NCBI GenBank assembly: GCA_945902745.1
Contig: CAMDNE010000014.1
Location: forward strand, 1 to 64,000
Direction of reading: 5' to 3'
DNA: 64,000 bases
DNA from: Chitinophaga pinensis
GTDB taxonomy: Bacteria; Bacteroidota; Bacteroidia; Flavobacteriales_D; Crocinitomicaceae
Each line of letters opens with the position of its first letter. The stretch's first letter is position 1. Shown in pieces: positions 1 through 64,000 of this stretch. The notes below the pieces were generated by a model, which did no database searches, had not been told where the DNA came from, and saw only the letters and a program-made list of their open reading frames with translations. A program made the translations under genes and the position numbers.

Positions 1-1
1 A

Positions 2-55
2 TTTGAATGATTTGAATGATTTGAATGATTTGAATTATTTGAATTATTTGAATTA
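2..55. repeat. 9-bp tandem repeat, six units
   Basis: Six head-to-tail 9-bp units: three of TTTGAATGA followed by three of TTTGAATTA. The array begins at the window edge and may extend further upstream. Every unit contains TTTG, the -33 element of Bacteroidota promoters, and the last TTTG (47-50) lies 20 nt before a TAACTTTG box. Confidence 0.95.
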
Positions 56-78
56 TATACTTAAATTATGTAACTTTG
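47..78 (+). promoter_or_regulatory. Bacteroidota-type promoter TTTG-N20-TAACTTTG
   Basis: TTTG at 47-50, a 20-nt spacer and TAACTTTG at 71-78 match the TTTG-N19-TAnnTTTG consensus of the Bacteroidota primary sigma factor. Transcription would begin near 84, about 17 nt before the ATG at 101. The -33 box is supplied by the last unit of the 9-bp repeat. Confidence 0.7.
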
Positions 79-100
79 TAGCTGAATTCTTAAAAAAATT

Positions 101-508
101 ATGCTAGAAGATTCTTTAAAATATGTAATTATTTGTATCGACGATGATCCACTTATTTTAAAATTGTTGTCTTTTCAATTAAATAAAGTAATAGAGCATG
201 AAACGACTATTGTGGAGTGTTTTCTAGACCCAATGGAAGTTATTGAGAATATTGATTCTCTTATTTCTAATGGACTTGAAGTGCTTTTATTGCTTGTAGA
301 TTATCAAATGCCAAACATAAATGGTGCTGAACTTATTCGGAACATCAAACAAAAATATCCGGAATTAAAATGTATCATGCTTTCTGGTCAAGCGAATAAC
401 ATTATTGTTAACGAATTGACAAATGATCATTTAATTGAGAAATTCATATCCAAACCTTGGGAGGAAGAAAATTTAATATCTGAGGTCAACAAAATAATGG
501 GTAAATAA
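101..508 (+). CDS. Receiver-only response regulator
   Basis: A 135-residue stand-alone CheY-like receiver domain. Acidic residues lie in CIDDDP (residues 12-17), the phospho-acceptor is probably D67 in LVDYQMP, and the conserved switch lysine is in ISKPW near residue 118. There is no output domain, so it probably works by protein-protein contact or as a phosphate relay in the cytoplasm. The SKPW ending resembles receivers associated with REC/HD-type or hybrid signalling proteins. It opens a block of two-component genes and has its own good promoter just upstream. The partner kinase is unknown; the large kinase at 3731-6847 is a candidate by proximity only. Confidence 0.88.
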   Translation: MLEDSLKYVIICIDDDPLILKLLSFQLNKVIEHETTIVECFLDPMEVIENIDSLISNGLEVLLLLVDYQMPNINGAELIRNIKQKYPELKCIMLSGQANNIIVNELTNDHLIEKFISKPWEEENLISEVNKIMGK

Positions 509-936
509 CCTTTTATTTTAAACAAAGACGTTTCTTCAAGTAGTAAATGTAACGTTAAAATTAAAGCATTCTTTTTTTCAAAATATCAAGCTAAAAAAAG
601 CATCAAAAAAAAATCTAAAGAAGTGTGATGTTGCTTTTTTAAACTAACTCGATTTACCTTTTTTCGGTTCAATAAATAAAGATTTATTAGAGCGACCTAT
701 AAAAATAGCCGTTTCCCTATTTTATATTCTCGACTTTTAGAAGACTCAAATTTATTTTTAAAAAAGGTAATTCCTTGAGCCTATTCACATCAGCTTAAAA
801 TTTCAACTAAAAAATAGTTTGATGTTAAACAAGTAGATTTTTTTTGCAAAAATTTTAAAGTTTTAGTTGAAAATATTAAAACAAATTGAATATCTTGTAA
901 TAGGGAATCATACAATACAGTATCAACTCAACATCT
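509..936. other. 428-bp intergenic region
   Basis: Very A/T-rich. I see no reading frame with coding character on either strand. The only structure is a weak hairpin at 594-640. Confidence 0.6.
594..640 (+). terminator. Possible weak terminator
   Basis: AAAAAAGCA (594-602) pairs with TGCTTTTTT (632-640) across a 29-nt loop and ends in a T run. The stem is mostly A-T and the loop is long, so this is a tentative 3' end for the receiver gene. Confidence 0.35.
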
Positions 937-1671
937 ATGGAAGAAGAATTAGGCACATATTCTAGAGGTTTTATTACCAATGTTCCTGCAGATCTTGCAA
1001 GTGAAAAGGCACAGGAATATCGAACAAAAATTTTTAAATATCCCATGGAAGGGGTTTACATTTACTCTTTCGAAGAGGGGAAAATGTTGTATGCCGCAGG
1101 ATGGGAAGAAGTGTCAGGTATTCCAGATTCAGAAATTAATATGCTTGAAATTGTTACAATGACGGCTCCTGATTTCAGTCCTTTTGTGAATGAAATTAAC
1201 GATAAAGCACTTAAATTTTTACATGTTAGAAATAAAAATCTCAACGATTATAGTTTCACAATTGAACTCAAAATTCTGCACAGAAATGGCAGTGAAGTTC
1301 CAGTAAACGCTCGAGTTAGCGTACATGACACCTTTGAAAATGGAACATTGAAATCAATCATGGGCAGGTTCCATGTTGATCATGGATTACGCTTTGGCAA
1401 GGTTATGAGATACGCAGCGTATGGACCTGAAAAAGATCAATTCGAATCAGATTTGAATGCAAGTTTATTTTATCCTTTTCACATTTCTAGCAAAGAATTA
1501 GAGGTGTTACATCTTATTTCTCAAGGATTTGCCTACAAAGAAATGGCAAAAAAATTAGATGTTTCACTTTCAGCAATTGAAAAACGAATTGCACCACTAT
1601 TTTTAAGATTTGAGGTAAATAACAATGCTCATTTAGTTGCCTTTGCTTATGAAAACAATTTATTACCTTAA
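937..1671 (+). CDS. PAS-domain LuxR-type transcriptional regulator
   Basis: A 244-residue protein. Residues about 35-140 have the look of a PAS fold (GWEEVSGIP, then the FTIELKILHRNGSEVPVNAR stretch typical of a PAC end). Residues about 180-244 form a GerE/LuxR helix-turn-helix: an F-x-I-S-x-K-E-x-E-V-L-x-L-I-x-x-G start, KEMAKKLDVS as the scaffold, and SAIEKRI as the recognition helix. It probably couples a sensed ligand or redox state directly to DNA binding without a phosphorelay. The stop codon overlaps the 3' end of the convergent gene at 1668 by 4 nt. Targets cannot be told from the sequence. Confidence 0.85.
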   Translation: MEEELGTYSRGFITNVPADLASEKAQEYRTKIFKYPMEGVYIYSFEEGKMLYAAGWEEVSGIPDSEINMLEIVTMTAPDFSPFVNEINDKALKFLHVRNKNLNDYSFTIELKILHRNGSEVPVNARVSVHDTFENGTLKSIMGRFHVDHGLRFGKVMRYAAYGPEKDQFESDLNASLFYPFHISSKELEVLHLISQGFAYKEMAKKLDVSLSAIEKRIAPLFLRFEVNNNAHLVAFAYENNLLP

Positions 1672-2672
1672 ATAGTATCTAAATCAACAATATGAATATC
1701 CTTTGAATTGACTCCTATGTTCTCGAGCATTCGAATCCAATCTTCTTGTTTTTCTGTTTCGGCACAACTACCAACTACCCATGCTACACTTTTATCTACT
1801 AATGCTTTTATATTCCGATCAGAATTAGTTGTTTTCAAGTAATTCTGAATGTCACTGGATTTTGTCTTATTTGATATTTCAGGCGATCCTGGGTTTATAT
1901 CGTCAATTATTAAAAACTCAGTTTGAGTCCAATTCCATAAAGAAAATGATGTTTCTTTTAATGTTTGATCACTCTCCTCAAGCATTGAAACCCATTTCGA
2001 GAAAGTAGAATAGGTTGTTTTATGATTTTTGATGGCTAATTCATTGCCTAGCCCAACCATTAAACGCGTCTTCCCTTTTCCTTTAGAACCGAAAATTAAA
2101 AAATGTGTTTTTGATTCTTTTCGAGAAATAACTTTATTAACGGTATCAATATTTAAATGACTCAACTTCGCATTCCATTGACTTAATCTAAATTGGTATG
2201 GAAAAAGAGCGTTTTGTTGGTATAATTTTGTCAGAAACCAATATCGAACCGCAAAAAGTAATAGAAAAAATGCACCCAAAAATGCAATCAGAACAGAAAT
2301 ATTAAAATGAACAAGCAAATAAAATATTACACCTCCTGTCCAGAAGAAGGAGAGATCTGTTGAAACATCAAACAGTAAATTCTTCCAATCTACTTTAAAT
2401 GAACCATTTCCTTTATATTCTTTTTTATAGAGTGGAGAGAGCACATTGTATCCTTCAAAAAGAAACCAAAATAATCCCACATATAGCAATGACTTTAACG
2501 CATTGTGATTATTCGTATAGACAATAAATGTTGGAATAAACCCCAAAGAAAAATGGCCTACCTGGTTTGCAAACCATCCATAAGTTAGTGTAATTCCTCG
2601 TTGTGAATCCTTGCCAATTAAATCTGTGTGTATCGTTGATAGAATTTCGCGAAATGTGATTTTAATATGCAT
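1668..2672 (-). CDS. Membrane-anchored P-loop ATPase, IstB/DnaC-like
   Basis: A 334-residue protein whose N-terminal half has about four hydrophobic segments (roughly residues 40-53, 60-78, 107-124 and 125-147). The C-terminal half is a soluble P-loop domain with Walker A GSKGKGKT (195-202) and Walker B FLIIDD (253-258). The spacing and the acidic pair after a hydrophobic strand resemble the IstB/DnaC/DnaA branch of AAA+ ATPases. A later strand, AWVVGSC (about 297-303), sits where a sensor-1 strand would be. An ATPase of this class fused to a membrane anchor is uncommon, and I know no characterised homologue. Convergent 4-nt overlap with the LuxR gene. The function is unknown. Confidence 0.75.
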   Translation of the reverse strand: MHIKITFREILSTIHTDLIGKDSQRGITLTYGWFANQVGHFSLGFIPTFIVYTNNHNALKSLLYVGLFWFLFEGYNVLSPLYKKEYKGNGSFKVDWKNLLFDVSTDLSFFWTGGVIFYLLVHFNISVLIAFLGAFFLLLFAVRYWFLTKLYQQNALFPYQFRLSQWNAKLSHLNIDTVNKVISRKESKTHFLIFGSKGKGKTRLMVGLGNELAIKNHKTTYSTFSKWVSMLEESDQTLKETSFSLWNWTQTEFLIIDDINPGSPEISNKTKSSDIQNYLKTTNSDRNIKALVDKSVAWVVGSCAETEKQEDWIRMLENIGVNSKDIHIVDLDTI

Positions 2673-2750
2673 TTTTTAGCGTTTAGGAAGTGGTTTTCGG
2701 TTTCAATATACGCACTTCAGCAATAAATCGTGCAAAAACAGTAAAAAAAG

Positions 2751-2790
2751 CCCTCAACCTGAGGAAAACCTCAGGGTACTTTATTTTTTT
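2751..2790. terminator. Alternating hairpins, terminator-like, between divergent genes
   Basis: CCTGAGG (2758-2764) and CCTCAGG (2769-2775) form a perfect 7-bp stem with an AAAA loop. The first arm can instead pair with CCTCA (2752-2756). A runs lie upstream (2743-2749) and a T run downstream (2783-2791). The structure lies between two divergently transcribed genes, where no ordinary 3' end is expected. Confidence 0.55.
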
Positions 2791-2820
2791 TGCCCAAATG
2801 CATGAATTATATTTGATCTT

Positions 2821-3654
2821 ATGCAAAAACACGAATTATTTACTGAAAATAAAAGACTTGAATCTTCAGAAAGTAATTTTTTGTTGACCATTTTTTATAA
2901 TGACATTTTTTTTAGAAGAAAATTCATAACGTGTTCAATTGTACTTTCAAATTTCAACTTTGACGGTGAACTTAAAATTCAATTGAAAGTTAATTATAAG
3001 GGAACTACTAGTTTTCATTTTCTTAATCCTTCACTGTCATTGGGAAATACAATTGCATTTTTAAAGCACACTTTCACAAACTCAATTGAGATTGAAGAAA
3101 TTGAAACTTTTCCTTTAAAAGTTTTGGATTTAAATGATACCGATCAAAATACGTCGCAGAATTTTGTGTTCTTTGATTGTCAATTTCCACTCTTCGAATT
3201 ATTAAATAAATCATTGGATAAAGAAACAATCTTTATTAAAAATAAACAGAATTTACTATTTGCATTAGTTTCTTCTAACAAGAACAAAGAAGACCATTAT
3301 GAATTCACAGAACCGTATATATTAATTGAAAAAATAATTTCAAATATTGAATTTATTTTTAAACAAGAATTTAAAAAAGAACTCAAAAATTATACGCAAA
3401 AGGGTCCTACGGTTTGGAAAAATTATATCCTGTTTTTCGAAAATAGAACTGTAAAAAAACAAGAAGAAATTCATTTCGATCAAAACTACTTTCTTAAAAT
3501 GTTGAAAGATATAAGTCATATAGTCAACCTTCTTTGTTTAAATAATCAATTTTTTATAACAAAACGTGACCTACATATTTTAAAAGATTCTGAAATTTTC
3601 ACTTCAAAATTACGAGAATTAAAGATGACTAATCCACCGAGTAGGCTTATCTAA
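2821..3654 (+). CDS. Hypothetical protein
   Basis: A 277-residue A/T-rich reading frame whose family I do not recognise. There is no signal peptide and no clear transmembrane segment. It is rich in Lys, Phe, Asn and Ile. Residues about 165-235 look helical and charged, and strands seem to dominate the N-terminal half. TATATTTG (2808-2815) ends only 5 nt before the ATG, so the transcript may be leaderless. The gene starts opposite the membrane ATPase and is followed 76 nt later by the large histidine kinase on the same strand. A role in the same signalling unit is possible but rests on position alone. Confidence 0.65.
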   Translation: MQKHELFTENKRLESSESNFLLTIFYNDIFFRRKFITCSIVLSNFNFDGELKIQLKVNYKGTTSFHFLNPSLSLGNTIAFLKHTFTNSIEIEEIETFPLKVLDLNDTDQNTSQNFVFFDCQFPLFELLNKSLDKETIFIKNKQNLLFALVSSNKNKEDHYEFTEPYILIEKIISNIEFIFKQEFKKELKNYTQKGPTVWKNYILFFENRTVKKQEEIHFDQNYFLKMLKDISHIVNLLCLNNQFFITKRDLHILKDSEIFTSKLRELKMTNPPSRLI

Positions 3655-3730
3655 TTTTTTAAAAAAAGTAAAAACACGTGACCATGTGAATAAAAAAAGC
3701 TAAATTAACCTTGTTAAGCCACTTTATTAA

Positions 3731-6700
3731 ATGATGCTCATCTTATCTAAACCTATTTTTTTAAACGGATATTCGTTTTCCTTAATAATTTTAGGATTCA
3801 TTTTAATTGGCATTACTTTATTATCCTACATTTTATTTCGATTCATCACTCAAAAGATAAATATTGAAAAACAAAAATTTCAAACTTTAAACAGCAGTTT
3901 TATTGATATAATACAGTCAACCAAAGATGGTTTTATGTTATTTAACGAAAAGGGAAATCTTTTTCAATTCAATGAAACTGGTCTAAATTTTATTCAAACA
4001 ATTCTTCTATTTGACACGAAAGAAAAATTAAGGTTAAATGAAGTATTGAAAAATCTCCAGCTTTATTGTACGGTCCAGCTCAGTGAGGAAAATCTATCTG
4101 ACAAAGTTTTAGAGCTCAAAAACATTGAAATTCCAACATCGAAAGGAAGCCATAACAATTTCTATTTACGAATTCATTCAATCTATTCTAATCAAAAAAT
4201 CACCTATACATATTTTATAATTAGAGATATTTCAGAAGAAGTAAAACGAATTTCTGAGGAAAAGGATACTCATTATTTTATAAATGAGATAATCAATAAT
4301 TCTAGAGATGCCTATCTCATTTTAGATAAAAATTTCATTGTAAAATCAGCAAATAATCAAGCTTTGATTTCATTAGGTGTTCCAACGGAAAATATCATTG
4401 GAATCTCATTGTTGTCCAAATTTCCAGAACTAGTGGATTCGGAGCTTATTGCAAACTGCGAATTTGTTCAATTTCAAAAGACTCCCATTGAGATTGATTA
4501 TTTTCTCATTTCACAAAATTCATGGTTCAATGTAAAAATTCAACCAAATAAGCAGGGCTTAACGTTGTTTTTTTATGAAAACACCCATGAAAAATTGACT
4601 AAAACCTTCAATGAAATTGAAAGAAAAGCACTTGAACAATTTTCAACTCGATCTATTTCATTTTATCAAATTATTGCAAATGCAATTGATTCCATTCAAG
4701 AGCTTTTCCCGGGGATGTTCTGCGCAATATATATGTTAAATGAAGAAGGCAATGAATTGAAATTTTTCTCATCGGGATATTCAACTTTTTTACCAACAGT
4801 GCCAAAGTCAATTAACAGTGGTTTTTTGGGTTTTGATTATATCCTTCAAAAGAAAATAAGAATTGAACGCAATAATCTTTATTTTGATTTTTTGACAAAT
4901 CTTTTTTTAAACAAAACATTTTCGCGCATTTTTAATATTCCAATAGCCGAATCCAATAAAGTAAAAGGCGTGATTCTATCTTATATGACAAATGATTCAC
5001 AGTCTTTCTCAAATATTGAAAAATTACAAGATCAAATGCGGCTCTTAATTGAGAAACTATTTTCATATAGTAAACAATTCAAGGAACTTGAAAAATTATC
5101 TATAGTGTCAGAAAATTCCCAAAAATCATTTGCAACAATCAACATAAATAATCAAATTACGTGGACCAATAAATCCTTCAATAATTTATTTTTAATGACA
5201 ACGGAAGATTTACTCCTTTCACCTTTGACAACTATAATTAATGAAAAAAATACTGATACTGCATCTTTCGAAATAATTCATAAAGGCATTGATGATTTTG
5301 AAAATATTGCCTTAGAATTTTCATATTCTTCCGATGAGATCAAAAAACAGTTGAATTTAACAACCAGAAAATTATTTTCGGGCAGTGACATTCAACTTTT
5401 AATTGAAATTGAAGATGTAACAGCTCAAGTGACTTTTAGAAATGAGCTTCAAAAAGGTCAAGAATTTCTTAAAAAAGTGACCGATAAAGTTCCTATTGTA
5501 TTGTTTCAAATTAAAATTGATGCAAATGGTGCTTTTTCTTTCCCATTCATCAGCAAGGAAATTGAGCGATACGATATTGGAATGACTATTGAAAAAATAT
5601 ATCAGTTCCCAGGTCTGCTATTTAAGTTAATTCATCCGGACGATTTACCAAAAATTACGTCCGTCTTAGATATCACTCAAGATAATTTACCTACTTGGCA
5701 AGTTGAATTTAGGCTAATGAGTAGTAATTATCAAAACAAGTGGATCAATGGCATGGGTGTGCCAGAAAAACAAAATGACGGAAGTGTCATTTGGTATGGA
5801 TACTTTGAAGACATATCTGATAAAAAAGAGAAAAATTTAGAAATACAAAAAATCAATGAACGATTCAAATATGTTTCAAAAGCCGTAAATGAAGTTATTT
5901 GGGAATTAGACTTGAGTGATAATTCCATGATTTGGAGCGACGGATTAACCACAATCTTTGGATATGCCCAAAATAAATATCCAATGTTTCAAAACATTCA
6001 AAAATATATTCACCCAGATGATTTTGAAAATTATGCGGCAGGATTGTTTGAATATCAAATGTCAAAAAACCAACACAATTTTAGCTTAGAATACCGTTTT
6101 AAAAAAGCCGATAACACATTTGCAAGTGTTATAGACAAAGTTTTTGTAATTAGAAATGAACAAGGTGACCCTCAGCGAATAATTGGATCTATTAAAGATA
6201 TTTCCGAATCAAAATTATTTGAAATCAACAAAAAAATACTGATCAATGAAACGCAAGAATTTGAAAGAAATCAATTCTCAATGGAATTACACGATGGTTT
6301 AGCACAACAATTAGTCGCTCTAAATTTGTATTTAAGTCGTTTAGAAGATGATGTTCCAACAGATAAAATAGAAAAATTAGCTATCTGCAAAAAAATTGTA
6401 ATTGAAAGTTTGAATCAAACGAGAACATTGTGTTATAATTTGTCACCACCAGAATTAAGTAATGGTCTAATCCATGGTTTAAAAGCCATGTATGACCGTT
6501 TAAATGCCTTAGAAAAAACGATTTTCATCTTTAAACATGAGGAAGAAAGTAAATTGAAGAATATCAACAATATTGATATTTATAATGTTTATAGGATTAT
6601 TCAAGAATTTGTGAATAATTCAATAAAACATGCAAAATGCACTGAAATTAGATGTACAATAAAACAGAAAAACACATCGAAATTAATTGAGATAACCTTG

Positions 6701-6847
6701 GTGGACAATGGTATTGGTTATGATCCAAAATTAGTCAAATATGGTTTTGGTGTTCAAAACATTCATAAAAGAGCCAATTTAGCGAATGCCAAAATCAAAT
6801 TGGAGAGTAAATTAGGGGTAGGAAGCTCATTGATAATAACTGTTTAA
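3731..6847 (+). CDS. Multi-PAS/GAF NarX-type sensor histidine kinase
   Basis: A 1038-residue kinase. One N-terminal transmembrane helix (about 14-38) is followed by PAS-like domains near 52-165, 185-290, 455-560, 575-700 and 705-830, with a GAF-like domain near 310-450. The DHp domain is of HisKA_3 type: the phospho-acceptor is H854 in MELHDGLAQQL. The C-terminal HATPase has an N box (EFVNNSIKHA), a G1 box (DNGIGYD) and a final GVGSS loop. Kinases of this type normally phosphorylate NarL/LuxR-type regulators; two genes of that receiver type lie at 6865-7257 and 9213-9851. With one short membrane anchor and several PAS domains it most likely senses cytoplasmic signals. ATG codons at 3731 and 3734 are both possible starts. 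Confidence 0.93.
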   Translation: MMLILSKPIFLNGYSFSLIILGFILIGITLLSYILFRFITQKINIEKQKFQTLNSSFIDIIQSTKDGFMLFNEKGNLFQFNETGLNFIQTILLFDTKEKLRLNEVLKNLQLYCTVQLSEENLSDKVLELKNIEIPTSKGSHNNFYLRIHSIYSNQKITYTYFIIRDISEEVKRISEEKDTHYFINEIINNSRDAYLILDKNFIVKSANNQALISLGVPTENIIGISLLSKFPELVDSELIANCEFVQFQKTPIEIDYFLISQNSWFNVKIQPNKQGLTLFFYENTHEKLTKTFNEIERKALEQFSTRSISFYQIIANAIDSIQELFPGMFCAIYMLNEEGNELKFFSSGYSTFLPTVPKSINSGFLGFDYILQKKIRIERNNLYFDFLTNLFLNKTFSRIFNIPIAESNKVKGVILSYMTNDSQSFSNIEKLQDQMRLLIEKLFSYSKQFKELEKLSIVSENSQKSFATININNQITWTNKSFNNLFLMTTEDLLLSPLTTIINEKNTDTASFEIIHKGIDDFENIALEFSYSSDEIKKQLNLTTRKLFSGSDIQLLIEIEDVTAQVTFRNELQKGQEFLKKVTDKVPIVLFQIKIDANGAFSFPFISKEIERYDIGMTIEKIYQFPGLLFKLIHPDDLPKITSVLDITQDNLPTWQVEFRLMSSNYQNKWINGMGVPEKQNDGSVIWYGYFEDISDKKEKNLEIQKINERFKYVSKAVNEVIWELDLSDNSMIWSDGLTTIFGYAQNKYPMFQNIQKYIHPDDFENYAAGLFEYQMSKNQHNFSLEYRFKKADNTFASVIDKVFVIRNEQGDPQRIIGSIKDISESKLFEINKKILINETQEFERNQFSMELHDGLAQQLVALNLYLSRLEDDVPTDKIEKLAICKKIVIESLNQTRTLCYNLSPPELSNGLIHGLKAMYDRLNALEKTIFIFKHEEESKLKNINNIDIYNVYRIIQEFVNNSIKHAKCTEIRCTIKQKNTSKLIEITLVDNGIGYDPKLVKYGFGVQNIHKRANLANAKIKLESKLGVGSSLIITV

Positions 6848-6864
6848 GTTGAATAAAAGGCTAA

Positions 6865-7257
6865 TTACCTTACTTCTTCACACAAATATATCTTACCGCT
6901 TAGTATTTCAGAAATTCCTTTTTTAATTTCAGTTATAGAAGAATTTTTCGTCATGAAACCTTTTGCTCCTACTTTAATAGCATTTTGAACATATGAAGGA
7001 TCAGTGTGAATTGTCAAAATCATCACTTTTAATGTATCATTTTGATTAATCAACGATTCTGTAAGTTCAATCCCATTTTTCGCCCCTGGCAAATTAATAT
7101 CCATCAAAATGATATCTGGCAAAATTTCCAAAACCTTAGATTCTACCTCATCGGCATGACGAATAATTTCTATTTCAGTAAAACCAATATCTTCCAAAAT
7201 GGTTTTCCAAATATCCGCTATTAACTCAAAATCTTCGACAATTATTGCTTTTTTCAC
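6865..7257 (-). CDS. NarL-type receiver lacking its HTH output domain
   Basis: A 130-residue protein made of a single receiver: acidic pocket VEDF (7-10), phospho-acceptor D53 in LMDINLP, and the conserved lysine in GFMTKNSS. It is clearly related to the receiver of the regulator at 9213-9851 (shared patterns LIA-x-x-W-x-x-ILE, LMDINL, GAKG-x-x-TKN). However, it ends directly after the last receiver helix (LCEEVR), where the other continues into a linker and HTH. It converges with the kinase at 3731, with 17 nt between the stop codons. It may act as a phosphate sink or as a competitor of the full-length regulator. Confidence 0.87.
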   Translation of the reverse strand: MKKAIIVEDFELIADIWKTILEDIGFTEIEIIRHADEVESKVLEILPDIILMDINLPGAKNGIELTESLINQNDTLKVMILTIHTDPSYVQNAIKVGAKGFMTKNSSITEIKKGISEILSGKIYLCEEVR

Positions 7258-7274
7258 TTTTCCTTTATTATAAA

Positions 7275-7284
7275 CAAACGTTTG
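7275..7284. promoter_or_regulatory. 10-bp palindrome upstream of the receiver gene
   Basis: CAAACGTTTG is a perfect palindrome centred about 22 nt upstream of the ATG at 7257. It could be an operator. It is a single site with no second copy nearby, so this is a weak call. Confidence 0.3.
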
Positions 7285-7361
7285 ACTGTTAAATTGTTAC
7301 TTCAGTGAATCAAGCATTTTGATTAGAATACAATATTAATGATTAAAATTATTTAAAAAAA

Positions 7362-7373
7362 TGATAATTATCA
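7362..7373. promoter_or_regulatory. 12-bp palindrome in A/T tracts, operator or weak terminator
   Basis: TGATAATTATCA is flanked by A and T runs. It lies 65 nt past the 3' end of the PAS/GAF gene (minus strand) and about 100 nt before the receiver gene. Read as RNA it gives a 4-bp core stem extended by A-U pairs. Read as DNA it resembles half of a Fur-type site but lacks the usual 7-1-7 spacing. Confidence 0.3.
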
Positions 7374-7437
7374 CTTTTTTAAATAAATACACTTTAATAC
7401 GTATATATTTTAAAATTTTAAACATATTTGAATTTCC

Positions 7438-9066
7438 TCAAGGGAGTGCTTTTGAATTTTTTATTTCAATTTGACTCAAAACTAATTTATCATTTGAATC
7501 AAAAAATCGTGTAACACTTAATAAAAAACATCTGTCCTGACCAGGCGCGTGGTAAGTAAATTCTATTTGAAAATCATTTATTTGATTATTGAGAATTGCT
7601 TCAATACCATTGTAAATTTCAAGCGCAATTTTATCACCAGTCTGTTTGATTATTTTTAATAGATTAGCAATATAATTGCTGCCAACATTTGTAATTCTTA
7701 AATCAGAATTGCCATTTGGTATGAGTGATTTATCCCAAGGCAAGCTGATGCTTAGTATTTCCCCAGTTTCGTACATGACACATATTTGAGAACCTAATGA
7801 TGCAAGTAAATGTTCTGTATATTCTTCAATTTGTTTTTTATCTTTTTCTAATAAGAACTTAGTTAATTCATTACCTATTCTTACTGATATTGAAATCAAT
7901 GCAAATTCTTTATCAAACGCATCTAACATTGGTTTTGTATCCATCAAAACCAATATGCCTATAACTTGATCAAAATCGTTTGAAATTGGAATCCCTAAAT
8001 AAGATTCGATTTTTAATCGTTCCAAATCTTTATTCCCCGGAAATTTCTTTTGAACATTTTGAGCAATTGTTACAATTTCTCCATTTTTAACATCTTTACA
8101 AGGTGTGTTTACTAGAACATAACATATGTTATCCAATTCCATGTCTCCGTTGTGAAAAGAAATTGTTTCTGCTCTGTCATTTATTTCATCAAACCAAGCA
8201 ATGAAGGTATAAGCAACATCAAAGTTTTTACAACAATAAGCAGTTAAATTTAAAAAAAACATTTCTCCAGTTTTAACGGTTAATCCATTATAAATATTTC
8301 TCAATAAAAACTCATTTTGTTTTTTTTCTGTAATGATTGTGCTGATAGAAAAAAATTGTTCAATATCCCCTTCATCGTTCAATATTGGTGAAATGACCAT
8401 ATCTACCCAATAAAATATCCCATCCTTATTTCTGTTTTTGATTTCGCCTTGCCAAACTTTTTTACTTAGTATTGTATCCCATAGATCTTCGAAAAACGCT
8501 TTTGGGTGATATCCAGAGTTAATGAGCCTAAGATTTTGACCAATTAATTCTTCAATTGTATATTTCGAATGGAAACAAAACAAATCATTAACGGATATTA
8601 TATTTCCCTCTAAATCTATTTTTGAAACAATAGAATAACTATTTATTGCATTTCTAACAGCTAAGAATTTCTGTATTTCAAATTTTTCTTTTATAATTTC
8701 TGATATATAACCATCAAAGAATAAAAGAGCATTGTTCTCATCAAAGATGGGAATTCCAATCTCCTCAACCCATTTAGTTAAACCATCTTTTGTTATAATT
8801 CTATAATTTAATTTCCATTGTGATTTTTGTTGAACACTATTTTTTATGTGCTGAAAGACCATTTCTCTATCTTCATGAAAGATTGATTCATAAAAAGAAT
8901 TATTCGACTTGATATCCTCGTTTGAATGTTCAACAAGATTCTTCCAATTTTTTGACACTTTCAAAAAGGCTTGTTTATCATCATTTTTCCTGCGAAAGAA
9001 AGTTCCAGGTTGATTATTTAGAATCGCATTTTTCAACGTTTCATTTATAAAACTATCATTATTCAT
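7438..9066 (-). CDS. PAS-PAS-GAF-PAS sensory protein without a kinase domain
   Basis: A 542-residue cytoplasmic protein. Residues about 25-125 form a PAS_3-type domain (FHEDREMVFQHI, then WVEEIGIPIFDENN). Residues about 130-250 form a second PAS domain (GNIISVND, FYWVDMVISPI). Residues about 255-415 look like a GAF domain, and about 420-540 look like a third PAS domain (QDRCFLLSVTRFF). It ends there: no H box, ATPase, GGDEF or HTH is present. It could be a sensor module working in trans with the nearby kinase (3731), or a kinase-less remnant. It is divergent from the NarL-type regulator at 9213 and reads in the same direction as the truncated receiver. Confidence 0.8.
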   Translation of the reverse strand: MNNDSFINETLKNAILNNQPGTFFRRKNDDKQAFLKVSKNWKNLVEHSNEDIKSNNSFYESIFHEDREMVFQHIKNSVQQKSQWKLNYRIITKDGLTKWVEEIGIPIFDENNALLFFDGYISEIIKEKFEIQKFLAVRNAINSYSIVSKIDLEGNIISVNDLFCFHSKYTIEELIGQNLRLINSGYHPKAFFEDLWDTILSKKVWQGEIKNRNKDGIFYWVDMVISPILNDEGDIEQFFSISTIITEKKQNEFLLRNIYNGLTVKTGEMFFLNLTAYCCKNFDVAYTFIAWFDEINDRAETISFHNGDMELDNICYVLVNTPCKDVKNGEIVTIAQNVQKKFPGNKDLERLKIESYLGIPISNDFDQVIGILVLMDTKPMLDAFDKEFALISISVRIGNELTKFLLEKDKKQIEEYTEHLLASLGSQICVMYETGEILSISLPWDKSLIPNGNSDLRITNVGSNYIANLLKIIKQTGDKIALEIYNGIEAILNNQINDFQIEFTYHAPGQDRCFLLSVTRFFDSNDKLVLSQIEIKNSKALP

Positions 9067-9212
9067 GTAGTCAGTTTTAAGAGTGGTTAAATAATATTAA
9101 TTAGAAAAAAGGACTTTCACAAGTTCCAAGAAGAATTTTTGTTCAATTTTTACCTTTTTTTAACTATGAATTAAGTATTTTTGAATAAAGCTGAAATAAA
9201 TTCTCAATTCTA

Positions 9213-9851
9213 ATGGAAACTGAAATAAATGTATTAATTGTTGATGATCACAAATTAATTGCGGAAGCATGGTCATCAATATTAGAAAATGCTCCTGGAA
9301 TAAAGGTGGTTGGAACAGCTGAAAGTGCAACTTCTGCGTATGACTTTTGTATAGAGCACAAACCCAATATTGTCTTAATGGACATCAACTTAAAAGAAAG
9401 TAATGGATTTGACGCTACCGAAATGATTCACAATGATTTGGCAAAAACACGTATTATTGGTTTATCACTTCACGATGATATTACATTCGTGAAAAAGTTT
9501 CTTTCGAAAGGAGCAAAAGGATATTTGACAAAAAACACGACAAAAAGTGAATTAATAGAAGCTATTCAAAAAGTCCACGCTGGTGAAGTTTATATAGCAA
9601 ATGAAATCAAAGATCGTTATTTCAATTCATTGTTAGATGTTGATAATTCAGAATCAAAGAAGGAACTTACCTTAAAGGAAATTGATATTGTAAAATTGAT
9701 AGCAACTGGTCTAACTTCAAAGGAAATAGGGGATAAACTTTTCATTTCCCCAAGAACCGTAGAAACACATCGTCACAATATCCTTAAAAAACTCAACATT
9801 CCAAATGCAGCGCAATTAAGCAGTTGGGCAAAGGACAAAGGATATCTATAA
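9213..9851 (+). CDS. NarL/FixJ-family response regulator
   Basis: A 212-residue regulator. The receiver is at about 5-125, with acidic pair D11/D12 in VDDHKL, phospho-acceptor D57 in LMDINL, and K near 109 in YLTKNT. The LuxR-type HTH is at about 148-212, with LTLKEIDIVKLIATGLTSKEIG and then RTVETHRHNI as recognition helix. It has the usual length for the family. It is the natural partner of a HisKA_3 kinase such as the one at 3731-6847. TATTTTTG (9177-9184) is a plausible -7 box, though I see no good -33 match. A strong hairpin terminator follows at 9890. Confidence 0.93.
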   Translation: METEINVLIVDDHKLIAEAWSSILENAPGIKVVGTAESATSAYDFCIEHKPNIVLMDINLKESNGFDATEMIHNDLAKTRIIGLSLHDDITFVKKFLSKGAKGYLTKNTTKSELIEAIQKVHAGEVYIANEIKDRYFNSLLDVDNSESKKELTLKEIDIVKLIATGLTSKEIGDKLFISPRTVETHRHNILKKLNIPNAAQLSSWAKDKGYL

Positions 9852-9885
9852 TTTGTTTAATTTTCTCCAATTTTATTACGCATAA

Positions 9886-9990
9886 AAAAGCCACAGGGTC
9901 TGAAGCTGTGGCCTTTTTTTTGAAACATTTAACTATTAACTAATCGAAACTAAATTGATGTTTATCACTACATTCACATCAACTATTTTT
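9886..9990. repeat. 105-bp direct repeat, copy 1
   Basis: Nearly identical to 10065-10169. It contains the hairpin GCCACAG/CTGTGGC and then about 75 bp of non-coding DNA ending in AACTATTTTT. The two copies start 179 bp apart. Confidence 0.93.
9890..9920 (+). terminator. Terminator of the NarL-type regulator gene
   Basis: GCCACAG (9890-9896), a 9-nt loop and CTGTGGC (9906-9912) are followed by a T run. This is a perfect 7-bp stem 39 nt past the stop codon of the plus-strand regulator. Confidence 0.85.
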
Positions 9991-10064
9991 TAATGTATTA
10001 TTGGTTGTCATCTAAATAACTCAATTTTGTTTTCTTTCAATTCTATTTTCAAACGTGTCTTAAT

Positions 10065-10091
10065 AAAAGCCACAGGGTCTGAAGCTGCGGC
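10065..10091 (-). terminator. Terminator for the micro-gene/subtilase transcript
   Basis: On the minus strand GCCGCAG, a 9-nt loop and CTGTGGC form a 7-bp stem with one G-U pair, followed by TTTTATT. It lies 85 nt past the micro-gene stop codon. Confidence 0.65.
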
Positions 10092-10169
10092 TTTTTATTT
10101 GAAACATTAAACTATTAACTAATCGAAACTAAATTGATGTTTATCACTACATTCACATCAACTATTTTT
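10065..10169. repeat. 105-bp direct repeat, copy 2
   Basis: Second copy of the 9886-9990 unit with few differences. One of them changes the hairpin right arm to CTGCGGC. This creates an A-C mismatch on the plus strand but only a G-U pair on the minus strand, so copy 2 suits termination of minus-strand transcripts from the micro-gene and subtilase. Confidence 0.93.
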
Positions 10170-10175
10170 ATTGAT

Positions 10176-10343
10176 TTATTCATTGCAATCTAAGTCGATA
10201 GATAGGGAACTCAATTCAACATTGTCTTTTGTTAATTCTGTGTTAGAACTTGTTTTTGCCTTGTTGATCTCTAATGCATCATTTTCATGACCTTTAAATA
10301 GAAAAAGACTAATTATACAAGTACTTATTATTTTTGTTTTCAT
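10176..10343 (-). CDS. Small, possibly secreted 55-residue protein
   Basis: ATG at 10343 opens a 55-codon frame ending in TAA at 10176. The N-terminus, MKTKIISTCIISLFLF, is a basic start followed by a hydrophobic run, like a signal peptide or a membrane anchor. The rest is small and polar with an acidic end (LDLDCNE-like tail with one Cys). Its first residues echo those of the subtilase start upstream on the same strand (MKTKIATTKI). It lies 38 nt beyond the subtilase stop codon and before a terminator, so it may be co-transcribed with the subtilase. No family is recognised. The frame is short, so it could be spurious, but the start, the hydrophobic segment and the terminator fit a real gene. 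Confidence 0.55.
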   Translation of the reverse strand: MKTKIISTCIISLFLFKGHENDALEINKAKTSSNTELTKDNVELSSLSIDLDCNE

Positions 10344-10381
10344 TTTGTTTTTTTTATGCGTTGAGCTTTTATTTAAACTGC

Positions 10382-12619
10382 TTAGATAAAAGTTACTTTC
10401 TTTACTACAGAGCCACCATTTAAAAGGTTCATTTTAACAAAATACTCTCCTGCTTTTTCTTGGTTTAATTCGAAATTTGAAGTTATGCTGTTAATTACTG
10501 TAGTCGAAACTAGTTGACCTGTCATATCAATTAATTGTAAAGAAGTTATTTCTAAACCACTCCATTCAATATGTGTAACTCCAATTGCTGGATTTGGGTA
10601 AAGTGTTACTGATTGTTCAGCTATTTCATTAATTCCCATTGTACCATCTGTTGGAATAGTGATTAATTGACTTGGTATAATTTGCGTTGGTGTATCCATT
10701 GAAGACAATATGTTTTCATGCTCAGACATTTGATTATCCAATACAATTAGATTCGTTGAAACCAAGCAACCATGTGCATCTGTGATTCCTACTTCATAGA
10801 ATCCAGGTGCAACAGATGTTAAATCAGCACTTGTCACACCATTGTTCCATGAATAAGAATAAGGAAGTGTTCCTCCGTTTACTGTCAAATCAATTGATCC
10901 AACTGTTAATATTGTTGAATTTTGATGAACAGTTGATGCAGTTAAAACTGTTGGTTGTGTGATTGTGAAATCTGACCATACATTACAACCGTGTCCATCT
11001 GTAATGTTCACTTGATAGATTCCAGTTCCAAGGTTATACAAATCTGCTGACGTTTCTCCAGTTGACCATAAGTAAGTGTATCCTGCAGTTCCCCCTGTAA
11101 CAGCGATTTCAATACTACCAGAAGTTTCTCCATTACAATTCACATTATTAATTTGTGCATCAAAAGATAATGGTGAAATTGCCGCAATTGAAGTAGTGTA
11201 ATGTCCAACACAACCGTTACTATCTGCAACTATTGCTGTATATTGAAATCCTCCTTGAGCATTAGCAATGTTCATTCCTATTTCATTTGTATTCCAACTA
11301 ACTGAATATGGCGCATATCCACCTGTTACTTGAAGCGAAATTTCTTGATTAAAATTCGAGCAATCTAAACTTGATGAACTCGTTATTGTCATTACATTAT
11401 ATGTTGAAGCCATTTGAACTGCAGCGAATGCATTTAGTCTTCCAGAGCCTAAGTTTCCTGCATATAATGGGTTAATAGAATCAATATTAACTGCTGTTTG
11501 TTTTAAAATCATTTCAACGTCATCTGGAGTCAAACATGGGTTAACCGCTAACATTAAAGCTACTGTCCCTGAAACATATGGCGTAGCAAACGAAGTTCCG
11601 TTACCAGTTAAATACCAACCAGCTGCAACAGTCAATGCAACATCATATCCTGGAGCGCAAAGATCTACAGAACTATTGTGTTGATGTGTTGTTGCTGGGT
11701 TACCTATTGTTCTTTCATGATTATCTAAAGGACCAACACTACTTATTGCAATAACGTGATTGTGTGCTGCTGGGTAAACTAAATTTGATGCTCCTCCGCA
11801 TGTTGAACCATTTCCTGCTGCAACAATAATAACTGTCCCATTATTATAAACTTCGTCTATTACCATTTGTGAATAGGCATTATCCGAACATCCAGAAGTC
11901 CAGCTCACATTGATTACTTTTGCACCTGAATAGGTAGCTGCTAATAGTTCATTATAATTCATTTCTCTTAATTGCAATGAGCTATTGAATCCAATTGAAC
12001 TTTTTCCCATTAAGTTATCTGTATTTCCGGCAGCAGTTATTGCTACAGCTGTTCCGTGGTAATAGTTTGAATTGGTCATACCTGGTGTTACATAAGTATA
12101 TTTCCCAACCAACTCTTCATGGTTCAAATCAAAGTTCGAATCTGAAATACCAATTATTACAGAAGAATCTCCTCTTGTAATTCCCCAAGCATCTTGAGCA
12201 TTGATCAAGTTTAAAGCATAGTCGTTAGTAAATGCTAATGAATAATCATTTGGTGTATTTAATAACTCATATTTAGGAGCTATTTCTGGTCGAACAAAAA
12301 CCGTTGATAATTTTGATACTTGTTGTAATAAATCATTTTCATCACAATTACATCCAATTTCGTAAACATTTTTCAGACCTGCGTTACGTGATGATGGAAA
12401 AGCTTTTGTGATAGTTGTAATATCTAAGTTATTAATAAGTGCACTTACTTCCGCATTGGAAGAAATCAATTTTCCGTTTTCAGTGCTGATTCCGATTTTT
12501 GAATAATCAGAGATACTTGTCCATACAGAACTAGATTGTGCGTAAAGAGTTCCAGACATTAAACTTAATCCTATTAATAAGGATTTTGTAATTTTTGTTG
12601 TAGCGATTTTTGTTTTCAT
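10382..12619 (-). CDS. Secreted subtilisin-family (S8) protease with T9SS type A sorting domain
   Basis: 745 residues when started at the ATG at 12619, which gives a clean signal peptide (MKTKIATTKI, then LLIGLSLMSGTLYAQ). The open frame runs back to 12709. The S8 triad is visible: D160 in GISDSNFD, H188 in HGTAVA and S343 in GTSFATP, with the oxyanion Asn in AAGNGS. After the protease come three SprB-like repeats of about 85 residues (pattern YSWNNG-x-TSADL, then ITDAHGC). The C-terminal YPNPA start of a type A sorting domain predicts export through T9SS and surface anchoring or release. It is probably a degradative exoprotease. Confidence 0.95.
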   Translation of the reverse strand: MKTKIATTKITKSLLIGLSLMSGTLYAQSSSVWTSISDYSKIGISTENGKLISSNAEVSALINNLDITTITKAFPSSRNAGLKNVYEIGCNCDENDLLQQVSKLSTVFVRPEIAPKYELLNTPNDYSLAFTNDYALNLINAQDAWGITRGDSSVIIGISDSNFDLNHEELVGKYTYVTPGMTNSNYYHGTAVAITAAGNTDNLMGKSSIGFNSSLQLREMNYNELLAATYSGAKVINVSWTSGCSDNAYSQMVIDEVYNNGTVIIVAAGNGSTCGGASNLVYPAAHNHVIAISSVGPLDNHERTIGNPATTHQHNSSVDLCAPGYDVALTVAAGWYLTGNGTSFATPYVSGTVALMLAVNPCLTPDDVEMILKQTAVNIDSINPLYAGNLGSGRLNAFAAVQMASTYNVMTITSSSSLDCSNFNQEISLQVTGGYAPYSVSWNTNEIGMNIANAQGGFQYTAIVADSNGCVGHYTTSIAAISPLSFDAQINNVNCNGETSGSIEIAVTGGTAGYTYLWSTGETSADLYNLGTGIYQVNITDGHGCNVWSDFTITQPTVLTASTVHQNSTILTVGSIDLTVNGGTLPYSYSWNNGVTSADLTSVAPGFYEVGITDAHGCLVSTNLIVLDNQMSEHENILSSMDTPTQIIPSQLITIPTDGTMGINEIAEQSVTLYPNPAIGVTHIEWSGLEITSLQLIDMTGQLVSTTVINSITSNFELNQEKAGEYFVKMNLLNGGSVVKKVTFI

Positions 12620-13090
12620 AATAACATGTTTTAAAAGTTTCATGAGACAAATGTTGCCCTGTTTTATGGATAAAAAATCGCTTTTTGCTTGTAGGAAATC
12701 AAAATACAAAGTGTCACATACGTAGTCCTAAGTAGATGTTTGATGAGTAGTAAGTAGTTCTACTTAAAATCGCCCAAAAGCGCATTTTTAAAGGCTTCTA
12801 AAAAATTTTAATCGAGATGTTAATTGAGATAATTTTTTCGTAAAAACAAAAAAGTCATCCGTTTTTTACGAATGACTTTTTAACCTAACCCTAAACTATG
12901 CAAACAATTATTTAATTGAAAAGACTTTTTTTATTTAGTCATTTTCTCCCACTATGAATTGGTCTTACAAATGAAAATAGATTGCTTTGATTTTCAAAAC
13001 AAAATTCCGTTGTTAGAAAAAAATAAGGGGTAATTACGGTAGAACTAATAAGTGTTTTTACTTAGTAATGGGGTGAAATTCATTTTAGAA
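12620..13090. other. Intergenic region upstream of the subtilase
   Basis: About 470 bp without a convincing gene. It holds the terminator of the VWA gene (12850-12880), a small TAAGT/ACTTA hairpin at 13049-13064, and a cluster of CTACTTA-like words at 12723-12765, in the likely promoter area of the subtilase. Confidence 0.6.
12850..12880 (-). terminator. Terminator, probably of the VWA-domain gene
   Basis: AAAAGTCATCCG (12850-12861) and CGAATGACTTTT (12869-12880) form a 12-bp stem that is complete with a G-U pair on the minus strand. It is flanked by A and T runs and lies about 210 nt past the minus-strand VWA gene. Confidence 0.7.
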
Positions 13091-14515
13091 CTATTTTTTA
13101 AACGAATTCAAACGAATTTCCTGCTTCAAATTATTTTGAGCATCGACTAGTTTAAAGATAGGAACATACCTTCCACCGCCTAATTCTGCGGCTTCTTTCA
13201 TTTCCTTTTCATCAACTTCTTTGTTCTTAATTCCCACAACAGACATGGTAATTCCCTTTTTACTGTATTTCTTAATGTATTTCTTGTAATCATCCGAATT
13301 ACGGTTAAATGCACCATCCGTAATCACAATTATTTGATTGGCTCCATCCGGAAGTAAACCTTTTAGTGCTTGCTTATAACCCAATTTTATTCCAGCTCCC
13401 CCAGCTGTCATTCCATTTGCTTTCAAACCGGCAACTTCCTCCGTAATTTTATCTTTATTTGCTCCTGAAGTAGGATTAAGTATAATCTGAGTTTCGGTGG
13501 CATACGTTACAATTGCCATTTTATCTTGCGGGCGCAACATACTCGTTAATTGTAATAATGAATATTTCATTAATTCCAATTTTTCACCTTGATTCATTGA
13601 GGCTGACACATCAAGTACAAAAACCACATTGACAGGTTTGAAATATTCATCCGAAAAATTTTCCTTATCTAATTCAGCCAGTTGAACAGGAATTTCATGA
13701 GATTGAACTGTTGGAATTTCTTCGCTCAATTGTTCTTCCAAATGTTCTTCCACTTGAACAGGAGTTAGTTCTTCTTCAATTGGTGGATCTATAACAACTA
13801 TCGGGTCATTAATTACTGGAATGGGAACAATCTCTTCTGGTTTCATTTCCAATTCTAACACAATATAATTACGTTGAAAATTCACATATGCTCCTAATTC
13901 AGCTGGGAAATAACCCGAATGTGTTGCATAGAAATACGTCAATCCCAACGTACTTTCTTCTTTGATTTTTCCGACTTTATCTGTTTCAAGCGCCCAAATT
14001 GGTTGCCCATTTTGAATCATTGTTACTTCAGATTTAGACAAAGGCAGTTTCGTTTGTTTGTCGATGGTAACAACAGTTAAATCAAATTGATTTGCTTTTT
14101 TACCTCCAGGTCGAGATGAAAAATCGGGACAAGCAGTAAAAGCCGTTGAATTATCAACCGATAAGTCTTTTAAATTTCCCGTTAATTTAATTTTGGTTGG
14201 AAGATCTTTATCACTTGTATAGATATCGATATCGTAGGAAAATTTCCCTTTCACTTTGGGATTCACTTGCAATCGCACAATTAACGAGCTATCTTTTTCT
14301 ATGAATTGTCCATTAACAAGATAAACAACATCAAACGGTTTTTTAACGCTTAGGAGGTATTCTTTCTTTGGTCCTTTATTCGTTACAACAATATCAACAA
14401 ATCGATCACTATACGCTTCTAAATCGCCAAAATCATGCTTTATTTTTTCAAAGACGATTTGCCCGAAAGAAATCGAGGTGAGAAAAAGTGTAAAAAATAG
14501 AATTAGAAAACGCAT
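13091..14515 (-). CDS. Secreted von Willebrand factor A domain protein
   Basis: A 474-residue protein with a signal peptide (residues 1-18, ending SISFGQ). Residues about 20-118 resemble the DUF1573/ASPM-like immunoglobulin fold common in Bacteroidota envelope proteins (KIKHDFGDLEAY, VTNKGPKKEYLL). A second beta region follows at about 145-225, then a Pro/Glu-rich linker (225-290). A VWA domain lies at about 295-465 with a complete MIDAS: D302-S304-S306, T370 and D400. It probably binds a metal-dependent protein ligand in the periplasm or at the outer membrane. It has no T9SS sorting domain. Confidence 0.88.
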   Translation of the reverse strand: MRFLILFFTLFLTSISFGQIVFEKIKHDFGDLEAYSDRFVDIVVTNKGPKKEYLLSVKKPFDVVYLVNGQFIEKDSSLIVRLQVNPKVKGKFSYDIDIYTSDKDLPTKIKLTGNLKDLSVDNSTAFTACPDFSSRPGGKKANQFDLTVVTIDKQTKLPLSKSEVTMIQNGQPIWALETDKVGKIKEESTLGLTYFYATHSGYFPAELGAYVNFQRNYIVLELEMKPEEIVPIPVINDPIVVIDPPIEEELTPVQVEEHLEEQLSEEIPTVQSHEIPVQLAELDKENFSDEYFKPVNVVFVLDVSASMNQGEKLELMKYSLLQLTSMLRPQDKMAIVTYATETQIILNPTSGANKDKITEEVAGLKANGMTAGGAGIKLGYKQALKGLLPDGANQIIVITDGAFNRNSDDYKKYIKKYSKKGITMSVVGIKNKEVDEKEMKEAAELGGGRYVPIFKLVDAQNNLKQEIRLNSFKK

Positions 14516-14670
14516 GGGCCAAATATATCAAAAAACGAACCGTGATGAAAAAGTTACACCAACTATAGTTATCGCTTTGTCAATCAATTTCAAGTGTAAT
14601 GCCGATGTAGTTTGAAATAAGTTCGATATTTCTTGAACGGTATTGAAAACACAATCGGTATTACGAAAAC

Positions 14671-14697
14671 AAAAAAGGGACACCTTTCGATGTCCCT
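14671..14697 (-). terminator. Terminator of the pyrophosphatase gene
   Basis: AGGGACA (14676-14682), an 8-nt loop and TGTCCCT (14691-14697). On the minus strand the stem is followed by TTTTTTG. It lies 20 nt past the stop codon of the pyrophosphatase. Confidence 0.88.
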
Positions 14698-14716
14698 CGT
14701 TATTCGTTCACACGAA

Positions 14717-17257
14717 TTATTTTTTACATGTCTCTTTGCAGTTCGACTTGTCTTTGCAGTTCGACTTGTCTTTGCATTTTGATTTATCTGCACAACAAGC
14801 AGCTTTCTTCGTGCACTCATTTCCGCCCATGAATTTTCCATTTGCATCATAATGCGCTAAACACATTTCTTTCTCTTCAGGTGTACATTTCAATTCGTCA
14901 CACATTGCTGCGCACTCGTCTTTTGACATTTTAGCACATTTGCTCATGTCACACTTTCCGATCATTGTTTCACCATTCATGTGAGCATCGCACGTTTTCA
15001 TATCACCTTTACAAGATGACTTTCCGTGACATTCTTCCATTTTAGTTCCACAAGCAGCGTCTTTCTTTTCACCGTTATGACCATTCCCCAAGATTGGAGC
15101 AATTACCAAACCAATCAAACATGTTAATTTAATTAAGATGTTCATTGAAGGACCAGAAGTATCTTTGAAAGGATCACCAACTGTATCTCCAGTTACAGCA
15201 GCTTTGTGCGCTTCAGAACCTTTGTAAGTCATTTCACCATTAATCATAACACCTGCTTCGAAAGATTTCTTAGCGTTATCCCAAGCACCACCTGCATTGT
15301 TTTGGAAAACTGCCCAAAGTACACCAGAAACGGTAACACCAGCCATATAACCACCAAGCATTTCAGCAACTAATTTATAGTTTTCAGGATAAATCAATAC
15401 TCCTAATAATACAATTGCAATTGGGAATCCGATTGTTAAAACCCCTGGCAACATCATTTCACGTAAAGCAGCTTTTGTAGAAATATCTACACATTTAGCG
15501 TATTCTGGTTTACCAGTTCCTTCCATGATTCCTGGAATTTCTCTAAACTGACGTCTTACTTCATAAACCATATCCATTGCAGCTTTACCAACAGAATTCA
15601 TTGCTAATGCAGAGAACACAACTGGAATCATTGCTCCAATAAATAACATTGCTAAAACTGGCGCTTTGAAAATATTAATTCCATCAATTCCAGTAAACGT
15701 TACATAAGCAGCAAATAATGCAAGTGATGTTAATGCAGCAGAAGCGATAGCAAAACCTTTTCCTGTTGCAGCAGTTGTGTTACCAACTGAATCTAAAATA
15801 TCAGTACGTTCACGAACTTCTTTCGGTAATTCACTCATTTCAGCAATACCACCAGCATTATCAGAAATAGGTCCGAAAGCATCGATTGCTAATTGCATAG
15901 CTGTTGTAGCCATCATTGCAGAAGCAGCTAAAGCAACACCATAGAATCCAGCGAATGCATAAGAAGTCCAAATTGCCGCAGCAAATAAAATTACTGTAGG
16001 GAAAGTAGAAATCATACCTGTTGCTAAACCAGCAATGATATTTGTTCCAGCTCCAGTACTTGATTTTTCAACGATTTTTAAAATTGGTTTTTTACCCAAT
16101 CCAGTATAATATTCAGTAACGGAAGAAATAACTGCTCCAACAACCAAACCAACTAACGTTGCATAGAATACACGCATCGAAGAAATTTCTTTCAATCCTT
16201 CTCCATAGAAATTCATTTGCATTTTAGCAGGTAACATCCAGTTTACAAGAATAAAACAAGAAACAGCTACTAAAGCAATAGATACCCAGTTTCCGATATT
16301 CAATGCTCTTTGAACTTGAGCTTCTTTCGCATTGTTACTGCTTATTTTTACTAAGAACGTTCCAATAATAGAAATTACGATACCAATACCAGCGATTGAC
16401 ATTGGCAACAAAATTGGACCAATACCACCGAAAGCATCTTTGATCATACCACCCATGTCCTTGATCACATAGTTTCCAAGAACCATTGCTGCTAAAACAG
16501 TTGCAACGTAAGAACCAAATAAATCAGCACCCATTCCAGCAACGTCACCAACGTTATCACCTACGTTATCTGCAATTGTTGCAGGATTACGAGGATCATC
16601 TTCTGGAATTCCAGCTTCCACTTTTCCAACTAAATCAGCACCAACATCGGCAGCTTTCGTATAAATACCACCACCTACACGTGCAAACAATGCAATAGAT
16701 TCAGCTCCTAATGAGAATCCAGCAAGAGTTTCCAAAACGATTGTCATTTTTTCAGTTCCATCAGGCCCCCATGTTCCACCCATAAAATACTGGAAGAAGA
16801 AAATAAAGAAAGCTGTTAAACCTAAAACTGCCAAACCAGCAACACCAAGTCCCATAACTGTTCCACCACCGAATGATACTTTCAATGCTTGTGGTAAACT
16901 AGTACGAGCAGCTTGCGTTGTTCTAACATTCGTTTTTGTAGCGATTTTCATTCCCATGTTTCCAGCTAAAGCTGAGAAAAATGCACCAAAAATAAATGCT
17001 ACTACTATTAATATGTGTGTTGTTGGAACAATGAATGAAATTCCAGCTAAAACAATACTCGCTAAAACAACGAATATTGCCAACAATCTATATTCTGCTT
17101 TTAAGAAAGCTAATGCTCCTTCATAAATGTAATCTGAAATTTCTTTCATTTTACCATCACCTGCGTCTTGCTTTAAAACCCAAGCACGTTTTGCCCACAT
17201 AAAAAGCAGACCAATTATTGCCATTGCGATAGGCACATAAATCATTATTGATTCCAT
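14717..17257 (-). CDS. hppA: Membrane ion-translocating pyrophosphatase with Cys-rich C-terminal tail
   Basis: An 846-residue integral membrane protein that uses pyrophosphate hydrolysis to pump Na+ and/or H+. The pyrophosphate site is clear: [20 protein letters not shown] and the DNVGDNVGD motif. [10 protein letters not shown] has Ala where K+-independent enzymes have Lys, so the enzyme is probably K+-dependent and of the Na+-pumping type (family knowledge). The conserved pump ends near residue 726. It is followed by a 120-residue hydrophilic tail with 17 cysteines plus Lys, Asp, Met and His, ending in KDKSNC repeats. In this family both termini face the periplasm, so the tail should be periplasmic and could bind metal. 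I know of no such tail in characterised pyrophosphatases. Confidence 0.95.
14735..14788. repeat. 18-bp coding tandem repeat in the pyrophosphatase tail
   Basis: Two perfect 18-bp units (14735-14752, 14753-14770) and one degenerate unit (14771-14788). On the minus strand they encode the KDKSNC repeats at the end of the Cys-rich tail. Units of six codons can be gained or lost without breaking the frame. Confidence 0.9.
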
Positions 17258-17289
17258 AAATTTAAATTTTGTTAATTTTTAACAGGGCG

Positions 17290-17321
17290 CAAAAGTAGAA
17301 GATTCCAATTATATCTGCAAG
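17290..17321 (-). promoter_or_regulatory. Probable hppA promoter
   Basis: On the minus strand CTTG (17321-17318), a 20-nt spacer and TACTTTTG (17297-17290). The -7 box is a perfect TAnnTTTG match and the -33 box has one mismatch. The start point would be near 17284, giving a leader of about 27 nt. Confidence 0.6.
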
Positions 17322-17465
17322 TTTAACGCTAATTAATAATATCAGCGTGTTACGCAGTTAATTTAAGAAGGTTACAATATCTGTAATAAGTGAGAACTAA
17401 ACCGTTTTTTGAAAAAGACAAAGGACTTCAAGACTCTAAGACGTTAGGATAAAAAGACGCATCTC

Positions 17466-17580
17466 TTAAAAGGAAGTTGGAAAAAGTATTTTGATCTAGG
17501 GAGTCATAGTTGTAACTTGTAATTCAAATTAACCACATAGACACATAGGGCACATAGATTGCAAAACTTGTAACTTGTAA
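17466..17580. repeat. Dispersed intergenic repeat at the 3' end of trxA
   Basis: Contains AAGGAAG-x-x-GGAAAAAGTA and GGGAGTCA words shared with 25304-25340, then ACTTGTAACTTGTAATT words shared with the repeats flanking glyS, and a CCACATAGACACATAGGG block. Words of that last type are scattered in intergenic DNA of many flavobacteria (general impression). It abuts the trxA stop codon. Confidence 0.65.
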
Positions 17581-17877
17581 TTAAATCGCCTGTTTAATCT
17601 TATTTTTCAAGGTATTAATATCCATCGCACCACTTTGTCTCCAAATAATTTCACCTTTTTTGAAAAGAACAAATGTTGGAACACTGCGCACTTTAAATTT
17701 CTCAGCAACATCAGGATTTTTATCAATGTCAATTTTTAGAATGCGAATCTTGCTTCCCATGTCATCCTTTAAGCGATCCATAATTGGGTGCATTGTTTTA
17801 CAAGGGCCACACCAAGTGGCATGGAAATCAACAAGAGTTGGAATATCTGATTTTACAATATCACTGAATTTACCCAT
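17581..17877 (-). CDS. trxA: Thioredoxin
   Basis: A 98-residue thioredoxin when started at the ATG at 17877; the frame extends to a TTG at 17895. The active-site motif is WCGPCK, the cis-proline is in VRSVPTFVLF, and the DF-x-A-T-W lead-in is conserved. No signal peptide is present, so it should be a cytoplasmic disulfide reductant. TAAGTTTG (17900-17893) overlaps the TTG codon and would place the transcript start downstream of it, which supports the ATG start. Confidence 0.93.
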   Translation of the reverse strand: MGKFSDIVKSDIPTLVDFHATWCGPCKTMHPIMDRLKDDMGSKIRILKIDIDKNPDVAEKFKVRSVPTFVLFKKGEIIWRQSGAMDINTLKNKIKQAI

Positions 17878-17986
17878 TTTTCGATTTTTTGACAAACTTA
17901 AGGAATATTAAAAAAGATTACTGTGACTAATATCACCTAATTCCGAATCTAATTCATCAATTCCGAATTCTCTGTATCTTTGTAAA

Positions 17987-19861
17987 ATGAATTTGATAAA
18001 ACAAACTATCTTTCATATTATAAAACTGCTTTTATTCTGGGTAATTGTTTTTGATTTTGAGCGCATATTGTTTTCGATTCACAACTGGGACAAATTTGCA
18101 AATGTGTCATTCATTGATTGGCTTTTAGCGTTTGTTTATTCATTGCGTTTAGACCTTGCGACAGCTGCATTGTTAAGTTTTCTGCCTTTAATTATTTTGT
18201 CAATTAATTATATACAACCTTCAAAATGGACGAAACGTATCTTTTACGGGGTTTTATTTCTTGAAGTTTTAATCTGTTCATTTATACATGGAGGAGAAAT
18301 TAATGCCTATACTGAATGGAATCACAAATTAACGACAAGAGTTTTTACACATCTATTGAATCCAGATGAAGTGGTAAGAACTGCTGATTACGGAATGATT
18401 ATTTGGTTTGCAATTTATGCAACTTTAGAAGCTGTTTTTGGGTATAAATTGATGAATTGGTTTTTTAAATTAGAATTAATTACAAACACTTTTAATTGGT
18501 TAGTTCGAATTCCAATTGCCCTTTTATTCATTGGTTTTTTTGGCCCTCTCTTTATTCTTATTGGTAGAGGTGGTACACAACAAATTCCAATTAACATAGA
18601 TTCGGCCTACTATACTAAGGATTATGCCGCAAACGATTTATCGGTGAATTCAGTTTACTTCTTTACGAAAAGTTTCATGCTTTATAATAGAAGTGAAATC
18701 GGTGCAATGTTTCCAATTATAGCTGAAAAAGAAAGTAAAATCTTCTTGAATGATTTTTACACATACCCTGTTAAACATGATAATTATATATTCGACAATA
18801 AGCGTCCAAACATCGTTTTTATAATCCTTGAAGGTTGGTCGGCAAATGCGATTAACAGTTTGTCGGGAATTGATGGAGCAACACCGAATTTCGATAAACT
18901 TACCAAGCAAGGATTACTCTTCACGAATATTTATGCAACTGGAGGAACATCTGAAATTGGTAATTCTTCTATTTTTAGCGGCTATCCTGCACTTCCGGAA
19001 ATTTCTATTACGATGCAACCTGATAAACACCGAAAAATCCCATCGTTTAATGAAGATCTTAAGAAATGGGGATATACCTCCAATTATATTTTTAGTGGCG
19101 ATTTGAAGTATGGAAACATTGGTGGCTATTTCATTGATCATGGTTTTGATGTTGTTGAGGATGAAGATGATTTTCCTAAAAATTTAAAACGTGGGAAACT
19201 GAATTATTATGATGAAGATTTATACAGTATCTTGATTAAAAAAATGGATCAGTCAAAAGGTCCTTTTATGCATTGCGCATTTACAGGAAGCACACATTCT
19301 CCTTATGATTATCCTAATCGTGGGACAAAAAAATGGAAAGGGGAAGATCCTGATTTTATGAGTTCAATGTATTATGCAGATAAATGTTTAATTGATTTTC
19401 TCAATAAGTGTAAAAGCCATAGCTGGTATAAAAACACCATTTTCGTGTTCGTTGCAGACCACGGACATGCTGCACCAACGGTTCAAAATCCAAATTTGTC
19501 GGCCTATTTTCATATTCCACTTTTCATTTACGGTGAACCTTTGAAAAAAGAGTTTCGTGGACAAAAAATAACAACACTTGGTTCACAAGCGGATATTGTT
19601 CGAACCTTACTTTATCAAATGGATGGTGATTTTGAACGGTATCATTGGAGTAAGGATTTGTTGAATCCAAATTGTCCCCAATTTGCGTTGCATACGATTA
19701 ATCGAGGTTATGGTTGGATTACACCAAAAGGGAATTTCAGTTACCACATGGACGCTAAAAATTATCCTGATTTAACGTACGATAAAAAAGCACTAAAAAA
19801 AGAAAGTGACCGTTGTCATTCCTTTATGTCATTAATTTATAACGAATACAAGAATCTCTAA
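17987..19861 (+). CDS. LtaS-like membrane sulfatase-fold phosphotransferase
   Basis: A 624-residue protein with five hydrophobic segments in residues 1-190, followed by an alkaline-phosphatase/sulfatase-fold extracytoplasmic domain (about 260-560). NIVFIILEGWS carries the first metal-binding acid, TGGTSE has the nucleophilic Thr typical of lipoteichoic acid synthase relatives, and FVADHGH carries later metal ligands. In Gram-negative bacteria such proteins transfer phospho-alcohol groups to lipids or glycans. It begins a tight operon with a glycosyltransferase (1-nt gap) and a heptosyltransferase, which points to envelope glycolipid modification. TATCTTTG (17975-17982) lies 4 nt before the ATG. 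Confidence 0.9.
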   Translation: MNLIKQTIFHIIKLLLFWVIVFDFERILFSIHNWDKFANVSFIDWLLAFVYSLRLDLATAALLSFLPLIILSINYIQPSKWTKRIFYGVLFLEVLICSFIHGGEINAYTEWNHKLTTRVFTHLLNPDEVVRTADYGMIIWFAIYATLEAVFGYKLMNWFFKLELITNTFNWLVRIPIALLFIGFFGPLFILIGRGGTQQIPINIDSAYYTKDYAANDLSVNSVYFFTKSFMLYNRSEIGAMFPIIAEKESKIFLNDFYTYPVKHDNYIFDNKRPNIVFIILEGWSANAINSLSGIDGATPNFDKLTKQGLLFTNIYATGGTSEIGNSSIFSGYPALPEISITMQPDKHRKIPSFNEDLKKWGYTSNYIFSGDLKYGNIGGYFIDHGFDVVEDEDDFPKNLKRGKLNYYDEDLYSILIKKMDQSKGPFMHCAFTGSTHSPYDYPNRGTKKWKGEDPDFMSSMYYADKCLIDFLNKCKSHSWYKNTIFVFVADHGHAAPTVQNPNLSAYFHIPLFIYGEPLKKEFRGQKITTLGSQADIVRTLLYQMDGDFERYHWSKDLLNPNCPQFALHTINRGYGWITPKGNFSYHMDAKNYPDLTYDKKALKKESDRCHSFMSLIYNEYKNL

Positions 19862-19862
19862 G

Positions 19863-21341
19863 ATGGTTCAAACAGACAAATTCTATTCTTATAAACTCAT
19901 CATTTTCGCCGCAATAATTGTACGGTTAATTGCTGCTATTTTCTCACAAGGATATGGCATGCACGACGATCATTTTTTGGTGATTGAAGCCTCTGCTTCT
20001 TGGGTCGATGGTTATGATTATAATAATTGGCTCCCTTGGACTGAAGGTAATGTTGGGATTCCAGAAGGACACAGTTTTACGTATGTTGGATTAAATTACA
20101 TCTACTTTTCTATCATGAAGTTTTTAGGGGTAATGGATCCTAAAATTCTAATGCTCGTAAATCGTTTGATTCATGCCTTGGCTTCGTTAATAGTAGTTTG
20201 GTTTGGAATGAAAATCACGGAAAAACTATCAAATCGTGAAAATGCCATCAAAGTAGGTTGGATTTTAGCTTTGCTTTGGATTCTTCCATTTGTTTCCGTT
20301 CGAAATTTGGTAGAAGTTGCAGCGCTTCCCTTTTTAGTTTACGGCGTTTGGCTCGTTCTCAAAAAAGAAAGTATTGGAAATTTTATTCTCGCTGGAATGT
20401 TTATTGGCATGGCTGTTTCTTTTCGTTATCAAATTGGTGTTTTTGCAATGGGAATAGCAGCATATTATTTCTTTAAATGGCAATTCAAACTGTTTTTCGC
20501 TTTTTCATTTGGTGTGGTTTTACTTTTCATTCTGACCCAAGGATTAGTTGATTATTTTATTTGGGGTTATCCATTTGCAGAATTGATCAGCTACATCACC
20601 TATAACATGAAAGAAGGTTCAGCTTATCTTCCAAACCAAAATTATTTCATGTATTTCATTGTGTTAATTGGAAGTTTGTTTGTTCCACTTGGAATTGTTA
20701 TGGCAATAGGATTTTTTAAATCGTATAAACGCTATGCCGTATTATTCATTCCAACAATAGCCTTCATTTTGTTTCATACCTTGTATCCAAACCGACAAGA
20801 AAGATTCATTCTTTCTGTTTTACCCTTCTTCATCATTCTTGGTGTAATGGGATATCAATTGCTCAAAGAATCCAACTGGAAAAATAAACTTTGGAAAACA
20901 TCGATGATCATTTTCTGGGTGTTTAATGTTCCATTTTTACTTTTCTCAATGACGATGTATTCCAAAAAATCTCGTGTTGAAGCGATGTATCATTTGTACG
21001 GAAACAACATTGAAAATGAACGCATTTTATTGGAAGGTTCAGCAACGCAAAGAACCTCGATGATGCCAAAATTTTATTCAAAAAGTTGGTATTCCCAATT
21101 TACAGACCGAACTGATTCAACGCAAGATCTAAGAGTTAATCCCACATCAGATTACGATTATATCTTCTTCTTTGATGAAAAGGATTTATTCAAACGCATT
21201 CAAAAATACAAGGTGATATATCCAAAAATGAAATTGGAGAAAAAGAGTTTTCCTAGTACAATAGATGTGATATTGCGGAAGTTAAATCCGCGCAATGCAA
21301 ATGAGTATATTGAAATTTGGCGCACACATTCTCAAAAATAA
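19863..21341 (+). CDS. Multi-pass GT-C glycosyltransferase, GT22/GT39-like
   Basis: A 492-residue protein with about ten transmembrane segments. An early acidic motif (GMHDDHFL) lies in the first external loop, as in polyprenyl-phosphate-dependent GT-C enzymes. A YPNRQERFILSVLPFF block resembles the late motif of the GT22 (Alg9/PIG-B) mannosyltransferases. The soluble C-terminal part is about 120 residues. It begins 1 nt after the stop codon of the LtaS-like gene, so the two are very probably translated together and act on the same cell-surface glycan. The donor and acceptor cannot be told from the sequence. Confidence 0.85.
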   Translation: MVQTDKFYSYKLIIFAAIIVRLIAAIFSQGYGMHDDHFLVIEASASWVDGYDYNNWLPWTEGNVGIPEGHSFTYVGLNYIYFSIMKFLGVMDPKILMLVNRLIHALASLIVVWFGMKITEKLSNRENAIKVGWILALLWILPFVSVRNLVEVAALPFLVYGVWLVLKKESIGNFILAGMFIGMAVSFRYQIGVFAMGIAAYYFFKWQFKLFFAFSFGVVLLFILTQGLVDYFIWGYPFAELISYITYNMKEGSAYLPNQNYFMYFIVLIGSLFVPLGIVMAIGFFKSYKRYAVLFIPTIAFILFHTLYPNRQERFILSVLPFFIILGVMGYQLLKESNWKNKLWKTSMIIFWVFNVPFLLFSMTMYSKKSRVEAMYHLYGNNIENERILLEGSATQRTSMMPKFYSKSWYSQFTDRTDSTQDLRVNPTSDYDYIFFFDEKDLFKRIQKYKVIYPKMKLEKKSFPSTIDVILRKLNPRNANEYIEIWRTHSQK

Positions 21342-21365
21342 GAATCCTTTATCTACCTTTAATCT

Positions 21366-22352
21366 GTGAAAATTCTTGTCGTTCGGTTTAGTTCTATTGG
21401 TGACGTTGTATTAACAACTCCAGTCGTGCGTTGCTTAAAGCAACAAATTCCAAACTGTGAGATTCATTTCATCACCAAAAAAGCATTCAAAGGAATTTTA
21501 GAACATAATTCCAATATTTCTAAGATTTTCACGATTGACTCGTCCATTTCTGAAGTTATTCCCGCTTTAAAAGAAGAAAAATACGATTATGTAATTGATT
21601 TGCATAAAAATTTACGCACGTTTCAACTCAAAAATAAATTGGGTCGTCCATCCTACTCTTTTCCTAAACTCAATTTTGAAAAATGGATATTGGTGAATTT
21701 GAAACGAAATAACATGCCGAAAGTTCATGTTGTTGACCGTTATTTTAAAGCCGTAGAAAAATTAGGTGTCAAAAATGACAATAAACCCTGTGATTTCTTT
21801 ATTCAGCTTTCAGACGAAATCCAAATTAAAGATCATTTCAACCTAACTTCAGAGAAATATATTACCATCGCAATCGGTGCTCAATTTGCAACGAAACGCA
21901 TGCCTTTCGAAAAATTAAAGGAAATCATCGAGCAACTGAATCAATCAATCATTTTAATTGGTGGTGAAACAGATAAAACGTTGGCAGATGAAATTTTGGC
22001 CGCATTTCCAAATAAAACTATTTTCTCTGCTTGCGGAATTTTCTCTTTGGCGCAATCAGCAAGCATTGTGAAACAATCACGTGTTTTACTGACAAATGAT
22101 ACTGGAATGATGCACATTGCTTCATGCTTTCAAATTCCAACAATCAGTGTTTGGGGAAATACCGTTCCAGAATTAGGCATGTATCCGTATTTTCCTGAAA
22201 ATCCTGAAATCTTCTCAATTCACGAAGTAAAAGGATTGAATTGCAGACCTTGTTCAAAAATTGGTTTTCAAAAATGTCCAAAAGGTCACTTTAACTGCAT
22301 GAATTTGCAGGATTCAAAAGTGATTGGGGCAGATATATTGGGGAAAATTTAA
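21366..22352 (+). CDS. Glycosyltransferase family 9 (heptosyltransferase)
   Basis: A 328-residue cytoplasmic GT-B protein. It has the typical start MKILVVRFSSIGDVVLTTPV, a nucleotide-sugar region with LTNDTGMMHIAS, and VWGNTVPE, all hallmarks of the WaaC/WaaF/RfaF family that builds the LPS core. The start codon is GTG at 21366; no nearby ATG would keep the conserved N-terminus. The C-terminal part has several cysteines (NCRPCSKIGFQKCPKGHFNC), a common feature of Bacteroidota members. Third gene of the envelope operon, 24 nt after the GT-C gene. Confidence 0.93.
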   Translation: MKILVVRFSSIGDVVLTTPVVRCLKQQIPNCEIHFITKKAFKGILEHNSNISKIFTIDSSISEVIPALKEEKYDYVIDLHKNLRTFQLKNKLGRPSYSFPKLNFEKWILVNLKRNNMPKVHVVDRYFKAVEKLGVKNDNKPCDFFIQLSDEIQIKDHFNLTSEKYITIAIGAQFATKRMPFEKLKEIIEQLNQSIILIGGETDKTLADEILAAFPNKTIFSACGIFSLAQSASIVKQSRVLLTNDTGMMHIASCFQIPTISVWGNTVPELGMYPYFPENPEIFSIHEVKGLNCRPCSKIGFQKCPKGHFNCMNLQDSKVIGADILGKI

Positions 22353-22472
22353 AAAGTTAACGATGTTATCCAATTATTAGCATCTTGAAAACAATGTTAA
22401 TAAGTAATAAAAAGCCTTCAAAAAGCACAAACCATATTTATTACTTTTAACTGTTAATTCAAGACAGCTAAA

Positions 22473-23210
22473 ATGAACTATGATACTATGACAATTGAAT
22501 TTGAGCCTCTAGTAGAAGATCCCATTCCAGATCCTCGCATTAAAAAAGCCGAATTATTATCAGATCCTGAATCACGTTTAGATTCTCAAATCATGAAATA
22601 CACTCCAATGAGTGATTCAAGTATTGCGTTTAGAGACATGACAAATCTTGCTTCAAAAAAGGAAAGTATCACAAAGCTGATTGAAAAGTTGAATGTTGAA
22701 GGGAATTTAAGATACAAAAGAACCATTGAAGATACATATTGCAATGTTTACAGTTTTGACTATTGTTATTTTTCGAGAGTCTATTTACCAACTGTTTGGT
22801 GGACAGATGAAGCACTTGAAAGAGTATTAAATGGTGAAGAAGTGGAAGCTATTTTTGGCGAAACAGTAGATCATATTTATTCAAGCGCTATTCACGATTG
22901 GTTTTTGAAATGGGGAGCAAGTTTCGGTTGGAAAAGAGTTTTTACCGTTGAAGAGATTCAAAACCAAGTCAACAAAAATGGTGGTATTGGAATTATTTGT
23001 GCCAAACGAAAAGAAAAAGGATTGTCAGGTCATATTGTTCCAGTTATTCCTGAATGCGATAAAAACAAAGCCCACAGAATAAATGGTGAGACCCTTTACC
23101 CTTTGCAATCTCAAGCGGGTAAGTTAAATCATAACTACTTTTCAGAAATCAAAAAAGATTGGTGGAATGATGAGTTGTATTCTTCGTATGTTCTTTATTA
23201 TCATGATTAA
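22473..23210 (+). CDS. Putative papain/CHAP-like amidase
   Basis: A 245-residue protein without a signal peptide. TYCNVYSFD (residues 88-96) has the T-x-C-N-x-[YF] pattern around the catalytic Cys of several CHAP/NlpC-like amidases, giving C90. GHIVPVIPE gives H187 as the probable catalytic His. LQSQAG (211-216) and the Trp-rich stretches PTVWWTD and DWFLKWG are also typical of a family of uncharacterised proteins, some of which are seen as cell-wall-degrading effectors (from memory). Whether it cleaves peptidoglycan, and how it would leave the cell, is unknown; no secretion or immunity partner is evident. A good terminator follows. Confidence 0.6.
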   Translation: MNYDTMTIEFEPLVEDPIPDPRIKKAELLSDPESRLDSQIMKYTPMSDSSIAFRDMTNLASKKESITKLIEKLNVEGNLRYKRTIEDTYCNVYSFDYCYFSRVYLPTVWWTDEALERVLNGEEVEAIFGETVDHIYSSAIHDWFLKWGASFGWKRVFTVEEIQNQVNKNGGIGIICAKRKEKGLSGHIVPVIPECDKNKAHRINGETLYPLQSQAGKLNHNYFSEIKKDWWNDELYSSYVLYYHD

Positions 23211-23255
23211 CTAGTGTCTTTTTTAATCTTCGATTTCAGCGTTGTTCTTGTTTTA

Positions 23256-23293
23256 AAAAATCAGTCATTTACAACTGTAAACGCCTGATTTTT
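23256..23293 (+). terminator. Terminator of the amidase-like gene
   Basis: AAAAATCAG (23256-23264) pairs with CTGATTTTT (23285-23293). The loop itself contains an inner TTTAC/GTAAA stem. It ends in a T run, 46 nt past the stop codon. Confidence 0.75.
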
Positions 23294-23562
23294 AAAACTG
23301 CAAACGCCTCGAATTCAAACATTAAAATACAGACACTATGTTTTTAGGATAAAACCGCTGCGTTGCAGTTTTACTGCTGCGCCACATTATCAATTCTATT
23401 TTTTTTCAGAAATCTTAATTAATTCAATCACTTTTACACACGAAAGTTGAATTGTGCCAAAAATTTGCAGCAGCATTACACCACGCAATAGCACCGAAGG
23501 TAAATACAGCGGAGTATTGCCAGAACATTTTAATTTGTCATTAAAATTCCAAACCAAAACAC

Positions 23563-23594
23563 CTTGTAAATATTATAAAAACTACGTACTTTTG
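23563..23594 (+). promoter_or_regulatory. Probable promoter of the amidoligase-like gene
   Basis: CTTG (23563-23566), a 20-nt spacer and TACTTTTG (23587-23594). The -7 box is a perfect match and the -33 box has one mismatch. It would give a leader of roughly 170 nt before the ATG at 23771, which is long for this genome. Confidence 0.45.
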
Positions 23595-23770
23595 TGGCTT
23601 AGAAAAAACAATCTAAAGTTTGTAATTCCTTATAAATTCTATTTATTGTCTTCTTTCTGTTTTACAGGTTAGAAATTTCTGAAACAAAACTAAAATTCCT
23701 ATATATCAACGTATTAAACCCCAAATTTTTGGACCTTACCTACGTATAACTTTAATAAGAAGAAGAATAA

Positions 23771-25276
23771 ATGAAAGAAAACCAGACAAACAACTATTAT
23801 TGGGGAATTGGGTTAGAAAATGAAACCTACCTGCAATTCGAGGAATCCTTGATAGTTACTGGTGCATTTATACATGAAAAAATTGGTTGTGATCGATACA
23901 GTATCGATTATCGTAAGTGCTATAAAACAGGAAGCCTTGCTCCTATTCTGAATTCAGCTTTCGAAAAGAATGAAAATTATAAAGTGAGCCGAATGATCAA
24001 TAGTCATTCACTTGATAAATTGGACATAGAGTACAATCATAGAACGTTACCAGCTTTAGAAACTACTGATGAAACTGGAGCGAACGCAATGCCACTTGAG
24101 AATCCTGAATTTCTAGGAGAATCAATTTTAGAACTTTTTCTGAAAGATCAACCTTACAATATTCGAAGCATATTAACACGAAAGAATAACCCGATGGGTT
24201 CTGTCAATTTTGATGGTGATTCTATTGAGTTTGTTACCATGTATTTTCAAAACAGAACGATCAAAGAATCGTGTGATGAACTAAAAACGACCAAAAAATT
24301 ATTTCTCGATAAATTAAATGAATCAGCTGTTTTTACTGAAAAACTGAAATTTCCAGATTACAATATTGGTATCAACAAATTCATGTCCAACCAGGAAAAT
24401 CTTGTTTTGTTTAACAACGGAACCTACCATTTTCACATCACCTTACCTACCTTAACAGAAAATAGCAGAATTGTAGATTACACACAATTCGATGCAACCC
24501 ATTCCAACGCCATTTATTTATTACAATGGTTTGAACCGTTTTTCATTGCAACGCTAGGAAATCCAGATATTATGGGTATTATAAGTTCAAAATGCAACTT
24601 GGACAAAAATTTCACATTAGGATCCATGCGCAGTGCGATGTCGCGATACATTGGAGTTGGAACTTACAACAAATCAATGCCAAATGGTAAAATTCTTACT
24701 TATAAAGTGGAGGATTTTAGAAAATTGCTCAAGTTTGAAAAAGAAGAAAACATTTGGTGGCGTGATCAGATTAAAAAAGAAACTGAATATGAATTTCTCT
24801 CAGATCTTGGACTTGATTTTAATCAAGAAAAAATGTACCAAAGTGGATTTGAAATTAGAAGCTTTGATGAATTTCCAGCAGATTATTTAAATGATGTTCT
24901 AGTTGCGATTCTTCTGATTTGCGAACATTCTTTGAACCTGCCAAATGTTACTTGGGGACATGACAGCATTGTTTGGAATAATTTGGTTTATAAAACCTTA
25001 AAATACGGCTATTTAACTGAAATAAATGAAGTTGAAAAGAAAGAAGTGTTAGAGCTGTTACAGTTAGAAGATTCAAGTAAAGAATTTGAAAACTGTGTAT
25101 TATTGGATGAGTTTTTCTTTAAAATTCTAGCAGTATTAACCGACAAGTACAAAGAAAACAATGTTTGTTTGGATTTAATGATTGGGCACAAATTAACTTC
25201 CGCTCCAAAATGGGAGAACTTTAATAAATTCCAGACCGAGCAGCATTTAAAACAAATCGTTCCTGTTAATTTGTAA
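23771..25276 (+). CDS. Putative amidoligase, glutamate-cysteine-ligase-like fold
   Basis: A 501-residue cytoplasmic protein. Several short patterns resemble carboxylate-amine ligases of the glutamate-cysteine ligase/glutamine synthetase fold: an early Gly-Glu strand GIGLENETYL (12-21); an internal SIEFVT strand; GTYHFHITLP (about 216-225), where metal-binding His/Glu strands occur; NAIYLLQWFEPFF (about 245-257); and SGFEIRSFDEFP (about 357-368), which matches the E-x-R-x-x-D motif of YbdK-type ligases. Overall similarity to known ligases is low, so this is a fold-level guess. It lies alone, 560 bp after the amidase-like gene. The substrate is unknown. Confidence 0.5.
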   Translation: MKENQTNNYYWGIGLENETYLQFEESLIVTGAFIHEKIGCDRYSIDYRKCYKTGSLAPILNSAFEKNENYKVSRMINSHSLDKLDIEYNHRTLPALETTDETGANAMPLENPEFLGESILELFLKDQPYNIRSILTRKNNPMGSVNFDGDSIEFVTMYFQNRTIKESCDELKTTKKLFLDKLNESAVFTEKLKFPDYNIGINKFMSNQENLVLFNNGTYHFHITLPTLTENSRIVDYTQFDATHSNAIYLLQWFEPFFIATLGNPDIMGIISSKCNLDKNFTLGSMRSAMSRYIGVGTYNKSMPNGKILTYKVEDFRKLLKFEKEENIWWRDQIKKETEYEFLSDLGLDFNQEKMYQSGFEIRSFDEFPADYLNDVLVAILLICEHSLNLPNVTWGHDSIVWNNLVYKTLKYGYLTEINEVEKKEVLELLQLEDSSKEFENCVLLDEFFFKILAVLTDKYKENNVCLDLMIGHKLTSAPKWENFNKFQTEQHLKQIVPVNL

Positions 25277-25314
25277 GAGAAAAATTTAAATTTCCTGACA
25301 TATAAGGAAGAAGG

Positions 25315-25356
25315 AAAAAGTAATTTGGTTCTTGGGAATCACACTTTTTACTTTTT
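25315..25356. terminator. Bidirectional terminator within a dispersed repeat
   Basis: AAAAAGTAA (25315-25323) pairs with TTACTTTTT (25348-25356). It sits between convergent genes. The segment 25304-25340 shares words with 17470-17505, and the right arm is a short tandem of ACTTTTT units. Confidence 0.55.
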
Positions 25357-25370
25357 ACTTTTTTAAAAGA

Positions 25371-25886
25371 TTACTCCTCCAAAAACAATTTTCTCAATTC
25401 AGTAGCATCACTAGGTTTCATTTTTCCTGCAAGGATCAAACTCAATTGTTTTCTTCTCAATGCGCCTTCATAACGGTCCTTTTCTTCCTCAGTTTCCGGA
25501 GTTAATTCTGGAACTTGAATTGGTCCACCATTTTGATCAACAGCCACAAACGTGTAGATTGCTTCGTTGCATTTTTCACGTTTACCCGTAACATGGTCTT
25601 CAACGAAAACATCAACAAACACCTCCATTGATGACACAAAAGCTCTAGAAACCTTTGCTTCTAAGGTAACGATGGACGCATGGTTAATCGGTTTTTGAAA
25701 AGATACATTGTTGACTGAAGCAGTAACAACAACTCTTTTACAATGTCTATGAGCAGACACACTAGCAATTACATCCATCCATGCCAACAATTGTCCTCCG
25801 AATAGATTTCCAAGTGTATTCGTATCATTTGGCAATACAACTTTTGTAGATATAGATAAGGTTTGCGATGCTTTTCCTGCTTTCAT
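25371..25886 (-). CDS. Acyl-CoA thioesterase, hotdog fold (YciA/BFIT type)
   Basis: A 171-residue hotdog-fold enzyme that hydrolyses acyl-CoA to free acid and CoA. The conserved start, NTLGNLFGGQLLAWMDVIAS (residues about 23-42), contains the active-site Asn and Asp of the YciA/acyl-CoA thioesterase family. It is followed by the central strand VSFQKPINHASIVTLEAKV and the CNEAIYTFVAVD strand. The C-terminal 50 residues are charged helices. It is cytoplasmic, and the ATG at 25886 fits the family length. It stands alone between convergent and divergent neighbours. Confidence 0.92.
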   Translation of the reverse strand: MKAGKASQTLSISTKVVLPNDTNTLGNLFGGQLLAWMDVIASVSAHRHCKRVVVTASVNNVSFQKPINHASIVTLEAKVSRAFVSSMEVFVDVFVEDHVTGKREKCNEAIYTFVAVDQNGGPIQVPELTPETEEEKDRYEGALRRKQLSLILAGKMKPSDATELRKLFLEE

Positions 25887-26037
25887 TAGATTTTTTTTCC
25901 AAAATTACAATTAAAGAAAACAATTACGCCAAACTAAATTCGTTATTTACAAAAAAACAAAAACTTGACTTTAAAAGTTTAAAAAACTTGAATTTAATAG
26001 GCTATTGACTATATTTACAACCGATTTGAAGAGTACT

Positions 26038-27024
26038 ATGGAGAAACTTATTACCGCATTTCCGCAAAACATATTAGAGGCTTTGGCAATTGCCGAAAAA
26101 CAAACGTTTAAGCAACCGTCAAATGCAATTCAAAATATTGTCATTTGTGGAATGGGTGGCTCTGGTATTGGAGGTAAAATTGTTGCTCAATGGATTCAAG
26201 ACGAAGCAAAAATTCCAGTAACAATTTTAAATGATTATAGCTTACCCAAATTTGTTGACAAGCATTCATTAGTAATTGCATCCTCTTACTCTGGAAATAC
26301 AGAAGAAACGTTAGCTGCTGTTTATGATGCGCATAATCTTGGCGCTCACATTATTGGAATTTGTTCAGGAGGTGCTTTAAAAACTTTCTGCGAAAAAGAA
26401 GCTCATGATCATATTATCGTTCCTGGTGGAAATCCCCCAAGAACAGCAATTGCATTTTCAATTGTTCAATTAATAAACATCTTTATTCAATTAGGAATAA
26501 TTGGTGAAAACAATCTTGAAGAAATTAAAATCGGACAACAATTATTGTTGAAAGAAGCAACATCAATTCATGCAATTGCGAAAGAATTGGCTTCCTTTTT
26601 AAATGAGAAAGTTGGTATTTTTTATGCTGGGCCGAATTACGAAGGTGTTGCCATTAGAGCAAGACAGCAATTCAATGAAAATTCTAAATTATTGTGTTGG
26701 CATCATGTAATCCCAGAAATGAATCACAACGAGTTAGTTGGTTGGGGAGGTGGAGATGACCGTTTTGCCGTTGTCTTTTTCAATACAAAAGATTTAATCC
26801 CACGCAATCAAAAAAGATATGATATTTCAAAAGATATCATTTCTAAAAGAGGCGCTAAAATAATGGAATTGGACGCAATCGGTGATTCACAAATTCAAAG
26901 ATCGTTATACCTCATCAATCTTGTTGATTGGGCTTCTTATTATTTAGCTGAGATTAAAGGTGTTGATATTATGGATATTAAGGTGATCGACTTCTTAAAA
27001 AGCGAATTAGCCAACTTCAAATAA
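26038..27024 (+). CDS. Bifunctional phosphoglucose/phosphomannose isomerase
   Basis: 328 residues from the ATG at 26038; the frame opens at a TTG at 26005. Two SIS domains: NIVICGMGGSGIGG forms the first phosphate loop, SSYSGNTEET the Ser/Thr phosphate-binding motif, and PEMNHNELVGW the catalytic Glu/His region of the Pgi/Pmi family. It interconverts glucose-6-P or mannose-6-P with fructose-6-P. It is followed after 4 nt by lipB, so the genes form an operon despite unrelated pathways. Conserved SIS loops make the family call firm; dual specificity is inferred from family. Confidence 0.92.
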   Translation: MEKLITAFPQNILEALAIAEKQTFKQPSNAIQNIVICGMGGSGIGGKIVAQWIQDEAKIPVTILNDYSLPKFVDKHSLVIASSYSGNTEETLAAVYDAHNLGAHIIGICSGGALKTFCEKEAHDHIIVPGGNPPRTAIAFSIVQLINIFIQLGIIGENNLEEIKIGQQLLLKEATSIHAIAKELASFLNEKVGIFYAGPNYEGVAIRARQQFNENSKLLCWHHVIPEMNHNELVGWGGGDDRFAVVFFNTKDLIPRNQKRYDISKDIISKRGAKIMELDAIGDSQIQRSLYLINLVDWASYYLAEIKGVDIMDIKVIDFLKSELANFK

Positions 27025-27028
27025 GTAG

Positions 27029-27736
27029 ATGCTTCCCATTGTTCATTTTGTAGACCTTGGTCTAATAGATTATAAAAAAGCCTGGGAAGAACAAGAAAGA
27101 TTGTTCAATACAACGATTCAAGAAAAAATTCAAATTCGGAACGGCGAATCAACGATCATTACAAAAAATTACTTATTGTTTTGCGAGCATCCTCACGTTT
27201 ATACGCTTGGTAAAAGTGGTAGCGAAGCCAACCTTTTGTTGGATGATGAAGGATTAAAAGACAACGATGCAAGTTATTATAAAATCAATCGAGGCGGTGA
27301 TATTACTTATCATGGTCCAGGTCAACTAGTAGCGTATCCAATTTTTGATTTAGACCAATTTTTCACTGACATTCACAAATACATGCGCTTTTTAGAAGAA
27401 GCAGTCATTCAAACATTGAATGAATTTGGCATTGTCGGAGGAAGAGTTGAAGGATTAACTGGTGTTTGGATAGATTGTGACTCATCTCATCCAAGAAAAA
27501 TTTGCGCAATGGGTGTCAAAAGCTCGCGTTGGGTAACAATGCATGGGATAGGATTTAATGTGAATTCAGATTTATCCTATTTTTCTCACATTATTCCTTG
27601 TGGAATTGATGATAAAGCTGTAACTTCCATGCAAAGAGAATTGGGATATGCCTTAAATATGGATGAAGTCGCAACAATCTTGAAAGAAAAGTTAGCTGAC
27701 CAATTCCAATATACTTATGGCGTCTACTCCGAATAA
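27029..27736 (+). CDS. lipB: Octanoyl-[ACP]:protein N-octanoyltransferase
   Basis: A 235-residue LipB that moves octanoate from acyl carrier protein to lipoyl domains, the first step of lipoate synthesis. RGGDITYHGPGQLVAYPI is the family signature. The catalytic Cys is in IIPCGI (near residue 191) and the Lys in AMGVKSSRW (near residue 161). It starts 4 nt after the Pgi/Pmi stop codon, and its last 20 nt overlap the next gene, which suggests translational coupling. Confidence 0.96.
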   Translation: MLPIVHFVDLGLIDYKKAWEEQERLFNTTIQEKIQIRNGESTIITKNYLLFCEHPHVYTLGKSGSEANLLLDDEGLKDNDASYYKINRGGDITYHGPGQLVAYPIFDLDQFFTDIHKYMRFLEEAVIQTLNEFGIVGGRVEGLTGVWIDCDSSHPRKICAMGVKSSRWVTMHGIGFNVNSDLSYFSHIIPCGIDDKAVTSMQRELGYALNMDEVATILKEKLADQFQYTYGVYSE

Positions 27737-28970
27737 AATAATTGGCCTCTTGAAAAAAACCACTCGTTTTTTTCTGTATACCATTTTGGCAATTTTCATT
27801 TTATCAAATATTTTTATTATTCTGTCAGGTAGATTTTACATTTACAAGGGCATTCGGCATACCTATTTGGCAGGGCAATCTGGTCCAAGTATTTATGAAT
27901 TAGACATTTTTGCGCATACAACCTTGGCAAAAGCTGATTCTACAATCAAGTGGATTCCATCTTCAACTTTCAACAAGAATCAACCAACAGCTTTGGATTT
28001 GTCGTTCATGAATAGTTTGGGAACCCGTGCATTTTTAGTTTTCAAAGGTGACTCGATAGTGTATGAAAAATACTTTGATAAGCATGCTATAAATACGGTT
28101 TCAAATTCGTTTTCAGCCGCAAAAACTGTTGTTGCATTGTTGGTCGGAATTGCAGTTGATGAAGGCAAAATAAAAAGCTTAGACGAACCAGTTTTCAATT
28201 ATATTCCTGAATTCAGTAACAATGGAAAGGAAAAAATAACTATTCGGCATTTACTGATGATGTCGTCTGGTTTAGATTGGGAGGAAAGTGCATCCAATCC
28301 TTTATCTGATAATGCTGAATCCTATTATGGGTCCAATCTATATGGATTAGTTACACGTCAAAAAGCAATTTCACCTCCAGGTAAAGCATTTAATTATCAA
28401 AGTGGAAATTCTCAACTCCTAGGTTTTATTGTTGAAAAAGCAACAGGGAAAAGTGTTTCAGAATATACACAAGAAAAAATTTGGAATCGAATCGGCACTG
28501 AGCATGAAGCTTACTGGAGCCTTGATAAGGAAAACGGAGATGAAAAATCATTTTGTTGTTTATATGCAACTGCCCGTGATTTTGGACGACTTGGGAAATT
28601 AATTTTACAAGAAGGAAGATGCGGGAAACAACAAGTTGTTCCTTTGTGGTACATGAAAGAGATGTGTAAAATCCCGGATTTAACAACAGAGGAAAATGTA
28701 CCAAATAAGCGTTATGGCTTGCATATTTGGTCATACCAAGGAGAAAAAAATCCGATTTATTATTGTAGAGGAATTAAAGGTCAATATATTATTTCTATTC
28801 CAACTGAAAATTTGGTGATAGTCCGCCTTGGATTAAAACGAAACGATAACTTTGTAATTCCAGAAGAACAAAAGAAAAACAAAGATTACTACAAACGAAA
28901 TGAAGCCAAAATTGGTCATCCAACGGATTTTTTTAAATTTCTTCGCTTAGGTAGAAAATTAGCTTCATAA
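27717..28970 (+). CDS. Membrane-anchored serine hydrolase, beta-lactamase class C fold
   Basis: A 417-residue protein with one N-terminal hydrophobic segment (about 15-36). It is probably anchored in the inner membrane with a periplasmic catalytic domain. The S-x-x-K motif is in NSFSAAKTVV (Ser near residue 131) and the Y-x-N-like motif in NYQSGNSQ (near residue 226). The HLLMMSSGLDWEE stretch is typical of the beta-lactamase/DD-peptidase (serine hydrolase) family. The substrate is unknown: it may be an esterase, a D-amino-acid peptidase or another hydrolase. It overlaps lipB by 20 nt. Confidence 0.88.
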   Translation: MASTPNKIIGLLKKTTRFFLYTILAIFILSNIFIILSGRFYIYKGIRHTYLAGQSGPSIYELDIFAHTTLAKADSTIKWIPSSTFNKNQPTALDLSFMNSLGTRAFLVFKGDSIVYEKYFDKHAINTVSNSFSAAKTVVALLVGIAVDEGKIKSLDEPVFNYIPEFSNNGKEKITIRHLLMMSSGLDWEESASNPLSDNAESYYGSNLYGLVTRQKAISPPGKAFNYQSGNSQLLGFIVEKATGKSVSEYTQEKIWNRIGTEHEAYWSLDKENGDEKSFCCLYATARDFGRLGKLILQEGRCGKQQVVPLWYMKEMCKIPDLTTEENVPNKRYGLHIWSYQGEKNPIYYCRGIKGQYIISIPTENLVIVRLGLKRNDNFVIPEEQKKNKDYYKRNEAKIGHPTDFFKFLRLGRKLAS

Positions 28971-28985
28971 AAAGAATTATTAAGA

Positions 28986-29396
28986 ATGAAAGAAGGATTA
29001 TTTGGGCCAAAAGTTGAAAATGTTGGCGTTGCAGTAGTACAAGATTTTAATGAAGAAAATATCGAGATCTTTAATGTTTACCTGCTAAATCTTCGTGATG
29101 ATATTATGGAAGGTATCATTATTACAAGCACTGGTTACGGTGAAAATGCAAATACAGGAGAACGTGTAAAAACCTCTACACTTCGACATTGCCTTGAGGT
29201 TATGTTACCGAATGAAGCAGCCAAAATTGAACCTATTATGGAAGATGTATTTGGTTTAGCAAATGAATTCCTTGTCAGTTTTTGGGTGAACGACGTTATG
29301 TACGATAAAAAGTATGTCTTCCTTCCTGAAACTATTTCATCTAGTAAAATGAAAGAAATTCCTGTATTAGGAAAAAAAGGAGTAATGATTACATGA
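28986..29396 (+). CDS. Conserved hypothetical protein
   Basis: A 136-residue soluble protein without a signal peptide. It looks like a compact alpha/beta domain: alternating strands VENVGVAVVQDF, FNVYLLNL and MEGIIITSTGYG, then a helix with LRHCLEVMLPNEAA. It follows the serine hydrolase by 15 nt on the same strand and closes that run of genes. I believe similar proteins are widespread in Flavobacteriales, but I cannot name the function. Confidence 0.75.
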   Translation: MKEGLFGPKVENVGVAVVQDFNEENIEIFNVYLLNLRDDIMEGIIITSTGYGENANTGERVKTSTLRHCLEVMLPNEAAKIEPIMEDVFGLANEFLVSFWVNDVMYDKKYVFLPETISSSKMKEIPVLGKKGVMIT

Positions 29397-29430
29397 TTTT
29401 TATAATGAAAAACATAACTTGAACATATTG

Positions 29431-29463
29431 TTTGAAAAAGGATGTAAAAAACTTTTATATTTG
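29431..29463 (+). promoter_or_regulatory. Promoter TTTG-N21-TATATTTG
   Basis: TTTG at 29431-29434 and TATATTTG at 29456-29463 match both Bacteroidota promoter elements perfectly with a 21-nt spacer. Transcription would begin near 29469, so the lipoprotein must start at 29473 or, more likely, 29506, not at the upstream TTG at 29419. Confidence 0.72.
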
Positions 29464-29505
29464 TACAAAGAAATGATTACAATCTACTTAGAAAGTTTAT
29501 CTCAG

Positions 29506-30117
29506 ATGAAAAAATTAACTCTTAAATACTTTTTGACCTTTTCGCCACTTACACTTATATTTTTTACTCTTTTGCTTTCTTCTTGTGGTGGTTCAGAAGT
29601 TAAAAATGATGCTGAAAATGATTCATTGACGCTAGATGATGATTATTATGAGTTTAAAGGAATAAGTTTAAAAGAATTCAATATTCCAGCAAACATTATG
29701 TTACCAGATGAAACTGCCAATATTGGAGCTTCAACTAAACCAGAAATTATTCATGCAGAAGGTGATTTCTTATGGGATATTGTTGTAGGTCCTAATTTCA
29801 GTCTTCACATAGAAGATTTTGGGGATATTACAAACAATGTCGCTTACAAAAAGGAAGAACTAAAAAAACAAGAGATTTTTAAAATTAATTATTTGGTAGA
29901 CGAAAAAGATTTAATCGTTTATAAAAGATCGTTGATTGTAAAAGGTTCTAAGAATGCTTCATCTAAAGTTGGAGTAAAACATGACTCATACCACGTTTAT
30001 GGACAAAAAATAATTAATGGAGTTGCTTATGCTTTAAGCAGCCGTGATGAGGGGTACGAAAAAATGATCATTGAATTGATGGCGAAATCGATAAAATCGT
30101 TTAAACCAAATAAATAA
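29506..30117 (+). CDS. Hypothetical lipoprotein
   Basis: 203 residues from the ATG at 29506. Basic start MKKLTLKY, hydrophobic run, and lipobox LLSSC followed by Gly-Gly-Ser predict a lipoprotein signal peptide with acylation at Cys 27. The mature part is acidic and soluble, with no recognised domain. Residues about 90-190 suggest a beta-rich fold. The promoter at 29431-29463 and the terminator at 30138 frame it as a single-gene transcript. Confidence 0.8.
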   Translation: MKKLTLKYFLTFSPLTLIFFTLLLSSCGGSEVKNDAENDSLTLDDDYYEFKGISLKEFNIPANIMLPDETANIGASTKPEIIHAEGDFLWDIVVGPNFSLHIEDFGDITNNVAYKKEELKKQEIFKINYLVDEKDLIVYKRSLIVKGSKNASSKVGVKHDSYHVYGQKIINGVAYALSSRDEGYEKMIIELMAKSIKSFKPNK

Positions 30118-30137
30118 ATTTTAATGCAATTGAAAAG

Positions 30138-30166
30138 AGGTTGTCGCATTGACAACCTTTTTTTTT
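30138..30166 (+). terminator. Strong terminator of the lipoprotein gene
   Basis: AGGTTGTC (30138-30145), loop GCATT, GACAACCT (30151-30158), then a run of nine T. Perfect 8-bp stem. Confidence 0.92.
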
Positions 30167-30182
30167 GCTTAATTTTGAGGTA

Positions 30183-31271
30183 ATGGATTTGACTAGAGAA
30201 AATATTTTAGAAGTGCTCGGTTCTATAATTGAACCTGATTATAAAAAGGACATTGTTTCGTTAAACTTGGTTGAAGAACTAAAAATAAATGATGGAATAA
30301 TTAATCTTACTGTGAACGTTTCAAACCCCGCATTGCATTCTAAAAAACGCATGCAAGAAGCCGTTGAATTTAATTTGAAACGTGTCTTTGGAAAAGAAAC
30401 AAGCGTGAATTGCGTTGTCAAAGGTATTCCAGCTGAATCAAAACAAGCACGACGTAAAATATTACCAGAAGTAAAACACATAATTGCCATTGCTTCAGGT
30501 AAAGGTGGAGTTGGAAAATCTACTGTTACAGCAAATTTGGCCGGTGGACTTGCAAAAGCAGGGTATAAAGTTGGAATTGTTGATGCTGATATTTATGGGC
30601 CATCTATGCCAACAATGTTTGATGTTGTAAATGAACGTCCAACAATGATTGATGTTGAAGGTGCCCAAAAAATAAATCCTGTATTGAGTTACGGAATCAA
30701 ATTACTTTCAATTGGATTCTTTACTGAAAAGGATAATGCCGTAGTTTGGAGAGGTCCAATGGCCGCAAAAGCCTTAACACAAATGTTTACAGATGCTTAT
30801 TGGGGTGAATTAGATTATCTTTTAATTGATTTACCTCCTGGTACAGGCGATATTCATTTATCACTTGTTCAAACTGTTCCTTTGGATGGTGTTGTGATTG
30901 TTTCTACACCTCAAGAAGTTGCTTTGGCAGATGCTAGAAGAGGCGTGAATATGTTTAAAATGGATTCAATCAATGTTCCAATTATCGGGATTGTTGAAAA
31001 TATGGCTTGGTTTACAGCCGCTGAATTACCGGATAACAAATACTTTATTTTTGGAAGAGACGGTGCAAAAAACTTAGCTGAAGGAATGAATGTTCCATTT
31101 TTGGGGCATATTCCTCTTGTTCAAAGTTTGCGTGAGGCTGGAGATGTTGGTAAACCAGCAGTTTTTCAAGAAAACACACCTACATCAGAAGCTTTTGATG
31201 AATTAGTTCGTATTTTTGTTGAAAACGTGAAAGTTGCAAAACCAAACGTAATTCAGAAACAAGAACTATGA
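30183..31271 (+). CDS. Mrp/ApbC Fe-S cluster carrier ATPase
   Basis: 362 residues from the ATG at 30183. An N-terminal DUF59/MIP18-like domain (about 1-85) is followed by a deviant Walker A P-loop ATPase, ASGKGGVGKST (about 105-115), with LIDLPPGTGD as Walker B and switch region. The family binds and transfers Fe-S clusters in the cytoplasm. The usual C-terminal C-x-x-C cluster motif is not evident: ENMAWF stands where many Mrp proteins have ENMSxF plus Cys. The gene overlaps the nfu gene by 4 nt (ATGA), a strong sign of joint function. TAATTTTG (30170-30177) lies 5 nt before the ATG. Confidence 0.93.
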   Translation: MDLTRENILEVLGSIIEPDYKKDIVSLNLVEELKINDGIINLTVNVSNPALHSKKRMQEAVEFNLKRVFGKETSVNCVVKGIPAESKQARRKILPEVKHIIAIASGKGGVGKSTVTANLAGGLAKAGYKVGIVDADIYGPSMPTMFDVVNERPTMIDVEGAQKINPVLSYGIKLLSIGFFTEKDNAVVWRGPMAAKALTQMFTDAYWGELDYLLIDLPPGTGDIHLSLVQTVPLDGVVIVSTPQEVALADARRGVNMFKMDSINVPIIGIVENMAWFTAAELPDNKYFIFGRDGAKNLAEGMNVPFLGHIPLVQSLREAGDVGKPAVFQENTPTSEAFDELVRIFVENVKVAKPNVIQKQEL

Positions 31272-31528
31272 AATTGAATAAAGAAGAATTAACTGTAAAA
31301 ATCAATATTTCATTAGAAGAATTGCGCCCATTTTTAGTTGCTGATGGTGGTGATATGGAATTAGTAGAAATTACAGATGATGGAATTGTCAAAGTTCGTC
31401 TGTTGGGCGCTTGCAGTGATTGTTCAATGAGCTTAATGACGTTGAAAGCTGGATTAGAGGAGTCAATTAAAAAAATTGCCCCAGAAATTAAATCCGTGGA
31501 AGCAATTAATTTACCAAGCTTTGTCTAA
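31268..31528 (+). CDS. NifU C-terminal-domain Fe-S scaffold protein
   Basis: An 86-residue Nfu-type protein. The cluster-binding C-x-x-C is C49/C52 in GACSDCSMS, preceded by RPFLVADGGDMELVEI, the family signature. Nfu proteins hold a 4Fe-4S cluster at a dimer interface and hand it to targets. It overlaps mrp by 4 nt and also overlaps the 3' end of the convergent gene at 31525 by 4 nt. Confidence 0.95.
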   Translation: MKLNKEELTVKINISLEELRPFLVADGGDMELVEITDDGIVKVRLLGACSDCSMSLMTLKAGLEESIKKIAPEIKSVEAINLPSFV

Positions 31529-32397
31529 ACAACAAATTCAAACGTTTTTACCAATTTCATCCCTTCCATTAATCGAATTTCATAATTTCCTTTTTTCCAA
31601 CCTTGCACTTTAAGGTTAAATTCATACCCAACTTCACCTCCAAGTTTAGCAGTAGATTCTGACAATTTAAATAACAAATTTCCTTCTGAATCGTATATTT
31701 CTTCGTGAATAATCGCACCTTTTACTGTTATAAAATTCAATTTTCCATTGATTTTTAATGTTTCCTTATTGATTTGACGATCTTCATTGATAGCATATGC
31801 TTGTCTGGATTTATACCATGTTTCTTCTTGTCCTGTAATCTTGAAAAGTTCCTTTCTTAAAAAATCTACATCTGCGCTATTTTCTCCATCAATGTTTGAA
31901 ACAGATTCATGATCAGTTAATGACCAAATAGCAGATTGTAAGGTGTAATTTTCCAAGTTTTTTCCTTTGATTAGGTTTAAAAACTCCGACATTCCTTTAA
32001 CATTAATTTTACTGAGCGTAAATTCTTCATCACTATTTGGTGCAGCATTACTCATGTTTGTGCAATATCCATTTAAAACTTTTTCTTTTGACGCTTTTGG
32101 CTCCAAAACAAGCATATCCTCTTGAGGAATAATTAGATTTTGCTCATCACTCTTTGGAGCAATGAAATAAGTTCCAGCATTTATGCGGATAATCAATTTC
32201 TTAGAATTCAAGTTTCTAACTTTCATAATTAATGATTCTCCAGAATATGATCCGGTTGAAATAAACTCAACGGAAATTGATTTGTTAGAAATAGCAGATT
32301 CTAAATCAATCGTTTCTTCAGCAGGTTTAAAACTCATTATTATCCATAAAAAACTTAACAAACTCAACAACAGGAAATAGAACTTAATTTTATTCAT
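31525..32397 (-). CDS. Exported hypothetical protein with thioester-domain-like motifs
   Basis: 290 residues from the ATG at 32397; the open frame reaches 32475. N-terminal hydrophobic stretch (about 5-22). The middle has YCTNMSNAAP (C112) and, 40 residues later, LQSAIWSLTD (Q154). Cys followed by a [T/L]-Q-x-A-I-W motif is the signature spacing of thioester domains in Gram-positive adhesins, where the Cys and Gln form an internal thioester. The rest is beta-rich, with a C-terminal segment (GWKKGNYEIRL) like a small immunoglobulin-type fold. The thioester idea is only a motif match. Convergent with nfu (4-nt overlap). Confidence 0.65.
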   Translation of the reverse strand: MNKIKFYFLLLSLLSFLWIIMSFKPAEETIDLESAISNKSISVEFISTGSYSGESLIMKVRNLNSKKLIIRINAGTYFIAPKSDEQNLIIPQEDMLVLEPKASKEKVLNGYCTNMSNAAPNSDEEFTLSKINVKGMSEFLNLIKGKNLENYTLQSAIWSLTDHESVSNIDGENSADVDFLRKELFKITGQEETWYKSRQAYAINEDRQINKETLKINGKLNFITVKGAIIHEEIYDSEGNLLFKLSESTAKLGGEVGYEFNLKVQGWKKGNYEIRLMEGMKLVKTFEFVV

Positions 32398-32441
32398 AAT
32401 ACTGATTTTGAATCTGTAACGGATAAGCTGAAAAAAGGCAC

Positions 32442-32469
32442 AAAAAAAAGAGGATGAATTATCACCCTC
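32442..32469 (-). terminator. Terminator of the superoxide dismutase gene
   Basis: On the minus strand GAGGGTGA (32469-32462), loop TAAT, TCATCCTC (32457-32450) with one G-U pair, followed by eight T. It lies 23 nt past the SOD stop codon. Confidence 0.85.
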
Positions 32470-32491
32470 TTTCAATAAATTTTATTGAGTA

Positions 32492-33091
32492 TTAAATTGC
32501 AGCAGCATATTTCTTTGCTACAACTTCCCAATTAATAACGTTAAAAAAGGCGTTAATATAATCAGGACGACGATTTTGATAATGCAAATAGTAAGCATGT
32601 TCCCAAACGTCCATCGCTAAAATTGGCATTCCTTTGCAACCTTCACCCATTAATGGATTGTCTTGGTTGGCAGTAGAACAAACAACTAATTTTCCGTCTT
32701 CAACACATAACCATGCCCATCCCGATCCGAAACGAGTTGCTCCAGCTTTAGCAAATTCTTCTTTAAACGAAGTAAAAGAACCAAAAGCACTATTAATAGC
32801 GCTCAAAAGCTCACCTGTTGGCTCACCACCAGCATTCGGTGCCATGATTCCCCAAAATAAATTGTGATTCCAAAATCCTCCTCCATTATTTCTAACTGCT
32901 GGTTTATCTTTACAAGCAACTAAAATTTCTTCGATTGATTTTCCTTCTAAATCTGTCCCTGCAATTGCTGCATTAAGATTTGTAGTATAAGCCTGATGAT
33001 GTTTTGAATGGTGAATTTCCATTGTTCTAGCATCAATATGAGGCTCTAATGCATCATAAGCATATGGTAAATTTGATAATTCGAAAGCCAT
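32492..33091 (-). CDS. Fe/Mn superoxide dismutase
   Basis: A 199-residue cytoplasmic enzyme that converts superoxide to hydrogen peroxide and oxygen. All four metal ligands are in place: H27 (MEIHHSKHH), the His of FWNHNLFW, and the Asp and His of MDVWEHAYY. Start [17 protein letters not shown] is nearly the family consensus. [13 protein letters not shown] and the length fit the FeSOD type, but metal use cannot be settled from sequence. GTTG-N20-TAATTTTG at 33169-33138 is a likely promoter. Confidence 0.97.
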
Positions 33092-33137
33092 ATTTTCTGT
33101 TTTTTTAGAATTTAATTATTCCTTATTTTGAATGATT

Positions 33138-33169
33138 CAAAATTAGAAAAAATACACAAGATTTACAAC
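33138..33169 (-). promoter_or_regulatory. Probable superoxide dismutase promoter
   Basis: On the minus strand GTTG (33169-33166), 20 nt, then TAATTTTG (33145-33138). Perfect -7 box, -33 box with one mismatch, about 40 nt upstream of the expected leader. Confidence 0.45.
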
Positions 33170-33262
33170 CTTCAAAAAAGAGAATATCAATTACTCTACT
33201 AAAATAATATTCTTTTGATAATTAAAATTTAATCGTATTTTTAACTTTTAATCCCTTCAATT

Positions 33263-34996
33263 ATGCAAAAACTTTATACTACACTACTATTGTTGCTTTC
33301 CTTCAATAGTTTCTCACAAATTTGTACAATCGATTATTCACAAACACAAACTGGAATATATCCGGATACTTTGCCGGTAGGAAATGTTGGTCAAGCTTAT
33401 AGTACCGATGTTACTTTTTTCATGCCATTGGATACCATGGGATATGATTTTACCAATTTTCATATCCTTTCTGTCTCGTTGCCAGTTGGATTGAGTTGGC
33501 AATGTAATAATACCGCAACAAACTGTGATTATAATCCACAGGTAAGTCAATATGGTTGTGTAAACATTAGTGGAACGCCATTATTAGCAGGTCAATATGC
33601 TGTTGATGTGACTGTTATAGCAGATTTAACAGTGATTTCTGGTTACCCTTTTGTTTTTCAAATATATTTAGATATTTTACCGAGTAATGTTGTTACATCG
33701 AATACAGGTTTTTCTATGACAGGTGCTGCTGGATGCTCGCCAATAACGGTAGATTTTACGAATAATAACCCAGGTTTACTCGCTTACACATGGAATTTTG
33801 GAAATGGAAACACTTCAACTTTAGAGAATCCAGTTCCTCAAATTTACAATGTTCCTGGCGACTATTTAGTGCAATATCAAGCTTTTGATAACCTTGCAAT
33901 TGTTGATGTCTACACGTTGACGAGTGTTACGATAAATTCAATGAGTAATTATGGCGGTGGTTTCCCTTCATTTGAAAGTGCAGATGCGTTTTTTATTTTA
34001 AAGGAAAATAACAATCCAATCTATCAATCCACAATAATTATGGATACTAATCCTCCAGTAAGTTGGCCAACAAGTATTGTTCTGAACCCAGCAAATATCT
34101 ATTTGATTGAAATTTGGGAAGCAGATGACACAGCTGGTGAAATTGCTTTTTTTGGTGACGATTATATGGGAAATCATACTTTGAATTTAACAAGTTGTGG
34201 TGGGTGTACCGCTGGAACTTCGTCCATTTCATATTCGATTACACATCAAGTTATCAATCCAAGTCCAATAGTAATTTCTGAAGATACTGTGCATGTTTAT
34301 GGTTATCCGCCAACGCCAATAGTTTCTTATGATTCTCCATCACACACTTTGTCAACACCAGATTTGGGATACGGTTATCAATGGTATTTCAATGATAGCC
34401 CGATAAGCGGCGTAACTGCGACATCTTATGTTGTACCTCTATCAGGTGTTTATCACGTTATTGCTATTAACAATACTGGTTGTGTTAGCTTCTCAGATAC
34501 ATTAACTGCTGTGTATTGTAATCCTATAATTAATCCTACCATATCTGTTGGTTCAAATGGAGAATTAATAGCAAATAATGTTCCTGCTGGATATACATTG
34601 CAATGGAGTATTAATGCATTTGAAATTAGCGGTCAAACCAATGATACCATTACAGCTATGATTTCTGGTAATTATTCAGTCGCTATTACCGATTCATTCG
34701 GATGCGTTCATACAACCACTAATTATGCTATTTATATGGGTATAAATGAATCCAATTTAATCAATTGGAATATTTATCCAAACCCTGCCAATGAAACTGT
34801 AACTATTGAAATTAATCAGGATACTGAATTTGAAGCAGTTCAATTAACTGACTTAACTGGTAGAATAGTGAAAGAATGGAATTGGAAGAATACTACAACA
34901 ATGACACTAGATATAAGTGAGATTCCAAGTGGGTATTTTATTCTCAGGATGAAGAGTAAACAAATGGAATGGTCGAGAAAGTTACTAATTGAATAA
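33263..34996 (+). CDS. Secreted PKD-domain protein with T9SS type A sorting domain
   Basis: A 577-residue protein with a signal peptide (residues 1-18, ending NSFSQI). Residues about 25-140 look like a cadherin/immunoglobulin-type fold (LPVGNVGQAYSTDVTF, ISGTPLLAGQYAVDV, as in putative Ig domains). A PKD domain follows at about 155-225 (TWNFGNGNTSTLENP). Further beta-sandwich modules occupy 350-490. The last 80 residues (IYPNPANETVTIEI to the end) are a T9SS type A sorting domain. Predicted surface or released protein, probably binding or structural. A strong terminator follows. Confidence 0.9.
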   Translation: MQKLYTTLLLLLSFNSFSQICTIDYSQTQTGIYPDTLPVGNVGQAYSTDVTFFMPLDTMGYDFTNFHILSVSLPVGLSWQCNNTATNCDYNPQVSQYGCVNISGTPLLAGQYAVDVTVIADLTVISGYPFVFQIYLDILPSNVVTSNTGFSMTGAAGCSPITVDFTNNNPGLLAYTWNFGNGNTSTLENPVPQIYNVPGDYLVQYQAFDNLAIVDVYTLTSVTINSMSNYGGGFPSFESADAFFILKENNNPIYQSTIIMDTNPPVSWPTSIVLNPANIYLIEIWEADDTAGEIAFFGDDYMGNHTLNLTSCGGCTAGTSSISYSITHQVINPSPIVISEDTVHVYGYPPTPIVSYDSPSHTLSTPDLGYGYQWYFNDSPISGVTATSYVVPLSGVYHVIAINNTGCVSFSDTLTAVYCNPIINPTISVGSNGELIANNVPAGYTLQWSINAFEISGQTNDTITAMISGNYSVAITDSFGCVHTTTNYAIYMGINESNLINWNIYPNPANETVTIEINQDTEFEAVQLTDLTGRIVKEWNWKNTTTMTLDISEIPSGYFILRMKSKQMEWSRKLLIE

Positions 34997-35055
34997 TCTA
35001 TTAACTTAAGTTCGATTTTAAAATAGAATTGAAGTTAAAATAGAACATCTTTAAA

Positions 35056-35082
35056 AGAGAAGTGAAAACTTCTCTTTTTTTT
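35056..35082 (+). terminator. Terminator of the PKD-protein gene
   Basis: AGAGAAGT (35056-35063), GAAA tetraloop, ACTTCTCT (35068-35075), then a T run. Perfect 8-bp stem. Confidence 0.9.
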
Positions 35083-36361
35083 ATTTTTTATATTTTCTCA
35101 TATACTTCTCATACAATTCTCGTTGAAAATTGCTGGTTGGCATAAAAACGCCACGAATAATGGCTACATTAACGTGATTGGTTCGCATATCCAATGCATT
35201 TCCTTGGGAAACAAATAGTGTAGCAGATTTCCCCTCCTCAATACTCCCGTATTCTTTGTCAATACCCACAATTTCACATGTACTTAAAGAAATAGATCTA
35301 ATAGCTTGTTCTTCTGTCATTCCATATGCCATTGCTGTCCCAGCTTGAAAAGGAAGATTTCGTGCATTCATCGTTTCCATTGCACCTTCATTTTGAAGAC
35401 AGAATTTTACTCCAGCCTCTTGCAGCATTGCAGGTAAATGATATGGGAAATCAACAGCATCCTCTTCATTTTGCGGAAGACTATGAGTTCTAACCAACAT
35501 CACTGGAATATTTGCATCTTTCAATTTTTTAGTAACCAAATGACTATCGTATCCACCAACAATGACAGGAAAAGGTAAATTAAAATGTATCGAAAAATCA
35601 ATAATATCCTGAAGTTGCTGTAATTCATTTGCATGAATATACACGCGCTTTTCTCCCTTAAAACAAGCAATCATTGCGTCCAATCTCACGTCATTTTGAT
35701 CCTTTTCAGAAGCATTAGTATATCTTTTCGACATTTCAAAAAACTGATAAATAGCTCGTTTTGCTTTTAAATAATTTTCTTTCTTATTCGTTTTTGACAC
35801 CTCATCTGATGTTCCACTTTCACTTGCGCTAACTGGCCAATTAAGGTGAATTCCATCGTCTTGCAAAACTGTTGCATCCTCCCAATTCCAACCATCCAAG
35901 GCCATGATAGATGAAGTTCCAGATATATCTCCTCCACGGGGCGTTGCTTGAGCAAGTAAAACACCGTTTGTGCGAACAGTACTTATTACTTTAGATTCTA
36001 CATTGAAGGCAATTTGTGAACGAATATGGGGATTGTAATCACCAACTTCATCAAAATCTCTCGTTGCGCGAACTGCATCTATTTCAGTTAATCCTAAAGT
36101 AGAATTAGGAGCAATAAAAGCCGGATAAATATGTTGCCCTTGCAAATCAATAATGGTATCCCATTCCTCTTTGTTGTAAGTATAAGCCAAAGAATTTCGA
36201 ACCAATTCAATTTTTCTATTCTTGATTCCAACCAAACCGCTTTCAATTACTTCGCCATTACCAATGTGTAAATAACCATTCAATAAAAGAATAGATTGGC
36301 TTTCTTGAGCGGAAATTTGTCCTATAAGGAAGATAAATATTAATGCTTTAAAATAGTTCAC
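35081..36361 (-). CDS. Secreted amidohydrolase-family protein lacking the metal-binding HxH
   Basis: 426 residues from the GTG at 36361, which yields a clean signal peptide (NYFKALIFIFLIGQISAQ); the open frame extends to 36484 but then overlaps the upstream gene by 113 nt. The fold follows imidazolonepropionase-like amidohydrolases: an N-terminal beta domain (LLLNGYLHIGNGEVIES), a GQHIYPAFIAP strand, and the closing GTAMAYGMTEEQAIRSIS and GSIEEGKSATLFV. Active enzymes have D-x-H-x-H after that strand; here the sequence is APNSTLG. It is probably a non-catalytic partner of the larger amidohydrolase 10 nt upstream. Confidence 0.82.
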   Translation of the reverse strand: MNYFKALIFIFLIGQISAQESQSILLLNGYLHIGNGEVIESGLVGIKNRKIELVRNSLAYTYNKEEWDTIIDLQGQHIYPAFIAPNSTLGLTEIDAVRATRDFDEVGDYNPHIRSQIAFNVESKVISTVRTNGVLLAQATPRGGDISGTSSIMALDGWNWEDATVLQDDGIHLNWPVSASESGTSDEVSKTNKKENYLKAKRAIYQFFEMSKRYTNASEKDQNDVRLDAMIACFKGEKRVYIHANELQQLQDIIDFSIHFNLPFPVIVGGYDSHLVTKKLKDANIPVMLVRTHSLPQNEEDAVDFPYHLPAMLQEAGVKFCLQNEGAMETMNARNLPFQAGTAMAYGMTEEQAIRSISLSTCEIVGIDKEYGSIEEGKSATLFVSQGNALDMRTNHVNVAIIRGVFMPTSNFQRELYEKYMRKYKK

Positions 36362-36371
36362 AGTAGCTAAA

Positions 36372-39300
36372 TTAATGAGTGTTTTCTTCTTCTGACCCTT
36401 CTTCTCCAAGAGTGTCACAATGAAAATGTCTTGTTTTCTTCTTAAAAAAAGGTTTGCTTTCTTCTCCTTTTTCATTTGATTCAAGCATTTTAGAAATAAT
36501 TCTCGCCTTTTCTTGTTGATTATGCGAACGCATTAAATAGTCACGTTGACTATCAAAAAGAATTACACCGTCTACCAACGTCATTTCAACTTTTGCTTCA
36601 ATGCTCAAAGGATTTGCAGTCCAAAGCACAATATCAGCATCTTTTCCCTCTTTCAAACTTCCCATTCTGTCATCCAAATGCAATAATTTTGCTGGATTCA
36701 GTGTCACCATTTTCCAGGCAGCTTCTTCTGTCATTCCACCATACTTCACCCCTTTCGCAGCTTCTTGGTTCAATCGTCTTCCCATTTCAGCATCATCAGA
36801 ATTAATTGCTACAACAAGTCCCATTTCATTCATTATAGCAGCATTATAAGGAATTGCATCGTTTACTTCAAATTTATATGCCCACCAATCAGAAAAAGTC
36901 GAGGCACCAACACCATGAGCTAGCATTTTATCAGCAACTTTATATCCTTCCAAAATATGCGTAAACGTATTAACCTTAAAATTCAATGAATCAGCAACGT
37001 GCATTAACATATTGATTTCAGATTGCACATATGAATGACATGTTATGAATCTTTCAGAACGAAAAATTTCAGATAATACTTCTAATTCTAAATCTTTACG
37101 AGGAGTAATCTTACTATCTAAACCACTCTTTGTATATTTTGCCCATTCATTTTGATAGGCTTGCACGCGCATATAACCATCATAAAAAATCTGTTCAACA
37201 CCCATTCTAGTTTGTGGAAAACGAATTGAATTATTGTCTCCCCAATTTGATTGCTTGACATTCTCCCCTAACGCACATTTTATAAATTTTGGAGCATTTG
37301 GAATAAGTATTTCCTCAGGAGATGAACCCCATTTCAACTTTATAAGAGCAGATTGACCACCAATTGGATTTGCCGATCCATGCAAAAGTTGAGCGGCTGT
37401 AACCCCTCCTGATAATTGTCTGTAAATATTTATATCATCTGGCGTAACAACATCTCCAATGCTTACCTCAGCCGAAATTGCTTGACCACCTTCATTCACT
37501 CCTTTTGAAATAGCGATATGAGAATGTTCATCAATAATTCCAGATGTCACATATTTACCTTTTGCATCAATGACTTTAGCATTGTTGGGAATTATAAAAT
37601 TTCCAGTTCCAACAAAAGTTATTTTTCCGTTTGAAATAATTACGGTAGCATCTTTTAATATTCCCTGAGCTTCATTAGTCCAAACAGTCGCATTTCTAAA
37701 AACAATCGTTTCCTTGGTTGGTTTACTTTCAAATCCATAAGCCATATTCGGGAACCAAATTTTAGCTGAAAAGGACGTGTCTACTTTTGAATCCTTGGAA
37801 TCCGATTTTTTAGTTTCACTGCGATCATTTCTAATTGCCGACCATTGCACCCATTTCCCATTTGGCGTCAATCCGTCTCCCTCAAAAACACCAAATTTGC
37901 TACTCACTTTACCATGAAGACTCATACTTCCTTTCCAATTAGAGTCATCAACATTAAATTGAAGCGTAATATCATCTTCAACAAGTTGAACAAAAACTTT
38001 TTGTATCAAAGTGTCAGGAGTCAAATCTAATTTTTGTGAAATAGTCACAATTTTCCCTGATAACTTATCCCCTTCTCCACTGATTTCGATTGGATATTTT
38101 TTACCGTCAATTAAAATGTTGTATTTACCTGAAACATTGTGCTTAGCAACATCCAGCATTACTTCCTGATCACCCAAAAGCCAGGATTCAATTAATTTTG
38201 ATTCTCCGTGAAAAGGATTTGAAGAATAAATCGAAAAGGAAGCTTTTTTACCTTTCTCTAAGGTCCCAAAGTCAGAATCAATCTTTAACATTTTCGCTGG
38301 TTCAGTTGTTAAAGCAGCCAATGCTTCTCCTTCGGTCAATCCTCGTTCTATTGATTTTCGAACATTCTTCCAAAATCCATCGGCTGATTTCTGACCTAAA
38401 CTTGTGATACAGATTGGTACATTATTTTGCTTTAAAATAAACGGGTTTGATGGCGCCAATTCCCAATGCTTCAATTCGGACAACGGAATTTGTCTTGAAA
38501 CATAAGGATCTTTAACATCAAAAGGCTCTGGGAAATTTATAGGTAAAATAAGCGTATTCGTGCTATTTTTCAACTCATTAATTGCCTCATACTCATTACC
38601 GGAACCCAAATAATTGAATTGGTAGTGAAATTCTTTAGCTATTTTTTCAGCGCGTAAAATTTCCCATTTGTCAGCCGTCTGGAAAACAAAGGGTAAAGTA
38701 ATAGATTCATGCATTTTATCCAACGAAATGTTTGTCTCACTACTTTTACTTTCAATATACCACTTTAAGTCATAAAAAGATTGACGCAATAATGCAATTG
38801 ACCCCATTTGTGATGAAGGGTAAGTTTGCTGAGAAACGCCTTTTTCAAATGAATAAAACTGTGTGCTTTTAGCTTGAATGATCTGTTTGTTTTCATTTTC
38901 AAAGCCAAGTGAAACCAATGTCCCGGAACCTTGCGCTATTCCATCATTCACATGAGTTACAGCAAGTCCAAATCCCATTTTCATTAACGCTTCATTTGCT
39001 TTTGCATCTATTTGATACACTAAATTAGCCTCCGTTTCTGGATGAATTGACTCATTCCAATAATAAGCTCCTTTTTTCGAACTTTCAAGCTGTGGTCTAT
39101 TTGAATGATTGCTCCCATTTGGCTTAGGTAAACCAACGGAAGAAATGGTTTCAATAAATGACGCCACAATTGTCATCCCTTCACAATCGATAACTACTGC
39201 ATCATCGGGAGGAAAAACTAACATTCCAACCTCAACAATTTTATCACCTTCAATTAGAATAGTACCATTTTCAATTGTTTTAGATGGAGACACAATAATT

Positions 39301-39416
39301 CGTGCATTTTTAAAAGCGACAAATTTTGACTTTGAGTTAATAGTGCCATTCTGAGGAATAAGTTGACTCCAAGAGAAACAGGCTGTTAACAAGAATAAAA
39401 GTAAAAAATACTTCAT
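36372..39416 (-). CDS. Secreted double amidohydrolase (imidazolonepropionase-like)
   Basis: A 1014-residue protein with a signal peptide (residues 1-17). It contains two amidohydrolase modules. The first (about 25-430) has the fold markers (GTILIEGDKIVEVG, GTLEKGKKASFSIY) but lacks HxH (VASFIETISSVG). The second (about 570-975) is intact: H631/H633 in IIDEHSHIA, later His residues in FITCHSYV and NTFTHILEG, and the Asp in AINSDDAEM. It may hydrolyse cyclic amides or peptides in the periplasm. A linker of about 130 residues joins the modules. The downstream gene (35081) adds a third, degenerate module. Confidence 0.9.
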   Translation of the reverse strand: MKYFLLLFLLTACFSWSQLIPQNGTINSKSKFVAFKNARIIVSPSKTIENGTILIEGDKIVEVGMLVFPPDDAVVIDCEGMTIVASFIETISSVGLPKPNGSNHSNRPQLESSKKGAYYWNESIHPETEANLVYQIDAKANEALMKMGFGLAVTHVNDGIAQGSGTLVSLGFENENKQIIQAKSTQFYSFEKGVSQQTYPSSQMGSIALLRQSFYDLKWYIESKSSETNISLDKMHESITLPFVFQTADKWEILRAEKIAKEFHYQFNYLGSGNEYEAINELKNSTNTLILPINFPEPFDVKDPYVSRQIPLSELKHWELAPSNPFILKQNNVPICITSLGQKSADGFWKNVRKSIERGLTEGEALAALTTEPAKMLKIDSDFGTLEKGKKASFSIYSSNPFHGESKLIESWLLGDQEVMLDVAKHNVSGKYNILIDGKKYPIEISGEGDKLSGKIVTISQKLDLTPDTLIQKVFVQLVEDDITLQFNVDDSNWKGSMSLHGKVSSKFGVFEGDGLTPNGKWVQWSAIRNDRSETKKSDSKDSKVDTSFSAKIWFPNMAYGFESKPTKETIVFRNATVWTNEAQGILKDATVIISNGKITFVGTGNFIIPNNAKVIDAKGKYVTSGIIDEHSHIAISKGVNEGGQAISAEVSIGDVVTPDDINIYRQLSGGVTAAQLLHGSANPIGGQSALIKLKWGSSPEEILIPNAPKFIKCALGENVKQSNWGDNNSIRFPQTRMGVEQIFYDGYMRVQAYQNEWAKYTKSGLDSKITPRKDLELEVLSEIFRSERFITCHSYVQSEINMLMHVADSLNFKVNTFTHILEGYKVADKMLAHGVGASTFSDWWAYKFEVNDAIPYNAAIMNEMGLVVAINSDDAEMGRRLNQEAAKGVKYGGMTEEAAWKMVTLNPAKLLHLDDRMGSLKEGKDADIVLWTANPLSIEAKVEMTLVDGVILFDSQRDYLMRSHNQQEKARIISKMLESNEKGEESKPFFKKKTRHFHCDTLGEEGSEEENTH

Positions 39417-39516
39417 GTTTGGTAGCTAAAATAGAGTGTGAATTTAATCAAAACACTCGATTTAACAGTTTTAGCCCCAGAAAGTTTTTTTATGTATTTT
39501 TGTAAAAAAAGAAAAT

Positions 39517-39957
39517 ATGTATAGCGGATTATTACACACACACTCTGGATTGCGTTGGATAGCTTTAATTTTATTAATTGTAGCCATTTTGAATGCGTTA
39601 ACTTCTAAAGGGAAAGACACATATGTGAAAAAAGATAAAATGATTAATCTATTCACAATGATAAGTTTGCATACCCAACTTTTAATTGGATTAATTCTAT
39701 ATTTTATTTCACCAAAAGTTCAATTTTCAAAAGGTTGGATGGCAGATGCTGGTTTAAGATTTCATGGCATGGAGCATTTAGTAGGGATGATTTTAGCGAT
39801 TGTTATCATAACAATTGGGCGCAAGAAGGCTGAAAAAGCTGCGACCAATGATTTGAAGCATTCAAAAATAATTACGTGGTACACACTTGGTTTGATATTA
39901 ATTCTTGCATTTATTCCTTGGCCTTTTAGAGAAGTATTAGGTGGAGCATGGTTTTAA
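39517..39957 (+). CDS. Four-helix membrane protein, cytochrome b-like
   Basis: A 146-residue protein with four transmembrane helices (about 12-28, 47-65, 85-103, 119-136). Conserved-looking histidines lie at or near the membrane: H7 and H9 in LLHTHSGLRW, one in ISLHTQ, and two in RFHGMEHLVG. Bacteroidota proteins of this type are often labelled cytochrome b-like, and paired histidines could hold heme, but that is unproven. The gene overlaps the following cytochrome c gene by 10 nt, supporting a redox role. Confidence 0.75.
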   Translation: MYSGLLHTHSGLRWIALILLIVAILNALTSKGKDTYVKKDKMINLFTMISLHTQLLIGLILYFISPKVQFSKGWMADAGLRFHGMEHLVGMILAIVIITIGRKKAEKAATNDLKHSKIITWYTLGLILILAFIPWPFREVLGGAWF

Positions 39958-40277
39958 AAATCTGTTTTTCTAGTTTACTGCTAGTTTCTTGTTTTTCCTG
40001 TAGTTCAAATGGAACTGTAGAAAAAACGAATGAAAAAGGAGCTAAAATTCAGCCAACAGCGCAAGACTTATATATTGAACATTGCTCGATTTGTCACGGA
40101 AGTGATGGAAAATTAGGTGCAGCTGGAGCGAAGGACTTAACCCAATCAAAACTTTCTTCTGTTGAAGTTCAAAAGCGTATTGAGAAAGGTAAAAATGGTA
40201 TGCCACCTATGAAAGAATTATTAGGATCTAAAAAGAACATTACTTCTATGACGGAATATGTTCTTCGAATGAGATAA
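39948..40277 (+). CDS. Cytochrome c lipoprotein
   Basis: A 109-residue protein. A lipoprotein-type signal (LLLVSCFSC) is followed by a short linker and one class I cytochrome c domain: heme motif CSICH (near residue 46-50) and NGMPPM with the axial Met. It is probably attached to the outer face of the inner membrane and transfers electrons. Overlaps the membrane protein gene by 10 nt and is followed 4 nt later by hflX. Confidence 0.9.
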   Translation: MVLKICFSSLLLVSCFSCSSNGTVEKTNEKGAKIQPTAQDLYIEHCSICHGSDGKLGAAGAKDLTQSKLSSVEVQKRIEKGKNGMPPMKELLGSKKNITSMTEYVLRMR

Positions 40278-40281
40278 CGTT

Positions 40282-41481
40282 ATGCAAGAAGGACATGTAA
40301 CCGTTGATGCGGTTGAAGAAAATTGTATTTTAGTTGGAGTAATTACACCTTCTTTAAAGGAAGAAACTGCACTTGAATATTTGGATGAACTTGAGTTTTT
40401 GGCTGAAACAGCAGGAGCAACAACAATTAAGAAATTCTTGCAAAAATTACCGATGATCCATCCAAGAACATTTGTTGGAACTGGTAAATTGCAAGAAATC
40501 AAAGAATACATAAAAGAAAACAATATAGAATTGGTCATTTTTGATGACGAACTTTCACCATCTCAACTTAGAAATATTGAACGTGAATTGGAATGTAAAA
40601 TTCTTGATCGCAATATATTAATCTTGGATATTTTTGCGAGTCGTGCACGTTCCTCTCATGCTAAAACGCAAGTTGAATTGGCTCAACTCCAATATATGTT
40701 GCCCCGATTAACACGATTGTGGACGCACTTAGAACGACAAAAAGGGGGAATTGGATTAAGGGGACCTGGTGAATCACAAATTGAATCAGATCGTCGAATC
40801 ATTCAAACAAGGATCTCTTTAATGAAAGAGAAATTGAAGGAAATTGACAAACAAATGTCGATTCAGCGAGGTAATCGTGGACAATTGGTTCGCGTTGCAC
40901 TTGTTGGCTATACCAATGTTGGAAAAAGTACGATCATGAATCTGCTTTCTAAATCTGACGTATTTGCTGAGAATAAATTATTCGCAACGTTGGATACAAC
41001 GGTTCGTAAGGTAGTTATTGAGAATTTACCGTTTCTTTTAACTGATACTGTTGGATTTATTCGCAAGCTGCCTCATCAGTTGGTTGAATCCTTTAAATCA
41101 ACTTTAGATGAAGTTAGAGAAGCTGATTTGTTAATTCATATTATTGATATTTCGCATCCTAATTTTGAGGATCAATATAATGTTGTCAATGAAACACTGA
41201 ATGAACTCGATAAAACAGAAAAACCAGTAATCCTTGTTTTTAATAAAATTGATGCTTATAAACCTGTTGCGCAAATAGAAAATGATCCAAATCCTCCTAC
41301 AGAAGAAAATTATTCTTTAGAGGATTTAAAAAAATCTTGGATGGCAAAAATGAACAATACAAATTGTGTTTTTATTTCTGCGCAAGACAAAGAAAATATT
41401 GAAGAATTGAAAACTGTTATTTACGAAGAAGTAAAACGAGTGTTTAAAATTAGATACCCATACAACAACTTCTTGTACTAG
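40282..41481 (+). CDS. hflX: GTPase HflX, ribosome-associated
   Basis: A 399-residue GTPase. The N-terminal glycine-rich HflX domain (about 15-185) has FVGTGKLQEI and the hallmark KGGIGLRGPGESQIE. The G domain (about 195-390) has G1 GYTNVGKST, G3 DTVGF and G4 FNKID. HflX splits or rescues stalled and heat-damaged ribosomes. Third gene of a tight run with the cytochrome genes, although the functions seem unrelated. A perfect bidirectional terminator follows. Confidence 0.96.
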   Translation: MQEGHVTVDAVEENCILVGVITPSLKEETALEYLDELEFLAETAGATTIKKFLQKLPMIHPRTFVGTGKLQEIKEYIKENNIELVIFDDELSPSQLRNIERELECKILDRNILILDIFASRARSSHAKTQVELAQLQYMLPRLTRLWTHLERQKGGIGLRGPGESQIESDRRIIQTRISLMKEKLKEIDKQMSIQRGNRGQLVRVALVGYTNVGKSTIMNLLSKSDVFAENKLFATLDTTVRKVVIENLPFLLTDTVGFIRKLPHQLVESFKSTLDEVREADLLIHIIDISHPNFEDQYNVVNETLNELDKTEKPVILVFNKIDAYKPVAQIENDPNPPTEENYSLEDLKKSWMAKMNNTNCVFISAQDKENIEELKTVIYEEVKRVFKIRYPYNNFLY

Positions 41482-41493
41482 GTTTTATTCCAT

Positions 41494-41530
41494 AAAAAAG
41501 CCTCGATTAAAAAATAATCGAGGCTTTTTT
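41494..41530. terminator. Bidirectional terminator between hflX and the type B surface protein
   Basis: AAAAAAGCCTCGATTA (41494-41509), loop AAAAA, then the exact complement ending in TTTTTT (41515-41530). A 16-bp perfect stem serving two convergent genes. Confidence 0.95.
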
Positions 41531-41542
41531 GTTTACTTATTT

Positions 41543-43771
41543 TTATCGAACTAAGTGTAAGAATCCATGTCCTTCCAAATATTGTTCATTGTATCCATTA
41601 ACTTTATACTTGTAGAAATAAACTCCTTCTTCAACATCGATACCGTTCTTGGTTTTTCCATTCCAAGCGGGGTTAATTCCAATAGATTCGTAAATTGTAT
41701 TACCCCAACGGTTTAATACAGTTAACTCAATTGAAGTTGAATTTGTTGTTGTTAAAAAGAATAGCTCATTTACATTATCTCCTCCAGGAGTAAATACGTT
41801 AGGTGCTTCTACTGTTGGAAGAGGATAAAAACAAGAACCATCATCAAAATTAGCCGCTGGATTATAATTTGTCGCTAATGGATCCATACAACCACATGTA
41901 AGAATTGTAATAGAAACAAATGCTGTATCAGCACAATTTCCTTGAGAAGCAATTAAACGAACAATTGAACTGCCATTGTAAACCTGACTTTGAGACGATG
42001 TGGTTGTACTATTTGCGGTGTTCCCATTTCCGAAATTCCAAGCGTAATTCAACGCATTTTGACTATTATTTGTAAAGTTTACAGTCAAAGGATCGCAACC
42101 GGCAGTTGCAGAAGCTGTAAATTGAGCAATTGGTGGATTTAATATGGGAACAAAAATACTGTCATGTACTTCACAAACATTGTCAAACACATTGAAATAA
42201 TACCATCCTGAAGATAAATTTTGCCAAACAGAAGCATCAATAAAAGCTGGATTTCCTGCACCTGGTCCAGTCCATTGATATGAAAGGACACCTGTTTGCC
42301 CTGAAACCATACCTGATACATAACCTACTGGTTCACATGTAGCTGGACCCACTAACATTGTATCAACGACCAGTGTTTGGTTTAAAGTAATTGTTACTGT
42401 GTCAACATTAGAGTAACCACATGAATTTGTAGCTGTAACATAATAATCAACTGTTCCTGTCATTGTTCCCATAATAGTAGGGAAATATGCGGTGGGTCCA
42501 GTTTGACCCCCTGTCCAAGAATATGTAAATGGAGGGAATAGGCCTGTTGCATTCGCAGAAACAAGTATAGAATCATTTTGACATTGGGCCAAAGGATCTG
42601 TTTCAATAATAGGAATTGGAATAGAATCCATGATATACAGCGTTCCTGATGAAATTATTGTGTCACCACAAGTAGAAATGGTCATTGCAGTTATAATAAT
42701 GTATTCATTGTTATCATTCATCATCCCATCAAATGTTGGGGTAATAGTTAATACAATTGTATCTTCTCCTGGAAGAAAAGTGATTGGATTTATTAAATTA
42801 TTGTAATCTACACCCATTGTAGCAGTTCCACCAATAGTATAATTAATTATTAATGTATCTCCTAATTGTGTTTGAGGTCTAATAAACATTAAGTTTGCAT
42901 CAGTACATCCTTCATAAACATTAGTGTCACCTGAAACTGTTGCTACAGCAATTTCAACTGCTTCTGAACTAAAAGAATTTGCTTGTAAGAATACACCTGA
43001 ATCATAAGCTTGGTCTCCAACATTACTAATAGCTAATTTAATATGATAAGTAGCTCCACAAATTAATTTTGCACTAGAAGTAAGTATCACAGTTGTTCCA
43101 TCATATTGAATTGCTGTTGCGTAAGCTGCACCACCTAAATTATTTACATAATACGCAGGATTTTGTGCTGCACCCGGTCCAACATTATTAATTGTTACAG
43201 GAGTAGTTGTTCCCGGAATCAAAGCCAAATTGGTTGCGTTATATGCTGGTCCAATCGGATTTGGTCCCCACAAAAAGAATCCAAATGCATCATTAAAAGT
43301 TGAAGGAGAAAACTCAGGGTACTCATCCGAGCCAAACATATAATTAAAAGCAATCGTATCTCCTGAAGGCACAAAATCAAACTCTAAAACTATTCCATTT
43401 GTTACAGTTCCAGCTGCAATAGCATTTAATTGAACATCCGAACTTACATTTGGTGTTGCTGGAGAATTATTTGTAAAACTGCTAGAACTATTTGGCCCAA
43501 TTGCAGCAATACCATTTCCAGTTGTTAATAATACTCCTGATCCTATTGGAAAAGAAGTAGCTCCCGCAGTAAAAAAAGTTGCATTTCCTTGGGGAATATT
43601 TGCATTTGCAGCACTTCCGTTTACCGTTACATTTGTTGCTGTCACACCAAAGCCTAGTAAGACATTTTGCACAAGTTGGTTAGGAGTCATTGTTGTTGTT
43701 ACTCCTATTTGAGCAGTTAACGACATCGAAAAAAATGTTAAAACTACTGCAGCAATTATATTTTTCTTCAT
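41543..43771 (-). CDS. Choice-of-anchor-L surface protein with T9SS type B sorting domain
   Basis: A 742-residue protein with a signal peptide (residues 1-20, ending MSLTAQ). The N-terminal 280 residues fit the choice-of-anchor L family (MTPNQLVQNVLLGFG, GSGVLLTTGN, FNYMFGSDEYPEF). Calx-beta-like and other beta modules follow (about 285-380), then PKD/SprB-like modules (YSWTGGQTG, AWNFGNGNT), a GCMDPLATNYNP motif, and a gliding-motility-type C-terminal domain (NVFTPGGDNVNE, LNRWGNTIYE). It is predicted to be exported by T9SS and attached to the cell surface, perhaps as an adhesin. The 7-bp inverted repeat at 43786-43807 lies in its leader. Confidence 0.93.
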   Translation of the reverse strand: MKKNIIAAVVLTFFSMSLTAQIGVTTTMTPNQLVQNVLLGFGVTATNVTVNGSAANANIPQGNATFFTAGATSFPIGSGVLLTTGNGIAAIGPNSSSSFTNNSPATPNVSSDVQLNAIAAGTVTNGIVLEFDFVPSGDTIAFNYMFGSDEYPEFSPSTFNDAFGFFLWGPNPIGPAYNATNLALIPGTTTPVTINNVGPGAAQNPAYYVNNLGGAAYATAIQYDGTTVILTSSAKLICGATYHIKLAISNVGDQAYDSGVFLQANSFSSEAVEIAVATVSGDTNVYEGCTDANLMFIRPQTQLGDTLIINYTIGGTATMGVDYNNLINPITFLPGEDTIVLTITPTFDGMMNDNNEYIIITAMTISTCGDTIISSGTLYIMDSIPIPIIETDPLAQCQNDSILVSANATGLFPPFTYSWTGGQTGPTAYFPTIMGTMTGTVDYYVTATNSCGYSNVDTVTITLNQTLVVDTMLVGPATCEPVGYVSGMVSGQTGVLSYQWTGPGAGNPAFIDASVWQNLSSGWYYFNVFDNVCEVHDSIFVPILNPPIAQFTASATAGCDPLTVNFTNNSQNALNYAWNFGNGNTANSTTTSSQSQVYNGSSIVRLIASQGNCADTAFVSITILTCGCMDPLATNYNPAANFDDGSCFYPLPTVEAPNVFTPGGDNVNELFFLTTTNSTSIELTVLNRWGNTIYESIGINPAWNGKTKNGIDVEEGVYFYKYKVNGYNEQYLEGHGFLHLVR

Positions 43772-43785
43772 GGTTTATTTTTTGA

Positions 43786-43807
43786 ATTACCTGTTAGACT
43801 AGGTAAT
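43786..43807. promoter_or_regulatory. Inverted repeat in the leader of the type B surface protein gene
   Basis: ATTACCT (43786-43792), 8-nt loop, AGGTAAT (43801-43807). Perfect 7-bp arms about 15 nt upstream of the start codon; it could be an operator or an RNA hairpin near the translation start. Confidence 0.35.
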
Positions 43808-43905
43808 CGTGTTTTTGGTTGCACGAATTTCCATAAAAAAAAAATTACAACCTATTTTATACAGGAAATTTTACGAATTTTGAAAAGAAAATAAACTCCT
43901 TTAAT

Positions 43906-45294
43906 ATGAATGCAACACAAAATTATATCCAAGAAAATAAAGATCGTTTTCTATCAGAATTAGTTGATTTACTTAAAATACCATCTGTTTCAGCAGACGC
44001 TTCTTATGCTGAATTTGTGCATAAAACAGCAGAATCTGTTGCAAATCATTTAAAAGTGATTGGTTTGGATAATGTTGAAATTTGTAAAACAGCCGGTTAC
44101 TCCGTTGTTTATGCAGAAAAAATTATTGATGCAACTCTCCCAACAGTTTTGGTTTATGGGCATTATGATGTTCAGCCTGCAGATCCAATTGATTTGTGGA
44201 CAAGTCCTCCGTTTGAACCAGTAATTAAAGCAACTGCTATTCACCCAGAAGGTGCAATTTTTGCACGCGGAGCATGTGACGACAAAGGTCAAATGTTCAT
44301 GCATGTTAAGGCGATTGAAGCAATGATAAAATCAGATGAATTGACGTGCAATGTTAAATTCATGATTGAAGGCGAAGAGGAAATTGGCAGCACAAATCTT
44401 GCAATTTTTGTGGCGAATAATGTTGAGAAATTAAAAGCAGATATCATTCTTATTTCTGATACGGGTATGATTGCAAATGATGTACCTGCAATTACAACTG
44501 GTTTAAGAGGTTTGAGTTATGTAGAAGTTGAAGTGACAGGACCGAACCGTGATTTGCATTCTGGTTTATATGGCGGTTGTGTTGCAAATCCAATCAATAT
44601 TCTTACAAAAATGATTGCGTCAATGCACGATGAAAACAACCGAATAGCAATCCCTGGTTTTTATGATAAAGTTGTTGACTTAACGGATGAAGAAAGAGCT
44701 GAAATGGCAAAAGCACCGTTTTCTTTAGAAAAATATTGTGAGGCATTGAATCTAACAGATATTTCAGGTGAAAAGGGATATTCAACAATAGAGCGTGGTT
44801 CAATTCGTCCAACGTTGGATGTGAATGGCATTTGGGGAGGTTATACAGGAGAAGGAGCGAAAACTGTTATTCCGTCAAAAGCGTTTGCGAAAATTTCAAT
44901 GCGTTTAGTTCCAGATCAAGATCCACATGAAATCACTCAATTGTTTAGTGATCATTTTAATGCAATTGCCCCAGGTAGTGTAAGAGTAAAAGTTGTTCCT
45001 CATCACGGTGGTGAGCCAGTTGTTACGCCTACTAATTCTATTGCGTATCAAGCTGCATCAATGGCGTATGAAACAACATTCAATAAAAAACCAATTCCCG
45101 TGCGAAGTGGCGGTAGTATTCCAATTGTAGCAATGTTTGAAAAAGTATTGGGTTTAAAAACTATTCTAATGGGCTTTGGTTTAGACAGCGACGCAATTCA
45201 CTCCCCAAATGAGCATTATGGCTTGTTTAATTTCTATAAAGGAATTGAAACGATTCCTCATTTTTACAAAAATTTTGCAGATTTATCTAACTAA
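43906..45294 (+). CDS. M20-family dipeptidase/metallopeptidase
   Basis: A 462-residue zinc peptidase of the M20 family (ArgE/DapE/carnosinase group). Metal ligands and catalytic acids are visible: VYGHYDVQPADP (His and Asp), GACDDKGQ (bridging Asp), EGEEEIGS (catalytic Glu pair), LISDTG, and the late SDAIHSPNEH motif. The lid domain lies at about 190-350. No signal peptide is present, so it probably digests short peptides in the cytoplasm. A terminator separates it from the lipoprotein gene downstream. Confidence 0.95.
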   Translation: MNATQNYIQENKDRFLSELVDLLKIPSVSADASYAEFVHKTAESVANHLKVIGLDNVEICKTAGYSVVYAEKIIDATLPTVLVYGHYDVQPADPIDLWTSPPFEPVIKATAIHPEGAIFARGACDDKGQMFMHVKAIEAMIKSDELTCNVKFMIEGEEEIGSTNLAIFVANNVEKLKADIILISDTGMIANDVPAITTGLRGLSYVEVEVTGPNRDLHSGLYGGCVANPINILTKMIASMHDENNRIAIPGFYDKVVDLTDEERAEMAKAPFSLEKYCEALNLTDISGEKGYSTIERGSIRPTLDVNGIWGGYTGEGAKTVIPSKAFAKISMRLVPDQDPHEITQLFSDHFNAIAPGSVRVKVVPHHGGEPVVTPTNSIAYQAASMAYETTFNKKPIPVRSGGSIPIVAMFEKVLGLKTILMGFGLDSDAIHSPNEHYGLFNFYKGIETIPHFYKNFADLSN

Positions 45295-45300
45295 TTTAAT

Positions 45301-45323
45301 GGGTCGAATTTCGACCCTTTTTT
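45301..45323 (+). terminator. Terminator of the M20 peptidase gene
   Basis: GGGTCGA (45301-45307), loop ATT, TCGACCC (45311-45317), then TTTTTT. Perfect stem, 6 nt past the stop codon. Confidence 0.9.
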
Positions 45324-45331
45324 ATCTCTTT

Positions 45332-45799
45332 ATGAAAAATTTATTCTTCCTTTCGTTCCTTTTTATAATTGTTGCTTCATGTGCTAATTTTGAAGAACCC
45401 GAATTTATTAGTACTGAAGGAATTAAAATGGGGAAAATAGAAGCCAGAAATATTTCGGTTACAGCTAATATCAAAGTTTCCAACCCAAATTGGTTTGCAA
45501 TTAAAATAAAACCATCCGATCTTGATGCATATATTGAGAATCAGTACATGGGCAAAATATTTCTTGAAAAGAAAGTTAAAATGCATGCAAAAAGTGAAAC
45601 AGTATTGTCATTGCCATTACGTGCTGAATTAGCTGACGGGGCAATGATTACTGCACTGAAATATGCGACAAAAGAAAAAGTTGCTTTACACGTAAAAGGA
45701 AAAGTAAAAGCTGGTGTTTGGTTTATTTCAAAAAAGTTTGATGTCGATGAGACCAAAACGATTTCAGGTAAAAATTTGGTGCTTGGTACTCAAGATTAA
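45332..45799 (+). CDS. LEA-type-2-like lipoprotein
   Basis: 155 residues from the ATG at 45332; upstream in-frame codons overlap the peptidase gene and are unlikely starts. Signal peptide with lipobox IVASC (Cys 17). The mature part resembles the LEA14/WHy beta-sandwich: NISVTANIKVSNPNWFAIKIKPSDLDAYI, followed by AKSETVLSLPLRAEL. Such lipoproteins are common in Bacteroidota, and their function is unknown. It is followed 5 nt later by the transglutaminase-like gene. Confidence 0.82.
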   Translation: MKNLFFLSFLFIIVASCANFEEPEFISTEGIKMGKIEARNISVTANIKVSNPNWFAIKIKPSDLDAYIENQYMGKIFLEKKVKMHAKSETVLSLPLRAELADGAMITALKYATKEKVALHVKGKVKAGVWFISKKFDVDETKTISGKNLVLGTQD

Positions 45800-45804
45800 T
45801 CGTT

Positions 45805-46371
45805 ATGCTACTCCCGGATTTTCAATTGGGTAATGGCCCTAATAGTAACCGTTTCATTGAACAAGGAATTTTAACGTTTAAAGAAGCGTGTTCTTTCATT
45901 CAACATTTGCCATACGGACGCATTTCTGACAGAACAAATAATTCATTAGTTCTGTCTGAAGAAAAAGGGACATGCTCCTCAAAACATGGATTATTGGCTT
46001 CTTTGACAGAAGAAAATAACCATCCAGAAATCGAATTAATTGCAGCTATTTTTATGATGAGTCCGGCAACACATCCGCAATTAACAGCGTATTTTCAAGA
46101 CAAACCTTTTACTTACATTCCTGAAATGCATTGCTTTTTTCGTTACAATGGAAAACGATTTGATTTCACCTCATCTATAAATCGAATGGAATTCATTGAA
46201 CCTAAATTGGTGCGAGAACAGCGTTGTGAACCACACCAAGTTGGCGAATGGAAAGAAATGATTCACAAAGAATATTTGAATAAATGGGTGGGAAGAAATC
46301 CAGATTTAGGGTTGACTTTTGATCAAGTTTGGGAATGTAGGGAAAAATGTATTGGGTTGCTATCTGAATAA
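45805..46371 (+). CDS. Transglutaminase-like fold protein
   Basis: A 188-residue protein without a signal peptide. It has a plausible Cys-His-Asp triad in the order and spacing of transglutaminase/papain-like folds: C57 in KGTCSSKH at the start of a helix, H109 in PEMHCFFRYNG, and D120 in KRFDFTSS. It might be a peptidase, amidase or acyltransferase, or a substrate-binding relative. The gene starts 5 nt after the LEA-type lipoprotein, so the two are probably co-transcribed. Confidence 0.65.
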   Translation: MLLPDFQLGNGPNSNRFIEQGILTFKEACSFIQHLPYGRISDRTNNSLVLSEEKGTCSSKHGLLASLTEENNHPEIELIAAIFMMSPATHPQLTAYFQDKPFTYIPEMHCFFRYNGKRFDFTSSINRMEFIEPKLVREQRCEPHQVGEWKEMIHKEYLNKWVGRNPDLGLTFDQVWECREKCIGLLSE

Positions 46372-46377
46372 ATTTAA

Positions 46378-46440
46378 GTCACAGAGAAAAAAGTCTGTCC
46401 ACTAATTACACAAATTCTCACTAATTACAATTAGTTGACA
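46378..46440. repeat. Low-complexity intergenic repeat between convergent genes
   Basis: Contains two CACTAATTAC(A) words and an ACAATTAGTTGACAG end, reminiscent of the TAATTACAAGTT words of the repeats around glyS. It separates the converging 3' ends of the transglutaminase-like gene and murF-alr. Confidence 0.35.
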
Positions 46441-46485
46441 GAAAGATGCTCTCACACTCAAAATTATTAAGTTTAGCAGCGATTT

Positions 46486-48792
46486 CTACTCCTCCAAATA
46501 AACCCGATGCACTCTTTTTGAAATGCTCGTCATAACTTCGTAAGGTATCGTATCCATTTGACTCGCAAATTTCTCAATGGTTTGCTTTCCGCCAATAATT
46601 ACCACTTTATCGCCTTCTTTTACATGCAATTTAGTGACATCCACCATAATCATGTCCATACAGACTCTGCCGATTGTTGGACAAAACGTTTCATGAATAT
46701 AGACTCCGCCTTTTCCATTGCTTAAGTTGCGTCTGAATCCATCTGCATAACCAACTGGAATAATTGCAATTTTAGTCGGCTTATCTGCTATAAATGTGCG
46801 GCTATACCCAACACTTTCTCCTTTTGAAAGCTCTTTAATTTGAGATATTGCACTTAACCATTTCAAAACTGGTTGTAACTTCTGTTTAAAAGTTGGATTT
46901 GACGTTATTCCATACATACCAATTCCAAGACGCACCATGTCGTATTGTGCATTTGGATAATTGGCTATTCCTTCTGAATTTAAAATGTGTCGATCAAAAT
47001 GGTAATTCAAATGGTAATTCAACAGTTGTGTTCCTTGATTAAATTGTTTGATTTGATGTTCTGTAAATCGTTTGTCACGACGGTTATCAGAATCAGCCAA
47101 ATGTGAATAAACTGATTTTACTCGAATTTCAGGTTGAGCTTGTAGAATTTCACAGACAAGAGGAATATCCTTTAATTCAAAACCTAAACGACGCATACCT
47201 GTGTCTAGTTTCAAATGAATAGGATAGGCTGTTTGACCTTGAAAAATTAATTCTTTGATGAAATGGTCCATTTGACCCAGCGAATAAATTGCAGGTTCAA
47301 GCTGATAATTGATACAATCTTCAAAACCATCTTCTTCTGCATTCATTACTAAAATCGGTAATTTAATCCCTTGTTTACGTAACTCAACCCCTTCGTCGGA
47401 ATAAGCAACACCTAAATAATCGACTCCTTGTTGTTCAAAAAAGGCTGCCATCTTTTCTACTCCAGATCCATAAGATTGCGCTTTAACCATCGCAAGGATT
47501 TTCGTCTCTGAATGTAACAAAGATTTAAAGAGTGTAATGTTGTGACGAACTCCAGATAAATCAATTTCAACGAACGTTTTATGGTTTTTCAATCGGAACT
47601 GTTTTGCTAATCGTTGCATGTCAGCTTTTCGTGTTCCTTTAATTAAAACAACAGCATTTTCAAAATTTACTTTTAGCTTTTCATTGTTGCGAATAATAAA
47701 CAATTGATCAGGTTCATAAGTCATTACGATCTTCTCAACTTCTTCTTTACGGTAATAGTTGTCTTCGTCTAGTCCAATAACAACTATCCGTTTACGGTTA
47801 TTAGCAACACGAATTTGGTATTCTAACGAATGATTCAACGCATCTAAATCAAGATTATAGGTGTCGTTAATAATCGTATTTGAATTAATTCCTTCAAACG
47901 TTTCCATGCGCAAAGCCAATTGAGGCAAGGATGAAATTCGTTCCTTCACTACTTTTGTGTCTTCCAAAAACAACTTAGCCAATGCTATTGCAACCAATGC
48001 ATTACTCCTACTCGCTAAATCATCAAAAGGAATAAGTGTCAGTTCTTTTTTAAAGGTTTCAGGTTTTAGACTTACACCATGGATTTTTTTGTTTTGTTCG
48101 ATAGTAAGTTGAATCGTTGACGGATAAAACGTTTTTTGAACATTCTTAAACAAATTCAACTTCTCTGATAAATGCTCCTCCGTCGTTTTGAAATTCTCTT
48201 CATGACTGCGTCCAAAAGAGGTGAAAACGCCTATAGTTGGTTGAACAATTTCAGCCAAGCGCGACATTTCACCAGGTTTAGAAATCCCAACTTCAATAAT
48301 TGCCACATCACAATCAGCGTGTAATTCTAATAATGATAAAGCGACTCCCAATTGAGAATTGTAACTTTTTGGACTTCTAATCACACGTAAACTTGGACTC
48401 AATAAATGATACAACCATTCTTTAACCGTTGTTTTTCCAGCGCTTCCTGTTATTGCGATTAATGGATAATTAAATTGAATTCGATGAGCATGCGCCAAAT
48501 CCTGCAGGGCAGTCAAACAATCTTTTACTTTGATAAAATGTGCTTCAGGAAATTTATCGAGCTCAATATCCTTAGAAACAACAAACATTCTAATTCCTTT
48601 CGAAAAAGCAGCTTCAAGAAAAGTATGCCCATCTCTGAATTCACCTGTTAAAGCAAAAAAGACACAGTTTTCTTCTTGAACTATTTTGCGTGTATCGTAT
48701 ACTATTTGATCGACAAAAAGAGTTGCTGCTCCAGTCAATGAAGTGCCTTTTATCGTATTACAAAGATCCGAGTATGTTTTATTTAGTTTCAA
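46486..48792 (-). CDS. Fused MurF ligase / alanine racemase
   Basis: A 768-residue bifunctional enzyme of peptidoglycan synthesis. The MurF half (about 1-405) adds D-Ala-D-Ala to UDP-MurNAc-tripeptide; ATP site ITGSAGKTTVKEW. The Alr half (about 408-768) makes D-Ala; PLP lysine in AMVKAQSYGSG and Tyr/Cys region in VGYADGFRR and GRVCMDMIMVD. This fusion is typical of Bacteroidota. I start it at the TTG at 48792, which aligns with other MurF N-termini (KLNKTYSDLCNTIKG) and overlaps tdk by 14 nt; the frame runs back to a GTG at 48846 inside tdk. Confidence 0.94.
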   Translation of the reverse strand: MKLNKTYSDLCNTIKGTSLTGAATLFVDQIVYDTRKIVQEENCVFFALTGEFRDGHTFLEAAFSKGIRMFVVSKDIELDKFPEAHFIKVKDCLTALQDLAHAHRIQFNYPLIAITGSAGKTTVKEWLYHLLSPSLRVIRSPKSYNSQLGVALSLLELHADCDVAIIEVGISKPGEMSRLAEIVQPTIGVFTSFGRSHEENFKTTEEHLSEKLNLFKNVQKTFYPSTIQLTIEQNKKIHGVSLKPETFKKELTLIPFDDLASRSNALVAIALAKLFLEDTKVVKERISSLPQLALRMETFEGINSNTIINDTYNLDLDALNHSLEYQIRVANNRKRIVVIGLDEDNYYRKEEVEKIVMTYEPDQLFIIRNNEKLKVNFENAVVLIKGTRKADMQRLAKQFRLKNHKTFVEIDLSGVRHNITLFKSLLHSETKILAMVKAQSYGSGVEKMAAFFEQQGVDYLGVAYSDEGVELRKQGIKLPILVMNAEEDGFEDCINYQLEPAIYSLGQMDHFIKELIFQGQTAYPIHLKLDTGMRRLGFELKDIPLVCEILQAQPEIRVKSVYSHLADSDNRRDKRFTEHQIKQFNQGTQLLNYHLNYHFDRHILNSEGIANYPNAQYDMVRLGIGMYGITSNPTFKQKLQPVLKWLSAISQIKELSKGESVGYSRTFIADKPTKIAIIPVGYADGFRRNLSNGKGGVYIHETFCPTIGRVCMDMIMVDVTKLHVKEGDKVVIIGGKQTIEKFASQMDTIPYEVMTSISKRVHRVYLEE

Positions 48793-49363
48793 TTTGTTTG
48801 ATATTGAAGCATGTGCGACAAAGCGGTTTGTATTTTTCGGTAGCACCTACCAAAACTTGTTCTGTTTCAGTTGCTGTGCGATGTGAAAACTGAGCTAAGT
48901 TACCACAAGAAACGCAAATAGCATGTACTTTCGTGACATATTCTGCAATAGCCAATAATTTAGGCATTGGTCCAAAAGGTTGTCCCAAATAATCCATGTC
49001 TAAACCAGCTAAAATTACACGAACTCCTTTGGATGCAAGGACATTGCACGTCTCAACAATTCCTTCATCAAAAAACTGTGCTTCATCAATTGCAACAACC
49101 ATTTCGTTTGTCCAGATTTGAAGAATTTCTCTAGAATCATTCACTGCAACAGCTTTCAAACTACTTCCTTGATGACTCACAACATTTTCTTCACTGTATC
49201 TATCGTCAATAATAGGCTTAAAAAGCAATAATTTTTGATTGGCGAATTGTGCTCTTTTCAATCGGCGAATTAACTCTTCTGTCTTACCAGAAAACATGGA
49301 TCCACAAACGACTTCAATCCAACCATTCATTCTTCCATTCCCAGGAAATTGTTCTAAAAACAT
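48779..49363 (-). CDS. tdk: Thymidine kinase
   Basis: A 194-residue type II thymidine kinase that phosphorylates thymidine for salvage. P-loop GSMFSGKTEEL (about 21-31), Asp-Glu pair in AIDEAQFFD, lasso region near residues 160-175, and zinc Cys pairs in CVSCGN and CRTC. Its 3' end overlaps the murF-alr gene, so the two are one transcription unit with coupled translation. Confidence 0.96.
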   Translation of the reverse strand: MFLEQFPGNGRMNGWIEVVCGSMFSGKTEELIRRLKRAQFANQKLLLFKPIIDDRYSEENVVSHQGSSLKAVAVNDSREILQIWTNEMVVAIDEAQFFDEGIVETCNVLASKGVRVILAGLDMDYLGQPFGPMPKLLAIAEYVTKVHAICVSCGNLAQFSHRTATETEQVLVGATEKYKPLCRTCFNIKQIETK

Positions 49364-49542
49364 GTGCTATTTATAATATTAGGTTATTAACAAATCAACG
49401 AAGAGAAGTTTCTTAAAAGTATAGTGACTCTTACAAACTTCGACGGTAACTTTACAGTCTAAAAGTCGTTAATTTTGTTCTTTCTAACACGAACAACGTT
49501 AGCAACTTTAGTAAAATGTTGAAAAATAGATACTTTATACAC

Positions 49543-50355
49543 ATGGCAACCAATAGCACTTTTGAATCAAATATTTCAGCCATTCAGGCGGCATTAGCGA
49601 ATTTAAACGCAGGAAAACTAACACAAGATGAATTAGAATCGCTCGTTGAAAACGCGAAAGAAGTGTACGAACGTGCTGTAGTACTTCGCTACAAAGCATT
49701 CGAAGAAAAGGTGTTTGGCGAAAAAGTAGTGGAAGAAGCTATTTTAGAAAACGCGTTTATAGAAGAGCCTGAGCCGGAAATTTCAGAATTAGAGCTTGAT
49801 ATTCCAGCCTTAGAATTGGAAGAGAAAGAGGAAGAAGTGGAAAACTTTGAATTGAACACAGAAGAAATAATTGAAGAAAATCCATCATTTGATTTCTCCT
49901 TGTTTGATGATAACGTGGAAGAGGTTCAAGAAGAAACGTTAGAGGAAAATGTTGTTGAACATGTTTCAGTGACAGCAACGCACACAGATGATTTTGGAAT
50001 TCATGAAGATAAAATCGTCATGGAACAAGTAACATTAACGCCAACAGGTGATGAAAATAGAGCGTTTTTGGATAAATTCACCAAAAAGGATATGTCTTCC
50101 TACAACCAAATAAGTAGTGCAAAAATTGTAACATTAATCGGTGCGTTTGGATTAAACGAACGTTTGCAATACATCAACGAATTGTTTGATGGTTCAAGTG
50201 AAGATTTTTCCGAAGCAATAAAGGCAATAGACAATTTCAGTACGTTGGAGGAAGCATTGATGAAAGCATCCATTTATGCAAATCAACATAATTGGGACAA
50301 TTCAAGCGAAACAGTTGAAGAGTTTGTGCATAAAATCAAAAGACGGTATGTTTAA
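49543..50355 (+). CDS. Acidic hypothetical protein with helical C-terminal domain
   Basis: 270 residues from the ATG at 49543 (alternative ATG at 49516). The N-terminus (about 1-65) is helical (SNISAIQAALANLNAGKLTQDELESL). The middle (about 65-165) is very Glu-rich and probably disordered. The C-terminal 90 residues form a compact helical domain (AKIVTLIGAFGLNERLQYINELF, then TLEEALMKASIYAN). I recall similar proteins as conserved hypotheticals in Bacteroidota. It overlaps the M28 peptidase gene by 8 nt. Confidence 0.75.
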   Translation: MATNSTFESNISAIQAALANLNAGKLTQDELESLVENAKEVYERAVVLRYKAFEEKVFGEKVVEEAILENAFIEEPEPEISELELDIPALELEEKEEEVENFELNTEEIIEENPSFDFSLFDDNVEEVQEETLEENVVEHVSVTATHTDDFGIHEDKIVMEQVTLTPTGDENRAFLDKFTKKDMSSYNQISSAKIVTLIGAFGLNERLQYINELFDGSSEDFSEAIKAIDNFSTLEEALMKASIYANQHNWDNSSETVEEFVHKIKRRYV

Positions 50356-51613
50356 AATCATTCTTCCTTTTTTTCTTTTCTGCTGTCAGCTTGCTTACGG
50401 TCAAATAGAGGAAGTTAGAAGAATTACACAAACGCTTTGTTCTCCAGCTTTTCATGGCAGAGGTTATGTCAACAAAGGCGATTCAATTGCAGCTGAATTC
50501 ATTGTTTCAGAATTTAAAAAAATAGGGTTAAAACCACTTAAAAAGTCTCATTTTCAGTCATTTTCGTTGGATGTTAATACATTCCCTGATCAAATGTCGA
50601 TTGAAATGGGCAAAAAATCCCTTATTCCAGGTGTACATTTTTTAGTTGATCCAGGTAGTGCAAGCTTTAATGGTGTTTTAACACCAAAAAGAATTCCTGT
50701 TTCGATTGCACTTGATGAAACCAAGTTGACACAAGAATTGATGGATATACTGAAAGTAGGTAAATACAATTCTGTTGCGTTTGATTTTACTCATCTTTCT
50801 GCCGATACCTTGAAAAAATTGGCTGGATTGACAGAAACAATTGCTGGAATATTGCCTGTGATAGAAGTAATGGATCGAAAATTCACATGGTCTGTAGCGT
50901 CCGAACAATTGAAATTCCCTTTAATTCAAATTCAATCCAACACGTTCAATTTTGATGAAAATCTTGCTGTCGACATCGATGCAAAATTGATTCAAAACTA
51001 CACTTCTCGAAATGTCTTTGGCTATTTACCTGGAAAAAAAAAATGTGGTAAAACGGTAGTTTATTCAGCGCATTATGACCATTTAGGTCGCATGGGAACT
51101 GAAACGTATTTCCCTGGCGGAAACGATAATGCTAGTGGTACAGCAATGTTGATCAGTATGGCGAAATATTTCAAAGAAAACCCTGTTGATTACAACATCT
51201 TGTTCATCGCATTTGCAGGTGAAGAAGCAGGTTTAGTAGGTTCTCACTATTTTGTTGAACATCCACTTATTAAATTGGATAAAATAGAATTCCTTCTCAA
51301 CCTCGATATCATGGGAAGTGGTGAAGAAGGAATCACGGTTGTCAATGCGACACTTTTCGAAAAAGAATTCAAAGAATTGCAGAAAATAAATGAAGAGAAG
51401 CAACTTTTAACGGTGGTCAAAGCACGAGGACCAGCTGCAAATTCAGATCATTATTGGTTTACCCAAAAAGGTGTTCCTGCATTTTTCATTTACACCATGG
51501 GACCCAATAAAAACTACCACGACGTAAATGATACGTATGAGAATTTGAGTTTTGTAGAATACACTGATATCACGAGTTTGTTGTTGGAGTTTACAAAGAG
51601 ATTGGGGAAATAA
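50348..51613 (+). CDS. Secreted M28-family zinc aminopeptidase
   Basis: 421 residues from the ATG at 50348, giving a signal peptide (MFKIILPFFLFCCQLAYGQ). The M28 domain carries SAHYDHLGR (His and Asp zinc ligands), GGNDNASGT (bridging Asp), AFAGEEAGLVGS (catalytic Glu and zinc Glu) and a late YHDVNDTYENL His. A PA-like insert lies at about 100-230. It probably trims peptides in the periplasm or outside the cell. It overlaps the upstream gene by 8 nt. Confidence 0.93.
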   Translation: MFKIILPFFLFCCQLAYGQIEEVRRITQTLCSPAFHGRGYVNKGDSIAAEFIVSEFKKIGLKPLKKSHFQSFSLDVNTFPDQMSIEMGKKSLIPGVHFLVDPGSASFNGVLTPKRIPVSIALDETKLTQELMDILKVGKYNSVAFDFTHLSADTLKKLAGLTETIAGILPVIEVMDRKFTWSVASEQLKFPLIQIQSNTFNFDENLAVDIDAKLIQNYTSRNVFGYLPGKKKCGKTVVYSAHYDHLGRMGTETYFPGGNDNASGTAMLISMAKYFKENPVDYNILFIAFAGEEAGLVGSHYFVEHPLIKLDKIEFLLNLDIMGSGEEGITVVNATLFEKEFKELQKINEEKQLLTVVKARGPAANSDHYWFTQKGVPAFFIYTMGPNKNYHDVNDTYENLSFVEYTDITSLLLEFTKRLGK

Positions 51614-51705
51614 ATTGGATAAAAGATTGCTTTTCCGACAAAAGCAGAATACAAAACTCACAAGTAAACAATTTTCCTTAAATTGGCTTTCTCAACCTGT
51701 ATTTT

Positions 51706-54700
51706 ATGAAATTATCGCTTTTCGTCTTATTTATAGTTAGCTTTTTTACAGTTTTTGCGCAACCTTATGGCGGCGGAGAAAAAGTTAAAGTCAAACAAAA
51801 TTCGACTAAAGCAGCTCAATGTACGCCACCGACAACAACAACTTATCTTGATTTAAATAACGTGCGAGCAATGGTTCACACAGCAGGAAATTTGTGGCAA
51901 GTTCCCAATCAAAATTATTCACAGTACGAGATTCCCAAGAATTCTGGCATTATGGCATTATTTACCGCAGCGCTTTGGTTAGGTGGTACAGATGTAAATA
52001 ATCAATTGAAACTAGCGGCTTTGCGTTATAGAGAAGGTCAGGATTATTGGACAGGGCCGCTTTCAAAAGTTTTTGCAGAAACGACATATGAAAATTGCAG
52101 CAAATACGATAAACATTTTGTTACGACTCAAGATTTGGTGCGTGAATTCAATGCTTGGTTTCAAGCAGGTGTTGATGATGCTGCAAATGGAACAAGTATA
52201 CAAAATGAATTGTTTCCGGGTTACAAAATTCCAAACATCATCAAAGAATGGCCCGCTCATGGTGATATTTCTCAAGGTCAAGATTATTATTTAGCGCCAT
52301 TTTATGACAACAATCAAGATGGAACCTACAATTGGTTAGACGGTGATTACCCTTGGCATGATATTGAAAAGTCAAAAGAATGCAAAGTCGATCGTTCTGT
52401 TTCGCTTTATGGTGATATAAATTATTGGTGGGTCATGAATGACAAAGGAAATATTCATACTGAAACAGGCGCTGATCCAATCGGTATGGAAATTAGAGCA
52501 CAAGCTTTTTCCTTTTCTTCGAATGATGAAATCAATAATATGACATTTTATAATTATGAATTAATAAACCGTGGAACTCAAACACTTTACAACACGTATT
52601 TTGGATTTTTTACTGATGGCGCATTAGGTGATCCGTATGATGATTATGTTGGTTGTGATGTCAGTCGTGGTTTAGGTTATTATTACAATGGCGATAATCT
52701 TGATTCTGACAATTCCGGATACAAAGGATATGGCGCTTCTCCCCCAGCTGTAGGGGTAGATTTTTTTGAAGGGCCCTATCAGGATGATGATGGGATTGAC
52801 AATGCCTATGGAATTGGATACAATCAAGCGTTAAATGGAATTGGATTTGGAGATGGAGTAATTGATAACGAGCGTTTTGGAATGCGCCGATTTTTGTATT
52901 ATTCAAACACCACGAATGGCGCTGACCCAAGTCAAACAGATCCAATTACCGCTTCTGATTATTATAGTTATCTCAGTGGTTTTTGGAAAGATGGTTCTCC
53001 ATTTTACTATGGTGGAAGTGGTCATATTTCGGACAATCAAGCTGATCCAAATATGCCCTGCCAATTTATGTTTCCAGGAGATACAGACCCTTTAGGCTGG
53101 GGGACAAACGGGAATCCTCAAGCTCCATGGACAGAAGTTTCTTCGAATAATGTTCCAAACGACAGACGTTTTGTTGAATCTGCAGGACCTTTTATCCTGA
53201 AACCAGGAGCTGTGAATAATATTACGGTTGGTGTAGTTTGGGCTAGAGCATCAAGCGGAGATCCTTTTGCTTCAGTGCAAAAACTGCAACAAGCTGACGA
53301 TAAAGCTCAAGCATTATTTGAAAACTGCTTTAAAGTATTAGATGGACCACATGCGCCAGAATTGCACATTCAAGAATTAGAAAATGAATTGATTCTGACA
53401 CTTTCAAATGCAAGTAATTCAAATAATTACAAGGAAGAATATGTAGAAAGGGATCCTTTCATTACTACGGTTGATCCAAACGCTGATAAAGAATATCGTT
53501 TTCAAGGTTATCAAATTTTTCAGCTTCAAAGCAAAGATGTTTCATTGTCAGACATCGGTAACCCAGAAAAAGCACGTTTAGTTGCTCAATGCGATATTGA
53601 AGATGGTATTTCAAGAATAATCAATTTTGAATTCGACGAAGATTTATCAGCAAGTATTCCTGTTGAAAGGGTTGATGGTGAAAACAAAGGAATTCGTCAC
53701 AGTTTTAGTGTTAAAACAGATTTGTTTGCCCAAGGGACATCAAAATTGGTGAATTTCAAACGCTACTATTATATGGCAATTTCCTACGCCTATAATAATT
53801 TCAAAGAATACGACCCAAACGACCCTTTAGCATTGGATGGACAGCAAAAAATATATTTACCTTCAAGAAAAGCGGCTTCAGGTGAAGTAAAATCAATTGA
53901 AGCGATTCCACATAATCCATTGCCTGAAGCAGGTGGAACTTTGCATTATCTGGATTACGGACAATCGCCTGAAATTACTCGTCTAGACGGATATGGAAAT
54001 GGAAATCATTCTTTAGAATTAACCGACGCATCTACAAGCAGTATCTTACAAAATGGATTTTTGAATAAATTGGTTTATGCAAGTAATGGTGGTCCTTTAC
54101 AAATTAAAGTTGTTGATCCTTTAAACGTTGCAGATGGCTATTTCGAATGTAAATTCAACGATTACACGAGCTCTTCAAGCAATGGAGCTGATACTTCTAG
54201 TTGGGTGATTTATCGTTATTCTTATGAAAATGGTCCTTTACTGGATTCAATGACGTCAGAATTAACTATTAAAAACAACAATGAACAAATCATTGCCCAA
54301 TGGGGAATTTCCGTGCAGATTCAACAAATAAATTATTCTGGAACAGGTGCTACGTATGAGAGATCTACTGATATGATTGAAGCGACAATTTCTTTCGATG
54401 ACTCGTCAAAACGATGGTTAGATTTTATAGAAGACAACAGTTCCTTTTTTCCAACAAACTGGATTCGTTCAGGAGATTATCTTCCTGGAATAGATCCTGT
54501 ACTTTTACCTTATGATTGCTTACCAAATGGTCCTACTTATTTGAATCCTTGTAACTATAGAGACGAAATAGGAATTGATGATGACCATAAATTTTCGGGC
54601 TTATTAAATGGTGGTATCGCACCGCATAAAGTTGTCGGATATCAAGCGGATTATATGCCCTTAGCTTATTTCAATACAGTAAGCCCAGGTTCATCCAAAA

Positions 54701-55743
54701 ATTTCGCCTCGCTAAGTTTCTTGCCAAGTGTTGATATAGTTCTAACAAACGACAAATCGAAATGGACACGATGTCCAGTTATTGAATTAGGAAGAGATGA
54801 TGCTCTCAATAGTGGCGGTGCAGAACCGGGTGCAATGCGTAAAAGCTTAAGTGTCAACAAAAATGGATTGCCTGATGGAACAGGAACTGGAATGAGTTGG
54901 TTTCCAGGTTATGCAATTGACCTCGAAACAGGGGCTCGTTTGTATATGGCATTCGGAGAAAATTCGTTTTTAGCAATAGACAATGGTGCTGATATGATAT
55001 GGAATCCAACCGATAATCTTGTTAGTTCAGTTGGAACACCTGTAATGGGAGGAATGCACCCCATTTATATATACAATTACAAACAAGCAGAAATAAATAA
55101 TTTCTCCGGTGGTTATGATTTTCCAGCTTATATTCCTTCTCAAGGAGAAAATTTAGCAACGAATGCCGTTTATCAAAAAATGCTTCAAGTTGAAACAAAT
55201 TCCCCTTCGGCTAAAAGAGAGTTATACAGTAGTTTAAGTTGGATAGCTTATCCGTTATTGAAAGGTGGGCAACAATTACTTTCAACAGATGCACATATTC
55301 GTCTACGCGTTAATAAAGAATATAAAAACTATGCTGCTACAGGTATAAACAATGGAATTCCAATGTACTCGTGGAATATGTCTGCTGTTAGAACTACAAC
55401 TAATAGTAATCAAGCATTGATTGATGCTTTGAAGTTGATAAATGTTGTTCCAAATCCATACAACGCCTATTCGGAATATGAAACAGGAAAAGTAGATACC
55501 CGCATAAAAATCACCAATCTTCCTGAAAAATGTTTCATCAGAATTTACAATGTTCAGGGTAAATTAATTAAATCATATGACAAGGATAGCCCTGTAACAT
55601 ATCAAGATTGGAATTTGAATAATCATGCAAATATCGCTGTTTCCTCTGGGGTCTATTTAATATATATTGATGTCCCTGGAATTGGGGAAAGAATATTGAA
55701 GGCATTTGTAACGATGAGGACGGTTGATTTTCAGAATATGTAG
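51706..55743 (+). CDS. Giant secreted protein, T9SS-type C-terminal region
   Basis: A 1345-residue protein with a signal peptide (residues 1-19, ending TVFAQ). The early part (about 35-330) contains a region seen in large Bacteroidota secreted proteins (NNVRAMVHTAGNLWQ, AALWLGGTDVNNQLKLAA). The rest is a long series of beta-rich segments with many Asp/Gly/Asn stretches that may bind calcium (DNNQDGTYNWLDGD). The end (VVPNPYNAYSEYE, GVYLIYIDVPG) resembles a T9SS type A sorting domain with PNPY instead of PNP-[AT]. Function unknown; probably a cell-surface or matrix protein. Confidence 0.85.
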   Translation: MKLSLFVLFIVSFFTVFAQPYGGGEKVKVKQNSTKAAQCTPPTTTTYLDLNNVRAMVHTAGNLWQVPNQNYSQYEIPKNSGIMALFTAALWLGGTDVNNQLKLAALRYREGQDYWTGPLSKVFAETTYENCSKYDKHFVTTQDLVREFNAWFQAGVDDAANGTSIQNELFPGYKIPNIIKEWPAHGDISQGQDYYLAPFYDNNQDGTYNWLDGDYPWHDIEKSKECKVDRSVSLYGDINYWWVMNDKGNIHTETGADPIGMEIRAQAFSFSSNDEINNMTFYNYELINRGTQTLYNTYFGFFTDGALGDPYDDYVGCDVSRGLGYYYNGDNLDSDNSGYKGYGASPPAVGVDFFEGPYQDDDGIDNAYGIGYNQALNGIGFGDGVIDNERFGMRRFLYYSNTTNGADPSQTDPITASDYYSYLSGFWKDGSPFYYGGSGHISDNQADPNMPCQFMFPGDTDPLGWGTNGNPQAPWTEVSSNNVPNDRRFVESAGPFILKPGAVNNITVGVVWARASSGDPFASVQKLQQADDKAQALFENCFKVLDGPHAPELHIQELENELILTLSNASNSNNYKEEYVERDPFITTVDPNADKEYRFQGYQIFQLQSKDVSLSDIGNPEKARLVAQCDIEDGISRIINFEFDEDLSASIPVERVDGENKGIRHSFSVKTDLFAQGTSKLVNFKRYYYMAISYAYNNFKEYDPNDPLALDGQQKIYLPSRKAASGEVKSIEAIPHNPLPEAGGTLHYLDYGQSPEITRLDGYGNGNHSLELTDASTSSILQNGFLNKLVYASNGGPLQIKVVDPLNVADGYFECKFNDYTSSSSNGADTSSWVIYRYSYENGPLLDSMTSELTIKNNNEQIIAQWGISVQIQQINYSGTGATYERSTDMIEATISFDDSSKRWLDFIEDNSSFFPTNWIRSGDYLPGIDPVLLPYDCLPNGPTYLNPCNYRDEIGIDDDHKFSGLLNGGIAPHKVVGYQADYMPLAYFNTVSPGSSKNFASLSFLPSVDIVLTNDKSKWTRCPVIELGRDDALNSGGAEPGAMRKSLSVNKNGLPDGTGTGMSWFPGYAIDLETGARLYMAFGENSFLAIDNGADMIWNPTDNLVSSVGTPVMGGMHPIYIYNYKQAEINNFSGGYDFPAYIPSQGENLATNAVYQKMLQVETNSPSAKRELYSSLSWIAYPLLKGGQQLLSTDAHIRLRVNKEYKNYAATGINNGIPMYSWNMSAVRTTTNSNQALIDALKLINVVPNPYNAYSEYETGKVDTRIKITNLPEKCFIRIYNVQGKLIKSYDKDSPVTYQDWNLNNHANIAVSSGVYLIYIDVPGIGERILKAFVTMRTVDFQNM

Positions 55744-55753
55744 TTAAAAAAGA

Positions 55754-55788
55754 AACAAGGACCCTTCGACAAGCTCAGGGGCCTTGTT
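55754..55788. terminator. Hairpin between convergent genes
   Basis: AACAAGG/CCTTGTT outer stem and CCCT/AGGG inner stem, with loop TCGACAAGCTC. The T run is poor. CTTCGACAAGCTCAGGG words of this type recur in intergenic DNA of many flavobacteria (general impression), so it may be a dispersed element as well as a terminator. Confidence 0.6.
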
Positions 55789-55793
55789 ATTAA

Positions 55794-57347
55794 TTAAAGC
55801 GGTATAGAAATTCTAAACGTTGTACCTACATCCAATTGTGATTCAAGGACAAATACTTTTCCATGGTGGTATTCTTTCACGATTCTTTTCACAAGTGACA
55901 AACCTAATCCCCAGCCACGTTTTTTTGTTGAAAATCCCGGTTGAAAAATCGTTTTAAGTTGTTTCGGATTTATTCCTTTTCCGGAATCTTTGATATCGAT
56001 ATGTGCCCATTCAGGAGTTTTGTGAACTGTTACGATAAGTTTTCCATCTCCCTCCATGGCATCCACTGCATTTTTGCAAATGTTTTCTACCACCCACTCC
56101 ATCAAAGGCGCATTGTGTAAAGCAATAATTGGTTCATCCGAAATAAATTCAAATGTAACTTTTGTAGATATTCTAGCTCTTAAATAATCGAGAACGCTTT
56201 TTACTGTAGCACTTAAATCACCTTCAGTTAATTTTGCACCGGAGCCAATTTTCGAAAAACGATCTGTTACTTTTTCTAAACGATCCAAATCCTTGTGCAT
56301 TTCAATGGTAATCATAGGATCAATATTTTGACCTTCTAACAATTGCGTCCAAGCCATTAAAGACGACAGTGGTGTTCCCAATTGGTGCGCCGTTTCCTTC
56401 GCCATTCCTGCCCAAACTTGATTTTGCTCCGCTTTTCTAAACGTGCTGAAAATGAGATATCCAATCAAAATAAATAAACTGATAATGAAGAATATTATGT
56501 ACGGAAAATACTGTAATTGCTTCAATTCAGGGCTATCGTCAAAATACAAATAGTTCTTTTCACCATTCTTGAAATCGATTAACAACGGTTCATTTTGAAG
56601 CTTTAAATCAGAAATCGTTTTTGGTAAATTAGCTTCCTTCAGTTTTTCCTTATCCAAATTACTTCCTACCACTTTATTTGTAACAGCATCAACCAACAAA
56701 ACTGGGACTAAACCTTCATTGTTAACCAATTCTTGATTAAAAGAATTCACCAATGCGTTCCGATCTTTTTCTAACTCAACAATTTCCTTTGAATCATTGT
56801 AAACATAGGTCATAAAGAGTCCTTCGTATACCTCAATAGTAAAAGATGGATTAATAATTTTCCATTTATCAGATAATACTAAAAGAGAATCCTCAAACAA
56901 TTTTACTAACTCAGAAGATGATAGTTCGGGATGTAAATTTCGAATAGTTGATGTATCAAAATCTATGTTTATATGACTTGATATTTTGTGCTCATCATCG
57001 ATAACAATAACAGGAATATCCTTGTTTTCGTTGATGATTTTCAAAGGAAAAGTAAAATCTGGAATTTGATCTAAAGGTGTTGCTTTTGATAACTCTTTTG
57101 TAGCGTCAATCCAAAGTGTAATTTCTTTGCGTTGCTTTATTCTTAATTGAGCAAACGTTTGATCCGTTAACCGAACCAATTCTAATTTTTTCTTAATCGC
57201 ATCTGCCCATTGAGTAGCTCTTTCACGCTCACGATCTCCAACTTTACTTACAATTTTATTGGAAATAAACAGCGAAGCGCCAATCATGATCAATGCAAAG
57301 ATCAGGAGTACGATTTTCCACTTTTGTTTGTTCGAGTATAAATTCAT
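55794..57347 (-). CDS. Membrane sensor histidine kinase, HisKA type
   Basis: 517 residues from the ATG at 57347. Two transmembrane helices (about 12-33 and 278-302) enclose a periplasmic sensing domain of about 240 residues. The H box is AKETAHQLGTPLSSL, followed by an N box (ENICKNAVDAM), G1 (DSGKGI) and G2 (GWGLGLSLVKRI), so the kinase looks complete. The 'TAHQLGTPLSS' style belongs to a Bacteroidota group of kinases. No response regulator is adjacent; it ends convergent with the giant secreted protein. Confidence 0.92.
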   Translation of the reverse strand: MNLYSNKQKWKIVLLIFALIMIGASLFISNKIVSKVGDRERERATQWADAIKKKLELVRLTDQTFAQLRIKQRKEITLWIDATKELSKATPLDQIPDFTFPLKIINENKDIPVIVIDDEHKISSHINIDFDTSTIRNLHPELSSSELVKLFEDSLLVLSDKWKIINPSFTIEVYEGLFMTYVYNDSKEIVELEKDRNALVNSFNQELVNNEGLVPVLLVDAVTNKVVGSNLDKEKLKEANLPKTISDLKLQNEPLLIDFKNGEKNYLYFDDSPELKQLQYFPYIIFFIISLFILIGYLIFSTFRKAEQNQVWAGMAKETAHQLGTPLSSLMAWTQLLEGQNIDPMITIEMHKDLDRLEKVTDRFSKIGSGAKLTEGDLSATVKSVLDYLRARISTKVTFEFISDEPIIALHNAPLMEWVVENICKNAVDAMEGDGKLIVTVHKTPEWAHIDIKDSGKGINPKQLKTIFQPGFSTKKRGWGLGLSLVKRIVKEYHHGKVFVLESQLDVGTTFRISIPL

Positions 57348-57465
57348 CTTGTTCAGCGCTAAAATAACGAGAATTTGACACAAAGATTGTTTTGCTCAAT
57401 AAATCCTTTGAATTAAAAACAAATGAACAGTTGAAATAAAGTACCTTTGAACTTTAAGCCTTCTT

Positions 57466-57783
57466 ATGAAACAATTTCTTTTAAAACCGCTCCACATCTT
57501 TCTAATCGGTATTTTATTAATTGGAACACCACTTTTTCTGCTGCCAATAAATTTATTTGACGGAGCAATAGTTTACAAATCTGGTATATCAACTATGGTT
57601 GAGCCACGACCTTTGAGTTTGCATTTTGTATCAGGTTTAGAATACGGGAAAAATTTACCGAAAGAAATTGCCGATTATTATTTAACGGCTAAAGGCTACC
57701 TTTTTGCAGCACTATTTATTTTGGGACTTCCTGCATTAATAGCATATAGAATCAAAATTGGGAAACAGAAAAAAAATGCTTAA
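57466..57783 (+). CDS. Small two-helix membrane protein
   Basis: A 105-residue protein with transmembrane helices at about 10-30 and 75-93 and a 45-residue external loop. No family recognised. TACCTTTG (57442-57449) is a good -7 box 16 nt before the ATG. It opens a run of three plus-strand membrane protein genes. Confidence 0.72.
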   Translation: MKQFLLKPLHIFLIGILLIGTPLFLLPINLFDGAIVYKSGISTMVEPRPLSLHFVSGLEYGKNLPKEIADYYLTAKGYLFAALFILGLPALIAYRIKIGKQKKNA

Positions 57784-57863
57784 TTAAAACTAATCTCACT
57801 TTTGTAACCCGTGTTACAGTAGATTAGAAAATCAGCGAGTACATTTGATGAAAATTGATACTT

Positions 57864-58736
57864 ATGAGTTTTTTTGAATCTGTAGTTCATCTTTATAAAA
57901 ATTACGCAAATTATCTTTGGGATACAATCACTCACCCATTTGAGTATGATAATTATTTCTATTATTTGATTTATGTTTCAATTGCTGTTTGGATTCTGGA
58001 AATAGCGCTTCCATGGAGGAAAGAACAAAAAATGTTTCGCAAGGACTTTTGGTTAGATGCATTTTACATGTTTTTCAATTTTTACATCTTCAACCTCATT
58101 CTATTTGCGGCTTTATCCTCTCTCAGTGCTAAATACTTTGGGAATTTTGTAAATATGCTGGGAATTCCTAAATCGGGAATTATTGACCTTTCTGGTCTAT
58201 CCTTATGGATTCAATTTCCAATTTTTTTCTTACTTGCAGATTTTGTTCAGTGGTCCATTCATGTCACTTTACACAAATTTCCTATCCTTTGGAAATTCCA
58301 CAAAGTTCACCATTCCGTAACAGAAATGGGGTTTGCGGCTCATCTACGATATCACTGGATGGAAACCATTATTTACAGAATAGGATTATTTGCCTTCATG
58401 TCCTGGCTATTGAATTTTAAATTGGAATATACGTTCTTTTTGCATGCTTTCACGATATTAATTGGTCATTTAAATCATGCTAATATTGCTTTGGATTATG
58501 GTCCGTTGAAGTATATTCTTAACAATCCGAAAATGCATATTTGGCATCATGCGAAAGAAATACCGAAGGAACATCCTAATGGAATGAACTTTGGGATAAC
58601 GTTAAGTATTTGGGATTATCTCTTTAAAACAAATTATATTCCACATGATGGCCGCGACATTGAACTTGGATTCGACGGGATTGAAAAATATCCTCAAAGT
58701 TTCATTGATTTGCAAGTAGAGCCATTCAAAGAATGA
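57864..58736 (+). CDS. Fatty acid hydroxylase / sterol desaturase family protein
   Basis: 290 residues from the ATG at 57864. Integral membrane di-iron enzyme with about four to five helices and the full set of histidine boxes: HVTLH, HKVHHS, HLNHAN and HIWHHAKE. The family hydroxylates or desaturates lipids such as fatty acids, sterols or carotenoids; the substrate here is unknown. It lies between two small membrane proteins on the same strand. Confidence 0.9.
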   Translation: MSFFESVVHLYKNYANYLWDTITHPFEYDNYFYYLIYVSIAVWILEIALPWRKEQKMFRKDFWLDAFYMFFNFYIFNLILFAALSSLSAKYFGNFVNMLGIPKSGIIDLSGLSLWIQFPIFFLLADFVQWSIHVTLHKFPILWKFHKVHHSVTEMGFAAHLRYHWMETIIYRIGLFAFMSWLLNFKLEYTFFLHAFTILIGHLNHANIALDYGPLKYILNNPKMHIWHHAKEIPKEHPNGMNFGITLSIWDYLFKTNYIPHDGRDIELGFDGIEKYPQSFIDLQVEPFKE

Positions 58737-58785
58737 ATCAATAATAATTCAAATTACACCTAATTTTTAGATTCAAATTCAACTA

Positions 58786-59007
58786 ATGAAAGAAAAAAAT
58801 CTTTTCCAATTTTCTCTTATAGCATCCTTAACACTTGGATTAGCACCCTTTTTTCCACATGCACATATTTGGAAACAATTGATGAATATTTATCACAGTC
58901 GTCCAATGTTAGGTATGGATTGGTTCGATCTTGTTATGCATGGAACTCCCTGGATTTTGTTTATTATCCTAGGAATTAGAAAATTAATTGGAAAAGCGAG
59001 TTGGTAG
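58786..59007 (+). CDS. Small two-helix membrane protein
   Basis: A 73-residue protein with hydrophobic segments at about 8-24 and 47-66, and a His/Met-containing loop (FPHAHIWKQLMNIYHSRPML). It follows the hydroxylase gene by 49 nt. It looks like a real small gene (ATG start, amphipathic loop, family-like appearance in Flavobacteriales), but the function is unknown. Confidence 0.65.
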   Translation: MKEKNLFQFSLIASLTLGLAPFFPHAHIWKQLMNIYHSRPMLGMDWFDLVMHGTPWILFIILGIRKLIGKASW

Positions 59008-59139
59008 TCTCAAAAAAGTTGCTAGTTCAAAAAGTTGCTAATTGCAAGTTCAAAAAGTTGCTAGTTACAAGTTGGGTTGGAATTCAACATCTCGTATTGG
59101 TTCAAAAACTAGCAATTTGTAACTTGCAACTAATAACTA
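59008..59139. repeat. Inverted low-complexity repeat at the 3' end of glyS
   Basis: The left arm repeats AAAAAGTTGCTAGTTACAAG-like words; the right arm carries their complement (ACTAGCAATTTGTAACTTGC). They surround a centre with GGAATTCAACA and TCGTATTGGTTC. One 22-bp block (59094-59115) is exactly repeated at 60826-60847 and 60865-60886. It lies between convergent genes and could act as a terminator. Confidence 0.85.
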
Positions 59140-60678
59140 TCAACCAACCAACAACATTCGCATATTCACTTTCTCATCAATAATTCTATAAAGATCCGAA
59201 ATTGCAACACGATCCTGTAACATGGTGTCACGATCACGGATTGTAACCGTATTATCTTCCATAGTTTGATGATCGATCATAACACAATAGGGCGTTCCAA
59301 TAGCATCTTGACGACGATAACGTTTTCCAGGAGAATCTTTTTCGTCGTATTGACAATTGTAATCAAACTTCAATAGGTTTAAAACTTCCTCTGCCTTTTC
59401 AGGAAGACCATCCTTTTTCGTTAATGGCATTACGGCAACTTTATAAGGAGCTAAAGCTGGTGGCAAACTCAAAACGGAACGTTCAGAACCATCTTCTAAG
59501 GTTTCATTTTTATGAGAAGCACTTAATATTGATAAAAACATTCTGTCCAATCCTACAGAAGTTTCTACAACATAAGGAACATAGTTTTGATTCAATTCAG
59601 GGTCAAAATACTGTAATTTTTTACCTGAAAACTGCTCGTGTTGTTTTAAATCGAAATCTGTTCTCGAGTGAATTCCTTCCAATTCTTTGAATCCCATTGG
59701 GAAGTTGAATTCTATATCAGCAGCAGCATTTGCGTAATGAGCTAATTTTATATGGTCATGAAAACGGTAATTAGCATCTCCTAATCCTAACGCTTTGTGC
59801 CATTTGATTCGAGCTTCTTTCCAGTATTCATACCATTTCATTTCTTCACCTGGACGAACAAAAAATTGCATTTCCATTTGTTCAAATTCACGCATTCTAA
59901 AGATAAACTGACGCGCAACGATTTCATTTCTAAACGCTTTTCCAATCTGTGCAATTCCAAAAGGAATCTTCATACGTCCAGATTTTTGAACGTTTAAGAA
60001 ATTGACGAAAATACCCTGAGCAGTTTCTGGTCGCAAATAAATTGTTGATGCATCTCCTGCCACAGAACCTAATTCTGTAGAAAACATTAAATTGAATTGA
60101 CGAACTTCTGTCCAATTTCTTGAACCTGATATTGGACAAACAATTTCCAAATCAACAATTAAATTATAAAGTCCTTCCAAATCATTGTTTCCCAAAGTAG
60201 CACGCATGCGATCTTCAATCTCATTGATTTTCTCTTTATTTCGTAATACATTTGGATTCGTTGCACGAAATTCTGTTTCATTGAAATCGTCACCAAAACG
60301 TTTTAATCCTTTCTCAACTTCCTTATCAATCTTTTGACGAATTTTTTCAATATGATCTTCAAGTAAAACATCCGCACGGTAACGCTTTTTAGAATCTTTA
60401 TTATCAATCAAAGGATCATTGAATGCATCTACATGTCCAGAAGCTTTCCAAATAGTTGGGTGCATAAAAATTGCTGAATCGATTCCAACAATATTATCAT
60501 TCATTTGCACCATTGATTTCCACCAATATGCTTTTATGTTATTTTTTAATTCAGAACCTAGTTGCCCATAATCATATGTTGCTGCAAGTCCGTCATATAT
60601 TTCTGAAGAAGGGAATACAAATCCGTATTCTTTCGCGTGGGAGATAATTTCCTTTAATTTGTCTTCTTTAATTTCCAT
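59140..60678 (-). CDS. glyS: Glycyl-tRNA synthetase, class II single-chain type
   Basis: A 512-residue enzyme that charges tRNA-Gly. Start FVFPSSEIYDGLAATYDYGQLG is the signature of the dimeric (eukaryote/archaea-like) GlyRS. Class II motif 2 is in FRNEIVARQFIFRMREFEQMEM and motif 3 in VETSVGLDRMFLS. The anticodon-binding domain is at about 410-505. TACATTTG (60690-60683) lies 4 nt before the ATG. It is flanked on both sides by inverted low-complexity repeats. Confidence 0.97.
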   Translation of the reverse strand: MEIKEDKLKEIISHAKEYGFVFPSSEIYDGLAATYDYGQLGSELKNNIKAYWWKSMVQMNDNIVGIDSAIFMHPTIWKASGHVDAFNDPLIDNKDSKKRYRADVLLEDHIEKIRQKIDKEVEKGLKRFGDDFNETEFRATNPNVLRNKEKINEIEDRMRATLGNNDLEGLYNLIVDLEIVCPISGSRNWTEVRQFNLMFSTELGSVAGDASTIYLRPETAQGIFVNFLNVQKSGRMKIPFGIAQIGKAFRNEIVARQFIFRMREFEQMEMQFFVRPGEEMKWYEYWKEARIKWHKALGLGDANYRFHDHIKLAHYANAAADIEFNFPMGFKELEGIHSRTDFDLKQHEQFSGKKLQYFDPELNQNYVPYVVETSVGLDRMFLSILSASHKNETLEDGSERSVLSLPPALAPYKVAVMPLTKKDGLPEKAEEVLNLLKFDYNCQYDEKDSPGKRYRRQDAIGTPYCVMIDHQTMEDNTVTIRDRDTMLQDRVAISDLYRIIDEKVNMRMLLVG

Positions 60679-60690
60679 GGGGCAAATGTA

Positions 60691-60908
60691 ATTACAAGTT
60701 CCAAAAATTACTAATTACAAGTTGCTAATTGCTAGTTACAAGTTGAAAAAAGTTGCGAGTTGCTAATTACAAGTTAAAAAAGTTGCTAGTTACTAATTAC
60801 AAGTTGGCTGGGAATACAACAAATCGTATTGGTTCAAAAACTAGCAACTCGCAACTAATAACTTGTATTGGTTCAAAAACTAGCAACTTGTAACTCGCAA
60901 CTAAATAA
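60691..60908. repeat. Inverted low-complexity repeat between engB and glyS
   Basis: Built from TAATTACAAGTT, GTTGCTAGTTAC and GTTGCGAGTT words, a GCTGGGAATACAAC centre, and two copies of the GTATTGGTTC...ACTAGCAA block (60826-60847, 60865-60886). The right arm is the complement of the left arm. It abuts the engB stop codon. Confidence 0.85.
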
Positions 60909-61499
60909 CTATTTCAAAATAAGTTCTATATAATTCAATACTTTCTCTTGACCGAAGGCAGATGTAGCAGAAGTAGTAAATATCGGAGGTAAAGCATCCC
61001 AATATTTCAACATTTCTTTCTTGTATTTCATTAAATTTTTTGCAAGAGCGGATGAAGACAATTTGTCGATTTTTGTGAAAACCATTGAGAAAGGAATCTG
61101 CTTTTCACCACACCAATTCATGAATTCAAGATCTATTTTCTGCGGCTCTAAGCGGGAATCTAATAACACAAATACGTTCAACAAGGGTTCACGTTGCGTT
61201 AGATATTCAGAAATAAATTTTTCCCATTGTGCACGAGAAGTTTTCGAAGCTTTAGCATAACCATAACCAGGTAAATCGACCAAATACCATTCTTTGTTAA
61301 TGATAAAATGATTGATTAACTGTGTTTTTCCAGGTCTTCCAGATGTTTTTGCAAGATTTTTATTTCCAACTAACATGTTAATCAAAGAAGATTTACCCAC
61401 ATTCGATCGACCGATAAATGCAAATTCGGGTAAACCATCTGTTGGACATAATTTGTGATCTGTATTAGAGACTACGAAAGCTGCTTCTTTGATTTTCAT
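60909..61499 (-). CDS. engB: Ribosome-biogenesis GTPase EngB/YsxC
   Basis: A 196-residue GTPase needed for large ribosomal subunit assembly. G1 GRSNVGKSSLIN (about 30-41), G2 Thr in RPGKTQLINHF, G3 DLPGYGYAK and G4 FTKIDK. The length is normal. TATATTTG (61523-61516) is a good -7 box 17 nt before the ATG. The 3' end runs directly into the repeat upstream of glyS. Confidence 0.95.
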   Translation of the reverse strand: MKIKEAAFVVSNTDHKLCPTDGLPEFAFIGRSNVGKSSLINMLVGNKNLAKTSGRPGKTQLINHFIINKEWYLVDLPGYGYAKASKTSRAQWEKFISEYLTQREPLLNVFVLLDSRLEPQKIDLEFMNWCGEKQIPFSMVFTKIDKLSSSALAKNLMKYKKEMLKYWDALPPIFTTSATSAFGQEKVLNYIELILK

Positions 61500-61515
61500 G
61501 AGTGTTATTTTTTTG

Positions 61516-61523
61516 CAAATATA
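61516..61523 (-). promoter_or_regulatory. -7 box of the engB promoter
   Basis: On the minus strand TATATTTG, a perfect TAnnTTTG, 16 nt upstream of the ATG. No clear -33 TTTG is seen. Confidence 0.45.
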
Positions 61524-61593
61524 AGCAATCCGACGTCAGTTCTAATAGAACATTAGGTGCAGCGAGATAAACCTACAACACTTTTAACAAAAT

Positions 61594-61628
61594 TTTGTAA
61601 CCATCTGAATACTTTTGAATTATCTTTG
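61594..61628 (+). promoter_or_regulatory. Probable promoter of the HMA lipoprotein gene
   Basis: TTTG (61594-61597), a 23-nt spacer and TATCTTTG (61621-61628). Both boxes are perfect but the spacer is long. Transcription would start near 61634, which excludes the upstream start at 61557 and supports 61647/61650. Confidence 0.5.
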
Positions 61629-61649
61629 GTGCAATTCAAATTGAATATG

Positions 61650-62153
61650 ATGAAAAATTTAGTACTTGTTATTTCTTCCGCTTTCATTTTAGGAGCTTGT
61701 AACTCTGAGCCAAAAGTAATTCATCTTCGCACCGAAAAAGGTCAAAAAGAAACAAGCGTTAAAGTCATTGCTAATCGCGTTCTGTCAATTGAAATTGAAG
61801 GTATGACATGCGAAATGGGTTGTGGAGGGAGTATTCGAAAAGAACTAAAAGCAACAAAAGGAGTAGCACGTGTTGAATTCATCAATTTCGATGAAAAGAA
61901 AAAAATTCAAAATGCAGAGATCTCTTTTGATACCAGCATCATTACTGCAGATGAAATGGTGAAAATCATTACCACTATGAATGATAAACAATTCAAAGTT
62001 GGGAAAATGAGTTCAGAAGCTATAATATCGGCATGCTGTGTTTCAACAGAAAAAGTTTGTAGCTCTCAAGAAGAAATCGAAACAATTGAAGTTTCTGAAG
62101 CAAGAATAGCAGTTCCAAATTTAATAGATATTTTAGCAGGAATAGTTCAATAA
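61650..62153 (+). CDS. HMA-domain lipoprotein (heavy-metal binding)
   Basis: 167 residues from the ATG at 61650 (an adjacent ATG at 61647 is equally possible). Signal with lipobox ILGAC (Cys 17). A heavy-metal-associated domain follows at about 45-115 with GMTCEMGC: C54 and C58 are three residues apart instead of the usual two (M-x-C-x-x-C). A second Cys group (ACCVST, KVCSS) lies near residues 130-142. It may bind copper or another soft metal outside the cytoplasm. Confidence 0.85.
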   Translation: MKNLVLVISSAFILGACNSEPKVIHLRTEKGQKETSVKVIANRVLSIEIEGMTCEMGCGGSIRKELKATKGVARVEFINFDEKKKIQNAEISFDTSIITADEMVKIITTMNDKQFKVGKMSSEAIISACCVSTEKVCSSQEEIETIEVSEARIAVPNLIDILAGIVQ

Positions 62154-62445
62154 TTCTCTTCTTTTAAAAATAACAATACTAGATTTTTTGCACTTTATTT
62201 GTTTTAACAAACAATTAAAATGTTGTTCAAATTCATTTCAAGTAGTAAGTAAAGGAATATCCAATACTCGACTCAAACACTAATCCAAACAAACTAAATC
62301 GGTTAAGTATAATTAATACAACCTTTCATCCCTTGTAATTTCCAAAAACCTTTTGAACAACTTAAATTTGTAACAATTATTAGTTTATATAGGTCTTGAA
62401 AACAGGTCTTTAAATTTAATACTAACTTAATACATCTACTTGAAC

Positions 62446-62826
62446 ATGAAAATTTATTTTCTTTTCGTGACTATACTGTCTCTTCAGTATGTTGCTTTTT
62501 CCTCAGTACAACCCGAAATTAATTACCCTAACTATCAAGTTAACTATTATTTGATTGCACAAAATTCAAATGAATTAATTGTGAGTTTCGAAAAGTTAAG
62601 TCCAAAACAATTTGGTGATCTTGAACTAATACTTTCTGAGCTATCTGGTATTCGTAAAATTGGTTTTTGCGAATCGATGCATGTTTATTATTTCAATTTC
62701 GATTCGAATATGTATCGTTCAATTCAAGAAGCCTTTGATGTAGTAACATTAAAAACAAAAAATTATCAACCCTTATTGAAAATTGGTGCTACTGCTGCTG
62801 ATATTCAAAGAGAATGTAAAAAATAA
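62446..62826 (+). CDS. Small secreted hypothetical protein
   Basis: 126 residues from the ATG at 62446; the TTG at 62440 is a less likely start. Signal peptide MKIYFLFVTILSLQYVAFS. The mature part is about 105 residues, mixed alpha/beta (LIVSFEKLSPKQFGDLELIL, then GIRKIGFCESMHVYYFNFDS) with two Cys. No family recognised. The next gene, a large surface protein, begins 14 nt later, so the two are probably co-transcribed. About 290 bp of A/T-rich DNA without a gene precede it. Confidence 0.72.
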   Translation: MKIYFLFVTILSLQYVAFSSVQPEINYPNYQVNYYLIAQNSNELIVSFEKLSPKQFGDLELILSELSGIRKIGFCESMHVYYFNFDSNMYRSIQEAFDVVTLKTKNYQPLLKIGATAADIQRECKK

Positions 62827-62840
62827 TATTTTCAATAATT

Positions 62841-64000
62841 ATGAAACCATTTAATCTATTTAAATCACTATTCTTTATTACAACAGTAATAGGATTTTCA
62901 ATAACGGCATCTGCAACCAATTTTCCTTTTACCACTAGTAGTATTGCTCTTTCAAATAATACAGGATGTTCATTATCGAATTATACTTTTTCTCAGACTA
63001 CAGCGAATGATAATGGTGCAAAAATTACAGCAGGAGTAACAGTTACAATTGTGTTCCCAGCAGGTGTAAATATTTCTACTGCAACTTTGGCTGGAAGTAC
63101 TTTTAAAGGAAATGCAATTACAGCTGGTTGGACAATTGTTGGTCAAACTTTGACATTCGCTGCACCAGTAAACGTTGGTAAAGGAGTATCCTTTAATATT
63201 GTAATTGCGAATATAACAAATGGCCCTTCAACCTCTGCTAATGCTACAGTTTCAATAACAAACAATTCTGGAGGGAATGACACCGGAAGTTATTTGATTA
63301 CAACTACTTCATGTCCTGTTGTCCCTGTAAATGATAATTGTGGAGCACCAACTTCACTCACACCAGCTCCTGCTGGTTCTGGAATTTGTACTACTACAAA
63401 CGGATCTACTTTTGGGGCGACAGCCTCACCTCAAGCTACTTGCGCTGGAATTGCAGACGATGATGTTTGGTATTCTTTTGTTGCAAATAGCGCCACACAT
63501 CAAGTTACAGTTAACGGTGTTGCAGGTTTCAATGCAGTAGTTCAAATTATGACAGGACCTTGTGCTGTTGGAATGGCTTCAATGCAATGTGTAAACGCTA
63601 CTGGAAGTGGTGCCGTTGAAACAGCCAATTTAACAGGTCTTACAATTGGGACAACTTATTTTATTAGAGTTTATCACAACGGTGCAGGTGTAGGAGTTAG
63701 TGCAGCGAATTCATTTACAATCTGTATAACGAGCACTGCAGCCACTTGTACAATTGGAGCAGGAAACTTCTTAGGCGTATCATTACCTTATAGTTCAGGC
63801 GCTCAAACAACATGTGGTGCTGGTGATGACATTACATCTTCGAATAGTACTGTTTGCGGTTCAAGTTTATATTACGGTGGAGAAGATATAGTCATTTCGT
63901 TTGTCCCTGGTGTGTCAGGAAATGTATCAATAAATCTTACTTCAGCCGGATCTTGGGTTGGAATGACATTATACCAAGGATGCCCAACAGCCGGAGGGAC
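62841..64000 (+). CDS. Large secreted surface protein, partial (runs off the window)
   Basis: ATG at 62841 opens a frame with no stop through the window end (386 codons seen). Signal peptide of about 28 residues ending ITASA. The sequence is Thr/Ser/Gly/Ala-rich and beta-sandwich-like: a first module of about 130 residues (GVTVTIVFPAGVNIS), then modules with paired Cys (NDNCGAPTSL, DDVWYSFVA, TTYFIRVYHNG) typical of repeated domains in Flavobacteriales surface proteins. The missing C-terminus would be expected to carry a T9SS sorting domain (inference). Confidence 0.85.
   Translation, partial: MKPFNLFKSLFFITTVIGFSITASATNFPFTTSSIALSNNTGCSLSNYTFSQTTANDNGAKITAGVTVTIVFPAGVNISTATLAGSTFKGNAITAGWTIVGQTLTFAAPVNVGKGVSFNIVIANITNGPSTSANATVSITNNSGGNDTGSYLITTTSCPVVPVNDNCGAPTSLTPAPAGSGICTTTNGSTFGATASPQATCAGIADDDVWYSFVANSATHQVTVNGVAGFNAVVQIMTGPCAVGMASMQCVNATGSGAVETANLTGLTIGTTYFIRVYHNGAGVGVSAANSFTICITSTAATCTIGAGNFLGVSLPYSSGAQTTCGAGDDITSSNSTVCGSSLYYGGEDIVISFVPGVSGNVSINLTSAGSWVGMTLYQGCPTAGG

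Follow-up and report, generated by a model that had tools for sequence, protein, structure and literature searches.

What substrate would two neighbouring genes share if the product of one forms amide bonds and the product of the other cuts them? The question is raised by a locus in a 64,000-nucleotide stretch of contig CAMDNE010000014.1 (hereafter the window). The original prediction proposed an amidoligase of the glutamate-cysteine ligase (GCS) fold, preceded by an amidase-like gene, the two together making and cutting an unknown amide or peptide tag. The ligase gene and its principal residues are listed here.

23771 to 25276, forward strand: ligase ORF, 501 amino acids, ATG start; a GS/GCS-fold carboxylate-amine ligase (amidoligase) by ORF call and predicted structure
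23816 to 23824, forward strand: E16-N-E18 (E-x-E), conserved in 29/29 members; beside E27/E29 of GshA (GLERET) and E17/E19 of YbdK (GIELEM), both E. coli sequences
24227 to 24229, forward strand: E153 (SIEFVT), 29/29; beside LLEFIT of GshA and MLELAT of YbdK
24428 to 24430, forward strand: H220 (GTYHFHITLP), 29/29; beside SGVHYNFSLP of GshA and FGQHVHVG of YbdK
24644 to 24646, forward strand: R292 (SRYIGVGTY), 29/29; candidate substrate or phosphate arginine
24851 to 24859, forward strand: E361-I-R363 (FEIRSFDEFP), 29/29; beside IEVRSLDINP of GshA and VEVRVMDTP of YbdK

The four motifs on which the prediction was built are present: GIGLENE (residues 12-18), GTYHFHITLP (217-226), NAIYLLQWFEP (246-256) and FEIRSFDEFP (360-369). 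They are not chance occurrences. Across an alignment of 29 members (the window protein and 28 others with 34-79% identity to it), all 16 inspected columns are invariant, including G14, E16, E18, E153, H220, R292, E361, R363, D366, W402 and N403. The E-x-E motif (E16/E18) presumably binds metal. We composed an ordered pattern (E-x-E, E, H, E-x-R, with R omitted) after viewing the window ligase, GshA and YbdK, so matches in those three proteins are not independent. In its strict form the pattern occurs in 29/29 ligase members, in none of 358 background neighbour proteins of at least 300 amino acids and in none of 20000 shuffles; within the same phylum it is absent from 25 GCS2, 8 Amidoligase_2 and 4 weak-PF04107 proteins. 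A looser form is found in 6 of the 25 GCS2 and 2 of the 4 weak-PF04107 proteins, 0/8 Amidoligase_2, 0/358 background proteins and 87/20000 shuffles.

The ligase had been described as matching no nameable family, and this held in every library searched. Pfam returned no rows at E ≤ 1, hence none for PF04107, PF12224 or PF04262; NCBIfam and PADLOC gave no match, and PHROG gave a single row at E 0.19. The window's own genome has no match to PF04107 (YbdK/GCS2), PF12224 (Amidoligase_2) or PF04262 (GshA), and the GshA family was found in 0/99 genomes of a phylum draw and detected in the control Bacteroides ihuae. A profile search of PDB sequences was empty for the ligase and for its partner. With phmmer, the best row of the ligase was 4q6m at E 0.04, and we regard all of its rows as chance. 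No significant hit came from profile-profile comparison of the ligase with GCS2 (25 rows), Amidoligase_2 (8 rows), GshA, YbdK and the four weak-PF04107 proteins; this is weak evidence of absence because the diversity of the alignment is low (Neff 1.96). No match to the ligase was found in 50,697 phage records, 72,556 plasmid records or the viral contig collection.

The predicted ligase model (mean pLDDT 79.8, pTM 0.85) matches YbdK in Foldseek (E 1.9e-5), and with VIA YbdK scores Z 17.1/16.8 over 288-289 residues at 10-15% identity, the YbdK/GCS2 family being represented in the PDB by 1r8g and 1tt4. Among 335 chains, 198 reach at least Z 8, and the top rows (1tt4, 1r8g, 3ln7 and 2gwc) are all GCS-type; GshA (1v4g) scores Z 11.8. 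The comparison with YbdK and GshA thus agrees with the fold first proposed, and the protein is very probably a GS/GCS-type carboxylate-amine ligase, predicted to form amides at the expense of ATP. It shares with YbdK/GCS2 (PF04107) the GS fold and the order of the E-x-E, E, H and E-x-R motifs, but lacks a Pfam match, exceeds E. coli YbdK by 129 residues and is linked to a peptidase gene. The closest motif wording is that of GshA (PF04262; GLERET/SGVHYNFSLP/IEVRSLDINP against GLENET/GTYHFHITLP/FEIRSFDEFP in the ligase), although a match at the sequence level is absent.

Two proteins of Mimiviridae are full-length structural matches to the ligase: A0A3G4ZUC6 of Dasosvirus (TMq 0.81, 31% identity, E 2.6e-35) and A0A5K0U889 of Yasminevirus (TMq 0.80, 28% identity, E 5.3e-34), both viruses belonging to Klosneuvirinae. 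Two purpose-made DNA patterns aimed at these relatives gave 0 matches in the viral contig collection, so the giant-virus link is a structural one. These are viruses of eukaryotes, and relatives there fit a murein-only role poorly.

The gene upstream of the ligase is indeed amidase-like and is likewise unnamed.

22473 to 23210, forward strand: partner gene, 245 amino acids; Tae1-like papain-fold (NlpC/P60-type) cysteine peptidase by predicted structure
22740 to 22742, forward strand: partner Cys90 (DTYCNVY), presumed nucleophile, at a helix start in the model, 33/33
23031 to 23033, forward strand: partner His187 (SGHI), presumed base, in a strand in the model, 33/33

The conservation of these residues refers to an alignment of 33 of the 57 listed representatives. 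In the predicted model (mean pLDDT 85.9) the partner is a papain-like fold, with the Cys at a helix start and the His in a strand. Its nearest solved fold is Tse1/Tae1 (4eq8, 4fgi; VIA Z 10.7, rmsd 2.7, 130 aligned residues, 18% identity), and other papain-fold hydrolases score Z 7.4 and below. The best Foldseek match has only E 0.013, so the link to Tae1 comes from the second-look aligner, VIA. Tae1, a type VI secretion system (T6SS) murein amidase effector, cuts γ-D-Glu-mDAP. The partner resembles it in fold and in its Cys/His pair, which in Tae1 is Cys30/His91 (PMC9270033), but it is longer (245 amino acids), bears SH3b in one clade and pairs with a ligase instead of a Tai1-like binder. No peptidase profile of Pfam was above cut-off for the partner (best row Bul1_C, E 0.12, under its cut-off), and PF10030 (DUF2272), given as the Tae1 family in PMC10318531, had no row at E ≤ 1. 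For one partner copy (L070), Peptidase_C39_2 comes up at a sub-threshold E of 0.0032.

The surroundings of the partner domain add to this picture. SH3b (PF08239, E 1.2e-8, over cut-off) occurs on one partner of a distant clade. At L127 the domain stands behind a GH19 endolysin (PF00182 over cut-off, SH3_3 just under, and an endolysin PHROG), at L129 it stands behind SH3b, and at L118, a tailed-phage contig, it occurs with SH3b between a VapE-like gene and terminase/portal genes. These settings are those of wall hydrolases. Together, the modelled fold and the domain fusions make the murein stem peptide the probable target of cleavage. A search with the window's own partner found nothing among phage records, a single relative among viral contigs and two on plasmids; the relative at L118 has two weak matches in phage records (26% identity). 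By-eye inspection revealed no signal peptide on either the partner or the ligase, and no export route for the partner was found.

The original prediction also depended on the two genes staying together. They are adjacent in 109 of 112 loci, the three misses all lying at contig ends. Because L082-L105 largely repeat the genomes of L002-L081, totals of 105 or 112 loci include some genomes more than once. In 106 loci the genes are on the same strand and in three they are convergent. The genome scan covered close relatives, with 102 loci confirmed, and among the best 80 of these no other neighbour with an ORF of at least 90 amino acids recurs in more than 19, many of the loci being cut by contig ends. 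In phylum draws of 395 genomes (taken from shared handles to be the same genomes for both proteins), all eight ligase carriers, the window's own included, also carry the partner, and the partner domain occurs where no ligase was detected in three genomes, as well as on two plasmids. Ligase and partner protein distances correlate over 84 loci (r 0.84, reached by 0/1000 label permutations), a correlation that linkage of any two genes would produce. Within the family, the pair is patchy, being found in 23 of 200 genomes. In a quick tree with SH-aLRT support, group labels assigned by hand from titles and contig coordinates and two long rows of unsure placement (L081 and L006), the window's copy groups with Flavobacterium copies, and therefore the pair seems to be mobile. 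It is a conserved unit, kept side by side while its surroundings change, and ligase and peptidase very probably function as a pair. Strict adjacency, joint inheritance and patchy spread, which are among the marks of an effector-immunity pair, are all found here.

Our best overall reading, a tentative one, is that the pair acts on the murein stem peptide and that the ligase caps or rebuilds the site that the peptidase cuts. That a murein peptide is the substrate common to both enzymes seems an evenly balanced proposition. Both would target the γ-glutamyl-type region of the stem peptide (D-Glu/meso-DAP): the peptidase would cleave there, and the ligase would form an amide on a carboxylate of the stem peptide or its precursor. 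The amide would cap or rebuild the cut site, so that the cell's own wall or precursors are spared as substrate of the peptidase. A dependence on ATP would place the ligase in the cytosol, and the peptidase may act inside the cell or after release, since no signal peptide was seen. Such capping as self-protection is rather doubtful; three genomes and two plasmids have the partner domain and no detected ligase, so some carriers of the domain do without the ligase as antidote. A precedent is the amidation of stem peptides by MurT/GatD, which shields the Staphylococcus aureus wall from lysozyme, but there the enzyme resisted is a glycan hydrolase and the step follows the cytoplasmic phase (PMC3267633). 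A second precedent is YkfC of Bacillus subtilis, an NlpC/P60 γ-D-Glu-DAP endopeptidase that lacks a signal peptide and is probably cytoplasmic (PMC2954226). Of the earlier make-and-cut proposal, the GS/GCS fold and the conserved pair stand; the unknown amide or peptide tag is a conjecture, and the partner suggests the murein stem peptide as what is cut.

Among the alternatives, the one that survives best, still an unlikely one, is that the pair makes and cuts a small γ-glutamyl metabolite, the ligase forming an amide conjugate that the peptidase reverses, by analogy with glutathionylspermidine synthetase/amidase (GspSA). GspSA likewise sets a ligase and a papain-like amidase in opposition. Its ligase, however, is an ATP-grasp enzyme fused with the amidase in one chain, and the partner aligns only weakly with the Gsp amidase (Z 4.9) and with trypanothione synthetase (Z 4.5). 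The apparent lack of signal peptides on both proteins and the presence of the ligase fold in the murein-free Mimiviridae would suit a metabolite, whereas the far higher score of Tae1 and the wall-hydrolase company of the partner domain argue against it.

Slightly less likely again is murein-peptide recycling, in which the peptidase would trim stem peptides like YkfC and the ligase would re-attach the product like Mpl, which re-attaches a tripeptide. Like the partner, the YkfC/DPP VI γ-D-glutamyl-diamino acid endopeptidases are of the NlpC/P60 class, carry SH3b and include members that have no signal peptide; among these SH3b-bearing, probably cytoplasmic enzymes is the γ-D-Glu-DAP endopeptidase YkfC of B. 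subtilis (PMC2954226). A DPP VI-like chain (3pvq) is also among the partner's matches, but at Z 5.6 it falls well under Tae1. The pair has no fixed epimerase-like neighbour or other constant recycling partner, given the ceiling of 19/80 loci for any third gene, and its patchy spread is unlike that of housekeeping recycling.

Modification of a protein is quite improbable. Here the ligase would attach an amino acid or a peptide to some protein, from which the peptidase would take it off again, in the manner of the Pup ligase/Dop pair. Dop and PafA are among the structural matches of the ligase (Z 11.9-12.6), and homologues in Mimiviridae suggest a target other than murein; yet Dop and PafA are outscored by YbdK-type chains (Z about 17), no widely recurring third gene of at least 90 amino acids belongs to the module, and the partner keeps to a wall-hydrolase context. 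Use of the pair by a T6SS, with the Tae1-like peptidase as an effector delivered into competing cells and the ligase as an atypical immunity factor shielding the producer, was rated very low as a main reading: Tae1 is the nearest solved fold and the pair is patchy and seemingly mobile, but the single T6SS marker used, the Hcp-like family TssD (PF17642), occurs in 2/24 pair carriers and 1/11 non-carriers, is absent from the window's own genome and was detected in 0/14 control genomes.

Returning to the stem-peptide reading, a bolder version, which we consider unlikely, is that of a mobile module whose peptidase antidote is a GS-fold ligase rewriting the murein stem peptide in the cytosol, rather than a binder protein, perhaps regulated through an RNA leader responsive to the modified peptide, and with giant viruses holding the same ligase family for a use of their own. 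To our knowledge the GS/GCS ligase fold is not usually linked to the cell wall, and wall modification by such a fold would be unusual. If the ligase does alter the stem peptide, this would be a possible route of resistance against endopeptidases of rivals or phages; even if the substrate is a metabolite, a function would be gained for two unnamed enzyme families. With opposite chemistry in one seemingly mobile unit that no family library searched has named, the two families make a testable system, and the ligase family shared with Mimiviridae would be open to the same assay. Published comparative work had been said to describe such ligases linked with peptidase genes. A later article of the Iyer/Aravind group states in a passage that COOH-NH2 ligases had earlier been observed to share operons with other peptide ligases (PMC4431377); no link with peptidases was seen in that passage. 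Searches of the open-licence PMC literature listed no paper about the ligase/peptidase pair, judged by title or the start of the abstract, and the amidoligase work of 2009 may mention it.

The region between the two genes has three features of possible regulatory interest.

23252 to 23297, forward strand: inverted repeat just 3′ of the partner gene, two 22-nt arms, 86% complementary and 2 nt apart; possible terminator, with no T-run after it
23564 to 23594, forward strand: candidate Bacteroidota-type ligase promoter, TTG (23564) and TACTTTTG (23587-23594, TAnnTTTG)
23595 to 23770, forward strand: ligase 5′ leader; its counterpart in Flavobacterium relatives is conserved and runs to about 340 nt

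Evidence for RNA structure in the Flavobacterium leader is mixed. The window's own leader folds no better than shuffles (z -0.68), and an Rfam search of 22300-25900 found no known regulatory RNA family. In an alignment of 31 of the 54 Flavobacterium-type leaders, three hairpins chosen by eye from one row have 89.7% of cells paired, against 40-49% when slid, and a covariation score of 0.153 against 0.040-0.081, both measures being favoured by that choice from one row. Cells changed on both sides number 17, inside the slid range of 8-22, and pairs changed on both sides number 7, at the low end of 6-16 and reached by 28/500 shuffles; hairpin 2 has none. Free consensus folding recovered the first hairpin alone (5 pairs, energy -0.12).

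The promoter element was identified by the Bacteroidota consensus. Across the window, TAYTTTTG shows no enrichment (24 against 20 by chance). Between the two genes, TAnnTTTG is present at 65 of the best 80 of 102 loci, with 76 sites against 18.2 in mononucleotide shuffles, and from this sequence signal the ligase would seem to have its own candidate promoter in most loci.

The ligase gene (23771-25276, forward strand) is single-copy in its 3.46 Mb genome and encodes an uninterrupted 501 amino acid protein. Pfam gave no row at E ≤ 1, NCBIfam and PADLOC searches were both empty, and PHROG returned a single row (E = 0.19). The AlphaFold2 model, built with 29 family members, has a mean pLDDT of 79.8 and a pTM of 0.85, with pLDDT under 50 at residues 96-111 and 293-304. 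The top Foldseek rows against PDB were YbdK (E = 1.9e-5 and 7.1e-5) and its Salmonella counterpart (E = 2.1e-4), followed by plant GCL and many glutamine synthetases. With VIA-align, the model matched 1tt4 (Z 17.1, rmsd 3.9, 288 aligned), 1r8g (Z 16.8, rmsd 3.8, 289 aligned), bifunctional glutathione synthetase (Z 16.0), plant GCL (Z 13.0), Dop and PafA (Z 11.9-12.6) and E. coli GshA (Z 11.8). The original prediction of an amidoligase of the glutamate-cysteine ligase (GCS) fold thus stands, as the modeled fold compared with YbdK and GshA is of the GS/GCS type and the key motif residues occur in 29 of 29 aligned members.

Paired by eye, the motifs GLENET, SIEFVT, GTYHFHITLP and FEIRSFDEFP follow the same order as GLERET, LLEFIT, SGVHYNFSLP and IEVRSLDINP of E. 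coli GshA, and as GIELEM, MLELAT, FGQHVHVG and VEVRVMDTP of E. coli YbdK. The matching residues in GCS presumably bind metal and substrate. The protein is predicted to be a ligase on the basis of fold and motifs. Comparison of sequence profiles did not join the family to GCS2, Amidoligase_2 or GshA, and for this reason we place it, at the sequence level, outside these Pfam families.

A relative of the upstream 245 amino acid peptidase gene (22473-23210, the "partner") was present in 102 of 105 ligase loci. In a larger set the two genes adjoin in 109 of 112 loci, so the predicted pairing is conserved; 106 pairs are on the same strand with the partner upstream, and the three convergent pairs form a distant clade. 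The ligase sits at a contig start in each of the three loci that lack the pair, its match starting at base 247 of the locus in L045 and at base 3 in both L103 and L105. Flanks were available for 80 loci; all 80 have the ligase cluster and 78 the partner, and the next commonest neighbor is present in 19. In phylum draws (395 genomes, same handles), all eight ligase carriers have the partner (E below 1e-110), and in three further genomes the partner domain is a distant one (E = 2.7e-50 to 1.1e-55) and no ligase was detected. Pairwise distances of the two proteins are correlated across 84 loci (r = 0.84, reached by 0 of 1000 label permutations; r = 0.86 for 86 loci, with L110 and L111 added), a correlation also expected from linkage alone.

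A quick maximum-likelihood tree, in which the placement of rows L081 and L006 is flagged as uncertain, groups the window's lineage (L001-L007) and one Fluviicola copy (L009) with 22 Flavobacterium copies (SH-aLRT 99). Placed apart from this group are the other 12 copies from the window's family and two short-gap Flavobacterium copies (L061 and L080). Given this mixing, and as the family labels require four changes, at least two of them forced by well-supported branches, the pair seems to move between families. In three distant-clade genomes (L178-L180), the convergent pair lies beside genes resembling thrC, thrB and thrA by eye, a fixed position in contrast to the scattered main clade.

For the partner, PHROG, NCBIfam and PADLOC searches were empty and the best Pfam row, Bul1_C (E = 0.12), was under the cut-off. 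Its model has a mean pLDDT of 85.9. The best Foldseek rows were Tse1/Tae1 (E = 0.013-0.016, probability 0.97), with none under E 0.001. A second structural alignment placed eleven Tae1/Tse1 entries on top (Z 9.6-10.7; for 4eq8, rmsd 2.7, 130 aligned, 18% identity), above the endolysins Ly7917 (Z 7.4) and LysIME-EF1 (Z 6.7), Tae3 (Z 6.1), CHAP domains (Z 5.7) and Gsp amidase (Z 4.9). Cys90 and His187 are invariant (33 of 33) and resemble the Tae1 dyad, given as Cys30 and His91 in PMC9270033.

Partner-type domains also occur in other architectures. The distant-clade partners, whose ORFs have a near-identical starting sequence in all three genomes, carry SH3b (PF08239, E = 1.2e-8 in L111). Among wider relatives, the partner-type domain is fused to a GH19 endolysin in L127 (PF00182, E = 1e-8; endolysin PHROG, E = 1.8e-77; SH3_3 slightly below cut-off), to SH3b in L129, and to a longer unnamed N-terminal region in L128 and Azospirillum. 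In L118, where it occurs with SH3b, the contig has VapE-like, terminase, portal and prohead-protease genes. The partner looks like a wall-hydrolase domain with, in these lineages, a ligase as its neighbor. The L118 protein itself (2916-3761) comes from an uncultured tailed phage, lies between the VapE-like gene (plus a methylase by eye) and the terminase, and is probably an endolysin of unnamed type. Other Tae1-like wall-hydrolase domain proteins, annotated as hypothetical, are encoded on Azospirillum (L170:5140-6732) and Hymenobacter (L171:5668-6591) plasmids; no plasmid record, including these two, had a ligase match.

Tae1, the nearest fold relative of the partner, cleaves the gamma-D-Glu-mDAP bond. 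As GCS-type ligases form gamma-glutamyl amides, the murein stem peptide is a plausible point of contact for the two proteins, with the partner cutting and the ligase capping or rebuilding it. The ligase would be cytosolic, because it is expected to use ATP, and no signal sequence was seen by eye in the partner. As one precedent, there are SH3b-bearing NlpC/P60 endopeptidases that probably act in the cytoplasm (PMC2954226). As another, stem-peptide amidation guards against lysozyme (PMC3267633); this precedent differs in that lysozyme cuts glycan and the amidation follows the cytoplasmic phase. The original suggestion that the pair could make and cut an amide or peptide is still alive, though the murein peptide seems a likelier target than some unknown tag. 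Partner domains living without a detected ligase count against the reading of a shared murein stem peptide. Delivery of the partner by T6SS is not supported, as TssD (PF17642, Hcp-like, the one marker used) occurred in 2 of 24 carriers versus 1 of 11 non-carriers.

Viral homologs of the ligase also count against the murein stem-peptide reading. The top two BFVD matches of the model, both over the full length and both from Klosneuvirinae (Mimiviridae), were Dasosvirus A0A3G4ZUC6 (E = 2.6e-35, TMq 0.81, 31% identity) and Yasminevirus A0A5K0U889 (E = 5.3e-34, TMq 0.80, 28% identity). They are nearer to the ligase than any solved structure found. A choanoflagellate virus (E = 4.8e-15), Mimivirus R704a (E = 5.5e-9) and Cafeteria roenbergensis virus (E = 3.6e-5) gave weaker rows, and the rows labeled phage amidoligase had E ≥ 0.066.

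In combination, the results describe two genes in a constant and seemingly mobile pair, one for a GS-fold ligase of an unnamed family and one for a Tae1-like peptidase that is likewise unnamed. The region between the two genes contains the following features:

23252-23297, inverted repeat after the partner gene
23293/23363, 11-nt inverted repeat between the two genes
23564 (TTG) and 23587 (TACTTTTG), candidate Bacteroidota-type promoter, 184 bases upstream of the ligase start

The motif TAnnTTTG occurs in this intergenic region in 65 of 80 loci (76 sites versus 18.2 in shuffles), but in the 250 bases before the partner gene it is present in 7 of 80. Nine of 80 pairs, two from Flavobacterium, have a gap of 38-59 bases and look like one operon. 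The gap is 560/566 bases in the window and L002 versus 223/224 in L003 and L004; the extra ~340 bases (23211-23600 region) include both inverted repeats and are possibly a small inserted element.

Flavobacterium loci have a conserved ligase leader of ~340 nt (31 of 54 rows aligned, with 71% mean identity per column), with candidate hairpins in the L008-L076 intergenic regions (e.g., L022:7646-8000). Evidence for RNA structure is mixed. Three hairpins chosen by eye have 89.7% of cells paired versus 40-49% when slid, and a covariation score of 0.153 versus ≤0.081. Double changes (17 cells) are above column shuffles (5.3) but within the range of slid controls (8-22), and none of them falls in hairpin 2. 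A free consensus fold recovered only the first hairpin. No Rfam family was found in the window's counterpart. One possibility is that the leader acts as an attenuator or a riboswitch-like element.

When one genome per species was scanned, 102 ligase relatives were returned. The best 80 are 68-94% identical to the ligase, and most of their titles name Flavobacterium, Fluviicola, Crocinitomicaceae or Flavobacteriales. The gene was detected, own genome included, in 23 of 200 genomes of the window's family, 8 of 395 in the phylum draw and 5 of 395 in the class draw (by profile), and its distribution is therefore patchy. Searches of phage, plasmid and viral-contig collections found none. Three genomes (G537, G340 and G266) have a distant version (~32-37% identity); these genomes, of genus g30, belong to Flavobacterium provided that G522 is the same as L030, whose coordinates match. 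Some relatives show possible decay of the gene: G028 has a fragment at a contig start (C39:3-794) with one stop within the match, and G133 an open 466-codon frame (C90:5297-6688) matching in two pieces, as though shortened. The module also occurs in records titled Glaciecola amylolytica (L051, CP034120) and Chitinophaga pinensis (L075). These public labels look wrong, as the contig coordinates match G096, from the window's family, and G143, from its genus.
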